Below are positions 1 through 64,000 of a DNA stretch of 64,000 bases, piece after piece (position 1 is the stretch's first letter; each line of letters starts with the position of its first letter). The stretch is from Botrytis cinerea B05.10 (Eukaryota; Ascomycota; Leotiomycetes; Helotiales; Sclerotiniaceae). The notes below the pieces were generated by a model. That model saw only the letters and a list, made by a program, of their open reading frames with translations, was not told the DNA's origin and ran no database searches. The position numbers and the translations under genes were made by a program. Location of the stretch: positions 1,736,001 to 1,800,000 of the forward strand of contig NC_037323.1 of NCBI RefSeq assembly GCF_000143535.2, given 5' to 3'.

Positions 1-732
1 GGTGTCGTAGCACCGGCTTAACGCGTATACGTAATCGCTAGTGTGTTGTTAGTTCTTGGGAGTTGCTAACCAGCTTAGCATTCTCAGTTTCAAGGAAGAA
101 GATACTCACAAAACTCCTTTAATCTGCCATTCTTTCTGCTTCATTAATTCCTCCAACCACTCTCTCCTCTCCCCCCCAACGTCATATCCACCATAATCAT
201 CTACTACTCTCCCAAGCCACTCTTCCCCCCATAACGGATGAACACTTGGATCCATATCTGCAAATAATACATAGATCCACGCTTTCTTTCTTTCCTCCTC
301 ACTTAATCCATCTACCATAGTTCCTAGCGCTGCATCTATGTATTGTCTTCCTTCATTCCTGTCCTGCATATCGCGCTTTATGGTTACATATGCTATACAC
401 ATATCCGGAACCTCTGTATCGCCATCTCCATCTGAGTCTCCCGAAAGATTTGAAGTCGAATTACTGAATAAAGATGTCTGATTGCCTTCGACCAGACCAT
501 CTAAAAAAGATAACCCCGAGGATTGGCGTCGATCAGAATAGTCTCTCTCATAGACATGTGTGCTATCGAAAAATGCGGAGTGTGGATCTCGCCAATAAAT
601 ATAGCGAAAAAATGAAAACAGCAATAGCCATATGGCGGCAGTAGTTATGAAAGAGAGAAAAGCGCCGCGGCTTGGAATAAGCGCATTGGGGTGCGGGAGA
701 GAAAGTTTGCGAAGGGGATTAGAATAATGCAT
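1..732 (-). CDS. PGAP4-like type II membrane glycosyltransferase, 3' part outside window
   Basis: The start codon is at 732 and the gene runs off the left edge. Exon 1 is 732..110; an intron of about 72 nt (GTGAGT donor at 109, CTAG acceptor ending at 38) is followed by an open exon 37..1. The join restores the string FDYVYALSRCYDT, which resembles the conserved DYxYxLxxC segment I associate with PGAP4 (TMEM246), and this is the best evidence for both the intron and the family. Residues about 28-46 form one hydrophobic segment after a basic N-terminus, giving a type II signal anchor with a lumenal C-terminal domain. A CIAYVTIKR stretch and a VLFADMDPSVHP stretch also fit that family. PGAP4 adds GalNAc to GPI anchors in the Golgi of animals; in fungi the role of the relatives is not established, so the function here is inferred. 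It could instead be another GT-A-like membrane enzyme. Confidence 0.62.
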
Positions 733-1739
733 TATATAGAAGAAATTGTTAATGTGTACAATGAAATAACAAATCCTAGAGTTAAAAGACTTTGAGTGAA
801 AGAAAGGAACTATCCAAATCCCAATTCGGTGGGAACTTCCTTCACTAGATGTTTAATTTGCATTTGAACAGGAAACCTCGATCATGAGATTGAAGGGCAC
901 AAATCATTCAGTTAATTAACCATTTTATTGAACAAACGTAAAGTTTGTAATTAATAGATGGGAGGGTACATACATGAAAAAGATAACTCAGCCTGATGGT
1001 AAGCACTTGCATGGTAGTATTGTGGGTATTTTGTGTGTATGCAGGATCAAAGGTACAAAGTAAGGCGCATAGCATTTTACACGGTAAAAACTAGGATATT
1101 GACATAAAGAAATCTTGGCGCTTACACTATGTCACATTTGAAAGCATTCGAAGGATGGAAATTTGGGATCTGCGAAGAGATGTCGCTGGACGGTTAAATA
1201 AAGATGCTTCAATGGGTTCGTAATCGTGGATGAGTTGTTGGTGGCTCTATGCCGTGCATAGCCTCTTTTGTAGGACCGGAGGTGTGCAGTAAAAATTATG
1301 TTATTACCCGGTTGTAACTTCAAATGTAGGTTTGACCAGAACAAAATCTTGATGAGGAATTGCCAATAAATGGCCCCTTCTCTTGGGATTATTCAATGGG
1401 AGGGGAGGAACTGTCTAGTGTCCACTTTGAAAAGCTTCATTCTCATTCCTTTCGTTCACAACTCCAATACTCTACAACACTCGGAATGTACTATACCTGT
1501 CAAATTTCTACTTTATTTAAGCTTTTGAGTGCCTTTTCATGGCTCATAGCAACTCCTCGTTGCTGTACACGAAACACAATTTTCCACCAAAAGTTTCTAC
1601 ACATGGTGGGAAAAGTAGCAATTAGTGTCGATGCCAGAACAAGATCCCCAGCGTAGTTAGCATTTTAATTACCAGTATAATCAGGTGTAAAATTGTAACC
1701 AAAGCACTGATTGATAAAGCTTTACTCAAATATTGACCA

Positions 1740-2582
1740 TTAAGGTTGCAAATTCGCTAGTGTTATATGGGTGTAAAAAATCCTGTAGCCATGCGTCTGG
1801 CGATACCGCTTCAACAGCCTCAAGCAGTCACAGATACGTCTCCAACTTCTAACAGTGGCTGAAATCCCCGAAATAATTATTGAGGGCCAGTGAAGCCAGA
1901 GTAGACAGATAGAGCTGATATCTATGAAATTTGATATACTCAATACAAGACCAAGAGAGATTAGAAGCTCGATGATCGATATCAAGGTATTTTTATAGGC
2001 CCGGATAATGCCATTTCTCAATGTAAACGTATCTTTTGCTAGACACGTCTACATAGGCTTCTCGCTAGAAGCACCTAGGCTCTGAAGCGAAGCTCGAGCT
2101 CGCGATTCCAAGACAGCCGTTGCTGCAACAGTAAAAGATGAAAATGGATCTTGGAAGGGACTAGTAGCCGTTTGTCTCAAGGCGTGTAGTGTGATATCAA
2201 AGAAGAGGAAAGCCAAGAGACAAAATCGTGAACGCAACGACACCCACCACGAAATGCGCAACTGTACTCGTTTGAATAACGAAGACATGAATTTACACAG
2301 AACTTGCGACTTTGGTTCTTATATGAGCAAGAGAATGTTGTATGAGATTCCCCAGAAACTCTTGTTTATTTGACGAGTCGAATCCAAGATACAACGATAT
2401 TCGCTATTTTCAGTCGTATGTCGAAATCGATGTGGGCGCCGAAAAGAAAAAGAAAATGCCCATCGCAGAGAAATTTGGCAAGGTAAGGTAGGATTATCCT
2501 CATTTGACACCCAAAAGGACGCCACATTTCGTGTCCCTTGATGCTTCTTTTTTCGTGTATCAATTCGGCTAGGCCAGAACAT
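1740..2582 (-). pseudogene. Possible decayed membrane-protein ORF
   Basis: One minus-strand frame runs from 2582 to 1740 (about 280 codons) with only two internal stops, near 2320 and at 2051..2049, far fewer than expected by chance. The middle and last thirds contain hydrophobic runs (for example LLAFLFF and LLISLGLVLSI) that could be membrane spans. I do not recognise the family. It may be a pseudogene, a gene with introns I cannot place, or chance. Confidence 0.25.
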
Positions 2583-2961
2583 TCGTCCATGAGAACTCGA
2601 ATCTAAGGCACAGCCATTTCTTCTGTCAAACTAGTAAAGGTTTCTTAGATCTTGGCGAAGAAATAGCACTTCCGCTTTAAATCCATTGTGGTTATGCATA
2701 AACCAGTACATCAAATCCAGACATTTCCTGTGGGGAAAATGTCTAAGTCTACCGTTAGATGAGACAGTGTTGCTTAAGTTTCCGCATGATTGAGATAGTT
2801 CATAAAGGCAGTAGAGTGTAAATTGGTTTTTAGACAAAAGAATAGCTAGAATCAGAATTCCAACGAGGGAGTCAGAGTTTGCTGCTCCAATCCCGTGCTC
2901 ATATCTCGTTGTGAAATGAGAACCAGAGAACTTGGAATACCTAAGCCTTAAGCAATAGCTA

Positions 2962-3486
2962 TCAAAACACTATGAATGAAGCCTGAAATTTCTGTACAGT
3001 GGCTGGCCCGTAAAGAGACAATCGGGGCCCTGCCAATGTTGTGTTGGAGGAAGCACTAGAATAAACTGTAAGAGACTCGGAATCGGCGAGATCTAGGGTT
3101 GAGTACCGTCCTAAGATCTCTGTTACGGAGATAATGATATATACCCCATCTTCGGACGAGAACCCGGATACTTCTGAGATTCCGCCATCGCTGATTGGGT
3201 ATATCCTGCTGAGAGAGAGCGTACTGCACTTGCTTGACGTATGTTTCGAGAAGACAGAATGTGGGCCTCTGCCAAAACCAGAAACATGTTTCTGTGTATT
3301 GTACGTCCACAGTAATCGATTCACCCCATACTCCCCATACTCGGCTGTGTTATACTCGCAATGACTGGGTGCCGTCCTAGCAAAGCACAGAGAATTTTCT
3401 GTAGGGTTATGCTTATCGGTGTGTTTGTAATTAATTGATAGCATCGACCTGTCTGTATTAACACACATTCTCAAACAAAGGTGCAA
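2962..3486 (-). CDS. Hypothetical protein, 174 codons, doubtful
   Basis: This single open frame starts with ATG and is Ser/Thr-rich, with no recognisable domain, signal peptide or membrane span. In a genome of this composition one random ORF of this size in 64 kb is not surprising. It is recorded only because nothing else occupies this stretch. Confidence 0.2.
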   Translation of the reverse strand: MHLCLRMCVNTDRSMLSINYKHTDKHNPTENSLCFARTAPSHCEYNTAEYGEYGVNRLLWTYNTQKHVSGFGRGPHSVFSKHTSSKCSTLSLSRIYPISDGGISEVSGFSSEDGVYIIISVTEILGRYSTLDLADSESLTVYSSASSNTTLAGPRLSLYGPATVQKFQASFIVF

Positions 3487-3997
3487 ATTTTTGTGAACAA
3501 CACCGTATTGGCCTCCAAGTCGAAGGCTTCAACACATCATCGCTGGCTTGACATGTCGTCTGAAAGGTTACAACGGTAATGTCTCATAACGTTGGACACT
3601 CAAGCTTTGCCAAGATGCTTGATATGCATTCCAAAATGACGGCCACAATGCTTGATTGAAGTCAATCTAAGGGAGTCGTTGATAGTCAAAACATTGCTGT
3701 GCAAGCCCCACAAAGGCATAGCCCGACGACTTGGTGGCCTCGAATAGGCAAAAGATTGTCTCTAATGATTACAGGCCACGCAGGCGGCGTAGGATTTTCC
3801 ATGCAATTGACAAAAAAACGCACAGACCATTTCCACTTTTCCACCATTAGTGGGATCCAGCTGAAGCTCCCTCGCTCCGTCTTCTATCTTAACGTGCTTA
3901 ACCAAATGAGGTTTGCAAGATGTTGAGACTTGTAACCGCTCAGCTCCCTTGGTAGATCATTTTGAAGCTGGAGAATCATATCAGAATGCATGAGATA

Positions 3998-4035
3998 GTA
4001 AGTATATAATAAGTATATAATAAGTATATAATAAG
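3998..4035 (+). promoter_or_regulatory. Triple 12-bp TATATAATAAG-type repeat, likely TATA region
   Basis: Three consecutive copies of a 12-bp unit containing TATATAA lie 118-155 bp upstream of the start codon at 4153. Position and sequence fit a multiplied TATA element for that gene, but no transcription start can be seen from sequence alone. Confidence 0.45.
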
Positions 4036-4152
4036 AGGTAGAGTTTGGCCAAGTATCATTACACTTTTCACACCATCGTTGTCTCGCGTTTTCATTCTAT
4101 CAAACAAGACTGTACTTTTTTTCATCCCATTAACACAGCTTACATTACAACC

Positions 4153-5837
4153 ATGGGCATTCTAGTCAAACTCATCGGCTCAGGAGTTGGTCTTGTATCA
4201 GAAACAATCCACCATCATCGCAATAAGTCCTCATCAAATCTACCGCAGGCTTCGTCCAATGGCGAAAGTAGTCGAGCAGGTGCGCAATCCAATCACCAAT
4301 ACAACGATGCCCCTCCTCAATATGTTGAGCTATCCGCAGAAGATGCCGATAGAATGATGGCAAGAGGCCAAGCTGTTCCAGTAAATGAGAAGGAAAAGCA
4401 CGACCTCGAAAAGGAATACGAGCATGATGATTCCTCGGACACAGAATCAGAGGAAGGAGACGAGGAAGCCTGGGCTTTAGACGAAGCCACAGATAGATCT
4501 GGTCCTGCCACCCCTTCTGAAGAGTCTACACAAGATGCAAATGAGCTTGTCGATGTGTTTATGCGAAATCATCCACCCCCAGCATATAGTGCCGAGAAAT
4601 CGAGATTGCCTTGTCCGGTCATTCTCCCACAACGCAGACCTAGGGATAAGAAGCGTGGTTTCATCAGAGCATATGCGCCAGTGTTGGAAGATTGCGGGGT
4701 TGATCAAGCTGCTTTCTTGGATTTTCTAAAAACTTTTTACCAGGCAAGCAAAGCTTCTCCGTGGTTGCAAGTTATAAATGCAGCGGCCGGAATTGTAGGT
4801 TTTGTGCCAGGCCCAATCACAATGGGTGTATCTATCGCTACTCAATTTGCAGTTGGTGTTGCTATGGAGCTACAATCACGATCAAGGTTGGTTCTTCCTA
4901 TTTCAATGTTTTCAATATGAGCTGATGGGTATTTTGCAGGACAAATACCTTCCTCGATAGAATGAACAATGAGTTCTTCATGCCTCGTGGTCTTTACTGC
5001 TTGATACTTACATACAAGCCCGAATCATCAGAAACTCACGCATCTGTTGATATTACCAAAGCTATTTCTTCATCCCTTGATGATACATCCACAGGTTTCA
5101 AAAAGACGTTGAAGAGCATTAAACTGTCAAGCGGGACGACCTATGGAGAGCTTGAGATGCCAGAAGCCGCACCCTTGATTTTTCCAGCACTGGATCGCAT
5201 CGCCGACATCGAGGGAGGTGAAAACTCTCAGAAGAGCAATAAATTCAAGGACAGTGGAAAGTTCGTGACCGATTACTTTGATCGTCGAGCCCAAGCCAAA
5301 TACGTCAGTTCTCCACTTTCTCCGCTTTCCTCCCCTCGCCAGCTTCCCCAGGTCTTATTTTGCTTCCCCACAAACTCTAGACTAACGAAAATAGGCAATG
5401 GAAAATCCAACCAGCTCTTTAGCAACGCCTAAACCGCAATTTTACTCCCGCTACTCTGACCCAAATCACCCGGCTAGTAGCGGGTCACTCATATCCCTCA
5501 TCACTGGCGGTCATATCAATCCACAAGCGCGAAGAACGGAGCGAAAAGCTGCAAAGGAAGAAAGAAGGCAGAACAGAAGAACTAGAAGGGTGTACCGAAG
5601 AGGAGAAGTCTTTACTCCAGAGACGGGACTTAGGAGAAAGAGAAAGCCTGGACTTGTAAAGAGAATTTTACAAAAGGTCAGTTTTGGAACATCAAATTTC
5701 CCCGCTAGTAGTTCATGGAGTGTACAAGCTAACTATTTTTTCAGGATGTGCTTTACCTGATGGTCGTGAGTTATGACCGGGAAAGTGCGGAATATCAGGC
5801 TGGTATGCAAAGTGTTGTGCAAGAAAGAGGGGTATAA
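4153..5837 (+). CDS. Uncharacterised ascomycete-specific protein, four exons
   Basis: Exons 4153..4886, 4940..5303, 5395..5676 and 5745..5837 join in frame to give 490 residues. The start was chosen because its ATG sits in a good context (ACCATGG); an upstream in-frame ATG at 4045 would lie in the leader. Residues 30-140 are polar and acidic, probably disordered. A conserved block around residues 175-300 (RGFIRAYAPVLEDCGVDQ, then SPWLQVI, then a Gly-rich hydrophobic helix, then RTNTFLDRMN) belongs to a family I know from many Pezizomycotina genomes as hypothetical proteins. A very basic Arg/Lys-rich segment precedes the last exon, and the C-terminus (DVLYLMVVSYD) is also conserved. No enzyme motif is visible. 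The hydrophobic stretch might associate with membrane. Function is unknown; the gene model is well supported by frame-restoring splices. Confidence 0.8.
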
Positions 5838-6628
5838 TGACATGTCCTGTAATGAAAAATATACCGGATAACCATAATTCGTCTATTTGTTTATTTCAAT
5901 CTTTCTTCTAAGCATTTCAGTTGGTCCCCACGCGATTTAAATAACATTCAGACATCCCCGAATTTCATGGCCTTAATCAACCGTCCGATTGTCTTTCCAT
6001 AGTAAAATATTTGAAACGTTAGCTTGGTACTGAGGTACGAAGCATCACACATCGCAATGAAAAGTTCTCATGGCGCGATTCATCAACTCTAGTTGAGGTC
6101 AAATCCCATGAGGTGCGGAAAGCTTTTGCGAGTTCAAGAATGGCAATTGGAGAAGTTCTCATAATTATTGCTTTTATGAAATGCTACGTAAAGCTAGCAC
6201 TATGAATGAGGTGTTCGAGGCCTAGCTACTAGCTCTTAAGGGTCACATGATTGCTATTTTAACACGCGAGTTGTAGTCTTCAGGTTAAAGCACAGGGAAG
6301 CACACGTCAGTTGATGAGCAATGATTGGTTCGTTGAATGCTACCTGAGTATTTGAGGTGTAGCCATACTTTGAATAGAGAATGGAGTTAGGCGTTCAACC
6401 CTGAGAAGCAGCAGCGTCCAAATTTTAAACCCCAGACAGGTGAAAAAATAGACATTATATCGTTAAATTGAATGAACGTGAGTAAGCAAGTTGCTACACT
6501 AAGATCATAACAAGCCAGACAGTACCAAGATCTGTCAGAGTACCCAAAGAAATAACTTCATCATTTTCCTCGGAAGTCTCAAAAGAAGTTAGTCAGCTGA
6601 TCGTTCGAGGACTGACAAATCGCTCTCA
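5838..6628. other. Convergent intergenic spacer
   Basis: These 0.8 kb lie between two convergent genes and should hold both 3' UTRs. No ORF with family features, RNA gene or repeat was seen. Confidence 0.5.
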
Positions 6629-7748
6629 TCAATCTTTGCTTCTGGAGTCGTCTTCAGAATGGGGAGTATCGTAATGGGGCTTGGACTTCGTGCCGCGGTT
6701 GTGAATAGATATTGTGTTGTACTCATTAACAGCAAGATCAAACATCCCTGAATTACCATACTGGTCGTACATTATGACCGAAGGAGGATCAAACCACCAA
6801 CCAAGGTCCCAAATACCCAATGGACCCGACGTCTTCAAGCGAGTAAGACATAGAGAATTTGCATTCTCTCTAATAACAATATCTCTTGACCAAGCCTTTG
6901 GGTGCGGCGTTCCATCGACGTAGTGCGTCAATCCTGTGGTAAATGAAATAGTCGTTAATAAATATCAAATGGTTTGATCTAAACTGAAGAAGGGTGGTGT
7001 TGGAAAATAGAACTTGTAAAAAAATAAGAAGGATAAAACGAGACCTACCAGCGTTCACCGTCTTCCTTGGCCCCATAGGCCACATATAGTGTAGGTGTGG
7101 GCCTGCGCGATGATATGCTACGCTGTTGCGCATTCCCACAACTGCAAAATTTTCATCTCTGTATCCATAGCGGTCGGCTCTGATAAACGGGTGAACCTTG
7201 CTTCTGAGGAAATAGTTGTCCTGGTCCCAGCCGCTGCCGCTGGCGGTATCTTCTCTCCACCATTCGGAATTGGATAAAGAATACCGAATTTCCTGGTAGC
7301 CCCGAAAATCAATGTAAGAGTCGTTTTCTGCACTGCGGGTTGTGATCACTTTGCTGTTTGGCTGGGTAATACGTGCTCCAACTCTCTTGACCTCAGCTTT
7401 TGTTGTGCTGACCCAATATCGTTTATTTTGGTCCACCATAAATGGCTGCGTAGGAGGATCTCCTGCATCGGCGGCAAATCCTGTACCTTGAGGCATTGTG
7501 TGTGAAAATTCATTCTCAACAGATGTAAACTTCCATGGGCCAACGAGCTTCTCGTCAGTGTTGTAATAGTCAACTAACTCAATTTTCGCTAGCTCTGCCG
7601 CCGTCAAGAGGTATGGATCGTAGTTAATTGGATTTATTGCCTTGATCAAGACATTTGCAGCTACCTGCATCTGACCGTTCGCAAATAGAGAAGTTCCTGC
7701 CTCACTTGTATTTATACTCAAAAGTGTTACCTCCCATTGTACAGACAT
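6629..7748 (-). CDS. Unknown 334-residue protein divergently paired with the RHS gene
   Basis: Exon 1 is 7748..7049 and exon 2 is 6933..6629; the 115-nt intron has a GTAGGT donor and CACAG acceptor, and the join (NAG-LTHYVDG) stays in frame. The protein has no signal peptide or membrane span and is rich in Trp, Tyr and Asn. The first ~60 residues (FANGQMQV, then VLIKAINP, then IELVDYYNT) read like a beta-rich domain; later come YWVSTTK and SGSGWDQDNYF, and near the end a LCLTRL...WDLGWWF...YDQYGNSG region. The last ~20 residues are polar and charged. I have a vague impression of bacterial relatives of this layout but cannot name a family. It is the immediate divergent neighbour of the RHS gene, 1.3 kb away. 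It might be a partner, an immunity-like protein or unrelated. An adaptor role is only inference from position. Confidence 0.75.
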
Positions 7749-9048
7749 GATTCACGGTATCACTTGTGTGTGTAATTAACTTGAGGAAATAAGTATGTTG
7801 TGTGACGACGAATCTGATTGCTTAGAACTGGTAAGTTTAAGTGAGAAGTGCAATGAACAAAGTGTTCAGATCTCTCTTACTGGGCATATGAAGTGTTATA
7901 TGCACACACTACCACACTCAAATTCCTCTCCGCGCGTTTCCTTGGTTGTTATAGATTAGAGCACTGAAAGGTGCACTTGGTGGGCACACCTTAATTGTAC
8001 GCCCCCATTCTCCCCAACAGTCATCAATGAAGCTTGAAGAGGAGCATGATCATTAACAGTTTTGGCTTTCATTCAACGCCTCTTTACAAGTATGAAACAT
8101 ACGATCCCTCATTATCACACCACAATTTTTTAGTTTCACAAGTAAAGCTGTATCATGACAGTATATTATTCGAATTGATCATACATAATACTCGATTCGT
8201 CTCTCTCATTACTTTCCACATTGTACTTGGCGAGCTGAACATTGAAAGAGGGCTTGCTGACTATAATTACACGAATACGAACTCTGCACACAATTAAGTG
8301 AGGGCTTGGTGTACCCCTCTTGCCACGTTTCACGAGATTATGTATATCGCTTGAAATGTATGTTATGCATTGTCATGCCATTCAAGAAGAAGCTTTCTAC
8401 ATATCTGTGAGCAACAATATGGTACAACATGTTTAATTAATGCAGCTTACATCTGAAAGGCCTCGTTTATTCATCAAACTGCCTTAAAATACCCCGCTCA
8501 TGATCACTTTAGAGGTTGTAAAGCTTTCGTAACTGATTTCTTCTATGGTTAAACACACGATTATTTGTGTGCTGAAGCTTGTATTGAAAATGATGTGTTT
8601 TCAGTACTTTGGCCAAGGCCCGTTTCAGTACCAAAACTGAACCGGCTGCATTGAGTCTCCGAAGTCTAACCAACTCATGGGGCCTTTTACACAGATGCAA
8701 TGCATTGTTCGAGGTGTATGCTGGACCTCGCAAGCATCGATAACATTTCTCTATCAAAATCCCACTCGATACCACTGTGGCTGTAGATACCTAAGAGAAG
8801 TGAATTGAATAATATCATCTAGAGTCATTCTGGGCTGCCGAGATTGGTTAACCTCATGGATCCAACCACTGTTGAGATAGTTTTGTCCTTCGTTTCTTCT
8901 GCAGCTTGATTGGTCATCTTCGGCGAGGAGAAATAGAGGATAGCCCATTTCCTTCAAAAACAACTAGCCATCTACCTATGGTTATATTCTGAATTTAGTA
9001 ACACAACTATTGAAAGTTTTTCCCAAGTTATCTTTCATCAACGCAAAA
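7749..9048. other. Divergent promoter region between the 334-aa gene and the RHS gene
   Basis: These 1.3 kb separate two divergently transcribed genes and must contain both promoters. Only short unconvincing ORFs are present. No clear TATA pair, repeat or known binding-site array was recognised. Confidence 0.5.
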
Positions 9049-12000
9049 ATGACATCCAGTTCTACTATCTATTCTCAGGGGTTCAATTTTAGTGACTTTT
9101 TGCAGAAAGGCGTCGATCCACGCACAGGCCAATACACGTGTATGGTTGATCTATACGAAGCACCAATTCAAGCCAGAAATTGTCCTCCGTTCAAGCTGTC
9201 CTTATCCTTTCATCCCTTGAATACAAAGGATTTCGGATTAGGACAAGGATGGACATTCAACCTCCCTTCTTATGAACACCGCCAGTCGAACCGAGTAGTC
9301 AGCCTCTCTACAGGCGAGTCTTACCGAGTTACCGAAACATCTAGCGCCATCTTCACCACCGACCAAAAGCTCAAAAGCTCGACTTTGAAGAAACTGGATG
9401 CCAATACTTACCAGATTACATACAAATCGGGCCAGATCGAGACTTTATCCAATTTCAACAATAGATACAATAAGACTGTTCTCGTTGACTTATATGCATC
9501 CACTGGACGTTCCCTATCATTCACTTGGTCTGCGTTTGGTGAGATTGCTCGCCTCGACAAGATTCAGCAGGGCTCAGAAATCCTTCTTGAAGTCAAGTAT
9601 GGGGAATCTCAAGTGGAGATAACAAAAGCTCCGAATACACCCGAAGCAACTACATTCACTCTCATTCAAAGAAGCAATCAGCTGGTAGAGATCCGTTTTC
9701 CTTGGGATGGAGCGTCCTGGAAGTTCAACTATCAGAAGTTTGGCCAAATGGTTCATCTGAACAATGTAACTAGCCCGACTGGCCTCGTGGAGGAGATTAC
9801 CTACAAAGAACAAGGACATCGATTGCCAACAGGGGCCCCTTACCAGGCAATTCCTTATGCCATATCTCACACTTCACGTCCTGGAAACTCACAGCCTCCA
9901 ATCACAACCTCCTACACATATTCTGATTACAACTTTCTTGCATATGGTAGTAGCCAAAATTGGAAAGACGGAGAAGACAATCTGTTTCTTACTCGCGATG
10001 AATACCAATACACGTCAAATGTTCAAATTCAAGGCGGGATGGTAACGAAGAATACTTACAATAAGTTCCATCTTCTTATCAGTTCTGAACAACAGAAAGG
10101 TGTCAAGCAGGTCACTCAGAAGATCACATATCATGCGATCCCATTCGCATCATTTGAAAACCAACCTGCACAATATCAATTGCCCAAAACTGTCGAGACT
10201 ATCTACAAGGATACAGCTAGTCAGGCAACCCGCACGGAAACTAGCTATCATGTCTTTGACGAGTGGGGAAATCCTACACAAGACATCAGACCAACTGGTA
10301 TCCGAATCGATCGCAACTACTACCCACCAGCTGGTGATGGAATATATTGCCCACGTGATCCTCATGACTTCCAAAGATATCTGAAACGCGAGACAGTGAC
10401 ACCAGCTAATGCTGCGGGGCCAACTCGTAGTGAGCATTATACATATGCCCAAATGCCCACAGCGACTGGTGCAAAGGCGAGCTACCTTGTTGTTCTCCAA
10501 CAGAAGCAAAATATGGAAGGAACCCAGCTTCTTACCAAGTTCGATTACACTTATGTGAACAGTGCTGCAGCAAGAGATCACACCCGTCTTCAGAAACAGG
10601 TGACGCGGCTCTATGATCAATATCCCACAACACAGAGCTGGACCTACACATACCCCAGTAGCAGCCAATTTGTACAGACGATGGCCACGACGGCTTTCGA
10701 TAATTCTACAGTAGTGGAGGAGACGGGCTATTCATTGTGGTCAGGGCTTACAGCAACTCATAAGAATCAAACTGGCATTTCCACCCACTTTTACTACGAC
10801 AGCCTCGGTCGCTCAACCAAGATAGTTCACTCTCAAGGAACATCCTATGAATCCGTTGAGCGCCAGGAGTACATTTCCCTTGGAGTTAACAATGGATCCA
10901 GCAGAACAGTGACTGATGCAAAGGGAGTACAAACCCGCTACATCACAGATGGGTTGGAAAGGCTTTGGCGGGCTGAGAAACAGGATGACCAAGTGTTTCG
11001 GATGATCCAAGAAAACACCTATAACGCTCAGGATCAACTCATTACAACATCCGACATTGATTGGCTGAGAACAGACAAGATAGAGTCGCCATCTGAGCAA
11101 AAGAGCATTAAGTCAATGGAATATGACGATTGGGGCAAGGTCTATAGGGTGTCTGAAAATTCTGGCTTGCGTACATTGACCAACACAGATCCAATCACCA
11201 ACACAAAAGTTGAAGGTGTTGAAGGCGAGGGTATGACTAAGACCAAGTTGAATCTTTTCGGCGCGCCCACACAGATAGCACTCTATCGCAAGGACAATAC
11301 CCTCTACAGCAAAATGGACTACACCTATGATGGCCTGAATCGTCTTCTCAAGCAGCAGGATAATCTTGGTCGTGTAACTGAATACAAACCCGATTCCTTT
11401 GACCGGGTAGTTGAGACCATCTGGCCTGGTGCTCGCGTGGTCAAGACACAATATGCAAGTCAAACCACTGCCTTATTGCCGACTTCAGTGAAGCTTAATG
11501 ACCGAAAAGTGGGCGAGCAATCATTCGATGGATTAGGCCGTGTTACGAGGAAAGTCATTGGTACACGAACTACTAGCCAAAGTTATTCAGGAATTTCACC
11601 TGATCCAGCACAAATAACCAACGCGAAGGGAGAGCAACACAACTTGACCTACCAGTTAGCTTTGGATGGTGCGCTTACACAGATATCCAGTAGCAATCAT
11701 ACAGATGCCTATAAGTATGACGCTAAAACTGCTGCTCCGTTGCAGTTTAAAGGTGCTTATTCGACTCACGATCTACAATATCTGAATTCTGGGCTACTTT
11801 CTCGGGAAACCATATCTATTACTGGAGGCCAGACATTCTCTGCTCTGTATGCTTATTCAATGGCCGGAAAGTTGCAAAAGTATACCGATGCGAACGGGAA
11901 ATTGCAAGAGACCCGTTATGACGCGTTTGGAAGACCCCAACAGGTAGCACAAGGAAGATTGAAAGTATCATTTGTCTACGATAGCGCTAGTCGTGTAACA

Positions 12001-13890
12001 GAAAGTCGTGTCCAGGACGAAGAAAAGAATACAAAAATAACTACCAAATTGGCATACGATGACTTTGGTAGAGAAGTCAAACGATCTGTATACAGCGGTG
12101 AATCGACATTGATATATCATCTCAGTCAGACATATAATGGAGTTGGTCTTGTAGCTTCGCGCCTCCAGGAGAAAAGCAGTAGTGTGATGCGAAGCGAGAG
12201 TTTCGAATATGACGTCCATAACCGTCTTGTCAAGTATCAATGCCAAGGAAGCGAGCCTCCTGCAGATCAACAAGGAAATCTTCTGAAATCACAACAGTTC
12301 GTCTTCGATAACTACGATAATATTGTACAGACTTCCACAGTATTTCAAGACGGCAGCTCAAATACTTCTGCTAGCTCTTTCAACACACAAGACCCTACTC
12401 AACTCATTCAGGTCACCAACACGCATCCAAATTATCCATCCAAAGCGGTCCTCGAGTATGATTATAATGGATGCTTGACGCGCGATGAGCAAGGTCGAAG
12501 ACTTCAATATGATAACATGAGCCGATTGACTGATTTGCGAGATGTCAATAACAATGTTCTTGCGCAATATTTGTATGACGCGGCGGGAAACCTAGCGTGC
12601 CAGAAAGTGCCCAACCAACCAGACACAAGATTCTTCTATAGGGGGTCGCTTATAGCCGTGCAGAAAGGAGATCGTTTGGTGAGCTATTTGTCGAATGGAT
12701 CGGAGTATTGGGGGGAAACAGTTTCTCAACTGGGCGGAAGCATCGAAACCCATCTCTGGGCTTCTAATTGTCAACAGTCTATTCTCACCACATTAGATTC
12801 TCAGAATCCTAACCAGATTCAAACCCAGCAGTACACGCCGTATGGATGTTCTGGCTCGGAAGCTGGATCTTCCTTTTCTTCTATTAGCTTCAATGGTCAA
12901 TGGCGAGATCCTGTTACAGGGTGGTACCATCTAGGCAATGGGTATAGAGTTTACAATCCCCAGCTCAGAAGATTCCACACACCTGATCCATGGGCTCCAT
13001 TCGCATCCGGAGAAATCAATCCTTATGTATACTGTTTAGGAGATCCCATCAATCGAGTAGATCCAAATGGTCATTTGAGTATCTTTGGCATAAATTTTAC
13101 GTGGAAAGACCTCATCATGGTGGTAGTTGGAATCGCTGTTAGTGTAGGTGTTGGGATTCTAACAGGTGGTGCAAGCTTGGCTATACAGGTTGGTGTTGGT
13201 ATCGCGGCAGGGGTTGTTTCCGATGTAGCATCTGGTATGCTTGGAAGTGTCGCAAATGGGGAACAGATAACTTGGAGAAGTGTTGGTTTAGATGCTCTTG
13301 GTGGGTTGTTAGGTGGAATAGGTGGTGAGATTGGTGGTAATATTCTCAAACAAGGATTCAAATCCACCAAGGCTTTACCAACTGCTCTCAAAAAGATAGT
13401 AGGTAGGGCAGGCTCGTACAATGTCACCAAAGAAGTGGCGGAAGGGATTGCCAGTAAAAGCATAACAGCTATAAAGAGCGGGTTGCGAGCTTCTGCGCGA
13501 GGGTTAATCCCGGGCCAAGCGACATCACGAGGGTTGGTACCTCTCATCGCCCCTGATTCCCAGGATGAGAACGAGCAATCTCAGGGAGGATCTTCGAAAT
13601 TGACAGCCAGTAGTGGCAACGATAATTTCTCGACTGCCCCACTAGGACGTTCCGGGCCTGCACAAGTTGGTAGCCATTCTTTCTATCTTGACAGAGGATC
13701 TTTCGTAACGAGAGATGTCATACGACCTCTCATGAAGGATGGTGATTATACCGCCATGTCGACATCATTTATGAGCAACTATGGCAATGTGTCCAGTGCT
13801 GGGCAATCTGCTGTTGCATCCCTACTTGGGCGTCAAATTAGGTTTACCTATGGCCCACTAACTAATACGCAATCGGAGGAAGATTCTTAG
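9049..13890 (+). CDS. RHS/YD-repeat protein, Tc-toxin C-component style, intronless
   Basis: The gene encodes 1,613 residues without an intron, unusual beside intron-rich neighbours. The first ATG in the open frame (9049) is used. There is no signal peptide. An N-terminal signature (GVDPRTGQYT, residues ~20-30) and a GDGIYCPRDPHDFQRYLK block (~430) are typical of bacterial RHS proteins. Many YD/RHS repeats follow (YDSLGR, YDAFGR, YDGLNR, YDDFGR, YDNMSRL, YDAAGN) between ~590 and 1,200. The RHS-associated core (SFNGQWRDPVTGWYHLGNGYR to DPINRVDPNGH) ends near residue 1,340, where bacterial homologues self-cleave using aspartates. The last ~270 residues differ from any toxin domain I know: two Gly/Val-rich hydrophobic stretches, then a polar tail. 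In bacteria such proteins form a hollow beta shell around a C-terminal effector. In fungi the role is unknown; bacterial origin by transfer is inferred. The reading frame is intact. Confidence 0.9.
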   Translation: MTSSSTIYSQGFNFSDFLQKGVDPRTGQYTCMVDLYEAPIQARNCPPFKLSLSFHPLNTKDFGLGQGWTFNLPSYEHRQSNRVVSLSTGESYRVTETSSAIFTTDQKLKSSTLKKLDANTYQITYKSGQIETLSNFNNRYNKTVLVDLYASTGRSLSFTWSAFGEIARLDKIQQGSEILLEVKYGESQVEITKAPNTPEATTFTLIQRSNQLVEIRFPWDGASWKFNYQKFGQMVHLNNVTSPTGLVEEITYKEQGHRLPTGAPYQAIPYAISHTSRPGNSQPPITTSYTYSDYNFLAYGSSQNWKDGEDNLFLTRDEYQYTSNVQIQGGMVTKNTYNKFHLLISSEQQKGVKQVTQKITYHAIPFASFENQPAQYQLPKTVETIYKDTASQATRTETSYHVFDEWGNPTQDIRPTGIRIDRNYYPPAGDGIYCPRDPHDFQRYLKRETVTPANAAGPTRSEHYTYAQMPTATGAKASYLVVLQQKQNMEGTQLLTKFDYTYVNSAAARDHTRLQKQVTRLYDQYPTTQSWTYTYPSSSQFVQTMATTAFDNSTVVEETGYSLWSGLTATHKNQTGISTHFYYDSLGRSTKIVHSQGTSYESVERQEYISLGVNNGSSRTVTDAKGVQTRYITDGLERLWRAEKQDDQVFRMIQENTYNAQDQLITTSDIDWLRTDKIESPSEQKSIKSMEYDDWGKVYRVSENSGLRTLTNTDPITNTKVEGVEGEGMTKTKLNLFGAPTQIALYRKDNTLYSKMDYTYDGLNRLLKQQDNLGRVTEYKPDSFDRVVETIWPGARVVKTQYASQTTALLPTSVKLNDRKVGEQSFDGLGRVTRKVIGTRTTSQSYSGISPDPAQITNAKGEQHNLTYQLALDGALTQISSSNHTDAYKYDAKTAAPLQFKGAYSTHDLQYLNSGLLSRETISITGGQTFSALYAYSMAGKLQKYTDANGKLQETRYDAFGRPQQVAQGRLKVSFVYDSASRVTESRVQDEEKNTKITTKLAYDDFGREVKRSVYSGESTLIYHLSQTYNGVGLVASRLQEKSSSVMRSESFEYDVHNRLVKYQCQGSEPPADQQGNLLKSQQFVFDNYDNIVQTSTVFQDGSSNTSASSFNTQDPTQLIQVTNTHPNYPSKAVLEYDYNGCLTRDEQGRRLQYDNMSRLTDLRDVNNNVLAQYLYDAAGNLACQKVPNQPDTRFFYRGSLIAVQKGDRLVSYLSNGSEYWGETVSQLGGSIETHLWASNCQQSILTTLDSQNPNQIQTQQYTPYGCSGSEAGSSFSSISFNGQWRDPVTGWYHLGNGYRVYNPQLRRFHTPDPWAPFASGEINPYVYCLGDPINRVDPNGHLSIFGINFTWKDLIMVVVGIAVSVGVGILTGGASLAIQVGVGIAAGVVSDVASGMLGSVANGEQITWRSVGLDALGGLLGGIGGEIGGNILKQGFKSTKALPTALKKIVGRAGSYNVTKEVAEGIASKSITAIKSGLRASARGLIPGQATSRGLVPLIAPDSQDENEQSQGGSSKLTASSGNDNFSTAPLGRSGPAQVGSHSFYLDRGSFVTRDVIRPLMKDGDYTAMSTSFMSNYGNVSSAGQSAVASLLGRQIRFTYGPLTNTQSEEDS

Positions 13891-16257
13891 GGTATAATTT
13901 TCTCCTCTCTCTTTGGAATGGAATATGATTGAACTCTCATCTTTTTAACTCAGTAATCAAAATGCTTTTATTATTGGACCTGAACTAAAGTCCGAACTAA
14001 TGGATCCGGATTTGTTATGTGAGCATGCTAACCCTGCAAAGTCTAACTCAGTAATAATCTTGCTTGGAAAAGCCTGTATTCACTGTCTATTATTTTACTA
14101 ATTGCTCCTTTCCCCAACATTGGTAATTCCAATTTCCCGATGGAAAGGCGGGGAAGAAATTATTACGTACTAATTCGTTGTAAAATCTTCTACACACGGA
14201 AAATACCCATTATAAAAATCACATCATCGATCAATAGCCTCATTCAAACTCGTAACAACATCATGCTATTTATTCCATTGCAAGGAGCGTGACCATTATA
14301 GAATAGATGTTTGAAGTCCAGTGCGCTCTGAAGTCAAGCCATAGTACGAATAGTGTACCCACAATGCCCCGTAGATAGGCTCGTGAGTCGAGATAGGCCT
14401 TTCATGCGGGTCGGTAATTCACGGTCCAGAATTTGATGTCCCTGAAGCAAATAAGGTTTCGGGGGGTGCATGGATCCTCGGAGAACTAAAGCAGGGCGGA
14501 GGTTAGTTGGAAATTTGAAATTCTGTAATCTGGGACGCTGACACGCTGAAGCCTGAATGGTATCTTTGACAGTGACAGTTACAGTGGATGGAAGTGGATG
14601 GGCAAAAAGTGCGGAGAGAATAGCGCGCAGCACTAGACCCCGCGAGCTCGGAGAGTCCAATATTTACGACCATTTGAGGAATTGTATTGGTTCAAATTTG
14701 CGAGGATTGTAATTCTGACTGTTGATGAGTAGGGATGGTCGATGGATATCAGCGGCTTATTACACAACATTTGTGCTGAGAGTTAGATGTGAAAGTACCT
14801 ACGTGATTTTAGCCCTGACACTTCTCCATGAATCCACATTGTTATCTCAAGAGCGATTTATATTATCTCTAAGATGGATATATCTTTAAACAATTAGATA
14901 GGGAAAAAATCTTTATAATAGATCAACATAAATACGAAACTCAATGTGAATACCAAGAAAGATAGATAACTTAGATAAGCATATGTTTTGCTAACCCCCC
15001 TTCATCCTCGCTTTGCCCGAGACGAGCCTCAATCTCGTCAATTCTCATGCTCCCAAGTTCACAGATTTAGAACCTTCGTCCACTGCGCCCTCGGTCCGAT
15101 AGAAGTTAAAACAAAGTTTTATGTATAGGCAAAGAATTCTTCTAGAAGGATGATTAGAGGCAAACTAGTGAGGCCACTACCGTGACTGGTGTCGCAGTTT
15201 AAAGATGCCTTGATTCTCGATTGTGTGGTGGTCAAGGATCTAGACCATGTGAGAAGGGACCCCTCAGACTACTCTCTCTTATCTACGACCCCTCGAGCGT
15301 GATCCTTACGTTGTATGCGGAGCTGGAAGCCAAGCTGAATAGTGCTAACTTTAACCAATCATACCAAGGAGTCTTAATGTACTATTGTAAAAGAAGCTTA
15401 GTTCCCCAAATGCCACGATCTGAATCGGGGCTCACCTCCGAGCACATTATGCCTATCTATCACTAGTTAGTACCGAAATCATCTTGACAAACCAGCCTAG
15501 GTCATCCCATTTGAATTTCTCTCGCACATTTGACGACGCAAATTTGCAATGAGATTGCTGTAAGTATAACTCCATATTCCAATCTTATCTGTTATCTACA
15601 TGTTATCGTCCCAGAAACGTGCCAATACCATTCTATTGGATACTGATCCACGCAGAGCTGGGATCTAATCTTCCTATCCATAGATAAACGCGATGCATAG
15701 GGTTTAGTTTCCCTGGCTAAAGTTTGGGAGTCGGGCTTCCCGTGGGACAGGTATCACCATACGATTTGTATGCAAAGTAAGGTAAGCTTTACCACTTCAC
15801 CACAACCATTAGCTCCCTTCTTCCAGTCAGTTGGGGAAGAAGCGTCGTATCATTTGCAAGGGAGGCAATTATCCCCTAGCCTTGGTTTGATTTGAATTAC
15901 CCGTATCATTTACGAAGCAAGAGGCGCCGATAGGCAATGCATGTTTACAGACATGCATACGTTAAAGCCAAGATCGCTATTAGTGGCGTACACCAGAGCG
16001 GTAGGTGCGACGATAGATACTCAGGGTAGAAAGCTTCGTGTATAAGTACTCGATGTTACGCGATGTAACTTCAGAATTTCTGTATCATTATTTAAAAGTC
16101 TTGTCTTTCATTCACTCGGTGCTTGCGATCACAACTTCGTATTTCGATATCATACTCGTTGAGAGTGAATCGAATTCGACTCCCCCTTCACTTCCCTCTC
16201 TTATCAGGAGCAATCCAAATTTCGAAAAGGTAGTAAGAATTCCTCTAAGAAATCAAG
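13891..16257. other. Long spacer without recognisable genes
   Basis: About 2.4 kb lie between the RHS gene and the permease. Only short ORFs without family features occur (for example 14334..14660 minus, 15221..15466 plus). The right end must hold the permease promoter. No repeats with clear ends or transposon motifs were found. Confidence 0.5.
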
Positions 16258-17989
16258 ATGGCTTTCGACGACAAAGAGAAATACACGACTGATGTGTCGC
16301 CACCATCACCTGTTGATGGCGACATCGAGGTCGGCCAGTCTGGACAATTGAAGAGACAGTTGAAGGGTAGACACATGCAAATGATTGCAATTGGTGGTTC
16401 CATTGGAGCCGGTTTATTCGTTGGTTCAGGTTCTGCTCTTCACTCTGGTGGCCCAGCCTCGTTGGTTATCGATTTTATCATCATCGGTATTATGTTGTTG
16501 CTTACTGTTAATGCTTTGGGAGAACTTGCTGGTAAGACTACCCCGTTCCTATCTCATCTCTATTCCTATACTTTTGAAAGTGGCCCAAGCTAACGTTGTG
16601 CACTACACAGCTATCTATCCTGTTGAAGGTTCCTTTTATAATTACTCCGTTAGATTTATTGATCCAGGCTGGGGATTCGCAATGGGATGGAACTATGTGC
16701 TCAATTGGCTCATCATTCTCCCCTTCGAACTAACAGCTGCCGGTATTACAATTGGATTTTGGACCGACCCAGATAATTCTGGCAACCCGTCAGTGAATGT
16801 TGGAGTTTGGATTACTATTTTCCTCGTCATGGTTACCATTATCAACCTCTTCGGAGTCAAAGGATACGGAGAAGTGGAATTTGTTCTCGGTTTGATCAAA
16901 GTGATTGCCATTATTGGCTTCATCATTCTCGGTATAATCATCGACTGTGGTGGTGTCCCAACCGATAACCGTGGCTACATTGGTGCCAAATATTGGGACA
17001 ACCCTGGTGCTTTCCGTAATGGCTTCAAGGGATTTTGTTCCGTCTTTGTGACCGCCTCCTTCGCATTTGGTGGAACCGAACTTGTAGGATTGGCTGCAGC
17101 AGAAGCCGACAACCCACGAAAATCGATCCCCAAGGCCACCAAGCAAGTCTTTTGGCGTATCTCCCTCTTCTACGTCATCTCGCTCTTCCTCCTCGGTCTT
17201 ATCGTCCCATCCGACAACGAGATTCTCTCAAAAGCCTCTGGAGGCCACACAGCCTATTCTCCTTTTGTTCTTGCCTTCCGTTTGGCAGGAATTAAAGTCC
17301 TCCCCTCTATCTTCAACGCCGTCATCACCCTCTCTGTTATTTCGGTCGCAAACTCCTGCACTTTTGCCTCTACCCGTACCATTCAAGCTCTCTGTGCCAA
17401 AGGTATGGGTCCATCCTGGGGTGCAAAGGTCGATAAGCATGGTCGCCCAATCATTGCCATCATCATCGCTCTCGCTTTCGGTTTCCTCGCCTATGTAAAT
17501 CTCGCTCCTCAAGGCTCTACTATCTTCACATGGCTCCTTTCTATCTCAGGTCTTTCCAATTTCTTCACCTGGGGCTCTATCTGCTATGCTCACATTCGTT
17601 TCCGCAAGGTATGGAACATGAATGGTCGCACAAAGGACGATCTCCCATTCGCAGCCATGTTTGGAGTAATTGGATCATGGATTGGTCTTGGCCTTGTTAT
17701 CCTATGTCTTATCGCCCAATTCTACGTCGCACTTTTCCCTATTGGTGGAAAACCAGATGTACAAGCTTTCTTTGAAGCTTATCTCGCTGCCCCAATTGTT
17801 ATCCTCTTCTTCATCGGATATAAAGTGTTTTACAAACAATGGTCTTTTGGTGTAAATCTTGATCAGATCAATGTTGATGAGGGCAGACGTGAAATGGATT
17901 TGGTCGCGTTCAGAGAGGAACTTGATGAAGAGAGAAGAGTCAAGGCAGCTTGGCCTTGGTGGAAAAGACAATGGGATTTCTGGATGTAG
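16258..17989 (+). CDS. Amino-acid permease (APC/YAT family)
   Basis: Exons 16258..16531 and 16611..17989 give 550 residues, the usual size for yeast-type amino-acid transporters; the single intron has a GTAAGA donor and CACAG acceptor. After a hydrophilic cytosolic N-terminus comes the family signature KGRHMQMIAIGGSIGAGLF (residues ~41-59) covering the first helix, then about twelve hydrophobic segments. YPVEGSFYNYSVRFIDPGWGF and a GGTELVGLAAAEADNPRKSIP motif in the middle are typical of fungal GAP1/INDA1-type permeases. It should import amino acids by proton symport across the plasma membrane; broad specificity is likely but cannot be read from the sequence. The C-terminus ends in the short basic/aromatic tail normal for the group. 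Such genes are commonly nitrogen-regulated, but I did not verify GATA sites. Confidence 0.93.
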
Positions 17990-19135
17990 ATCTCTTGCTA
18001 TGGGAAGGAGTTTGTTGGTTTGATTAAGATATCCAGATGTCATGATACCTATTTGTGTATGGAACACGGTTCGACTTATGAAATGATTTCGAGGTCTGGC
18101 AAGTCGATAAAAAGCACTAGCCAAAAATGAATGGAATGAATGGAATGAATCTTAGGAGATTTTTAGTTCTGTGATATATACCCAATAGTATGAAGACTTT
18201 TAATTACTTACACCCGTTCACTATTATGTCTTTTGTTCTAGATGCTCAATTCATCACGCATTTGCTCTTCGCAACATTGTAAAACAACAGGATCATTGGA
18301 TTGTCAATCAATTCTCAAATTCGAGGATATGAACACTTACTGCTGACTACATACATTCCAGCTTGAATCATTACAGAACTATCAAAATTCTGATTTGACT
18401 GAACCCAACAACACTAGAAAATCAAGCATCTAACAACAAAAAAATAAGCAATCTCCAATAAACACTTCAGATGATGTGAGACGAAAAATTGATTGAACTC
18501 GACTGCTCTACTGATAACCATTCAGCCAGCTTTACCCATTCTTAGCATTCTCGATGTCTACAGCCATGGACGTTTTTGCCGAGCTCGATCACTAATCAGG
18601 AGAAATACTCGCTTCGGCACACATTTTGTGATCACTAATACATCACTACGCACGAAAGATCCATCTTCAATCCGAGAACACGGACTTAAGCATCAAGATA
18701 TATTTCGAGATGTATTACCTCTTTACATAAGTGATATGGGAAAGTGTAGACCCCCCCCCCCAGTCTGGAGCGCTCATGGTAGGAGATCTAATTGCAAATT
18801 TAGCTAGCTTGAAGGAAGTCGTCAGTGCGCTCTTATATGATGCCAGGCAGAATAGTATGAATGTCCCGAGGCTGATTGGAAATGAATGAACATATATCGA
18901 AGACTTCAAGACGTGATTCAGGATCATGTACATTCTAGTGTTCTATGTTAGCTACGATGTGCACCTAAACATCTGTTAACTCATCACCTGTTTTACTTCA
19001 GAGAATCAAGCTCGAGTTACACATCTTCAAATACCACATATCCCCATCCGATGCATAGCCTCTCTCCATTACACCATATCCAAACCCGCATAACATCGAT
19101 ACACAAGCCAGTGATCGCCACACTCAAGCGAGAAT
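17990..19135. other. Spacer between two transporter genes
   Basis: These 1.1 kb hold the permease 3' end and the MFS promoter. A short AATGG-type repeat lies near 18123..18150 and a run of ten C at about 18751. No gene with family features was seen. Confidence 0.5.
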
Positions 19136-21012
19136 ATGACAGACCCCGAAAAAACATCTCGAATGTCCAGTTCCTCTGATAATTGCGATGCAGTACCAGA
19201 TTCGCTACCTGTTGATGCCACCACAGGAAAAGATCTGGAAAGTCAGGAGCAAAGGATAGTAGTACCGCCATTACAGTGGAATGGCCCAGATGATCCAGAT
19301 AATCCTCTCAATTGGCCCGCGTGGAAGAAGAATTGGCATGTTTTTACTCCAGCTTTGATATCATTCTCTGCGTATGTATTGTTCTTGTTTTGGTCTCTTT
19401 TCATGTCTTACTGCACTTTTGTAATAAACAATTGTATTTTGAACATTGGATTTATCTTAAATTTCGAATGTTTTCAGTGCGGGAGACATTCGAAAAGTAC
19501 TTTGAGATATCCGAAAAAGAAAACACTTTTCTTTGGACTGCAATTAAAATTATCAACTCCCCAACCCCATCACCCACTAACTAACCCATCACCAGAACCC
19601 TCGGCTCTTCCCTCATATCCCCTGCCATCCCCTTCCTCTCCCTCGCCTTCCACACCAGCCCGACCGTCTCCCTCCTCCCTCTCTCCACCTACGTCCTAGC
19701 CCTCGCCCTAGGCCCCCTCCTCGCAGCCCCTCTCTCCGAATCTCTCGGTCGCAAACCCGTCTACCTACTCTCCGTCCCCCTAGGTTGTATCTTCACTCTC
19801 GGCTGCGGTTTTTCCCAAAATATCGCAAGTCTTGCTATCCTGCGTTTCTTCGCCGGTATGGCGTATAGTCCCGCATTGGCGATCGGAGCAGGCAGCATCG
19901 CGGATTGTTTTACTGCGGCAAAAAGAGCACGTCCTAGTGCATGGTATGTTATGAGCCCGTTTTTGGGACCGGCTTTGGGGTGAGTGTTTGATTTTGATTT
20001 TTTTTCTTGATTCAGAGGGTAAGAGAATGTCATTAATAGATTTGGAATAGACCCGTAATAGGTTCCTTTGTCACCGTCCGCAAATCCTGGCGCTGGACCC
20101 AATGGACTTTAATCTTCTTCTCGATCTTTTCTTTCCTCCCTCTCCTCTTTACCTCCGAAACTCTACACTCACGCATCCTTACCCGCCGCGCCAAATCTCT
20201 CAATCAACCTCTCCCAGCCTCCCCATTTCCCTCAAAAGCGGCGAAGATAAAGTTCCTCCTAACAGTTACCCTTTTTCGTCCCGTCCATATGCTCTGTACC
20301 GAGCCCATCGTCGCCTTCCTAAGTCTCTACGTCGCGTTTAATTTTTCCGTCCTTTTCAGTTTCTTCGCCGCTTTTCCGTATGTGTTCAGGACGGTGTATG
20401 GATTTGATACCGAACAGAGTGGATTGGTCTTCTTAGCGATTGGAATTGGATGTTTTCTTGCTATCATCACTGTTCTTCTCTGTGATACGTTTTTATATCA
20501 GCCTCTCGTCACAAAATCGCACGAAGAAGGGAAATCAGGGGTTGTAGCCCCAGAATATCGTTTATATCCTGCAATGCTAGGAAGTTTCGGACTGCCGGTT
20601 GGGTTGTTTTGGTTTGCATGGAGTGCAAAGGATGATGTTCATTGGATCGTGCCTGTAATTGGAGCCGTGCCCTTTGCATGGGGAAATTTATCGGTATTTA
20701 TTGGTAAGTTTTAATCAACCTTTCCATGACTAGGCACTAATATGCGAGGATGAAGCATCAGCAAACTATCTAATCGATACCTATCAAGCATTAAATGGAG
20801 CATCAGCAATGGCAGCAAATGGACTTTTGAGATATATCTCGGGTGCAGCATTCCCATTATTCACATTACAGATGTATAAAACTCTGGGAATCGCATGGGC
20901 AACGAGTTTGTTAGCTTTTATTGTTGTAGCTTTGCTGCCTGTCCCATGGGTATTGTGGATCTGGGGAAGGAGGGTTAGAAGTGGTAGTGCATATGATACT
21001 ATCAAAGCCTGA
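19136..21012 (+). CDS. MFS multidrug-type transporter (DHA1)
   Basis: Four exons, 19136..19371, 19596..19979, 20051..20703 and 20756..21012, give 509 residues. The DPDNPLNWPAWKKNW motif just before the first helix and the GPLLAAPLSESLGRKPVYL loop between helices 2 and 3 are hallmarks of fungal drug:H+ antiporters with twelve membrane spans. NYLIDTYQALNGASAMAAN near the end matches the conserved helix-11 region. It is expected to export small hydrophobic molecules or polyamines across the plasma membrane using the proton gradient; the substrate cannot be told. Intron 1 is long (224 bp). The intron-3 acceptor is the weaker AAG and was chosen because it alone keeps the conserved VFIASANYL string. 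No biosynthetic cluster surrounds it, though the amino-acid permease is upstream. Confidence 0.88.
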
Positions 21013-21898
21013 TCCGGAATATAGCTAATGAAGCGGTGTATCGATAATGGCGCAGTTCGACATTATAAAACACTTTAGGTCTAATCATGCTGGTGGTTGT
21101 TGAGTAGTAGATTCGCTGCATTAAAATACGGCATGCGAACTTCACTTGGCATTGAAGAAGTAAAGATTTGTTGTTCGCATATTTGAAGGCTAAACAATAA
21201 ATGCGCTTGCAACTTGGAAAGAAAAGAAACGATTTTGAGATACAATGATTAATGAAGATGACTAGAAATTGAGTATTAGTTTGGGCCCAGAGGAAAACAA
21301 TTATGTTGGCAAGGCGTAAAAATCTCAAAGAAAAACCGTATGTAAATCAGGAACAAATGACTTGAATACTGCAAGCTGTTGTTATTATCCCGATCTCTAT
21401 CATTGTAGTAAGTTAGCCCTCATCCACTCACCACCAACCAAAGCACAAACCCCCCAATTCGAAAACTAAAGAAGAAAAAACAAGCATTTTTCATTTCATA
21501 TTCCTAGTAAATAACTCCACCCAACCCATCCCAACCATACTTTCGCCCTTGCTTGCCTACATCCCAAATAAGAAAATATCCTCAAGATATTATTCCTCAA
21601 AAACCCATTCATCCATCCATGCACCTGTGCATCCATCCATACATTAGAGAAAAAGAGCAATATCGCCATTCACCAAGTATAGTAACATGAACTGATGAGT
21701 GTGTGATAAAAGAGAGGGAAATTTAAAGCCAGGACAAGTCAATGCTAACCAAACAAAGTAACCACCCCAAAGTTTGATCTGACACCAGACAAAGACAACA
21801 CAGAAAGCCGCCCTATAACACGTAATTTAAAAATTACCCTTTTGTTTCTTGTCTCAAGAAGTTTCATATCCTGCCTAGAATTTCCCAAGATGAAATCC
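21013..21898. other. Convergent spacer
   Basis: This 0.9-kb region is AT-rich and lies between two convergent genes, holding their 3' UTRs. There are short CATC-type repeats near 21608..21645. No gene was seen. Confidence 0.5.
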
Positions 21899-24581
21899 TC
21901 AACCATCAATGACCATACTATCACCCGTCAAGCCCATGAGACTTTCCATTCCATCTTTGGCACTTTCTATTTCCTTCTTTCCACCATCTGAATAATAGCC
22001 ACTTGCATTTCCATTACCAGTCAACACACCACCACCTTCTCTTTCCGTACCACATAACCTGTATTCATTAGATCCATCTCCCTTAGGTTCAATAATGGCT
22101 TCATCAAGTGCCCATCTCGCCAAAAACTTGTCAACGCCCAATCTGTTCGCTTCTCCTTTTTCCATATGCCTGCCAACATGTTCAGTCCAGTCATCCCAAC
22201 TACCTGCGCCCTCAAACACGTTTGAGCAATCTGCTTTAGGGCATGCGGATCTTTGAGGTGGTTGTCTTCTAGTTACCAAACACGAGGCTTGCATTTCCTT
22301 AACATGAGTTTCCCATTCCACTTGAAGTTTGGAGTCTCCTTTTGCAAGAGCTTTCTTAATTGCAAAGGGTGCATGCATACGTCTGAGGTGTTGAGTAAAT
22401 AGATCTTTGCGATTGAATTCATTACCTTTGCCTTCGGCAGTGCTTTGGGGACAAGAAGAGCAGCGATAAAATGTCAAGCAAAGATGCTGAGAAGCAATAT
22501 GTCGTTTCCACTCATTCTTAGAGCCAAAAGTACTTGCGCATCCGGCAAAGGAGAAAGCGCACGGGAATGGTCTTGTGTGTGCAGCAGCAATATGTTTTCT
22601 TAAGGAAGAGGAATCTTTAAATGGCGCATGACTGCACATTGAACATCGGGTATCTTGCTTAGGGCCTTGCTTTTGTGACGATCTCCGGGCTTTGGGTCTA
22701 GAGGCTGGTGAATTGAACTCTGAATTGTACATTTGATCTTCTGCTCCAGATTCACCCTGGTCTTGAGATGACGCTGATTCTTCTCGACCACTTCTGGGAC
22801 CCGGAGAATCTTCGGAAGTTATGTGAGAGTGGTTTCGATCATTTGGAGTCAGATTATCGTGACTAAGGTGTCGTACATGACTCAAAGCCTTGAGTTGTTC
22901 GGCTGCTTCATGCATCTCTACTGAGGTTTCGACGTCTTCTGTATGCTCAGGAAGATTCGCACTACTAGTATCAGGATATAATACTTGGGGGATTGGTTGA
23001 GGAGTAGAATTGATTGGGTCTTGTCTTATAGGTTCTTGTCGAGAGGGTGTTTGATGAGCTACTTCTGGTTGTCTAGTTGACTCTTGTTGAACTGGTTCAT
23101 GCCTAGTCATTAGTGGTGTGGATGCAGCGGCCTCACGAGCTTCAAGTAGTATTTTACCATCTTCCAATTCCTTGGTAGTTGCGGCTTTGCTCATGGGGGA
23201 AATTGCGCCTATCAAATGTTGATAGTCTGTTGTCATGTTGTGAGAATTGATGTAGCCCAAGAACAAACAAATTCCTTCGGCGGCCAAAACGTTCCATACC
23301 GCGATTGGCATAGAAACAAGCAGAATGGTAGGTGGCCCATGAAACATTCCTTCGACTGCGATTTTTGATGCTGCCAAAGGAGTGTTGTGAAGCCACTGTT
23401 TGAAAGAAGCCATATCTTGACTTGGCTCTCCAACAAAAGTAGTACAAACTAATGCTCTGACTTCTTCGAAAGTTAGGTCGGAATTTGAGTTAGCCTTAAT
23501 TGGTTCCTCAATGCTTGATCCTGAGGCATTGTTCTCTGGTGAATCTGTTGGCGATGCTATCGAAGTACTTGGCCTTGGGACATGGCTCAGAGGAGATAGT
23601 GAAATGCTTTGTAATGATCCAGGGGTCAAGGAGAAAGATACTGGCATTCGCTCGTTGGCCGAAGCTGCCTTTCCTGCTCCATTTGTAAGTCCAGTGTGTG
23701 CCAGAAATCCATTGTGCTTTTGTGAAATGATCTCCTCATGGAGTCGTTGCGTACTGAAAGGACGGCCAGTACCAAGTTTGTTAAGAGCTTCCGACAAGTG
23801 ATAAGTAAATGAACGTGTTCCTGGTTCACGCGTAGCCTGTTCTGGACTATATGCAGCAATACCTTGCTTGATGCCTTGGCTTCCCGCAACAGATGAATCT
23901 GTAGTGGCGCAAGAATCAAGTAAAAGTAGAACATCAGGCTGCGCATCTTCGAGTAAATATTTAATACCTTCCCACTTGAATTTTGGAGCATCTTCGTGTG
24001 AATTGCTATTGCATATCAGCGATAAGTCACAAGGCTCGATAAGCTTCCAATCTTACCAGGCCCAATATAATTGATGATCCGATCCCACAAACCCATAGCC
24101 TGCATAATATACGATTAAAAGATTATTAGGCGCAGTGGATTCAATATGATGTGCAAGTTGCTTCACAAGTTTAATGTTAGGATTTGGGCCACTAGGGATA
24201 TTCCAGGACTCGGTATGAAAATTAAAGCGTTCTTGGAAAACCTTCTGCAAGAGCAAAAGATCTTGCTCAACACTCAAATCTTCTTCCCATCGCAACAAAA
24301 GTACTGTAACACCCTTATATGGAGATCGATTTGCTTGCGCATAGATAAGCATTGCTGCGTCTTGTAAATGACGGGCGAAAGACTCGAAATCGCTTCGCTC
24401 ATTCGAAGGTGCGGGCTCCTGTAGGTTCGGCATAGCCTTATAATCGTACCTAGCTTGAGGAGACTGAATTGCACGTTAGCAGAATACACCATATTCAATG
24501 CGATGAATTGTTTACCTGTTCTTGAGTAGATTGCTCCGGGACTTTGGGTGCGAGACGTCGTTTCTTGCTGGAAGGCTCCAT
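21899..24581 (-). CDS. Caspase-like domain fused to C2H2 zinc fingers
   Basis: Exons 24581..24516, 24463..24057 and 24005..21899 give 859 residues. The start MEPSSKKRRL includes a likely nuclear localisation signal. Residues ~40-280 resemble a caspase/metacaspase (peptidase C14) domain: a VTVLLLRWEED strand, LLIVYYAGYGF at the catalytic-His position, and VLLLLDSCA with Cys190. The two sites are 45 residues apart, as in the family, but the expected His of YYAGHG is Tyr145. Residues ~285-600 are a low-complexity Gln/Pro/Ser/Glu-rich linker interrupted by a folded-looking hydrophobic segment (SKIAVEGMFHGPPTILLVSMP). C2H2-type fingers follow at ~610-770 (CSMCSHAPF...HIAAAH, CAFSFAGC...H, CSSCPQS...HLRRMH, CPKADCSNVF...HVGRH). 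It is probably a nuclear DNA- or RNA-binding protein in which the caspase fold may be a non-peptidase module. This architecture recurs in ascomycetes as unstudied proteins. Confidence 0.82.
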
Positions 24582-25588
24582 CTCCTTGTCGCACAATGCG
24601 ATACTAAATGGTGTCGAAGATTTAGAAAATGACGATGGATAAGAAGCAAAGCTCTTTTCGATTATCTCCAGGGCAGGATAATTGATTGAGAGACGTTGAG
24701 TAAAGTTTGATGGAGGAAGTTATTGTGTAAGGCTTCGTAGCCTGACGAGGCTCTTTTCGAGGCTGAAGTCTTTAATTTAGCCGAGCACTAGGGAACCTTA
24801 GTTGGAGAAGTGGCAAGGTAAGAGCACAGTGTGATGATGCACGTGATATGCAAATAAATATCTTTGTCTCACAAGTATATAATTAACTTATAACTCGGAT
24901 TAGATTTTGTTTGAATGTGGTTTTTCCTTGTCAATTTTCAGACAGTCTGGAACAGTACTGGAAAGTAGGTAATTAGAAGTTATGAGCATCACCTATCTTT
25001 CTTTGCTAGTACTTGAGATCATGTTCCTCTACAGTTGATTTTGAGGGGGTTGGGTAGCTTGGATTGTGAATGCATTTTCACCCTATCAATTAAAACATCT
25101 GGCAACCAATCATTTATGTCAAGATTACTGGGAATTTTCGATCGATGTCAGAAAGGAAACGAAGATGTATTATTATTCTGCTAACTGCCTATCAAATTCC
25201 AATAACCTCTTCGTAATGCCAGTTTGTTCAAGAGTAGTATTTTTACATTCATTGGTAATTTGTTCTCCGCCATTTCCAAGACCAAGATGTCATTGTTGTA
25301 CTAAATATTGTAAATGTTCAGGATAGTAGAATGGTTTTGTTCACTGATCAAGTAGAAGCATCTAGAGTTTAGTTGGATAAAGACTCCGAAGCTTCAGTGT
25401 ACTGTACTGACACTTCTGCTATGGCGAACCATAACGCTCAAAATCGAGAAGAAAGGAATGCATCTCTTCATGTACTGACATATCACGGCCTTCTTGCCTA
25501 ACCCATGCGGCAAACTTTAAAGTCGCTCAAAAAACCTGACATCCGAAACTCTCCACTCCACTGCTATTCTCGAAAATTCTGATATACA
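24582..25588. other. Spacer between two minus-strand genes
   Basis: The 1.0 kb hold the promoter of the caspase-like gene and the 3' UTR of the kinase gene. Only an unconvincing 86-codon ORF (25066..25326) is present. Confidence 0.5.
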
Positions 25589-27067
25589 TTATCTAGAATG
25601 GTAGTCATGCTTTTTAATGGCCCAAGCCGGAAGCGCCTCACTCGGGCTGAAGTCCTCATCATAGTAACCACATTTCTTCACAGTAGGAATAAGTATGTTT
25701 TCGAGCTGATGAGCAGCGCCTCTTTGAATGACGCTCCAAGCAGTCATTTTCCTAACGACGTTTCTAAGGTAAGGCGAGTATGATGTACCGACATCTAAGT
25801 CGGATCTACGGCTTCTTCGGGACGATAACCATAGATCAATTGCATCGCGAGTTTTTGGATATGATTCGTATTTGAAATGTGAGAGTGCTCCGAGCCACGT
25901 TTGCCCATGCACAATCGCATTTGTAGGTTTGCAGAGATTGTATATACAAACCCCGAGTGAATAGAGATCGCTCTCGTGGGTATGATATTGGTTGGGAGGA
26001 AAGTTACTAGAATGCCAATTGTTTGTTGCAGGAGGGTCCCATAGGAGTTCGGGTGCCCAGTAGTGTCTTGTTCCGCAAGCTCCAGTTCCCTGCTTATAAT
26101 TATCTATGGCCAAACCAAAGTCACTTATGGCCAGAAAGGGATACTTTGTAGCTCCATTCGTCGCCCTCGACCGTATGAGAATATTATCAGGCTTCATATC
26201 GCGGTGTAAGATTGGTTTCCAGCCCTTTTCAGGCCCAGTTCCTGTGTGATTTTCATTGGTTATGAATGACTTTCCGCCCCAGAGATAGGAAAGAGCATCA
26301 CAAAGTCCAACAATAGCGTGCCAAACAAAGCGTTCAGGTACATCAACTGCATCTTTTGTACCCAGACATTGAGCATGACATTTAATAAGGTCATCCAAGG
26401 ATCCTAAGTCGCAGAATTCAAGGAACAAGGATGCGCTAGCTGGATGTATGTCATTTGGTTCTATAAAACCATTGATATATCCTGCGAGACCGCCATGCAT
26501 CACCCTATGAGTAATCCCAATCTCGACTACACCCATGCCAGGCCTTCCGTCTCTCAGGGGTTGTAAGTCATCTTTCTTGAATCTCTTCTCGACAAAAAGT
26601 TTATTCGTACCCTTTAGTCGAACAACATGAACTCCACCGTTCATTCCACCTATGGCACCATTCCCGGGGTCGAGTGTTTTGACGATTGTATACAGATGTC
26701 GTATGTTCTTGTTCCCAATAGCTTGGTGCCGTGATACTTGGACAGTTCCCGTGGTATTTACCGTCAAAGTTGCAGATTCTCGAACTAGCCTAGAGACACC
26801 GAGAAGGCTTGAGTTCATGACTTCTTCCTTGAAACGCGGATTCTCGTGTGATTTTTCCCTAGTCTGCGTGTTGTAATAATACTCACGAGGATTTGGGACG
26901 GACCTATCAACCTTGAGTTGCCAAGGCTTCGGAATTGCACCTTTCATAGGATGATCGTAAGTCAAATAACCGTTAGGACCACGGAAGAAAACTCGATCAT
27001 TATTATCAAATTGACCAACCCAACCTGTAGGCAGGTCCGTCATTTCTGGGAGAAGTGGGTTTACCAT
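25589..27067 (-). CDS. Protein kinase with two N-terminal WW domains
   Basis: A single exon encodes 492 residues; the ATG at 27067 is the first in frame. Residues ~10-40 (LPTGWVGQFDN...RVFFRG...TYDHP) and ~45-78 (PWQLKVDR...REYYYNTQTREKSHENP) read as two WW or WW-like modules that bind Pro-rich or phospho-Ser/Thr-Pro ligands. A kinase domain fills ~115-470: a Gly-rich NGGVHVVRL loop, FVEKRFK with the likely ATP-anchoring Lys near 157, the catalytic loop LHRDMKPDN near 286, the SDFGLA magnesium site near 315, and YWAPELL for APE. All core catalytic residues appear present, so activity is likely. The activation segment has GTGACGTRHYWAPE, which resembles NEK/GCN2-like or fungal-expanded kinases; assignment to a named group is not possible. 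Substrates are unknown. It lies between the caspase-like gene and a small basic-protein gene. Confidence 0.88.
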   Translation of the reverse strand: MVNPLLPEMTDLPTGWVGQFDNNDRVFFRGPNGYLTYDHPMKGAIPKPWQLKVDRSVPNPREYYYNTQTREKSHENPRFKEEVMNSSLLGVSRLVRESATLTVNTTGTVQVSRHQAIGNKNIRHLYTIVKTLDPGNGAIGGMNGGVHVVRLKGTNKLFVEKRFKKDDLQPLRDGRPGMGVVEIGITHRVMHGGLAGYINGFIEPNDIHPASASLFLEFCDLGSLDDLIKCHAQCLGTKDAVDVPERFVWHAIVGLCDALSYLWGGKSFITNENHTGTGPEKGWKPILHRDMKPDNILIRSRATNGATKYPFLAISDFGLAIDNYKQGTGACGTRHYWAPELLWDPPATNNWHSSNFPPNQYHTHESDLYSLGVCIYNLCKPTNAIVHGQTWLGALSHFKYESYPKTRDAIDLWLSSRRSRRSDLDVGTSYSPYLRNVVRKMTAWSVIQRGAAHQLENILIPTVKKCGYYDEDFSPSEALPAWAIKKHDYHSR

Positions 27068-27389
27068 TTTGCGGGGTCGCTTTAGACTAGAAAGAAGATG
27101 AGACACTGAATAGTCGTGTTCGTGAACACAAAAGTTGGTGTACTTCCCGATTAATTTTAGGACTTGAAACCGATCGGAAGTGGAATGAAGTTAATATACT
27201 AAAGACTTGTGCATGGGTTGCAAAATTATCTTGCGATGATTTGTGTGTGTGAATCACCCATTCAAAATGCTAGGGCTTGAAATGTGAATCGAACTTGGCT
27301 CTAGTCATCAATATGAAGCTAGAATTAATTGTGAAATCACAAAGTCTAGAACCCTCTTAATCTTTTCATTAATACTTTGTGAACAAGAG
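27068..27389. promoter_or_regulatory. Divergent promoter region
   Basis: These 322 bp separate the start of the kinase gene from the start of the small basic-protein gene on the other strand, so both promoters must lie here. No distinctive element was recognised. Confidence 0.5.
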
Positions 27390-28179
27390 ATGTCGACCAA
27401 GGATAACAAATACAGTTTTGAGCTTTGCAAACGCAGAGGCATTAAGGATGGGCCGCATCCAATTGTTACTGACTTCAAGCTGTTGAAGGCCATGGCAGCT
27501 AAAAAGAATATCGCAGCACAAAGTAAAGAAACAAGGCAAAAAACTCGAGGAAGTCCTTTGAAACGTCTAAGTGAAGAGGATATTCAGCAACACGCCGTAC
27601 CTCATCAAGTATATACCTACGAACAGTTATTACAGAAGCATCAAAGCTTCTTCCAAACTGGGCCACTAATGAGGTGCTTAGATGACGATAAGAACATTGA
27701 CGAAAGACTAGTAAGAACAATCATTCTCGATTTCACCATGAAGAGTAGCTCTGTGGGACTGACCCGACTGACATCTGTTCATGATCTAGGCAAACGAACT
27801 TCTTATGAGATTGCGGGAAGAAGTGCTAAGAAGACCACCAAGTAAACGTCCCCGACCTGGTATACAAATGGTTTTTGATGATTATCGCAAAGAACTTCAA
27901 ATCAGAGCATTTTGGGATAACGTTAGACTGCAGCTTCAAACTAATGAAGAGGACGACAATGTTAATGAGAGCAAATCAAAGGCTCTTTCTGAAGATCCCA
28001 TGAACAAAGAATTGGTGGATCATGTGAAATCAAAAGCCAGAGGACTTCGTTCTTTGAAATTGGTAACGAAGATATATGGACGTCGCGATGATGCGAGATT
28101 TAGCACATGGCAAGGAGTAACAGGAAGTGTTCATGGCCTTTGCTCGAATAAATTAGCGGCACGACCCCAGAAATTTTAG
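27390..28179 (+). CDS. Small basic protein of unknown function
   Basis: Two exons, 27390..27710 and 27790..28179, give 236 residues. The 79-nt intron (GTAAGA donor, CTGAC branch-like site, CTAG acceptor) is phase 0 and removes a stop that would otherwise split the frame, so the model is coherent. The protein is rich in Lys and Arg with Asp/Glu patches, has no signal peptide or membrane span, and contains a short hydrophobic segment around LLMRLREEVLRRPP. A KRPRPG string could be a nuclear signal. I do not recognise the family. It is divergent from the WW-kinase gene and sits 110 bp upstream of the coatomer epsilon gene in the same orientation. Confidence 0.6.
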
Positions 28180-28289
28180 CTTCAAAGGGTCTCGGCAAGT
28201 TCCGACACCCTCGACCAATTCAACACGTATTGTTCGAGCGCACCGCATATATCCTTCAACATTGAATCTTCAAACCACAATCACACAAT

Positions 28290-29473
28290 ATGGATCCATT
28301 CTCAGCAGAGGGCGAGCTTCTCAACTTGCACAATTATTTTCACCAAGGCCAATTTCAAGAAGCCATTGATTTCGACACCAGTGCCCTTTCTCCAGAGAAT
28401 GCACTCCCGGCGCGGGTTATATCACTAAGAGCTCAAATTGCACTCGGGCAAGCTGAAGATGTTCTCGCAGACGTGCAAGGAGAAGATGCCGTTGAGTTGA
28501 AGGCTGTCGGAGCTCTAGCCGTTTTCGTGAGCGAAGATGAAGATAGGGGCGTCCAGATGATCTCGAAATTGGCCGAGGATTCGAGCGACAATGCGACAGT
28601 GCAGGTATTGGGTGGAACAGTTCTACAAGCTGCGGGAAAGAGCGAGGAAGCTTTACAATTGTTGGCGCTGCACCAGGGTAACCGTAAGTATCATACACTT
28701 GGGGGTTAGTTAATGGTTGCGGAGCGGGGCTAATCATGGGAATCAGTTGAGGCGGTCGCTCTCATTGTTCAAATTCATCTGGAACAAAACCGTACCGATT
28801 TAGCTATCAAAGAAGTTCAACAAGCTAGGAGATGGGCTCAAGATAGTCTGTTGGTTAACTTGGCAGAGTCCTGGGTGGGACTTAGAGTTGTAGGTTTTCT
28901 CGAGTCCAATATACAAGCTATCTTTGACTAACATCACCCAAGGGCGGAGAGAAATACCAACAAGCATTCTATGTTTTTGAAGAACTCGCACAAGCTCCAT
29001 CAACATCCTCAACACAAAGTCTTGTCGCACAAGCAATCGCGGAAATACATCTAGGAAGATTGGAGGAAGCAGAAGCAGCATTAGAACAAGCTTCCAGCAA
29101 GGACCCAGAGAATGCAGAAGTCCTTGCAAACAAAGTCGTTTTGAACACAATCTCAGGAAAGGATTCCAGCGATTTGTTAAGGTATGTGTATTCTCATTAT
29201 AAGCGCTGCTTTCATTCCGAAACAATCATAAAGGTTGAACATTGGATTTTGCCATACTTTTCTTGAGGGCTGTACCTCAGAATCATTGAAACAACAACTC
29301 AAGGTTCAGCTCATGTTTGAACCACATAGCAATGTCACTGTTGCTAACATTTGTCGTTTAGTTCGTTAGGAAGTACATCACCAGAACACGCATTCTTGAA
29401 GGACTTGGAGGAGAAGAGCTCCCTATTCGACAAGGCTGCTACAAAATACTCTCCCAAGGTCGCAGCCGCATAA
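28290..29473 (+). CDS. SEC28: Coatomer epsilon subunit
   Basis: Exons 28290..28683, 28747..28889, 28943..29181 and 29362..29473 give 295 residues, the normal size. The protein begins MDPFSAEGELLNLHNYFHQG, the conserved start of epsilon-COP, and continues with tetratricopeptide-like helical repeats (EAIDFDT, GRLEEAEAALEQA, DPENAEVLANKVV). It belongs to the COPI coat that forms vesicles for retrograde Golgi-to-ER transport, where epsilon stabilises the alpha subunit. All three splices keep conserved strings intact; intron 3 is long (180 bp). The C-terminus (SPEHAFLKDLEEKSSLFDKAA) matches the family end. The identification is firm; only the exact donor of intron 3 is slightly uncertain. Confidence 0.95.
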
Positions 29474-32101
29474 TAGACCTTGGTTTAGTAGTAGACACGA
29501 AAATCTTTTAGGGCGTTAGGGAAATTTATGTCGTTGTTTAGCGAGGTATAGAAGAATGGTCTCTTGTTTATTGAACGCTGAGATGGTTTATGCGAGAGGG
29601 CATAACAGCTCCATCTGTGATCAAGTACCCAAATGGCAGCTTTCCTAGGCTGCTAGTAGTGGGCAGAAGCATTGGAAAAGATGATTGAAACATTGCAACC
29701 AGACAAAAAGAGGGAAATGCGAAGAATATCAATAATCTCCCAAGATGATCAAAATTAATTGCATTGAACTGCACTGTAGATCGGATCGCTAGGCGTATGT
29801 GACTTTAATGTACAATCTATTTTGGTTATCACGTGTTGAATCTATCACGAGCTTGTTCATCAAACAGATGGATGCAATCTAATCAACTAATCAAATGATC
29901 TAGATCTTCGAAAGAAAACTAACATACTTCTGTTCTATTCTGTTCCAACGTTATCTGAGAGGAGAAGAAGAAAAAAGGAAAAAAAAAGGAAATCACGTAA
30001 AAAGATCTACTTACTTGGTAAACAAATCTCACGATACCCTCATTTTTCATCAACAATTTCTCTCTTGTCTTTTTTATCAGTTCTGTTCAGGTTTTATTTA
30101 CGTAATCAATCATGTTTTTGCGATGTCGTACACAGTACGGAAAGAAGACTTGATATCTATCTATCTATCTGCATGCATTGTGACATCATTTCGTGCTGGA
30201 ATTCAGTCGAATTGTTTACCCCGTCTTCTTTTCCCATTACATTCCTGCCTGGTACCTACCTAGTACCTAGTTCCTGGAGTCGACTGACTGACTGCAGTCA
30301 GAAAAAAGGAGGAGAGGCACATGCACTTTTGATCACTAAGAGATGCAATTGAATCATTCGTGTTACTGTTCCTGTTCCTCGAGTAGAGTGGTGAGATATA
30401 TATGCAACATGACGCTGGAGATACATATGTTTTTGTGCTGTGGTGGAATATATCTCGGGTCCCGTTTGGATCTGATTGACTAATTAACTAATCGGCTAAC
30501 CAATGATTGGAAAACGTGCATGCAGTATTCGAGGACGGAGTATGTGGCTTAAATCCCCGCGTTAGCATCGCTGAGTATTGGGCAGTTTGCTTGTTTTGTT
30601 TTGTTTTGTCTTGTCTCAGCAGGAAGCAGATGAGAAGGAAGCGTGGGAAGTATGCAAGCGCTTGGATCGTGGCTTGATATTCTCCGTGTGTGTGCGATGT
30701 AGGTGTCTAGTTGATAAGCCTGGTTATTAGATGTTTCAATCCTTGCATATGTATGTGTGTGTGTATTTTACAGAGGATGTATATGTATGTTCATCTTTTT
30801 CTTTTCTGACTCAGGAAGTCAGTTCAAGTCAGTGTGTGGAATCGATCTCATGAAACCATTTCTAACACGGTTTGGGACTTCCTTTTTTGTAATGTATTTT
30901 ATATGTATTGTATTCTTGTACATATGTGAGATTCGAGTGCATGTACATCGTGAATTTACATATCTGTCCCGGACCGTTGATTCGGTTGGTTGGTTGGTTA
31001 GCTGATTGGTCTGTTACAGGGGTAGCGAATCTAGATGTATGATGTCATTAGGTATGTGTGTGTATGTACTCTGCGTTTTCCTCACCTCACTGCACCATGC
31101 TAGTCACGGATGAAATGATGAATCAAATTTAATTGGCATTGTGAAATTTTCACCTGAATCAAAATCATCAAATCACAATGGGTGTCCAATCACAAGAGAG
31201 AATCACAAACATATTTTTTTTTCTCTCACATGGCAACTTGACTCTAGATTCTTCGTATCTTCAAGAACATTCTGTTCGTTCCTTCTTTTAGTGCTTATCC
31301 CCACCAATCACTTTTTCCACGCACTGCCCCTCTCTTCAATTGCCCCACTACGCTTCCAGATACCAAGATCGAATTTGTACTCGAGACATCGATATCTAGT
31401 TTTTTGGACCATTGGTGGACCTGAATGTCGAGAGTATCGATGTTTGATTGGCAGGCAACTTTTCCAAGAGACAGCTAGAACTAACTCATGACAAGAGTAT
31501 TATCGTGAGAATTTGGTACACGAGTTTAACACCTTTGTTGAGATGCATTTGCATTTGCATCATGTATTATGGAGTCATTGTTTAGGATGGATGGGAATGA
31601 GGATGGAGATGGAGATTATGGAGATGGAGAAGTGATGATGACCACGAAGTATATGGAAGAAAAGTAAAGGAATAGTTTCACATCAATGAATATAAAATCC
31701 GGAACCGCCCTCGACTTCAATTTCTCTTTTGGTATACAGTATTCATTAATTCATACATTCAGGCAATCCACAAACACCAACACCAACAAGATCAAACAAT
31801 CCAAAACCTCTCAACGGCGTCTAAATATTCCAACTCCAGCTCTCAATAAAGGCCCATATATATATCAACTTTCATCCCGCTCTCCGCCTTTCCTCCAACT
31901 TCGAACCCATTTATATTATCCCTCCTTGTTTGCATCACTACGACTCGTACCGTTCATCGAGATACCATACATATCTTATCAATCAAACCAAACGTTCTCG
32001 CCCTTTTCGTTTCCACCTAGCTCAAACTTGGCTCACTAGCGTTGTCCCCCCTGATACTTACATATTTATTTATTGACCTCTTCATCCTTTTTTTTTTCAT
32101 A
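29474..32101. other. 2.6-kb gene-free region upstream of the HAD phosphatase
   Basis: No gene with family features is present. The stretch is T-rich on the plus strand and contains several simple repeats: CTAT units near 30150..30170, TTTTG units near 30592..30613, TGTG/TATG tracts near 30748..30775, and ATGGAG units near 31590..31630. The last few hundred bases are pyrimidine-rich and probably a long 5' leader for the gene starting at 32102. Small upstream ORFs (for example 31686..32039) exist but show no conservation signal I can judge. Confidence 0.5.
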
Positions 32102-33372
32102 ATGCCTTCTGCAACTACACCACCAACTCTCAGTACCAATTTGGCAGTTAAGAAAACAAGTTACGCTCGCACACAAGATCCAGATATGTTGAACTGCAAG
32201 AGAAAGATTATTTGCTTTTCGGGTATGTATTTCCTTTTTTCTCTATTCATATACTCTATCCAGACGAGAAAGTGGTATACCCAAAGAATATACTTTTCAA
32301 TTGATTTTATATCAAATCATACAACCAATAGTTCGAATTCCAAATCAAATGAATATATTCAGAGGCTTTGATTTATTTGGGTGCACTGCTTTTTGGTCTA
32401 TATGAAGATATATTTAGATAAGAAACTAACATCTCCACTCCAGATTTCGATGGCACAATCTTCATGCAAGATACCGGGCACGTCCTTTTTGATTCATACG
32501 GATGCGGAGAAGAACGTCGTCAGATCCTCGATGAACAAATCAAAACCGGTGAACGTTCTTTCCGTGATGTTTCAGAAGAGATGTGGGGATCTCTCCGCGT
32601 TCCATTCGAAGATGGTTTTGCAATAATGGAGAAAACTCTCGAGATTGATCCTGATTTCCAAAAATTCCATCGCTTCTGTATTGATAACAACATTCCTTTC
32701 AATGTTATCAGTGCGGGGTTGAAGCCTGTGTTGAGAAAAGTATTGGATAAGTTCTTGGGAGAAGAAGAAAGTAACAGGATTCAAATCGTTGCAAATGAGG
32801 CAGAGATTAGCGAGGATGGAAGTCAGTGGAAGCCAGTTTGGAGACATGACACTGAGTTGGGTCACGATAAAGCATTGTCCATCACTGAAGCAAGAGAACT
32901 TGCTAAATTGGAATGTGAGGATGGAACTATCCCATTGATTGTATTCATTGGTGATGGAGTTTCTGATTTACCTGCTGCGAGACAAGCAGATGTTTTATTT
33001 GCAAGAAGAGGATTGAGATTGGAGGAGTACTGTGTGGAACACAAGATTCCTTATATTCCATTTGACACTTTCGCCGATATTCAAAAGGAAGTCGAGAAGA
33101 TTGCTGAGGAGGATCAATTGAAGACTGGTGGTGCAGGCAAGCCAGCTAGATTCAACCCAAGAGCCAACTTGTGGAGAAGAGTTTCCAGTCAGAATGCTGT
33201 AAGTTACTATAATTCCTGGTCAATACTTCTTAATACTAACATTACATTCAAGGTTCCTTCATATGTTGCTGCTACTCCAACAAAAGAAGAGAAGATGTTC
33301 TTATGGCCAGAATCTTTCTCTGAGCTTAAAGAGAACATACCAGCTTCAATCACTGAGGAGGTTGGTGCTTAA
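32102..33372 (+). CDS. HAD-superfamily phosphatase (subfamily IB, MtnX/PSP-like)
   Basis: Exons 32102..32222, 32444..33198 and 33253..33372 give 331 residues. The first intron (221 bp) interrupts the catalytic motif: after splicing, residues 41-45 read DFDGT, HAD motif I with the nucleophile Asp41 and acid/base Asp43. Motif II is NVISAG (~120), and GDGVSD at 210-215 is motif IV binding Mg2+. There is a helical cap insertion between motifs I and II (EERRQILDEQI...), as in C1-type enzymes. It most resembles fungal proteins related to yeast Pyp1 (YNL010W) and bacterial MtnX, so a small phosphorylated metabolite is the likely substrate; which one is not readable. It is cytosolic by absence of targeting signals. 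The C-terminus after ~270 is an extension of unknown role. Confidence 0.88.
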
Positions 33373-34428
33373 GATTGAAGATGGAGAATCGTTATCAGCT
33401 TCTATCTGCTATATCTTTATTCATTGCATTTTTATTTCATTTTATAAGTTGCATGGCGTTGAGGTATAGGAATCAAATAGTCAGCCGGTCGGGGTATCAT
33501 TTTTGGTGGGATAATAAGTAGTTCAAAAGAACTATTGGTTCGGGATATTATTGCGAATAGATATATAGATTACTTGCAATGAATATTTTTATATGAACAA
33601 GTTTTTCATCTTTTGATGTTTTGAATTTATCGGTATGAGATGATGGTGGTACCTCAATCTTACCAATGAGGGTCTGCAAGGACATTTTTACGTCGTTCTT
33701 GATGTAACTTCCACATAGCCCTCAATCAAATCCCGCGCAGCAACCTTCCCACACTCCTCCAAAACCCTCAACTGTCTCACAACTTCACTCAACTCCCCCA
33801 GAGTCTCCCGATTCCCCCTCACAAACCCCAAACTCACATACGGAATCCCCCCCACCTCCTCACAAAAACCCCCTCACATGCTCCCGCGCCCTGCGCAAAT
33901 TATGCCCCGCCAGCCGCGGAAACAAACGATGCACGACCTGGCATTGCAGTACGACTATTCACCTTTAGTTTTTTTTTTTTTTCCCCCCCCGTGTTCGTTC
34001 GGGAGCGGTGTGATTCCGTATATCATCATATCTCTCATCTGGTGGATACGTAATAGTCGATGAATGACAAGTCGACCACATGTAAAACGAGACCGATAGT
34101 TGAAATGTGGAAGCAGGATTGCGATTCGCTACCCCGTGTTTTCTATGCGTGTATGCGTGCGACCTCGTACGATTGTGATTTTAGCGGAGATTTTAATATT
34201 ATTTTGGGGGGTTTTGGTTTGTTAAAGGAAGATAAAGGGAAGAGAGTTTTTGTTTGTTTGTTTGTTTGTTTGTTTGTTTGCTGAAGGGATGAGTAATTAG
34301 ATATATGAATGACATGAATGGGTATTGTAAAATAGAATATATGGATACTGAATCTAATACTGATGAGAATACTATACAAAAATAAAGAATATGATCTACT
34401 CATCTAAGCTGAACGATATCTGGTGGCG
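33373..34428. other. Convergent spacer with a gene relic
   Basis: This 1.06 kb lies between two convergent genes. Besides 3' UTR sequence it contains a T13-C8 homopolymer junction near 33968..33989, a (GTTT)n microsatellite near 34247..34280, and the minus-strand relic listed separately (33688..33958). Confidence 0.55.
33688..33958 (-). pseudogene. Frameshifted coding relic of unknown family
   Basis: On the minus strand two open pieces in different frames abut: an upstream one reading VVHRLFPRLAGHNLRRAREH and a downstream one reading GIPYVSLGFVRGNRETLGEL and ending at a TAA at 33690..33688. A one-base slip in a TTTTTG/GGGGG-rich junction near 33870 would connect them. Codon pattern, high GC and amphipathic helices look protein-coding. 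I cannot name the family. The 5' part is missing at the T/C homopolymer, so it is probably a truncated pseudogene. Confidence 0.35.
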
Positions 34429-36065
34429 TCAAACTCTGTTGAAATATTCCTCTTCCTCTTCCTCTTCTTCATACATATCCACAACCTCAACCTCAACACC
34501 GCTATCCTCCTTCTCTTCAGCAGACTCGCACACCTTTCTCATCCCACAAAACACACTCCCTTCCCTCACCTTCCCCATCCCCATCTCCCTCTCCCTCCCC
34601 AACCCCCTCACCACCCCCCCAGCCCACCCACAAACCGCCCGCACTAACCCCACCACCTCCTCCCCCGTCTGTCCCGCATGCACAATAATCCTCAACTTCG
34701 CCATTCCCTCCTTAACCTTATACCTGACCGGAAACACCGCGTATCCATGCTCCTCCAGATAAAACGCCAATTCTTTCCCATGCACATCTCGCGTCCACAG
34801 CGGCACCATCTGTGTCTGAAACGGGCGCTTGTCCCAGGAATCGCATAGGGGGATGGAGATGATTCCGAGTTTGTTGGCGAGGGGCCAGATGGGGTGCGAA
34901 GTTATGGTTTGGAAGAAGAGTGTGACGAGGTGTTGGATGTTGGCTCGTCCCTGGGTTTGTGTGTTAGTTTCTGATGAGGAGTCTTTCGAAGGAAAGAAAA
35001 AAAAAGGAAGGAAAAAAGACCTACTTCTTCAGTCTCAGGTTGTGGTAATAAAGAATAACCCGCTCGAATCGCAGCAACTTGATGAAAAGCGGGTCCCGCA
35101 GTAATAACAGTCGAGCGAGAAAAATTCACCAACGCATTCTTAACCGTGTGACTACCAAGTATCACACCTTTTCCACATTATCAGTCTCGAAAATAACAGT
35201 GCACGGGTCGAAAAGAGAAAGATCACTCACCTCCTATTGATCCGAAGGCTTTACCGAACGTGTGAGTTTTGATTGCGATTTCCGAATCCAGATTCAAGAC
35301 ATTCACGTATCCTAATCCTCTTTTGCCTACCACACCCATACTGTGCGCTTCGTCCACAATGAATTGTGCATTTCCGTGTGGGAATATCTCTTTTGTTATC
35401 TGCACCAGTTCTGTTAGGGGAGACATATCGCCTTCTATACTATAGAAACTCTCCACAACAATAAGAACGCATTTCTTTCCCTGTTTGATGAGAGATTGTG
35501 AGTCCGACAGGAATATTAAAGCTTGACGAAATGAATCGATATCGTTGTGAGCGAAAGAAACTTGTGTAGTAGCAAGCGAACGCGACATTCCATCCACGAT
35601 ACTCGGATGAACAAACTCATCATAAACAATAGCATCTCCTGGTTGCGGAATCGCTTCAAAAACCGCACAATTAGCATTACACGCCGAGCCTACAATAAGC
35701 GCCGCTTCGACGCCATGGTAGTCGGCAATTTCCTGCTCTACCGCTTCAATATAATCATAATTACCATCCGCTAAGCGAGAACCTCCAGCTCCTAGTTGGA
35801 CATTCGGATTGCGAGCTAATTCTTCATCAAAAGCCTTGCGCAATCTTCCACTAGCGCCGAAGGAAAGTGAATCGTTGGAGAAGAAATCTACGGTTTCTCC
35901 TTTGGCCCATGTGTTTTTGACTAGAGTATGTAGATCATGGTTCTCTCTTCGAACATCGAGAGCTTCCTCCAAGTTGCGATAAAAGGCTGGCGCATCATAC
36001 ATAGTATGAGAGCGGGGCTTTTGACTGGCTGCCCATCGATTGAAATTAGGGTTAGAGGGAGACAT
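34429..36065 (-). CDS. AONS-like PLP-dependent acyltransferase (class II aminotransferase fold)
   Basis: Exons 36065..35231, 35167..35025 and 34950..34429 give 499 residues. The protein belongs to the alpha-oxoamine synthase family, which condenses an amino acid with an acyl-CoA using PLP: FFSNDSLSFGAS near residue 65, GAGGSRLADGN (~110), VDEAHSMGVVGKRG (~240, the PLP-contacting Asp and His), and THTFGKAFGSIGG with the expected Schiff-base Lys272. Bacterial BioF makes the biotin precursor KAPA; fungal relatives also work in sphingoid-like secondary metabolism, so the substrate is open. The last ~70 residues are an unusual extension ending in a run of eight Glu before YFNRV. A decayed polyketide synthase lies 1.2-2.3 kb upstream of its start. 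No mitochondrial presequence is obvious. Confidence 0.87.
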
Positions 36066-37299
36066 TGGAGGATTGTGATAGATATCAATTGAACGATGTT
36101 TTTTTATTAAAAAAGAAAGATACATCAATTGTAGATATACAATTCGGAAAGTCTAAAACACATGTGACGTTATAATGGAAAGGCATATTACGCTAGGCAT
36201 AATTTTGTGATTACTGGGCCTGATTAGTAGTACTCATGTCGACTCGACTGCAGCCTCAAAGAGACAAAGGTATTGATACGCACACGAATGTTCCAAAAAA
36301 GATGGTGATAGTATCCGATCAGACTGAAAATGGAATATGTGTCAGCCTTAGCGCCCCTGAAAATCGATCATCTACACCGCTGTAGCCCTGTAGATCCCTT
36401 CATGACTCTACAAACTTCAGCCATCAACAGGCCAACATGTTGCATATCTTTATCCGGTCAATGAATATGAAGTATGATACGAAGCGAGGCAGATCACATT
36501 ATGATATCACCAACTGTCAGCCAACATTCAATACTGAACAAGGATGTCATGTGCCCTTGGAGATTTCGGTGAGGATATCGGTCCCGGGACAAGATATAAA
36601 TTCGGTAAGCGCTTACTTTACCATTCGGCACAGCACGAATCTATCTGCAAATCATTTTTACTGAAGATGGTGTACCAACATTCAAGTAGAAAACACTTGC
36701 TTGGAAATTATGGTTTTACTAAACGCTCTGAAACGGCATATATGGCGTGGTTGTTAAGTTTGGAACTCTTAAATTGGTTCACAAATTTGGAATATATATC
36801 CGCATATTCGATTGGATGCACAATAACGCACTCGCATTCCTCCAAGGCAAACCAATAACAAATGCCCTAGTTCTAACATACAATGTGACCCTTGCTAAGC
36901 CATTGATATTGTTCACATGCTAGCGATCAATCAAAACATTGCCCGAAAATATGGTGGTGCTTGGTAAGACGGAGGAATTGTATTTGTGATACACACCTGA
37001 ATTCCCCTTATTCCATCGTGCAACAATCGGTTATAGTCGCCTAATCATAGCGTTATGAAGCAGGCCGCAAGCAGTGGCCACTGTGCGAGACCTCTTTCTG
37101 ATTTTGGGAATCAGAGCCTTGTTGCCAGTATTTTCACGGCTATGTATGTCTGCTTACTTGTCATCATTTGTATCGCTGACGAACTCAGCTAAGATTCTTA
37201 GCTTCATCGCCAGCCTGCACAGCCCTATCGTTTTCGTAATCGCCAAGTGCTACTACGTTTATTTCTGGAGCATAAGGCATGCACATGCTTATCGATCTT

Positions 37300-38450
37300 A
37301 GTCGCGTCATCCAATCCGAGCTCAGGAAGACATTGCAACTTGCGACATCGATGCCATATTTTCGCTCGTTGGCAAAACGTCCAAAAATTCCGCACTTGCG
37401 ACAACGAGGGCCATGTCTGTCCCGACTTCGACTGTACTTTCGAGAGTAGTATATTCAATCTTTGTAGCGACGGTACAATTTTGCTGCTGGATGGTTATTA
37501 TCCATGAAGTTGGGGATGAACGCAAAGAGATAGATATACGGCTCTTCAGGACGTTTAACGTACTCTACTGTATTCGCCAACCCGAGCGCACTCCCCTCCA
37601 GGACCATCAGCTTGAAGTAGAGACACACGAGTGGATGTTGACTTCAAAAATGTTTCGCTCGGAATGAATTATCCTGTACATGTTGAACGCCACCATAGAC
37701 TTGATGGTGTAAATATTGTTCGAAGCATCGGTCTTAAGATCAAGGACACCAGCTAGGTAGCAATGTTGCTACTTCGGAGCATAAGATATTACCAGCACTG
37801 CTCAATGCCAAAGAGGTCATGTGTATTAATTGCCCAGACTCTCTAAGCTTAGTCGATGCCACGACTGCGTTAGAAGTCTATCCCACCGTACAACAATCTC
37901 CATTGACTGCTGATTAAGTGGAGGAGGGCCAAGATTTCCGCCATGCGGTGGAATATGTCTTATCACCATTCAGATCGCCCAGATAATTGGAGTCCAAAAG
38001 CATGCTACCGTTTGATCCGAACAAAAGATGCCGTGTTCCGCCAAAAAGTTAACATTTCTTGGAAAGGAAGTTTAATCTTCGTGCCAATTGTCCTGTCGGG
38101 AAGTATGTGCCGCGAGACCAATAGAAAGGTTGTCGATGAGACCCACAACTTCCTCTCTGATTTCCAAAGCTTCAGCGCGACTTGGAAACGCTTAGCTCTT
38201 AATCGATGGCATTCAAGACTTAGATGGTGCGATGTTTACCTACATGGTCGAATATGGAGCTCGCAACCTCGTCTGGCCCGGCTGTTATTCCGATCATAGA
38301 GGTCCGATGAAATCTTTATCGATAAGCCCAACAGAATGGGAGATATCGATGTGATACCATGTTAACATCAACAACGTCAACGAGCGGGACGGCGTCTCTG
38401 GAGCAATATCCAACCCCCCGGATATCTTTTTCATCACCATCGTTGAATTG
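37300..38450 (+). pseudogene. Relic of a highly reducing polyketide synthase (ER and KR pieces)
   Basis: Several broken plus-strand frames still align by eye with fungal highly reducing PKS domains in correct order. Around 37757..37915 one frame contains CPDSLSLVDATTALEVY, matching the PDxLSxxDAAT..EVYxTAY segment of enoyl reductase. Around 38195..38310 another frame reads DGIQDLDGAMFTYMVEYG followed by ARNLVW, matching the ketoreductase Rossmann region (GGLGxLGxAMxxYMVExGARNLVF) with the glycine motif lost. Two further frames continue with IDKPNRMGDIDVIPC and NNVNERDGVSGAIS, the next KR strand and helix, now split by a frameshift. Stops and frameshifts throughout make it non-functional. The ends given are approximate. 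Upstream sequence may hold more decayed domains that I could not align. Confidence 0.6.
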
Positions 38451-39559
38451 TTATTCAACATATGGTTGGTGTTGAATCGACTTCTCAAACAGGTATCAGG
38501 TGAGAGTGGTTGAGGTATCGTAGCCAATAGCGACACACTCATAGATCAGCAATGCATAACCGATGATATCCAAGCAGCCGCGGCGTTTTCAATTGCGCGC
38601 CTCCGTGAATGCATTGTGCATCCATTCCATAACCGTACGATTCTCAAAGTCAAGTAAGTGGACATCCTGCCTACAGTACTTAGATACTTAGGCATTAGCG
38701 TTGCTATTTGCGGATATTTCGTTTTTTTTTTTCATACTTTACTTTCGTTTACTCGTATAAATTACTGTCAAGTGGTTAGCTCCCGGTGATGCGGACGGCG
38801 TTTTCCCGTCCGCAGCCAGCTTGGAGTAAGTTGCTAAGACCGGGTGGAAGCGAACGTGCAAAGCTTGGATAAATGGCAAAGTGCTTGGCTTCTTTGCCAA
38901 CATTACGATCGATCAGTCACTGGAGCCTGTTGGATATGTGAGGGTTGTTAATGTGAACGGGACTCTATCTCTCTGGGAAAGATTTGCGTGCCCCTGGTAT
39001 ATTTATGTCAAGATTGGGTGGCTGATGAACTGGAACCAGGCATTTGAGACTCAGGTATGATGTAAAATAGAAGGAGATTATTTGAAGAAGATCCATATGC
39101 GGTAAGGCAGAGGGAATTTTATTTACTTTCCGATTTCCGATTTTCCGTGGTACTTGTCCTACTGTGGTAGATACTAGTCCTAGCGAGCCGAACTATTACT
39201 AAGGGGAAGCGGATAAGGAGAACACGGGGAATACGAATTTGAGAAGCTAGACATGAAATAGGTAAGATTCAATTCGCAATTATTTGCATTTGATGGAGAG
39301 GAACTGGTAGATAGCTGATGCCGTCTTCAAATGAGATGAGGAGATGAGGGTGAATGAGGATTGGCTTTTGTTGGACAATCTGTTTCAAACGGGTACACCA
39401 AAAAGCAATAAGATGTTGGGGATTTCCATAGCTATTGTTAGAACAGGCCCTATCCTGTGGCTTGGGTTACACTTTTGGGATTGGGTCAATGTCGTTGAGA
39501 CCTTTTAGATATTTATCATGATTCAGTCCAACGGTTTGATAATGAATGGAATGGGATAG

Positions 39560-39640
39560 ACAGATGGATAGGTGGATAGGTAGATAGGTAGATAGGTAGA
39601 TGGCTAGATAGCTAGATAGCTAGATAGATGGATAGATGGA
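39560..39640. repeat. GATA/GGTA-type tetranucleotide repeat
   Basis: An imperfect run of GATA, GGTA, GATG and GCTA units fills about 80 bp. It is a simple-sequence repeat with no visible link to a gene. Confidence 0.8.
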
Positions 39641-41069
39641 TGATCTGATCGACCCGTAGACGCTGACGGCACTCTCTGGCAGGCAGTGGAATGATTGATA
39701 TAAATGATCAAAAGTATATGTCAATTATTCCTTGCTAGTCCAAAGGACGATAGGTAAATGAATGGTTAACGGCTGAGTTCAACTGCGTGTGCTCTACATG
39801 TATATGTATATGTATGCGTGTGTATGCGTATGTCAGATACATGTACATGTACATGTACATACAAGGTTACATATACGAATCGTTACCCGTAGGTATCGTG
39901 ATTCAAAGTCAAGTACAACTACTAGTGAGTAGTGAGTGCACTATTCCAACTTTACCCCTGGCTTGGATTCAGTTCATCCAAATTCCCATCTACATTCCAT
40001 TCCTCCCTCCCTGCGCGGAGATTTATCCTTTAATGAGGCTTTTAAACCCCTTCACAACAACCCCGCTGTCTTTCAATCTCACAAATTGATTTGCTTCACG
40101 CTTTCTCCTCTTCGAGCCTGTATACCGATCACGATCGCTGTTGGGAACCCGTCGAAAAAAGGCACTCGTTAGTCTTTTCCCATCGACGGTGCAAACCACT
40201 CATCGAAAGAGATCAGTCTAAAAGAGCCGTCGCAAAAGAAAGAAGAGGACGAAGAAGCAGAGGCAGAAGAACCTGGAATTATATGATCAGACAGGGGAAG
40301 CTTCCGCCAACGAATTAAAAAAAGCGCCAAATAATCCTTGAGTTAATCCTTTCGAAAATAAGTACCAACATCCATCATCCAAAATCTACAGAAGTTCCAC
40401 AGACCATAAAACCACAGCAGTCCACTACGGAGATATGCCAAGATATGTTTTAGCTGAAATACCCAGTAAACAACCAGACAGCCTGTTCATATGAGAGATT
40501 ATCGGCCGAAGCTTTGAATTTCCTCCTTCGACTCTCCTACCCGTGGAAGAATTGGAAGGTGTGATGAGAGACCTGGGAACTTGTGTTATTTTGTTATAAG
40601 TGATACTCTTGCCGACCTACCGACCTCCCTACACCACTACTTCCTCTATCTACCTGCTTTGATCTTAATACTGTCTATTTTAAGCGTCTGATCTGATCGA
40701 TATTTCCCATCCGGAAGTGTCTGGGCATATCTACATACCGTGAACCCACATCCCTCCTAACATCACATCAGAATCTCCAAAATCGCCATACTGCCCAAAG
40801 AGAAACCCGAAACTTTTGGTTGGGAGCACCAATTGCACTTGTAATAGCCCATCTTCTTTTTTCGAGCAATACAGAGAAGTACGAAGAACACGGAAACTTA
40901 ATTCCCAGGAGACAAACAGAACCGATCGGCATACATTACATTTGGCGTTACTGTTTGTTACCTGCCTACCTACATACATCCTGTTCTGTGTCCCCTTTTC
41001 GGTTGGGTGAATTACAATCTTGGCCCCTCGTTTTACCACCACCCCCAAAACCTTGGAACTTCTTTCACC

Positions 41070-44000
41070 ATGGTTCGCATCTCTTTACCAAGTCGCCTCA
41101 AAACTTACAGCAAAACCGGTTCTCGAAGTACAAGTCCTATTCCAAATACCAACAATAACAATATGAAGAACAAAACTAGTGGAAGGGATTCGAGTCCTGA
41201 TGGCAACGGCATCAAAGTCAATGGTTTGGTACTGAAAGTTGTTGTTCTCAAGGTATGGGCGATTTGAATCCACTTTTGTCTCTCACTTCATGCAGGCTGG
41301 GAATGGTGTCTCTGGATGCTGATTCTAACGACGCGTCCTGTCGGGATACTTATATTGACAATGTTTTACGAATAGGCTAGAAATTTGGCAGCAAAGGACA
41401 AGAGCGGGACTTCTGATCCTGTAAGTACATGCCATTTTATCGTGTTGAGGAGCTCAGGAACACACAAGCTGATGTGCGGATTCTAGTATCTGGTACTTAC
41501 ACTGGGAGACGAAAAGAGCACAACCCATACAATACAGAAAACATTGAATCCAGAATGGAACGTTACTTTACAATTGCCAATTACCGGCACAAATTCTCTA
41601 CTTCTCGATTGCGTTTGTTGGGATAAGGATAGATTTGGAAAGGATTACCTGGGCGAATTCGACCTTGCATTAGAAGATATATTCTCCAACGATTCGCACG
41701 AACAAGAGCCGGCATGGTACCCTCTGCGGAGCAAAAGACCTGGTGGCAAGAAGGATAGCAATGTCTCTGGCGATGTCCAACTTCAATTTACTTTGTGCGA
41801 TGTTACCAATCCCTCTGCCGGGTCTGCCCAGATTCTAGAGAAATTTAGGACTCTGGTGGGAGCTGAGAGTCCTGGCTTAGTTACGCCTTCACGAGAAGTA
41901 GATTCGATCACACCTGGTACGGAAATGACGGAAGATGATTATTTCGATGAGGGCACGGAGCCAAGTGACGAAACCGACGATCCATCCAAACCCGAGAATT
42001 CTGAAAAACGAAAGAAGAGATTACGACTCAAGGGCTTGAGGAAAAAGAAGCAATTGAATGCATATGAATTTTCTGGTGACAGTGAGGTTGTGGGAATTGT
42101 TTTCCTAGAAATTGGAAAGGTTACAGATCTTCCGCCGGAGCGAAACATGACGAGAACATCATTCGATATGGATCCTTTCGTGGTTGCATCTTTGGGAAAG
42201 AAAACGTACAGAACTAGAGTCATTCGACACAATTTAAATCCAGTCTTCAACGAGAAGATGATTTTCCAGGTTCTGAGGCATGAGCAAACCTATTCTCTTG
42301 CCTTTACAATTATCGACAGAGACAAGTTATCTGGAAATGATTTTATTGCTTCGACTGTATTACCCGTTAAGGATATCACCGACACTGCCCCAGAAGCTGA
42401 TCCAGAAACTGGTCTTTATGCCATGAGAGACCCCCCTGATCTCAATAATTTGGTCGTACAGCAACCTCAAGCAAAAGGCTCTCGATTTAAGTTGCCAATG
42501 TCAAGATCTACATCCTCACAAAGCTTGAACAAATTGGGACGTCCAATTTTGAAGAAAGAGCTGTCAAGCTCAAACACGAATAATGGAGGAACCTCCAGTA
42601 AAACTACGCCGACGCTTGCTCCTACCAACGTTTCAGCAACTACGCCAACAGGTCTTTCTCCAAACGATGCTCTATTACCACCCCCAGTCGTTGAGCCGGA
42701 AGAACCAAGCGAGCAATCTGGTGATCCCGATTTACATTCGTTCGGAATTCCATTGAAACTCAAAAATGCGGAAAAGTGGGAAGAGAAACATAGTCCGGTT
42801 TTATATATCAAGGCTAAATACGCCCCTTACCCGGCTTTACGACAGCAATTTTGGAGGGCAATGCTCAGGCAATATGATAGCGATGAGAGTGGATGTATCA
42901 GTAAGGTAGAACTTACGACCATGCTGGATACACTTGGCTCAACTTTGAAAGAGTCAACTATTGATGGATTCTTTAGACGCTTCCAATCACAAAATGAAGA
43001 TGGGCAATTTTCAGAGTTGACTGTTGACCAAGCTGTTATTTGTTTGGAAGACCAATTGCAGAAAAAGACAAAGGAAACTAATATCGGGGACAAGATGAGA
43101 AGCTTATTGCCCGATACTTCAGCACTGAGACACGGAACCAGAGGAGATCAATCTACAGATGCAGCTATTACCGAAACATCGGCACCATTGGAGAATTCAT
43201 CAAATCGATTTCAGACAGAGGAATCTGATTCTCCATACCCATCAACACAATCTGTTGACCAGTTAGGTACTCCTGGAGAAGAAGGTGAACTCTTAGACTC
43301 AGATGACCTCAATAATGAGACTGAAGAACATGTGGTTGAGATTCGAGAATGCCCAATCTGTCATCAACCTCGTCTTAATAAACGTTCTGATGCTGATATC
43401 ATCACTCATATTGCTACCTGTGCTAGTCAAGATTGGCGTCAGGTCGACAATCTTGTGATGGCTGGTTTCGTCACATCTAGTCAAGCACAACGCAAATGGT
43501 ACTCCAAGGTCATCACTAAGATTTCCTACGGCGGTTACAAACTTGGTGCAAACTCTGCCAATATTCTTGTGCAAGATCGTATCACTGGGCAAATCAATGA
43601 AGAGAGAATGAGTGTTTATGTTCGTTTGGGTATTAGACTGCTATATAAAGGATTAAAATCTAAGGAGATGGAAAAGAAGAGAAGTACGCTTGGAATTTAT
43701 TACATATTTAGTGAGAAACCTAGTAGAACAATTGCTAACATGAATCCAGTCCGCAAGCTTCTTAAAGGCTTGAGTTTCAAACAGGGTGTCAAATATGACG
43801 ATCCTGCGTCGGCAGCAGAAATTCAGAAGTTCATTAATTTCCACCAGTTGGATATGAGTGAAGTTCTACTTCCATTGGAACAATTCAAGAGCTTTAATGA
43901 GTTTTTCTATCGTCAACTCAAACCAGATGCACGGCCATGTTCAGCACCAGATAATCCTCGCATCATTGTTTCACCTGCCGATTGTAGATCAGTCGTCTTT

Positions 44001-44745
44001 AACAGAATGGATGAAGCTACCAAGATTTGGGTTAAAGGTCGTGAATTCTCGGTTGAAAGGCTTCTTGGTAATGCATATCCAGAAGACGCAAAACGATACA
44101 CAAATGGTTCATTGGGTATCTTCCGTCTCGCTCCACAAGATTACCATCGTTTCCATATCCCAGTTGATGGTGTTATGGGAACTCCAAAAACCATTGAAGG
44201 AGAATATTATACAGTCAATCCTATGGCTATTCGATCCGCACTTGATGTGTATGGAGAAAATGTCCGTGTGGTTATTCCAATTGATTCTCCAGAACATGGA
44301 AGAGTCATGGTTATCTGTGTAGGAGCAATGATGGTGGGAAGCACAGTCATTACTCGAAAGGGGGGTGAAAATGTTAAACGTGCCGAAGAACTAGGATACT
44401 TCAAATTTGGTGGTAGTACTATTCTTCTTTTGTTTGAAGATGGTGTTATGAGATATGATGATGACTTGGTAGGAAACTCTAGTCAGGCTTTGGAAACTTT
44501 GGTAAGTTTTTTTGATACATCTCACACTGCAAGAATTTGAATTAATGTTAAATGAATAGATTCGTGTGGGTATGTCTATTGGTCACCATCCAAGTGAAGG
44601 TCAACATACACCTGATATGCGAAAGAATGAAGAAGACATCACCGAATCCGAGAAAGCAGAGGCAAAGAGGAGAATTGAAGGTAGTATCTCAAATCAAGGG
44701 GGTAATTTAACGGGAAAGGCACCAAAGGCTAGTATGGCAGGATAA
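41070..44745 (+). CDS. PSD2: Phosphatidylserine decarboxylase, C2-domain type (Psd2-like)
   Basis: Exons 41070..41252, 41376..41420, 41487..44501 and 44560..44745 give 1,142 residues. The first C2 domain (~52-165) has ARNLAAKDKSGTSDPYL with calcium-binding Asp positions, built across exons 1-3; a second C2 domain lies at ~277-400 (TRTSFDMDPFVVASLGKK). An EF-hand-like loop (DSDESGCISKVEL) follows near 537, then a Cys2His/Cys cluster (CPICHQP...HIATC) near 698. The decarboxylase domain occupies ~850-1090, with DYHRFHIPVDG and the self-cleavage motif GGST at 1051-1054, whose Ser1053 becomes the pyruvoyl group. It turns phosphatidylserine into phosphatidylethanolamine at Golgi/endosome membranes, as yeast Psd2 does. 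All key residues are present. The start uses ACCATGG context and skips upstream in-leader ATGs. Length matches the fungal C2-type family. Confidence 0.94.
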
Positions 44746-45241
44746 ATTTTGGGTTGGCGAAAAGGATGCAGTGAGTTAGACGGGAGTGGGCGGGAGTGGA
44801 CAGGAAAAGAAAATATTGATTAAATTCGACATTGAAGTGCTCAGTCGAGTTGGGAATTAGGAGAACGGCGGGCGTTTCGTGATATTGATGGACTTGGGGG
44901 TCGGGAGTGCAGACGTGAATTATCATATGGTTGGGTGGGAGGAGCAATTGATAGGGCATATCAAAATATACAATGGATCGATGTCTTACAGGATATACAT
45001 GGGAGATGAAAGGAATGGAACGAAATGAGAATCAATAAATGATAGCGATATAGCGAGTTGTGAGCGAAGATTTTTATTGATACATGATTCAATCACCGGT
45101 TTTAAGCTTATTGGTATGAATGTGCATTTATACTTGTACTAATAAATATATTGACATCGAAACAGAAATCGGGAATAGCAAGGATAATTTTTGAAATAGT
45201 CGAACTATCTGCCGATCTATCTATCTGTGATCAATGAATCA
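44746..45241. other. Convergent spacer
   Basis: This 0.5-kb region lies between two convergent genes and holds their 3' UTRs. No gene or notable repeat was seen. Confidence 0.55.
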
Positions 45242-46816
45242 CTAACTCTGACCCTCCAAAAACTTGCCAACTTCCTTGGCAAGAATCTCGTGCGTGTGGT
45301 AGGTTATGTGGCCGGTGTTGTACCAGAAGTATTCGGGGATGGGGTTGCAGCCGTAGGATGCGTAGTTTGCTGGGAGGGGGTTAGTTGATTTGGAGCAGGG
45401 GATGGAAAGAGCGGGGTCGTGTTTGTACGGAGTTTGCACGAAGAGAAGATTTTGACGATGAAAAATGGGATTGGGGATAGAAATCGAAAGAAAACTTACT
45501 AGCAATATCAGGCGCATCATATCTCGGGCAATAGTTCGTGATGTTTTTTATCCCGTACGGCGCGGGGTCATCCAACACGGAAGACAGAAAGGAAAAGGTG
45601 TCGAAGACCATGGCTTTGGTTCCGGGGTGCGTGGCGGCGAAGTGCACCGCGCTGCTGTTGAGGATTTGGTTGTAGCTGGTGAGCATGGTGGTGTTGGGGA
45701 GGGGGCCGGCGGCGCGGATGAGATTGGGAGGCTGGTTGGGGAGGGGGTTAGTTAGGGGGTGTGGTGTGGGAGGGGGTTAGTTAGGGGGTGTGGTGTGGGA
45801 GGGGGTGGATGACGGGGAGGGGGGACTTACAGTGCGTTGTAAGGGGGGGAGATTCATGAAGAGGAAATTGCGAAAGCCGGCTTGGTAGATAGTTTCGATG
45901 GCGGCGAATTCGGTGGTGATGATGTTGGTGTAGAGGGAGGGGAAGCCGGTGGAGTTGTGTGAGGGGAAGGTGTAGGAGTCCGTGTCGCCGATGTCGTTGA
46001 TGCCGATCCAGATGGCGACGAGGGTTTTGGAGGGGTCCATGTGGATGAATGGCTGGGCGTAGGTCGACCATTCGAGGATTTGGTTTTCGAGCGATACGGT
46101 GTAGTTGTGGTGGAGGGAGGTGCTGGATGTGTGGTTTCTGAATTAGTGGATTTATATATATATATAGTTATATAGTTATATAGTTATATAGTTATATAGT
46201 TATATAGTTATATAGTTATATAGTGTGTGGCACTTGGAGATCTATTGGGGGAGGCTGAAAGTAAGACTAACTAGGTTGTAGAGACGTCGGAGCCAGCAAA
46301 GGCAAAATCCCACAGTTGCTTTTTGCCGCATTTGGATGGGAGGCCAGAAAAGCATGAGGTGAGGTATTCGACCCAGTTTGGGCCACCTGCGGATGTTCCG
46401 AGCTGAGCGTAGTGTTAGTGATATGTATGAATTGAGATGTAGGATGTAAATACTTGGTTTTGGACGATTTCATTACTCAAGAGTTGGGCGGGAGTGTATG
46501 AGAAGTTTTGAAGATCGCCAATGAAGGAGTAGTTTTGTCGACCGTATGTTCCTTGTACATATGTGTACGAATCACCGAATGCGAGACTGCAATGGTGACA
46601 TTAGAATTTTGGCAATTGTTGGAGTTGGGTTTCACTGGGACTTGCGCGACGGGTGGAAATGGGAGGCATAGAATTCTTTGGGTACTCTTCGTATATTCAG
46701 TTCACTTACAAATATTTGGTGTCTTCCCAACTGAAAGAAGATTTGACATCTTTCGTGGGAAGCGCCCAAATGGTTCTTAACCCAGAAATAACACAGATGG
46801 CATGGAGTAGCTTCAT
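45242..46816 (-). CDS. Secreted GDSL/SGNH esterase (CE16-like acetylesterase)
   Basis: Six exons, 46816..46710, 46586..46454, 46402..46272, 46122..45831, 45731..45500 and 45369..45242, give 340 residues. The N-terminus MKLLHAICVISG...WALP is a signal peptide. After the first splice the nucleophile block reads FGDSYTYV with Ser42. WIGINDIGD (~170) is block III with the oxyanion Asn. Near the end, FWYNTGHITYH carries the catalytic His; the Asp usual in the DxxH triad position looks replaced by Asn, as some family members tolerate. N-glycosylation sites are frequent. Fungal CE16 enzymes remove acetyl groups from plant hemicellulose fragments, so an extracellular role in plant cell-wall breakdown is likely. 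Introns 3 and 4 carry simple and tandem repeats that differ sharply from the exons. Confidence 0.85.
45739..45811. repeat. Tandem ~31-bp repeat in an esterase intron
   Basis: A GC-rich unit of about 31 bp containing GTTAGTTAGGGGGTGTGG (CTAACTAAC on the coding strand) is present twice, with a degenerate third edge, inside intron 4. Each copy brings a branch-point-like CTAAC and a C-rich tract. Confidence 0.8.
46150..46224. repeat. TA run and 8-bp GTTATATA tandem repeat in an esterase intron
   Basis: A short TA dinucleotide run is followed by about seven copies of an 8-bp unit (GTTATATA). It lies wholly inside intron 3 of the esterase gene, between the exons ending at 46272 and starting at 46122. 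Confidence 0.9.
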
Positions 46817-48275
46817 ATTGAACAATGCAAAAAAAAACTAGATATACAGTCAAAACGACTTTGAGGCAATTGGCGACTGGTTTAAGTATTTATATATACA
46901 AAGGGGAAAACCCTCAACACCACACCTCCTCACCGCACATGCGCCAATTGGTCAACACTTGTTCCTCTAGCTACAGGTACAATGGCTAATTCTCGCTGGA
47001 GATATCTTCCGAAAAGTATATATTGCGGCATGCATACACCGCTGAAAGCTCCGATTGGGTTCAGAATTAAGGGGTGGAAAATGCGGGGGGGAGAGGACGG
47101 AGAAACTTTTCCCGAATGGATGGAATATTACTAGTATGAAATCCATGTGTCCCCCCTCCGCAAAGTTATGTTCGGATAATTGTCTACTGTGCTTGGATGG
47201 TAGAGATATATAGTGTATCGATTTCCTTCCAGATGGTTGATTTTGTTTGAAGTCTGATCTGATCTCTTCTGACCCGTTCTTCTCTTTCACGTCAGCTTGT
47301 CGTATCCTCCCAGCCGTGGGATAGTCACTTGTTGCCTCTTGATAGAGTTTTGATATTCCTCAATTGCGAAGTCCTCTCGATCGCAACCAATTCATACTTC
47401 TAGAGCAGGAAAGAAGAGTGAAGCAAGAGCTATATGGCATCACTCCCTAATGGTCATCTGTCGCCTCAATACGCATCAAGCGCTCTTCCGCCATGAGAAG
47501 TCTCATTATTAATGGCGGAAACCGGCACCACTCACTTATCACTACCAAGCGTACCAAGAACAAAGTACGTTCTCTCATTCGCCAATACGAGCCAAGATTC
47601 CATCAAATATGTCCTCAACCGACTTCGCCACCAAACAAAGGCTTAGCACGTGCGCCAAGTAGTCACGTGATATAACGATATCCAATGACATTTTGTCTTT
47701 TCTTCCTATGACAATTTTCCACTCCGTTTCCGAGCGGAATCTTCGATGCGGGGAGGGCCAAGCCGAACCCAGCTAAGACAGCCCAAACCAAGAAGTCTTG
47801 GCTCTTGGACCTCAATGATGCTATCCATACAAAGAGATTGTGTGAGTAGGACTAAGAAAGCGCCATGAGTTAATGAGCTCATCGCTTAGTTCTTTCTTAT
47901 CATGATAGGTACAAGTTTCCAAAGATTTGGCCTCAAAGCTCTTGGCTATTCCGCCAATGTAGCTTCCTTCTGACTTGGAGGAAGGTCTATCATAGGCTGA
48001 TACGAGGGGAAAGAGCAAGATAAATGATCTTTGGGTTTTCTGGAAGGGATATATAAGGGTGTGTTACCCCGCATTGGTCTGGATGTATTTACATAAGAAT
48101 TATCTTTGGATTATCGCGACTTGATTCCCTACTATTCCCTTGATTAGGAATAGATCTCGATATCCTTTTGTTTAATATAATACTTAATCGAATCTCATAT
48201 ATTTACAACACATACATACATACATACCTTAAGATACCCACTTATCCCAAAAACTGCCTGATACAATTATCAACA
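46817..48275. other. Divergent promoter region of esterase and ENA ATPase
   Basis: These 1.46 kb hold promoters for the esterase (leftward) and the cation ATPase (rightward). A TATATAAG element is listed separately. Short ORFs here show no family features. Confidence 0.5.
48050..48057 (+). promoter_or_regulatory. TATA box candidate for the ENA ATPase gene
   Basis: The string TATATAAG sits 219 bp before the ATG at 48276, inside an otherwise mixed sequence, at a distance compatible with a moderately long 5' leader. Confidence 0.45.
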
Positions 48276-51200
48276 ATGGCATCTCAAGAAAAAACATCCT
48301 ATACCACCCGTCCGCACGCCTTCCTTCTCACTCCACAAGATGCCGCCAGTCAGCTCTCTACCAACCTCGAGACAGGTCTTACAGCCAGTAAAGTTCAATC
48401 GATACAAGCTTCACATCCACCCAATGAGCTTGATACCGGTGGATCCATCTCTTGGTATAGAATCCTCATCAAACAAATTTCCAACGCCATGATTCTCGTT
48501 CTTGTATTCGCTATGGCGCTTAGTTTTGGCGTAGGCGATTACATTGAAGGAGGAGTTTTGGTTGCCGTCATCGTACTAAATGTTATGATTGGATTTTTCC
48601 AAGAGTTCAGCGCAGAGAAGAAAATGGATTCTCTGAGAGCTCTTTCCTCGCCATCGGCTTCAGTACTGAGGGATGGATCTGTCATTGTGGTTCCCAGTGC
48701 GGAAGTCGTCCCTGGTGATATCGTACTTTTGAAAACGGGAGATACGGTACCAGCCGACCTGCGCATTTTCGAAGCTATGAATTTGACCTGTGAAGAGAAG
48801 AGTTTGACGGGAGAGTCTGAACCAGTTGAGAAGATTACTTCGAATGAGATTTGTGTGCCGGGAACTGAAGAGAGAGCGACAACTGAAGAGCAAGTTGGCA
48901 TTGCTGATCGTAACAATATGGCATATTCTACGACGACGGTTATCAAAGGCCGCGGAAGAGGAATTGTTGTATTTACAGGCATGCAAACTGAGGTTGGAAA
49001 GATCGCAGCTTCAACGACGAAGAAACAACGAAAGGAGGGGAGATCAATGAACTATAAGAAATATGGAAAAGCGCAGCCGGTTAAGGGGGCTGCGAGACGT
49101 ACTTATGACTTTGTAGGAAAGTTTTTGGGACTTACTGAGGGTACTCCCTTGCAGAGAAAGCTGAGTAAGGTTGCGTATATCCTTTTTGGATGCGCTATTC
49201 TACTGGCCATCGTGGTGTTTGGTGTAAATCGATTCAACGTCACAGATGAGGTGGCTATTTATGCTATCTCAACTGGTATTGCTATCATTCCCGAATCTTT
49301 GATCGCGTAAGTACACTCACCCTATCGTCCACTCAAGATTCGACGCTGGAGTTACACAACAACTAACATCATTTAGAGTATTGACAATCACAATGGTTGT
49401 CGGCATGACCGTTATGCGTAAAGCTAATGTTGTCGTCCGAGATCTATCGGCACTCGAAGCACTTGGCGGAGTTACAAACATTTGCTCCGACAAAACCGGT
49501 ACACTTACCCAAGGAGCCATGATCGTCAAGAAAGTGTGGATTCCTAAAATCGGAATCTATACCGTGAATCATTCTATGGACCCCAATAATCCTACCGAAG
49601 GTACTGTTACCAAAGCGCCGCTTAAGTCGGAAGGCATGCAGACACCAGATTCTCCCAGCGAGACTGAAAAAATAGATTTCGACAACCAACGCAGTGCTGC
49701 TGCTCTGAAATTTGATATTCCAGCCGAGAAAGCAGTTAGAGATGAAAGAAAGAACCCATCATCCGAACAAGACGAAGAACCAGCCGAGATTATACCAGAA
49801 CTTGAGAGTTTCCTTCAATCTGCTGCACTTTGTAACCTTGCGACAGTTAAACATGAAGTAGTAGAAGGCGAGATTGCTAAAAAGTGGCAGACGACTGGCG
49901 AGCCAACAGAAATTGCTCTGCAGGTATTCACCCATCGATTTGAATCCGGAAAAAGAGCCTTTGAAAGCAAAGGATGGAAACAAACCGCCGAGTTTCCATT
50001 CGATAGTAGCATCAAGCGAATGTCGGTTATCTATCAACGGCCAGATGGAGAGCACATAGTCTTCACCAAAGGAGCTGTCGAGAGAGTTTTGGATCTCTGT
50101 TCTTCTGTCGGAAGTGGAAATACTAATGAGATAATGACGGACGAGCTGAAGGAATCGATAATTCGACAAATGAATAGATTTGCCGAACAAGGTCAGCGAG
50201 TTCTCGCAGTAGCCGCCAAACCTTGGACCGCCACCGTTTCATCACAAGACAAAAATTCAAATGACGAGAGTTTGCGAGGTGAAGTGGAACAGGATCTTAC
50301 ACTTCTCGGTCTGGTTGGAATCTACGATCCACCGCGCGATGAGACAAAAGACGCTATTAGGGAGTGTACGCAAGCCGGCATCAAAGTTCACATGCTCACT
50401 GGAGATCACCCCTCTACTGCGAAAGCTATCGCACAGGAAATCGGTATTATCCCAAGAAACCTTGGACAATTGTCTGCGGGGGTTTCTGCATCTGTCGTTA
50501 TGAAAGCCACGGATTTTGATCACCTCACGAATGCACAAATCGACGCACTTCCAACTCTCCCTCTAGTACTCGCTCGCTGCGCGCCAGATACTAAAACGCG
50601 TATGATCCATGCATTGAGAAGGAGAGGATTGTACATGGCTATGACAGGTGATGGAGTAAACGATGCACCTAGTCTTTCCGAGGCAGACGTCGGTATTGCA
50701 ATGGGTATCGCCGGCTCCGACGTTGCCAAATCCGCAGCTAAGATGGTACTTCTCGATGATAAATTCAACAGTATCGTATCGGCCATCCGTGAAGGCCGTC
50801 GCATGTTTGACAACATCCAGAGATTCGTACTCCATCTACTTTCGTCCAATGTGGGAGAAGTCATATTATTGATTGCCGGTCTGGGTTTCCAAGATGCCAA
50901 CAGACAATCTGTCTTCCCACTGAGTCCATTGCAGATTCTCTGGATCAACATGCTCACATCCAGTTTCCCCGCCTTTGGGCTGGGAAAAGAAAAAGCAAGT
51001 TCTACCGTGATGAGACGTCCCCCGCATGACAATAAGCGAGGTGTTTTCACCACGCAAATTCTCGTCGATATGGTTGTCTATGGCATCCTCATGGGAACCT
51101 GCACACTCCTCACATTCGTCATCATCATCTACGGAGTCAACGAAGGAAATCTAGGCAGCGACTGCAACCGCAGCTACGGCCCAAACTGCGGACCCGTGTT

Positions 51201-51768
51201 CCGCGCTCGCGCAACCGTCTTCGCAGAACTCACCTGGTTAATCCTCATTTCGGCTTGGGAATTCAAATCCATCCGTCGCAGCATGTTCCGTCTGGACGCC
51301 ACTTCGGAGAGCTCATTCCCGTTCTTCAAAGACGTGTACGAGAATCGTTTCTTGTTCTGGGCTGTTGTCATTGGAGCCTTGTCTGTGTTCCCCGCAGTCT
51401 ACATTCCGGGCTTAAACACTTCGGTCTTCAAACACGTAGGTATCACATGGGAGTGGTCACTAGCTGTCGGAGCCGTTTTTGTATTTGTCCTAGGTATCGA
51501 AGCGTGGAAGGCGTCGAAGAGATATTTTGGATTATTCGAGCAGCTTGATGAGGAAGAGGCGGAGCGGGATCGAAAATTGGGGTTGCGACAGGGTTTCTTC
51601 ACATTTGCGAAATCGACGACTTCGGTGGGTAGATCGTCGATGGATCAATATTCTGTCAAGGAGAAGATCGCGGGAATGGGTAGTTTGGGCTCGGCGCCGA
51701 CGACTAGATCGATGCTCCAAAAGGAATCTAGGGTAGAAACGGGCTTGAGTGGTGATTCAGCGGTTTAG
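48276..51768 (+). CDS. P-type Na+/K+-exporting ATPase, ENA type (P2D)
   Basis: Exons 48276..49306 and 49377..51768 give 1,140 residues. The start MASQEKTSYTTRPHAFLLT was preferred to an in-frame upstream ATG at 48168 because family members begin with this region. Motifs in order: LTGESEPVEK (actuator domain TGE, ~175), IPESLIAVLTITM (helix 4, ion-binding PES, built across the splice), SDKTGTLTQG with the phosphorylated Asp382, KGAVERV (nucleotide binding), MLTGDHPSTA and MTGDGVNDAPSL (hinge), then hydrophobic C-terminal helices. ENA ATPases export Na+ or K+ at the fungal plasma membrane and give salt and alkaline-pH tolerance. All catalytic motifs are intact. The intron lies within helix 4. 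Regulation by calcineurin or high pH is known for yeast ENA1; I did not identify sites. Confidence 0.95.
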
Positions 51769-52813
51769 GTTTTAGGGTTAATGATTTGTTCTGATGATAG
51801 AACATAGCGTAGCGTAGTAATAAAGCAGCGTTTAATGATAGGTCAATAAATTTAATTACAAAATAAATGTGTTACAAATTCGTGAATATGAGAAGCATTA
51901 GAAAGATTGAAAGCACTTTGTCAATCTTCTTTAATTAAACTTGTAGCTCATACAACAAATCCACTACAACACTTATACTTAAGTCATGCCCTAACCTTTA
52001 GCAAATTGCCTCAGAATCCCCTCCTTATTTCATTTACCTTAATCCTCCCCGTCCATACCTCCTCATCATCACAGATATTCTTTCATCTGCCATCTCCCAT
52101 CCCCTCACAACCCCCAAAAAATCCAAAATATCCAATAGAAATCCCGATCGACGTTCATTCAAGTAACTAACTAACTCACCTAGATCTAATCTGATCTGAT
52201 CTAAGGCAATCCACGAAAAAAATCCAATACACTTATTACATCACCGTCACCGTCACCGTCACCGTCACCGTCACCGTCACATTCCAACTTCCAAGGAAAT
52301 GTTTAATGTGAAGATGTGTAAATAATTAGATATATGAAATGTATAGAATGTAAAGTTATTGAACCTAGAGTTTGGTTTTGGTTTATTTTGCTAAAACGAT
52401 GTGATTAAGATTTGAAAAGTTCCTGGCGTCGGTGTGAGAAGATGTTGATGATGGGGAGGAGGATGATTGAGAATGAGAATGGGAATTAAGGAAATAAATA
52501 AACTATGTACATGAGTATGCAACTCAATAGATAGAATAAACAAATGAATCCATTGTTGAACTTGGATAATAATTTCATTGAGCCGCCCGCATGCAAACCC
52601 TCGACGGTATAGTATGATCAATCAAAATAGATGACCTCAACATACACACAAATTCACGAGCCATAAAAAACTTCCATACTGTAAATTATTTTCATTGAAT
52701 CGTAAATCTAGCTCTAATAGCTCGCTTTAAAGGTATAATATCTCTCAATTACTGAGCAAAACATCACATCGTGTCATCCTTTTTGGACTCCTATTTTTCC
52801 ACACCAACATAAT
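51769..52813. other. Convergent spacer
   Basis: The 1.0 kb hold 3' UTRs of the ATPase and the arabinitol dehydrogenase genes, plus a hexamer microsatellite listed separately. No gene is seen. Confidence 0.5.
52241..52281. repeat. (TCACCG)n hexamer microsatellite
   Basis: Six to seven perfect copies of TCACCG are arranged head to tail in a non-coding spacer. The unit has no spacers, so this is not a CRISPR array. Confidence 0.92.
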
Positions 52814-54697
52814 CTAATCGAAAACAATAGCTGCCTTAATAGCACTCTTGTTCTTGATAGACTCCAAAGCTTCACCCCATTGTTCAAGCTTGAAGGTCTT
52901 GTTAACGATACCGTCAACCTTGACCTTGCCTGAGTCGAGGTAATCGATAGCAGCAGCTATATATTGTTAGTAACAGAATATGTGCACACAAGATAAAGGA
53001 ATACTTACGGAACATGTAAGTCTCGGAGAAGGAACCAAGAATGGTGATCTCATCACCAAAGATCTTGGATGGTGGCCAGGTAACTCTAGCAGAGCTGCTG
53101 TAGACACCATAGACTACGAGCTTGCCTCCACGACGAACGTAGTTGATAGCATCCTCGAGAATCTTAGCACTTCCGGTAGCTTCAACGACAATGTCGAAGC
53201 CATATTTGTACTCATCCTTAATTTGTTGGAATTGAGCTTCTGGGTTGTCACGGGAAAGTTCGATGTAGATATCAGCAGCATCAAGCTTCTTTGCGAGATC
53301 CATCTTAAGACCACCTGGTGCAGCGAGGACAACCTTGCATCCACCATTTTGTCTGAGCAATTGAGCGAGAACGAGACCAGTTGGTCCAGCACCGAACATG
53401 AGAACGGATGAGCCCATCTTTGGTGCAATCTTCTCAAGACCGTGAGCAGCACATGAGGCTGGCTCGAGGAGGGTGGCATCAACATCTGAGAGGTTCTCGA
53501 TCTTGAAAACCTTTGCGGCTGGGTATGCACAGTACTCTGCGAAACCACCATCTAAATTGAATTAGCTTTGATACCTAGGTGGAAATTATGTTTAGCTTAC
53601 CCATAGTAACACCGTGAGCGTTGAAGTTCTCGCACAACAAGAGTTGACCACGACGGCAGTAGAAGCACTCCTCGCAGAGTTCGGAGTTACTGTAAATAGA
53701 TTAGTGTATTGAAAGCACATGTGTGATTGGACAGTACTCACTCAGCTACAACTCTGTCGCCAACATTGAAGCCCTTGACCTTAGGTCCAGTGGCAGCAAT
53801 AACACCGACAGTTTCATGACCTATCAGATCCCAATGTTAGATGCTTGATCAAAGTTTGTGTTCCCATCTCCATCCAAACATGTTATGTATCATTGCACTC
53901 GCTAAGATATGCAGCTGTCTTCACCAGCCAAAGAAAATCGAACGTTCAGAGCAAGGAGTCGACGAAGAAAGGAAGGTATAGCATACCAGGAATAAGAGGG
54001 AACTATAAATAACGACAAATTAGCTTTTGGTTCTTATAAAATATACGGTAAAATATATAAATTCATCCCAAGTCCCAACATGTTTAGCTTAGAGCACGTA
54101 AACCTCTCAAGGTGCCTAGGTGTAGGTACCCATCCAGGTGTATATTCTCAACCCGCATACTCGTCTTAATAGATAAAACGTCATGGTGGGGAAGAGATCA
54201 CATCACCCCTTTCCAATTCACATATATAAAAGGAAGTTTCTCTCTCTTACCTTTGCAATAAATTCTCCCTCGTGGATGTGCAAATCGGTTCCGCAAACAC
54301 CACAGGCCTTGACCTTTACCAAGACATCGTTGTCACGGAGCTTTGGGAGAGGAACCTCAACGATTCCGTATTCTTCTGGCTTGGAGTATCTGTTATCGTT
54401 CGAGTTAGCTTCAATGTCTTAATCGATGTGCCTTTCCAAGTGGTGAAAGGATGGAAATGTGTTTGATTCTAGTGTATCAAACGCTCTCGATCTCTCGAAG
54501 CATTTCAATGTGTCAAACAGCTTCAATCATTGAATGGTTTGAATCATTCAATCAATATCAACCGTACAAACAAATTGAATGCATCAGAGGTCTGCTGGAT
54601 ACACTGCCACTTCCAACACGGTGCCACCTCAAAACCCCGCACCAAAACAAGAACAGCATACATACCTCAAAGCTTTCATGGAAGTTGGGAGAGACAT
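52814..54697 (-). CDS. Zinc-type medium-chain alcohol dehydrogenase, D-arabinitol dehydrogenase-like
   Basis: Seven exons, 54697..54666, 54389..54251, 54002..53987, 53820..53742, 53689..53601, 53551..53009 and 52956..52814, give 346 residues. ACGVCGTDLHIHEGEF and PGHETVG carry catalytic-zinc ligands; ELCEECFYCRRGQLLLCEN has four Cys for the structural zinc; GAGPTGLVLAQLL is the nucleotide-binding loop. The overall sequence resembles fungal ARD1-type D-arabinitol dehydrogenases, which interconvert D-arabinitol with ketopentoses in polyol metabolism and stress or sugar storage; a sorbitol or butanediol substrate is possible. It is cytosolic. Exon 3 is only 16 nt and encodes FPLIP, and intron 1 is 276 nt, long for this genome. 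The last exon ends KAAIVFD. Confidence 0.9.
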
Positions 54698-56459
54698 GTT
54701 GGCTGGTGTGATCTTTTGATTCTTTTGAAGAAGAAAGTTAAACAATTAAAGAGTTAAAATAGGGTATCTTTTGAAGGTTCGTTATTGAGGGTATTATTTT
54801 TCAAATGGTATGAAGAGGAAAAGCAAGACGAGAGAGAAGAAGATTGGCTTTCTTATAGTAATGAAGCTACGCAAGATGGAAAGAGGAGGGACGACCAACC
54901 CCTGGTCGTGGTGGGGTGGGGTACCTAGCATGAGATGATTATGATCCTGTTGTTGTTGGATGCCCCGCCATTGAATCATCTGGAAGTGTTTCCATCAATC
55001 TTACTTGGATCATGGAATGACTAGCTGAGCGGTTCGTGGGAACGATTCCTTGCAATTGGCTCCATAGCAAACTTTGAGGTATGAGTTGGTGCGAGTTGAA
55101 GTGCACTGTGCAAGCCATATGTGCCTAATAATGCTAGGTAGCTACGACATGATGAGTTCGGACCAGACGGCGTTACGACTGACTTGTTCTTATTGCTGAT
55201 TTGGGAGGTTGGGATAGCTACGATGAGCTCTACTACCGTCAATCGCCAAAAGGAATCTGGCAGAATACTAGATACATTGAATTCTCCTCGGTTCTTAAGG
55301 ATTCATAAGGATCCAGAGAAGCACCGAGAAGCGTCAAACATAAAAATACACACCTCACAACAAGAAAAACAATATACTTCCTCCAGATTCTACTCACCCA
55401 CACCTCCTCTACAAAGGCCGACAGGGAAAAGCGCGTTACCAAGGTATCAAGCACCAATCGGACGTCCATTTCTCAAGCGTTCCCAAGCCATCTAAACGCC
55501 ACGAAAGGCAATAGGATGTGAGGATCAAAAGGTAATCGTACAACCCCACGTTTCTCACGAGTCACCAACATTTTACATCCATCGTCGATATTTTATGGAT
55601 TTGGACTGTTTGGCATTCTAGTCCATCTCCACTACAAAACTCTTTCACTCATCGGCGGAACACGAGAAGATCGATATCAACATCCATATTTCGAATGTAT
55701 CATGGTCAGAAATGGACATCACAATAAAGAGTAAGACCGAGCAGAAGTACGATGACGATATCAACTACCGATTATTGCTCTAGGTGGGTCAAAAATCGGA
55801 AAAGGTCGCGGGGATATTGGTGGGGTTGCTTTTTTCGGGTTCTAGTACTTCATAGGCCGATTTTCCATCTGTATGAACAACGAAACACTTTTTGAAATAA
55901 TTACATGAACGAGCATGAGTACGAGCATGACTGGGTCTGACCACAAATTGATAAGTTTCGAGCTTTCATCTTTGATCTTGAATCTGTGATCTTCCTTGAC
56001 CTTTCTTCCATCTCCCATGGCCGAGAGACCCGAGTTATAGGTGGCATAGAATGTGTCCGGGTCGCTGTGTTTCGTTCGGGACCATTAGGTAAAAATTTAA
56101 CGTGTATATTAATATCAGGAGCAATTCATAGTAACACAATCTTGACTTCACCAAATTATCAAGTTCATACGAGACGTCATAAAACCAAGCAGTCATGAAA
56201 AGAAAAGCAGAGAATGAGCCGCAGGATATGTGAGGGAGTATCGTGTTTTCACGTCATAATAAATTGAAGGGTATTGGAAGAAGCTCATTATGCTACCTGA
56301 CAGTTTTGAAGTGTCAACTTCCACCTTCGACCTATGCTCCCCCGGCGATTACTTTCACTCGACCTAACGCGCTACTGTCCAGTCGTCCAACCATACAAGT
56401 GTTTATGAGGAATTCCTGTCGGATGCATTGAGCAAGCGTAAAGAAATTGTAGAATAGAT
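54698..56459. other. 1.8-kb spacer without recognisable genes
   Basis: It contains the promoter of the arabinitol dehydrogenase gene at its left and the 3' end of the eS10 gene at its right. Several short ORFs (for example 55184..55495 and 55986..56198) lack any family features. Confidence 0.5.
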
Positions 56460-57096
56460 CTACGAAGATGGGGCAGGAGCACCGGCACCTCCACGTCCAC
56501 GTCCGGCACCACGGCTGTGAGAGAAAATGTTAGGGTTGATCAATCGAATATGGGAGATGCGTGAAACTTACAATTGAGGGGCGAACTCTCCTGGGGCGGC
56601 ACCTTCCTTGGTCTCACCACCCTCACGTCTGCGGTAATCACCACGGTCACCACGCTCTCCACCACCACGTCCACCGCGGCCACCGAAAGGCTTGCGCTCG
56701 CGCTCGTCACCTCCCATCATTCCACGAGGAGGAGCGTGGGATCTTTGGACCTTGATGTGGGTAGATGGAACAATCTCAGCGGGGAGATGGAGCCATTCGC
56801 GGAGGTAGTCGAGACCCTCTGGGGTGAGGGTGTAGTAGTAGTATTGCCAAGAGAATTGAGTCTTGACATATCCACGGGAGGTCAAAGATTGACAAGCCTT
56901 GACAACGTAAAGGTTACGGGTGTCGATGTCTGGGTGCTTGTTTTCATACTCCTTCTTTGCGACAAGTACGCCCTCACGGAACAAGTACTCGTGAATCAAC
57001 TTGCGGTCGGCCTTTGGGATAAGCCTGTAAATTCATTTATTAGTCTTTTTTGCATTTTGAGATAGTACCATCAAGATAATTGTAGATATCTTACAT
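56460..57096 (-). CDS. RPS10: 40S ribosomal protein eS10
   Basis: Exons 57096..57095, 57024..56572 and 56514..56460 give 169 residues. The first coding exon holds only AT of the start codon; the G comes from the next exon, producing MLIPKADRKLIHEYLFREGV, the exact conserved start of eS10. The body (NLYVVKACQSLTSRGYVKTQ, FSWQYYYYTLTPEGLDYLR) is typical, followed by a Gly/Arg-rich tail that finishes in exon 3. It is part of the small ribosomal subunit beak, contacting mRNA entry and collided-ribosome sensors. Length and motifs match fungal orthologues. An alternative start is excluded because no in-frame ATG precedes LIPKADR. Confidence 0.97.
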
Positions 57097-57419
57097 CTTG
57101 GCGGTTTGTCGAGTTGCTTGAAAGTTTGTCGATGTCGAGAGGTGTAAAAAAAAGCGAAGCAATTCAAAATTCGAATATTCTGAATTGTGTGGTTCAAGCG
57201 CTAGCAAGCGAAGATGTGGCTTGTCGCTTTGCATATTCCCAGATGGATACACGTGACTGTCAATCAAGCCACTCAGCCACTCGGGTGTTCTACGGCTCAG
57301 GGACTTCCATCCTTTGAATGATGTTGATATCAAACTTATCGAAAATCACCAAAGCCATCGCAAAGCGCGATAATAATTCGAATTATATCGAAACAATCCT
57401 AATACAAAAAACCGGCAAT
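57097..57419. promoter_or_regulatory. Divergent promoter of eS10 and Sde2 genes
   Basis: These 323 bp lie between two divergent start codons and include both 5' leaders. The in-frame ATG at 57318 upstream of the Sde2 start was not used because Sde2 proteins start at the ubiquitin-like fold. Confidence 0.55.
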
Positions 57420-58550
57420 ATGGTATCTCAACCCCAAACCGTCAACGTTCTGTTGACTTCATTTCCTGGCTTGAATCTACCTTCGACTCTATCCCTACCT
57501 CTGCCTACAACCACCACCATATCAGAGCTTCAAAACAAACTTTATGAGCGCATTCCATCTCAAGATCGTCGCCTTATTCTCACAACCATCTCGAATAAGT
57601 TGCTGTCCGCCGAATCAACCTCTCCAATATCAGATTTACTATCAAATCCGGATGATGAATTTCTATCTCTACGACTTTCAGCGCGATTATGTGGTGGCAA
57701 AGGAGGGTTTGGATCTCAACTTCGTGCCGCTGGAGGCCGTATGTCCTCGAAACGTAAGAAGGGACAAGGTGATCAAAACGGGTCGAGTCGAAATTTGGAT
57801 GGCCGCAGATTAAGAACAGTTAATGAAGCAAAGGCACTAGCTGAATACCTAGCAATCAAGCCGGAAATGGCAAAGAAAGACAAGGAAGAGAGAAGAAAGC
57901 GATGGGAACAAGTTGTGGAATTGGCAGAGCGAAGAGAACAGGAAATTAAGAATGGTACCAAAGGAAAGGTAGATGGTAAATGGGTTGAGGATAAGGAGGA
58001 AGCCGGAGAGAGAACGCGTGAGGCTGTTCTCGCGGCTATGAAAGCTGGGAATTATAAGGATAATTTGTTGGCAACTTCTTCGGGTAGTGGCTCAGGAACC
58101 GATGGCTCTGCTAGTGAAGAAGATGAGATAATGGGTGGTACAGATTCAAACGACATATCTCCACCATCCGAATCTACACCCGGTAAACCGAAGGCTATGA
58201 ATTTCTTTGGCTTTGATGAGGACGACGAGTTTATGAGTGATGACGACGAGGAGGAGGAGGAAGAGGAAGAGGAGGAAGACGAAGATGATATAGTCGAAGT
58301 CAAGAAGCCTGAGATACCCGTGGAAGTTGAGGGAGAGGGAGAGGAAGCAGAAACAGAAACAGAAACAGAAGCAGTTGCAGTAGCAGAAGAGGATGAGGTT
58401 GAGGAAATTACCAAAGAACCAACACCACCACCTGCACCTGCTCCAACCAAAGGCAAAGCTCGATCAAGGATACCCGTCAAATCACAAGCAAAGGCACCTG
58501 CAAAATCTCCCGCAAAAGGAAAAGGAAAAGGCAGGGGGAAAGCCAAATGA
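57420..58550 (+). CDS. SDE2: Sde2-like splicing factor precursor with ubiquitin-like N-terminus
   Basis: One exon encodes 376 residues. Residues 7-93 read as a ubiquitin-like fold ([17 protein letters not shown]...[12 protein letters not shown]) ending in GGKGG; proteases cut after Gly93, leaving a C-terminal fragment that begins with Lys, as shown for fission yeast Sde2. The next conserved block ([21 protein letters not shown] and [20 protein letters not shown]) is diagnostic. The released fragment joins the spliceosome to excise particular introns, and also affects telomere and genome maintenance. Residues ~270-376 are low-complexity: a long Glu run, then Pro/Ala/Lys repeats ending [10 protein letters not shown]. 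Start chosen at MVSQPQ rather than an upstream in-frame ATG. Confidence 0.9.
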
Positions 58551-59247
58551 TACAAGCTTTCCTATACATTGATATTATAGCGCGGCGTTTGGGATTATAG
58601 TTTCTAGCGGGATATTCACGGACTGCACATATAGCGATCACTATAAACTGAACCACAATTAATCTTCAACCTACCGATACTGAGAATACTGGTGAACATG
58701 TACAGACTACTTCCTCTTATTCACACACTCACCTCTACTCCGCTTCTCACCCTCTTCCACTCCCCCTCTTCCACTCTCCCTTTCCCTCTTGAACTTTCAC
58801 TGAGATTTCACTCTATGCGGACCAACTACTTTTCTGAAATATAAGAAAATATACCGTCTGCAAATGCGACACACTCATGATCCGCTTAGATGGCGATGTG
58901 CATGATAAATTGAATGATAATGAAAACATAGTCTCTTCGTGAGAATACAGGTATCTCTCATCCTTACAATTAGTAGAAAGAATTAGTATTTTAAACAGTT
59001 GGTTGGCATAAATTTTGTGCTATCTGCCCGTCCTGTGAGTATAATCCTGATAATGCATACGAATACCTACATATGCAGTAGCAGATGCTTGGTAGCGGGG
59101 TAACTGATAACTACCTGCTCAAGGAGAACTTCCCCTCAGATAAGCACTACCAATATTAAAACAACAATACATTATAAATTAATAAATCCAATCTTGACTT
59201 CCATTTCAGCCAATGTATTTTAACTGAATTTCCTGTAACTCCTAAAA
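58551..59247. other. Spacer
   Basis: The 0.7 kb hold the Sde2 3' UTR and the promoter of the M20 hydrolase. No gene or strong repeat was seen; CTCTTCC-type pyrimidine runs occur near 58735..58795. Confidence 0.5.
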
Positions 59248-61689
59248 ATGTCGAGATTGAATCCAAGAACTCTTATCAAAACCAATTCCTTGAGATTAAC
59301 CCCGAGGATTGGAAAGGTCAACTGGATTAGAAACTTTTCCCAGGGCTCGTTGAAAATAGGGGATTTAACAGATAGGAAAATTGGGGAGATCACGAGGAGG
59401 GTTGACAGAGAGAGATTGTGGAAAGAGTTACATTATACGTGTCAATGGGGGAGAGGGGAGCAATGGGGAACGTATGTTTGGTTACTTTCATTGAATCTGA
59501 ACTTTGGAATTTGGTATTCAGGAAGGGAAGAGGAAACGGGGAATGGGGGACGAAGGGGAAGTGAATATGAAATTTGACAGAGAGACATGGCATTAGAAAG
59601 TTTCTGAAGCCTTTGCGCTTGGAGAGGGTGCGGTTTGCATGTTGGATGTCGTTAGATATTGCTCAATGCTACCTACCTCCTTACCATACTCCAGGCGGGA
59701 AAAATGTGCATTCCAATCTGTGTAGTGCAGTTAGATATAAGTCAAGCGATTTTTTATACGGGCAAATCATGTGGTTCTACTACAAGACCAATTTCCATTT
59801 ATCATTTGCAGAGAGTATCTTTCACTCTTTTCAACCTCTAGTATGCTATATGACATGCACAGAATTCTAATAGCAATCCAGGGGAGAAACCGATCGAGGA
59901 ATGTCCCGGCTTGCCCTCTCTTCCGCCGACAAACAAGCACGAGATTGGTTCGTCAAAACAACTCAAAATCTCGGCTGTGATGTGAAGGTTGATACTATGG
60001 GTGAGCTTCCCTTTTCCCTCCCTATTGCAGTCTTCCATATGCATACATTGCCCCACAGCTCCGATGTGCAACCTCCTCGTATGAAATTCTCAAAAGTGCT
60101 TGTAATGACAAGTGATCAACAAAGGTAACATTTTTGCAATTCGACCCGGCAGAAAGGATGGTCCAGCTACCTATGCGGGAAGTCATTTAGATACACAGGT
60201 ATGTACTTCTAAAATGCTACACTGTACACGAGGAAAACATTGCGTGATGAGTGATTTAATGATTCAAAGCCAACGGGGGGAAGATATGATGGAATACTAG
60301 GCGTCCACGCAGGTATCGAAGCGTTGAGGACAATGAATGATTTGGAGATTGAAACAGAATATCCTACTGGAGTTATTAATGTTTGTTGTACTATAATTCT
60401 GCTGCTGTATACAATAACACACTAACTTGATGGATACAGTGGACAAACGGTACACCTCTTCATCACTCTAATGCCCCTCTCTAACCTTCTCCCTAACTCC
60501 CACCACAGAAGAAGGAGCGCGCTTCCCCAAATCCATGATATCATCCGGCGTGTGGGCTCACGGCATTCCCCTCTCAGAGGCTCATGATTTGTGCGAAGTA
60601 AATGGGCCGGCGACCATGAAATCGGAACTAGAAAGAATAGGATATCTCGGTGCAACACCCACTTCATATCAAGACAATCCAATAGGTGCACATTTCGAAC
60701 TACACATTGAACAAGGACCAATTCTCGAGAAGAGCAAAACGAATATTGGAGCTGTAACGGGCGTGCAGGCTTATAGGTGGTATACTATTACAGTGAGGGG
60801 AAGAGATTGTCATACTGGTACGTTGCGTTATAAAGATGTGCTTATGGTTGAAAAGGTGTGAACGTGGAACAGATGATGAATTGAGAATCCTCTATAGGTA
60901 CGACGGATTTCGATAATCGTTCAGATGCTATGCTTACAGCTGCAAAAATCATTCTCCATAGCCACAACAAGGCAGCTGAAATGGATTGTCTAGCATCCAC
61001 AGGTAACGAACCTTTTCCCAAGACAAACTATGACACTTTTCTTACCTGTGCTAGGTATTCTCACACTCAAGCCTGGCTCTACTAATACTGTTCCGGGATT
61101 TGTACAGTTTTCACTTGATATCAGGTCTCCAGAGGATGAAAGACTTCTAGACTTTGAGAAAGAGCTTAAGAAAGATTTTGAGTTGATTGCTGCCGGGGAG
61201 CTGATGCCAACTCTTGGGGCTAGTGGAAAGAAAGGTAAAGGTTGTATGGTGGAATGGAAAATGGATACAGATTCTCCGGCTACTCACTTCAATGAAGATT
61301 GTATTCGATGCGTAGAAGAGAGTGCTGGGGATTTGGTTGAAACAGCTTCCAGTGCCGGAGATCAAACAGTAGCCGTTTCCCCAAGTTATAAGAGAATGGT
61401 ATCAGGCGCTGGACATGATAGGTAAGAATGAGAATCCCATGATAAGGACCACGCTGAACACAACCTAGCGTTTATACTTCGAGACATGCTCCAACTTCAA
61501 TGTAATCCACTTCCTTTCAGTCATACCAAAACATAACTGACCATAACTAGGATCTTTGTGCCTTGTAAAGATGGCGTTAGTCATAATCCAGCCGAGTATT
61601 GTAGTCGAGAAGACTGTGGGAATGGTGCACAAGTCTTGCTTGGAGCGATGTTGAGATATGACCGACTGAGAGCTTTAAAGGAAGCCTGA
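59248..61689 (+). CDS. M20-family N-carbamoyl-amino acid/ureido hydrolase
   Basis: Ten exons: 59248..59471, 59882..60000, 60125..60198, 60270..60380, 60440..60449, 60509..60817, 60898..61002, 61055..61421, 61469..61501 and 61551..61689, giving 496 residues. The N-terminus (MSRLNPRTLIKTNSLRLTPR) is basic and amphipathic, probably a mitochondrial presequence. Metal-site motifs: AGSHLDTQ (His, Asp), GGRYDG (Asp), WTNEEGARF (Glu-Glu) and HFELHIEQGP (His), ending with a SGAGHD motif. This set is typical of beta-ureidopropionase, allantoate amidohydrolase and N-carbamoyl-L-amino acid hydrolase; which of these cannot be decided, so purine/pyrimidine or ureide nitrogen salvage is the general role. 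Exon 5 has 10 nt and codes WTN of the metal-site motif. Intron 1 is 410 bp, by far the longest here. Every splice restores conserved sequence. Confidence 0.88.
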
Positions 61690-61868
61690 ATGCACTTTGG
61701 AAATGCATAACTCATGGATATCAACATATCTACCAAATTTCAATCAAGCACGTCTATTCAAGCCGAATCGTTTCTCATCAATTCGCATAATGCTCTGTAT
61801 GATACATATCCATTGTAAACGTCTTCTGCTCTATCCCACCATGCAACCCTCTAGAACCCTCAAATTCC

Positions 61869-62382
61869 TTACTGATCCAATCGAGTGGGGAATGTTCCGT
61901 TGTCTACAATAATCCACGTTAGCCAAACCTTGCCTTCCGGTCCCTTTCAAGTTTCACTACTAACCACGTTGGTCATCCCATCTCTCAACCCAGGCACTTG
62001 GGCACAATGACTTGTAAGCCAAGAAAAACTGTTCCCCTCCATCAGTATATTTTCCCCTCTCAATCGATCGCAGAAACGTACTTGACGGCATGGTGCGAAG
62101 TCCTCGCCCTTGGCTAGGATGCACTTGTGATAATCGACATAGTTTTGCCAGCAATGCTTAGTTTGGTTCTGGTTAGGGAATCGAGCGTCGAATCCTATAT
62201 CCTACGATCAGTCTTCCGGTCATTTCGCAGAGCCCGGCGGGGGAGGAATTGCATACCAGCTATTTAGACATCCAGTTAGCAATCAATCAGACCATTTTTA
62301 AATATCCAAACAGTGGGCGGGTCCCCGGGGGGCACATACCAGTGACGAACTTGAAGGGCTTGGTCTCGCGTTCTTCAGACAT
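61869..62382 (-). CDS. COX12: Cytochrome c oxidase subunit VIb
   Basis: Exons 62382..62340, 62259..62257, 62194..62082, 62028..61965 and 61903..61869 give 85 residues. The protein has the twin CX9C frame of the family: [12 protein letters not shown] and FAPCRQFF...LCPSAW, whose disulfides hold the helical hairpin on the intermembrane-space side of complex [18 protein letters not shown] matches yeast Cox12 closely. The second exon would be 3 nt (CTG), flanked by good acceptor and donor sites, giving FVTAGFDARF; skipping it gives FVTGFDARF, also in frame. A stop at 61962..61960 follows an in-frame read-through of the last donor; splicing to 61903 gives the family-typical end [13 protein letters not shown]. 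Import is through the Mia40 pathway, so no cleaved presequence is expected. Confidence 0.93.
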
Positions 62383-62624
62383 ATTTGCGTATTTATTTTC
62401 TGGCGATCACAGAATTTAGAGGGGAGATGGTGGTGGTGGTGGTGGTTCAATTGAGACGAATGATGTGAGGTTGATTGGAATGGGCCTGCACTTTCTCTCT
62501 TCGGGATGAAGTCGGCTAAGGCCGAGCTCGCTAGCGCGGAAATGCAGGTCCTCCAAAACCTCAGACCACGGAAGTTGAGTGTGATTCTAATCAGAAAGAC
62601 TTGAAGATTGAACAACGGATCAAG
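62383..62624. promoter_or_regulatory. Bidirectional promoter of COX12 and the MLRQ-like gene
   Basis: Only 242 bp separate the two divergent start codons. The segment contains a short (GGT)n run near 62428..62447. Co-expression of two respiratory-chain genes from one shared promoter is likely. No HAP-type CCAAT box was confirmed. Confidence 0.6.
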
Positions 62625-63116
62625 ATGCATCCTACTACCGTGACTAGAATGTTCCAACCGACCAAGAAGATGTGGTCGCCTGTGCCCGTAAGTTTGTCTG
62701 TTGCTGATTTGCGATTTTGCGGTCTTGAGGGTGGGAGGGCTAATGTTTTGTGGCTTTACAGAAGGAGGAGCATAGCGGTACGTTTACCCCACGATTAGAC
62801 AATCGGAGAGCTGGAGGGGGAGGATAGAGAATGGATTGGGAGATTCGTTTTTAGTAGATGAGAATCGAGACTGACACCAAAGTCGACAGCCCACACTATC
62901 TCGCAACGATTGCGCCAATGGAAGAAGATTCCTCCCGAGTTGGTTCCTTTGGGTACGTTTACATCTTCGCCAAAATACGGCCAGAACTTACACTGATATC
63001 AATTTGAAGGAATCGTCGTCGGTGTCGCTGTCGGATTCGCTTTTTACTCTTTGGGTCGCAAACTTGTTGTTGATAAGCAAATGCGTCTTTCTAGACAAAA
63101 CAGAGCAAAGGAATAA
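62625..63116 (+). CDS. NDUFA4/MLRQ-like (B12D family) respiratory-chain protein
   Basis: Exons 62625..62687, 62762..62777, 62890..62952 and 63010..63116 give 82 residues, the expected small size. The second exon has 16 nt. One central hydrophobic span (GIVVGVAVGFAFYSLGRKL) follows a basic matrix-side start, and a short polar tail ends NRAKE; this is the pattern of the B12D/MLRQ family. The family was named as a complex I subunit (NDUFA4), but the mammalian protein is now known to belong to complex IV. Which complex the fungal protein joins is not clear from sequence, though its head-to-head position with COX12 favours complex IV. It is inserted in the inner mitochondrial membrane. Confidence 0.85.
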
Positions 63117-63469
63117 ACCTTGCATCTGCAAAGTTTCGGAGGGATGGAGACAGACTGATTGTCGGGGAAAAGTTCATTCATCAAAAGCGATACTGAGTGG
63201 AACACGCTGGAGGCAAGAATGGAATGGAGAAATTAGAACGGATGCATCGGCCAAACCTCAAATGAGTTGTACAGAATTGGCCCTTATTTCTCATGAATAC
63301 ATAGTCTCCATACCTGATATCTCATGCTTTTCATTGTCCAACTCCAACCTATACACTGAAGAGCATGTATAAATTTCTTCCTGCCACCTAAACTCCTTTT
63401 GCTTTGCTCCAAAACTCCTTAGTAACACATTTCATGATCTGTAGCCTACAAACATAACACAACCCTTCT
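63117..63469. other. Convergent spacer
   Basis: This 353-bp stretch holds the 3' UTRs of the MLRQ-like and RRM genes. Nothing else is seen in it. Confidence 0.55.
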
Positions 63470-64000
63470 TCAAGCCGGCTTGGGCCCAGCTACATCCAAT
63501 CCTTCTAGACCTTGCATAGGATCGTCAGGTCTGTCCTGAACTCCGGCTCTTGCTTGCTCAGCTGCCAGTTTATCCTCCTCACTCACAGCATTCTCTGCTA
63601 GCCAGCCCTCCTATATCGAAAAATTAGTGACCACCCAAACCACTCCCTACCATCACACAGCATGATTCCATGAAGTCTTACCTGCTCCCATAAAGCCGTC
63701 TTACTTCCCAATCCCTCATTTGCATTCTTTGGAGGTTTAGCCGCGTTGACTTTAATCACCTTTCCAAATAGTTCAGATTGATCCATATTGTCGATGGCAT
63801 CTTTGGTATCTTCTGGATCTTCAAACTCTACATATCCAAAACCTCGATGTGGCTCTGTTGAGTTGGGCCCATCTGCTTTGCTAAAAGATTTTTAACATGA
63901 GGACATCAAAATCTAGCGCGGAGGGCTTACGGTATAGAGACATCTGCTATTTCTCCAAAGGGTAAAAATGCGGCTTCGAGATTTGCGGTGGTAACCATGT
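63470..64000 (-). CDS. RRM RNA-binding protein, N-terminus outside window
   Basis: Exons 64000..63931, 63880..63682 and 63610..63470 are in frame; the gene enters from the right edge, so the start is missing (the ATG at 63999 is internal to the family). TTANLEAAFLPFGEIADVSI contains the first RRM helix, and HRGFGYVEFEDPEDTKDAI holds RNP1 (RGFGYVEF). After the RRM comes DNMDQSELFGKVIKVNAAKP, then a short acidic C-terminal tail (QARAGVQDRPDDPMQGLEG). The RRM is close to that of cyclophilin E (CYP33), but no cyclophilin domain follows, so this is the stand-alone fungal form. It probably binds RNA in the nucleus or the spliceosome; the exact role is inferred. Confidence 0.88.

What the first reader, a model, noticed from the sequence alone, without database searches (positions are those of the whole stretch)
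9049..13890. Intact, intronless bacterial-style RHS/Tc C-component gene in a fungal chromosome
The gene reads through 4.8 kb without an intron, while all well-supported larger neighbours except the WW kinase and Sde2 carry introns. Its N-terminal signature, YD repeats and RHS-associated core are those of bacterial RHS proteins. That it stays open suggests selection. It has no signal peptide and no visible TcA or TcB partner in the window, so how or whether it is delivered is unknown. A domesticated role (for example in fungal competition, conflict or defence) is only inference.
Basis: partly seen in the sequence, partly recalled or inferred. Interest (0 to 1): 0.78.

Follow-up and report, generated by a model that had tools for sequence, protein, structure and literature searches.

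The report
Fungal RHS shell with linked companion
The grey-mould fungus carries an intact gene for a toxin-carrying shell of bacterial type, next to a companion gene related to one beside the same shell gene in some bacteria; its toxin end lacks residues that some relatives keep, so fungi may have turned a bacterial weapon to another use.

Summary
The gene is real: one ATG-started frame of 1613 aa (9049-13890), the only RHS gene found in a chromosome-level Botrytis cinerea genome. It is not a Tc C component: it is a single-chain RHS shell, and no TcB-type domain was found in the genome. It is not a recent one-off: all 93 named relatives among 120 listed are fungal, and 56 fungal or environmental rows lie on one side of a branch from 12 bacteria. 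Of 39 such proteins found, 15 share a contig with a listed RHS protein, beside two unrelated kinds of tip, so it is hardly a tip-specific immunity protein. Tips are polymorphic: a His/Cys class shared with bacteria, a YoeB/Txp40-like class, others. In the Botrytis tip class 0 of 50 tails keep the His or Cys that most of its sister class has; the autocleavage residues are near-invariant. Best reading: a bacterial polymorphic-toxin module acquired by fungi, shell and companion kept, tip disarmed here. Function is inferred.

The parts
9049..13890 (+). RHS shell protein gene, 1613 aa, single exon (probably Bcin14g04460; that name is by inference)
   Evidence: Bcin14g04460.1 is listed as RHS repeat protein in PMC5987419 (passages)
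9049..13071 (+). residues 1-1341: YD shell and RHS core, conserved across fungi
   Evidence: conservation profile of 120 proteins; beta model of residues 430-1613; Foldseek hits to Rhs, teneurin and Tc shells
12832..13074 (+). RHS-associated core (residues 1262-1342) with conserved R1300, D1313, D1338 at the presumed autocleavage positions
   Evidence: 119, 118 and 119 of 120; correspondence to the published residues by motif order only
13072..13398 (+). residues 1342-1450: hydrophobic, Gly-rich stretch after the core, moderately conserved
13399..13887 (+). residues 1451-1613: variable tip, class A, without the His/Cys pair of class B
   Evidence: no confident structure
7049..7748 (-). companion gene, exon 1 (divergent from the RHS gene)
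6934..7048 (-). companion intron, 115 nt, GT...AG, predicted
   Evidence: the B. cinerea record P0121 has the same 334-aa product at 98% identity over its whole length
6629..6933 (-). companion gene, exon 2 to stop (whole protein 334 aa)
7749..9048 (.). 1.3-kb shared intergenic region between the two divergent start codons
   Evidence: coordinates

Best explanation
This is one half of a two-gene module of bacterial origin. Gene 1 makes a single-chain RHS (YD-repeat) shell that probably cuts off its own C-terminal tip at the RHS core and keeps it inside. Gene 2, divergent and next to it, makes a companion protein built of Ig-like beta-sandwich domains, which probably binds the shell (cap, adaptor or target-binding arm). 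Fungi took up the module from one bacterial lineage and then spread and diversified it; other fungi carry different tips on the shell. In the Botrytis lineage the tip looks like a remnant of a His/Cys (caspase-like) tip without its His and Cys, while shell, autocleavage residues and companion are kept. The shell and companion are therefore most likely retained for something other than the old enzyme: binding, adhesion or recognition, or storage of the tail peptide. Shown by calls: gene structure, shell identity, companion homology and linkage, tip classes, absence of the His/Cys pair. Inferred: autocleavage, shell-companion binding, place of action, loss of toxicity.
For: Full-length relatives in bacteria (residues 1-1350, about 25-34% identity). 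56 fungal or environmental rows are one side of a branch from 12 bacteria, SH-aLRT 100. Companion: fungal against bacterial profile Prob 99.1, E 3.7e-19 for that one comparison, columns 6-316; directly upstream of RHS in 8 of 12 bacterial tree members. The only plasmid hit of the fungal companion in 7.3 Gb (E 0.4, not significant alone) lies directly upstream of an RHS relative. 15 of 39 companion hits share contig length with a listed RHS hit, 7 of them with consecutive locus tags. It occurs with tip classes A, B and C, C being unrelated to A and B. Class A against class B profiles Prob 98.3, E 1.2e-14; Cys 0 of 50 against 20 of 26, His 0 of 50 against 16 of 26. R1300, D1313, D1338 in 119, 118, 119 of 120. 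Companion model pLDDT 84.3, Ig-like. Transcripts of the orthologue in three Monilinia species (passages).
Confidence: 0.6

Rival explanations
1. Working weapon: the conserved tail, or the hydrophobic Gly-rich stretch before it, is itself toxic (for example to membranes), and the protein serves in fungal competition or infection.
For: Tail conserved among several Sclerotiniaceae; hydrophobic stretch at residues 1348-1395, moderately conserved; autocleavage residues kept; some other fungi carry tips related to a known toxin; Tse5, the one sequence hit among solved structures (E 9.3e-6), is a pore-forming Rhs toxin by the title of PMC10684867 (search listing).
Against: Class A tips lack the pair that most of the sister class has, are Ser/Gln-rich and have no confident model; no hydrophobic N-terminus; fungi have no T6SS (recalled).
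Confidence: 0.25
2. Tc-like injector: the RHS shell is loaded on one of the two TcA-like proteins of this genome, with the companion acting in place of TcB.
For: Two TcA-like genes with ABC_toxin_N, neuraminidase-like and TcB-binding domains; shell fold like TcB-TcC; a Metarhizium Tc complex with unlinked TcA is reported (PMC13236867, abstract and passages).
Against: No SpvB or TcdB_midN match in the genome; TcA genes lie on other contigs beside RhoGEF and GH47 genes; the companion is Ig-like, whereas TcB binds TcA through a propeller (recalled); none of 7 plasmid loci with shell and companion has a gene annotated as TcA within 5-7 kb (many genes there are only 'hypothetical').
Confidence: 0.08
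3. Companion is an immunity protein.
For: Linked smaller gene beside a toxin-like gene; immunity genes are typical of polymorphic toxins (recalled; PMC3482391 in passages).
Against: It goes with two unrelated kinds of tip in fungi (A/B and C) and lies upstream in the 8 bacterial loci where it was found.
Confidence: 0.05
4. Contamination or a very recent transfer into this strain.
For: Intronless bacterial-type gene.
Against: In a contig of at least 1.8 Mb among fungal genes; present in another B. cinerea record and four more Botrytis species at 88-91% identity; the companion has a predicted intron.
Confidence: 0.01

Closest known systems
Single-chain bacterial Rhs/YD-repeat polymorphic toxins (RhsA, RhsP, Tse5, Tse15)
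   Same: YD shell, RHS core with conserved Arg/Asp residues, variable tip after the core; among the top Foldseek hits
   Different: No PAAR or T6SS adaptor, eukaryotic nuclear gene, divergent Ig-like companion, tip class without the His/Cys pair
Tc toxin TcB-TcC cocoon; fungal Tc complex of Metarhizium brunneum (PMC13236867, abstract and passages)
   Same: YD shell fold; occurrence in fungi; TcA-like genes also in this genome
   Different: One chain instead of a B-C split; no SpvB or TcdB domains; no TcB found in the genome; the companion is a different protein
Teneurins and bacterial teneurin-like proteins (PMC13018210, passages)
   Same: A bacterial YD shell taken over by a eukaryote; Foldseek hits 9ifo, 6fb3 and others
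   Different: No transmembrane or EGF part found; separate Ig-like companion; another kingdom. PMC6428715 (abstract passages) says fungi have no teneurins
Txp40, the 40-kDa insecticidal toxin (7xbj; the name Txp40 is recalled), and YoeB mRNA interferases
   Same: A profile of 5 of the 22 class C tails matches 7xbj residues 271-365 (E 9.1e-15) and YoeB (E 0.003)
   Different: Not present in the Botrytis protein
Ss-Rhs1 of Sclerotinia sclerotiorum (its paper is not held; seen only as cited in PMC7168625, PMC7065775, PMC6390599)
   Same: Called a secreted Rhs repeat-containing protein needed for full virulence
   Different: Said to occur only in Sclerotinia and Botrytis, whereas this family is broad; identity with this gene could not be tested

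Membership tests
Rhs/YD-repeat polymorphic toxin (single-chain) | YD repeats and RHS-associated core | tested here: met
Rhs/YD-repeat polymorphic toxin (single-chain) | YD-repeat beta-strand fold | tested here: met
   strands throughout residues about 460-1270, pLDDT mostly over 80; Foldseek E 1e-36 to Rhs cores
Rhs/YD-repeat polymorphic toxin (single-chain) | shell closed around a cavity | tested here: inconclusive
   residues 1-429 not modelled; TM-scores 0.15-0.52 and rmsd 9-27 A against the Rhs, teneurin and Tc hits at the top of the list
Rhs/YD-repeat polymorphic toxin (single-chain) | autocleavage residues before the tip | tested here: met
   R1300, D1313, D1338 in 119, 118, 119 of 120; activity not testable here
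Rhs/YD-repeat polymorphic toxin (single-chain) | variable, exchangeable C-terminal tips in the family | tested here: met
   tip classes; at least 11 label changes on the shell tree, 8 after merging; 16 of 65 inner branches are weak and no shuffle control was run on these changes
Rhs/YD-repeat polymorphic toxin (single-chain) | this protein's own tip is a working toxin | tested here: inconclusive
   His/Cys of class B absent in 50 of 50 class A tails; no assay
Tc toxin C component | shell completed by a TcB partner with SpvB and TcdB middle domains | tested here: not met
   no PF12256 or PF03534 match in the genome; the protein itself spans the length of single-chain shells
Tc toxin C component | TcA in the same genome | tested here: met
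   two genes, on other contigs
Teneurin | type II membrane protein with EGF repeats | tested here: not met
   no such Pfam family at E up to 1; no hydrophobic N-terminal segment
T6SS Rhs effector | PAAR- or VgrG-linked N-terminus | tested here: not met
   no PAAR family in Pfam or NCBIfam at E up to 1; the N-terminus starts with the RHS leader motif

The most novel reading that the evidence does not exclude
Fungi domesticated a bacterial RHS shell together with its operon companion, as animals domesticated the teneurin shell, but here as a two-gene module whose partner kept its link and gained an intron. Some fungal lineages still exchange live tips (YoeB/Txp40-like, His/Cys protease-like), so fungi would own a polymorphic-toxin system of their own. 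The Botrytis lineage has extinguished the tip and uses shell plus Ig-like companion as a recognition or adhesion device.
Probability: 0.35. Interest if true: 0.9.

Novelty: new variant of a known kind. Interest (0 to 1): 0.74.

Why it matters
It would be a further take-over of a bacterial RHS shell by a eukaryotic kingdom, and one in which the bacterial operon partner came along and stayed linked. It points to a companion protein family with no Pfam match at cut-off in six members tested and none in NCBIfam for two bacterial members, which marks an RHS subfamily in bacteria too. It makes testable whether fungi run a polymorphic-toxin system with exchangeable tips, and what a disarmed shell is kept for.

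Tried and rejected
Immunity-protein reading of the companion: set aside because it goes with two unrelated kinds of tip. Tc C component: set aside on missing TcB and the single-chain shell. Contamination: rejected.

Tips. The Botrytis tail gave no confident model (pLDDT under 50 from residue about 1313 on), so no fold is claimed for it. Class limits depend on the threshold: at E 1e-3 with half-length overlap, or at 1e-6, classes fall together in a group of 77 tails that holds A and part or all of B, and A and B part at 1e-10. Profiles used parts of classes: 15 of 26 B tails (the length-filtered B set gave 90.4%, E 1.4e-6), 5 of 26 plus 2 bacterial, 5 of 22 C tails. Class B against solved structures: no hit at E up to 10; 'caspase-like' is my reading of the His-Gly and Cys pattern. 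'ParB-like' for class E is recalled pattern only. Pfam HigB for class C was weak (E 0.022, 1 of 27 members). 118 of 120 tails were clustered (2 under 30 residues dropped). 388 homologues exist, of which only 120 were listed and used. One search translated two bacterial tips out of frame; one search repeated it in frame and only that is used for the bacterial tips.

Companion. Sequence profiles against solved structures gave nothing useful. A count in Enterobacterales gave 3 of 394 genomes: G001 (the genome of L004, known beforehand) and G176 lie by an RHS relative (G176 divergent, matches about 2.5 kb apart, companion E only 5e-4); for G006 only 2,356 bases were seen, without RHS. The 12 bacterial tree members were chosen by long RHS frames, not at random. 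In L034 the upstream gene is annotated as a penicillin-binding transpeptidase domain protein, not as hypothetical; I still count it by alignment. Rahnella L036 (1133-aa upstream protein) and Psychromonas L021 look companion-like by eye only; L038 has a 146-aa stub. These three are not counted.

Papers. Searches showed no description of this module in fungi, judged from listings (20 of 68 papers, 20 of 31, 20 of 32, 10 of 70; the other lists were shown whole) and from passages. PMC3482391, which reports toxin domains moved to fungi, was seen in 12 of 116 passages and is held only in its first 300,000 characters, so an RHS shell in fungi could be named there unseen.

Full report
What is there. 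The frame 9049-13890 codes for 1613 aa without an intron. It lies at C14:1745049-1749887 of a 42,630,066-base, 18-contig genome, whose nearest protein record is Botrytis cinerea (P0001; 8 differences in 1613 residues). It is the only RHS gene found in that genome with the protein itself, the RHS-core model or the RHS repeat model. Domains are YD repeats and an RHS core at residues 1262-1342. Of seven other frames of the window five are ordinary eukaryotic genes by Pfam and two have no family; composition fits.

Shell. An AlphaFold2 model of residues 430-1613 is a long run of beta strands with good confidence to about residue 1255, lower to about 1312 and none after (pTM 0.65). Foldseek places it with Rhs T6SS effectors, Tse15, a bacterial teneurin-like protein, RhsA, Tse5, teneurins and TcB-TcC at E under 1e-27 for the best 37 rows, but with TM-scores of 0.15-0.52: this supports the class of fold, not a detailed match or a closed cavity. 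Among 120 listed relatives the residues at the presumed autocleavage positions are R1300 in 119, D1313 in 118 and D1338 in 119. Their role is taken over from other Rhs proteins: a passage of PMC8455502 names one Arg and two Asp.

Relatives. The search found 388 proteins, of which 120 were listed. 93 of the 120 carry a species name, all fungal: five Botrytis species, Ciborinia and Sclerotinia borealis at 78-100% identity, Monilinia fructigena 73%, then Metarhizium, Beauveria, Trichoderma, Aspergillus, Penicillium, truffle, lichen, Mycena and others at 41-62%; 27 are environmental without a name. Bacterial full-length relatives exist at about 25-34% identity on chromosomes and plasmids. In a tree of the shell (1365 columns; 49 named fungal and 7 environmental rows, 12 bacteria) the fungal rows are one side of a branch with SH-aLRT 100. 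Within fungi the order does not follow the species tree: Mycena sits beside Lasiosphaeris, Peltigera beside Choiromyces, and Aspergillus is in several places. This fits one entry from bacteria followed by spread, duplication and loss among fungi. The tree is a quick one without bootstrap, 16 of 65 inner branches are weak, and four bacterial end branches are long.

Tips. After residue about 1450 conservation falls sharply. The 118 tails of at least 30 residues fall into classes A 50, B 26, C 22, D 9, E 4, F 3 and four singles at E 1e-10; at looser thresholds A and B merge. On the shell tree the labels need at least 11 changes, or 8 when related classes are merged to three kinds, which points to exchange of tips. 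A profile of five class C tails matches the C-terminal part of the 40-kDa insecticidal toxin 7xbj (E 9.1e-15) and YoeB interferases (E 0.003). Class B shares a His-Gly and a Cys with bacterial tips of the same shell family (profile E 1.1e-8; H17, G18, C73 invariant in the seven rows). The Botrytis tail is class A, related to B by profile (98.3%, E 1.2e-14), though not to the bacterial tips directly. At those columns it has Cys in 0 of 50 (6 gaps) and His in 0 of 50, against 20 and 16 of 26 in class B; 30 of 50 tails hold a Cys elsewhere, and the columns are less sure in such loose tails. The companion occurs with A (Botrytis and others), B (Peltigera, Choiromyces, Myotisia) and C (A. fumigatus, A. 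heteromorphus); C shows no relation to A or B.

Tc question. No SpvB or TcdB_midN match is in the genome, so the protein is not a Tc C component by the tests made. Yet two TcA-like genes are present on C3 and C7, with the ABC_toxin_N and neuraminidase-like domains and, at E 1e-109 to 1e-115, the TcB-binding domain, beside RhoGEF and GH47 genes. A Tc complex with an unlinked TcA is described in Metarhizium (PMC13236867; abstract and passages).

Use. The orthologue is transcribed in Monilinia: RPKM 104.0, 11.6 and 9.2 in M. fructicola, M. laxa and M. fructigena, matched there to Bcin14g04460.1 and called an RHS repeat protein (PMC5987419, passages). That this is the window's gene is inferred from its being the only RHS gene found in the genome and lying on contig 14. 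Ss-Rhs1 of Sclerotinia, called a secreted virulence factor, is said to be limited to Sclerotinia and Botrytis (PMC7168625, passage), so it is probably another protein; its paper was not held.

Verdict. A real and widely shared fungal gene of bacterial type: a new variant of the Rhs polymorphic toxins, with a linked companion family and, in this lineage, a tip without the catalytic-looking pair of its relatives. How it works in the fungus is inference.

Noticed in passing
own genome, about C3:1139992-1149286 (+) and C7:2039793-2049154 (-), extents from open frames; loci L043-L046: Two TcA-like genes (ABC_toxin_N, neuraminidase-like and TcB-binding domains) in a genome without a TcB match; neighbours RhoGEF and GH47 genes.
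   Followed up: partly
relatives of class C, such as P0022, P0030, P0037: Fungal RHS proteins with tips related to the 40-kDa insecticidal toxin and YoeB (5 of 22 tails in the profile); the class includes P0094 Ciborinia, P0096 Monilinia, P0100 Sclerotinia trifoliorum and P0101 Botrytis porri, a clade apart from the Botrytis cinerea gene.
   Followed up: partly
P0065, P0085, P0087, P0091, P0097, P0098, P0099, P0103, P0107: Class D tips, the named ones from Aspergillus and Penicillium, look like shortened remnants of class C (87.2%, E 3.8e-6): perhaps a second lineage with an eroded tip.
   Followed up: no
L036 1443-4844: In Rahnella a 1133-aa protein upstream of an RHS gene in pieces ends like the companion, by eye.
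   Followed up: no
L032 2257-2547: A putative holin about 4.5 kb upstream of the RHS gene on an Enterobacter plasmid from dead Helicoverpa larvae; could bear on release by lysis.
   Followed up: no
L034 1-17295: In Azospirillum the companion and RHS genes lie between an NRPS gene (with a hydrolase and a hypothetical gene between) and a polyketide synthase gene.
   Followed up: no
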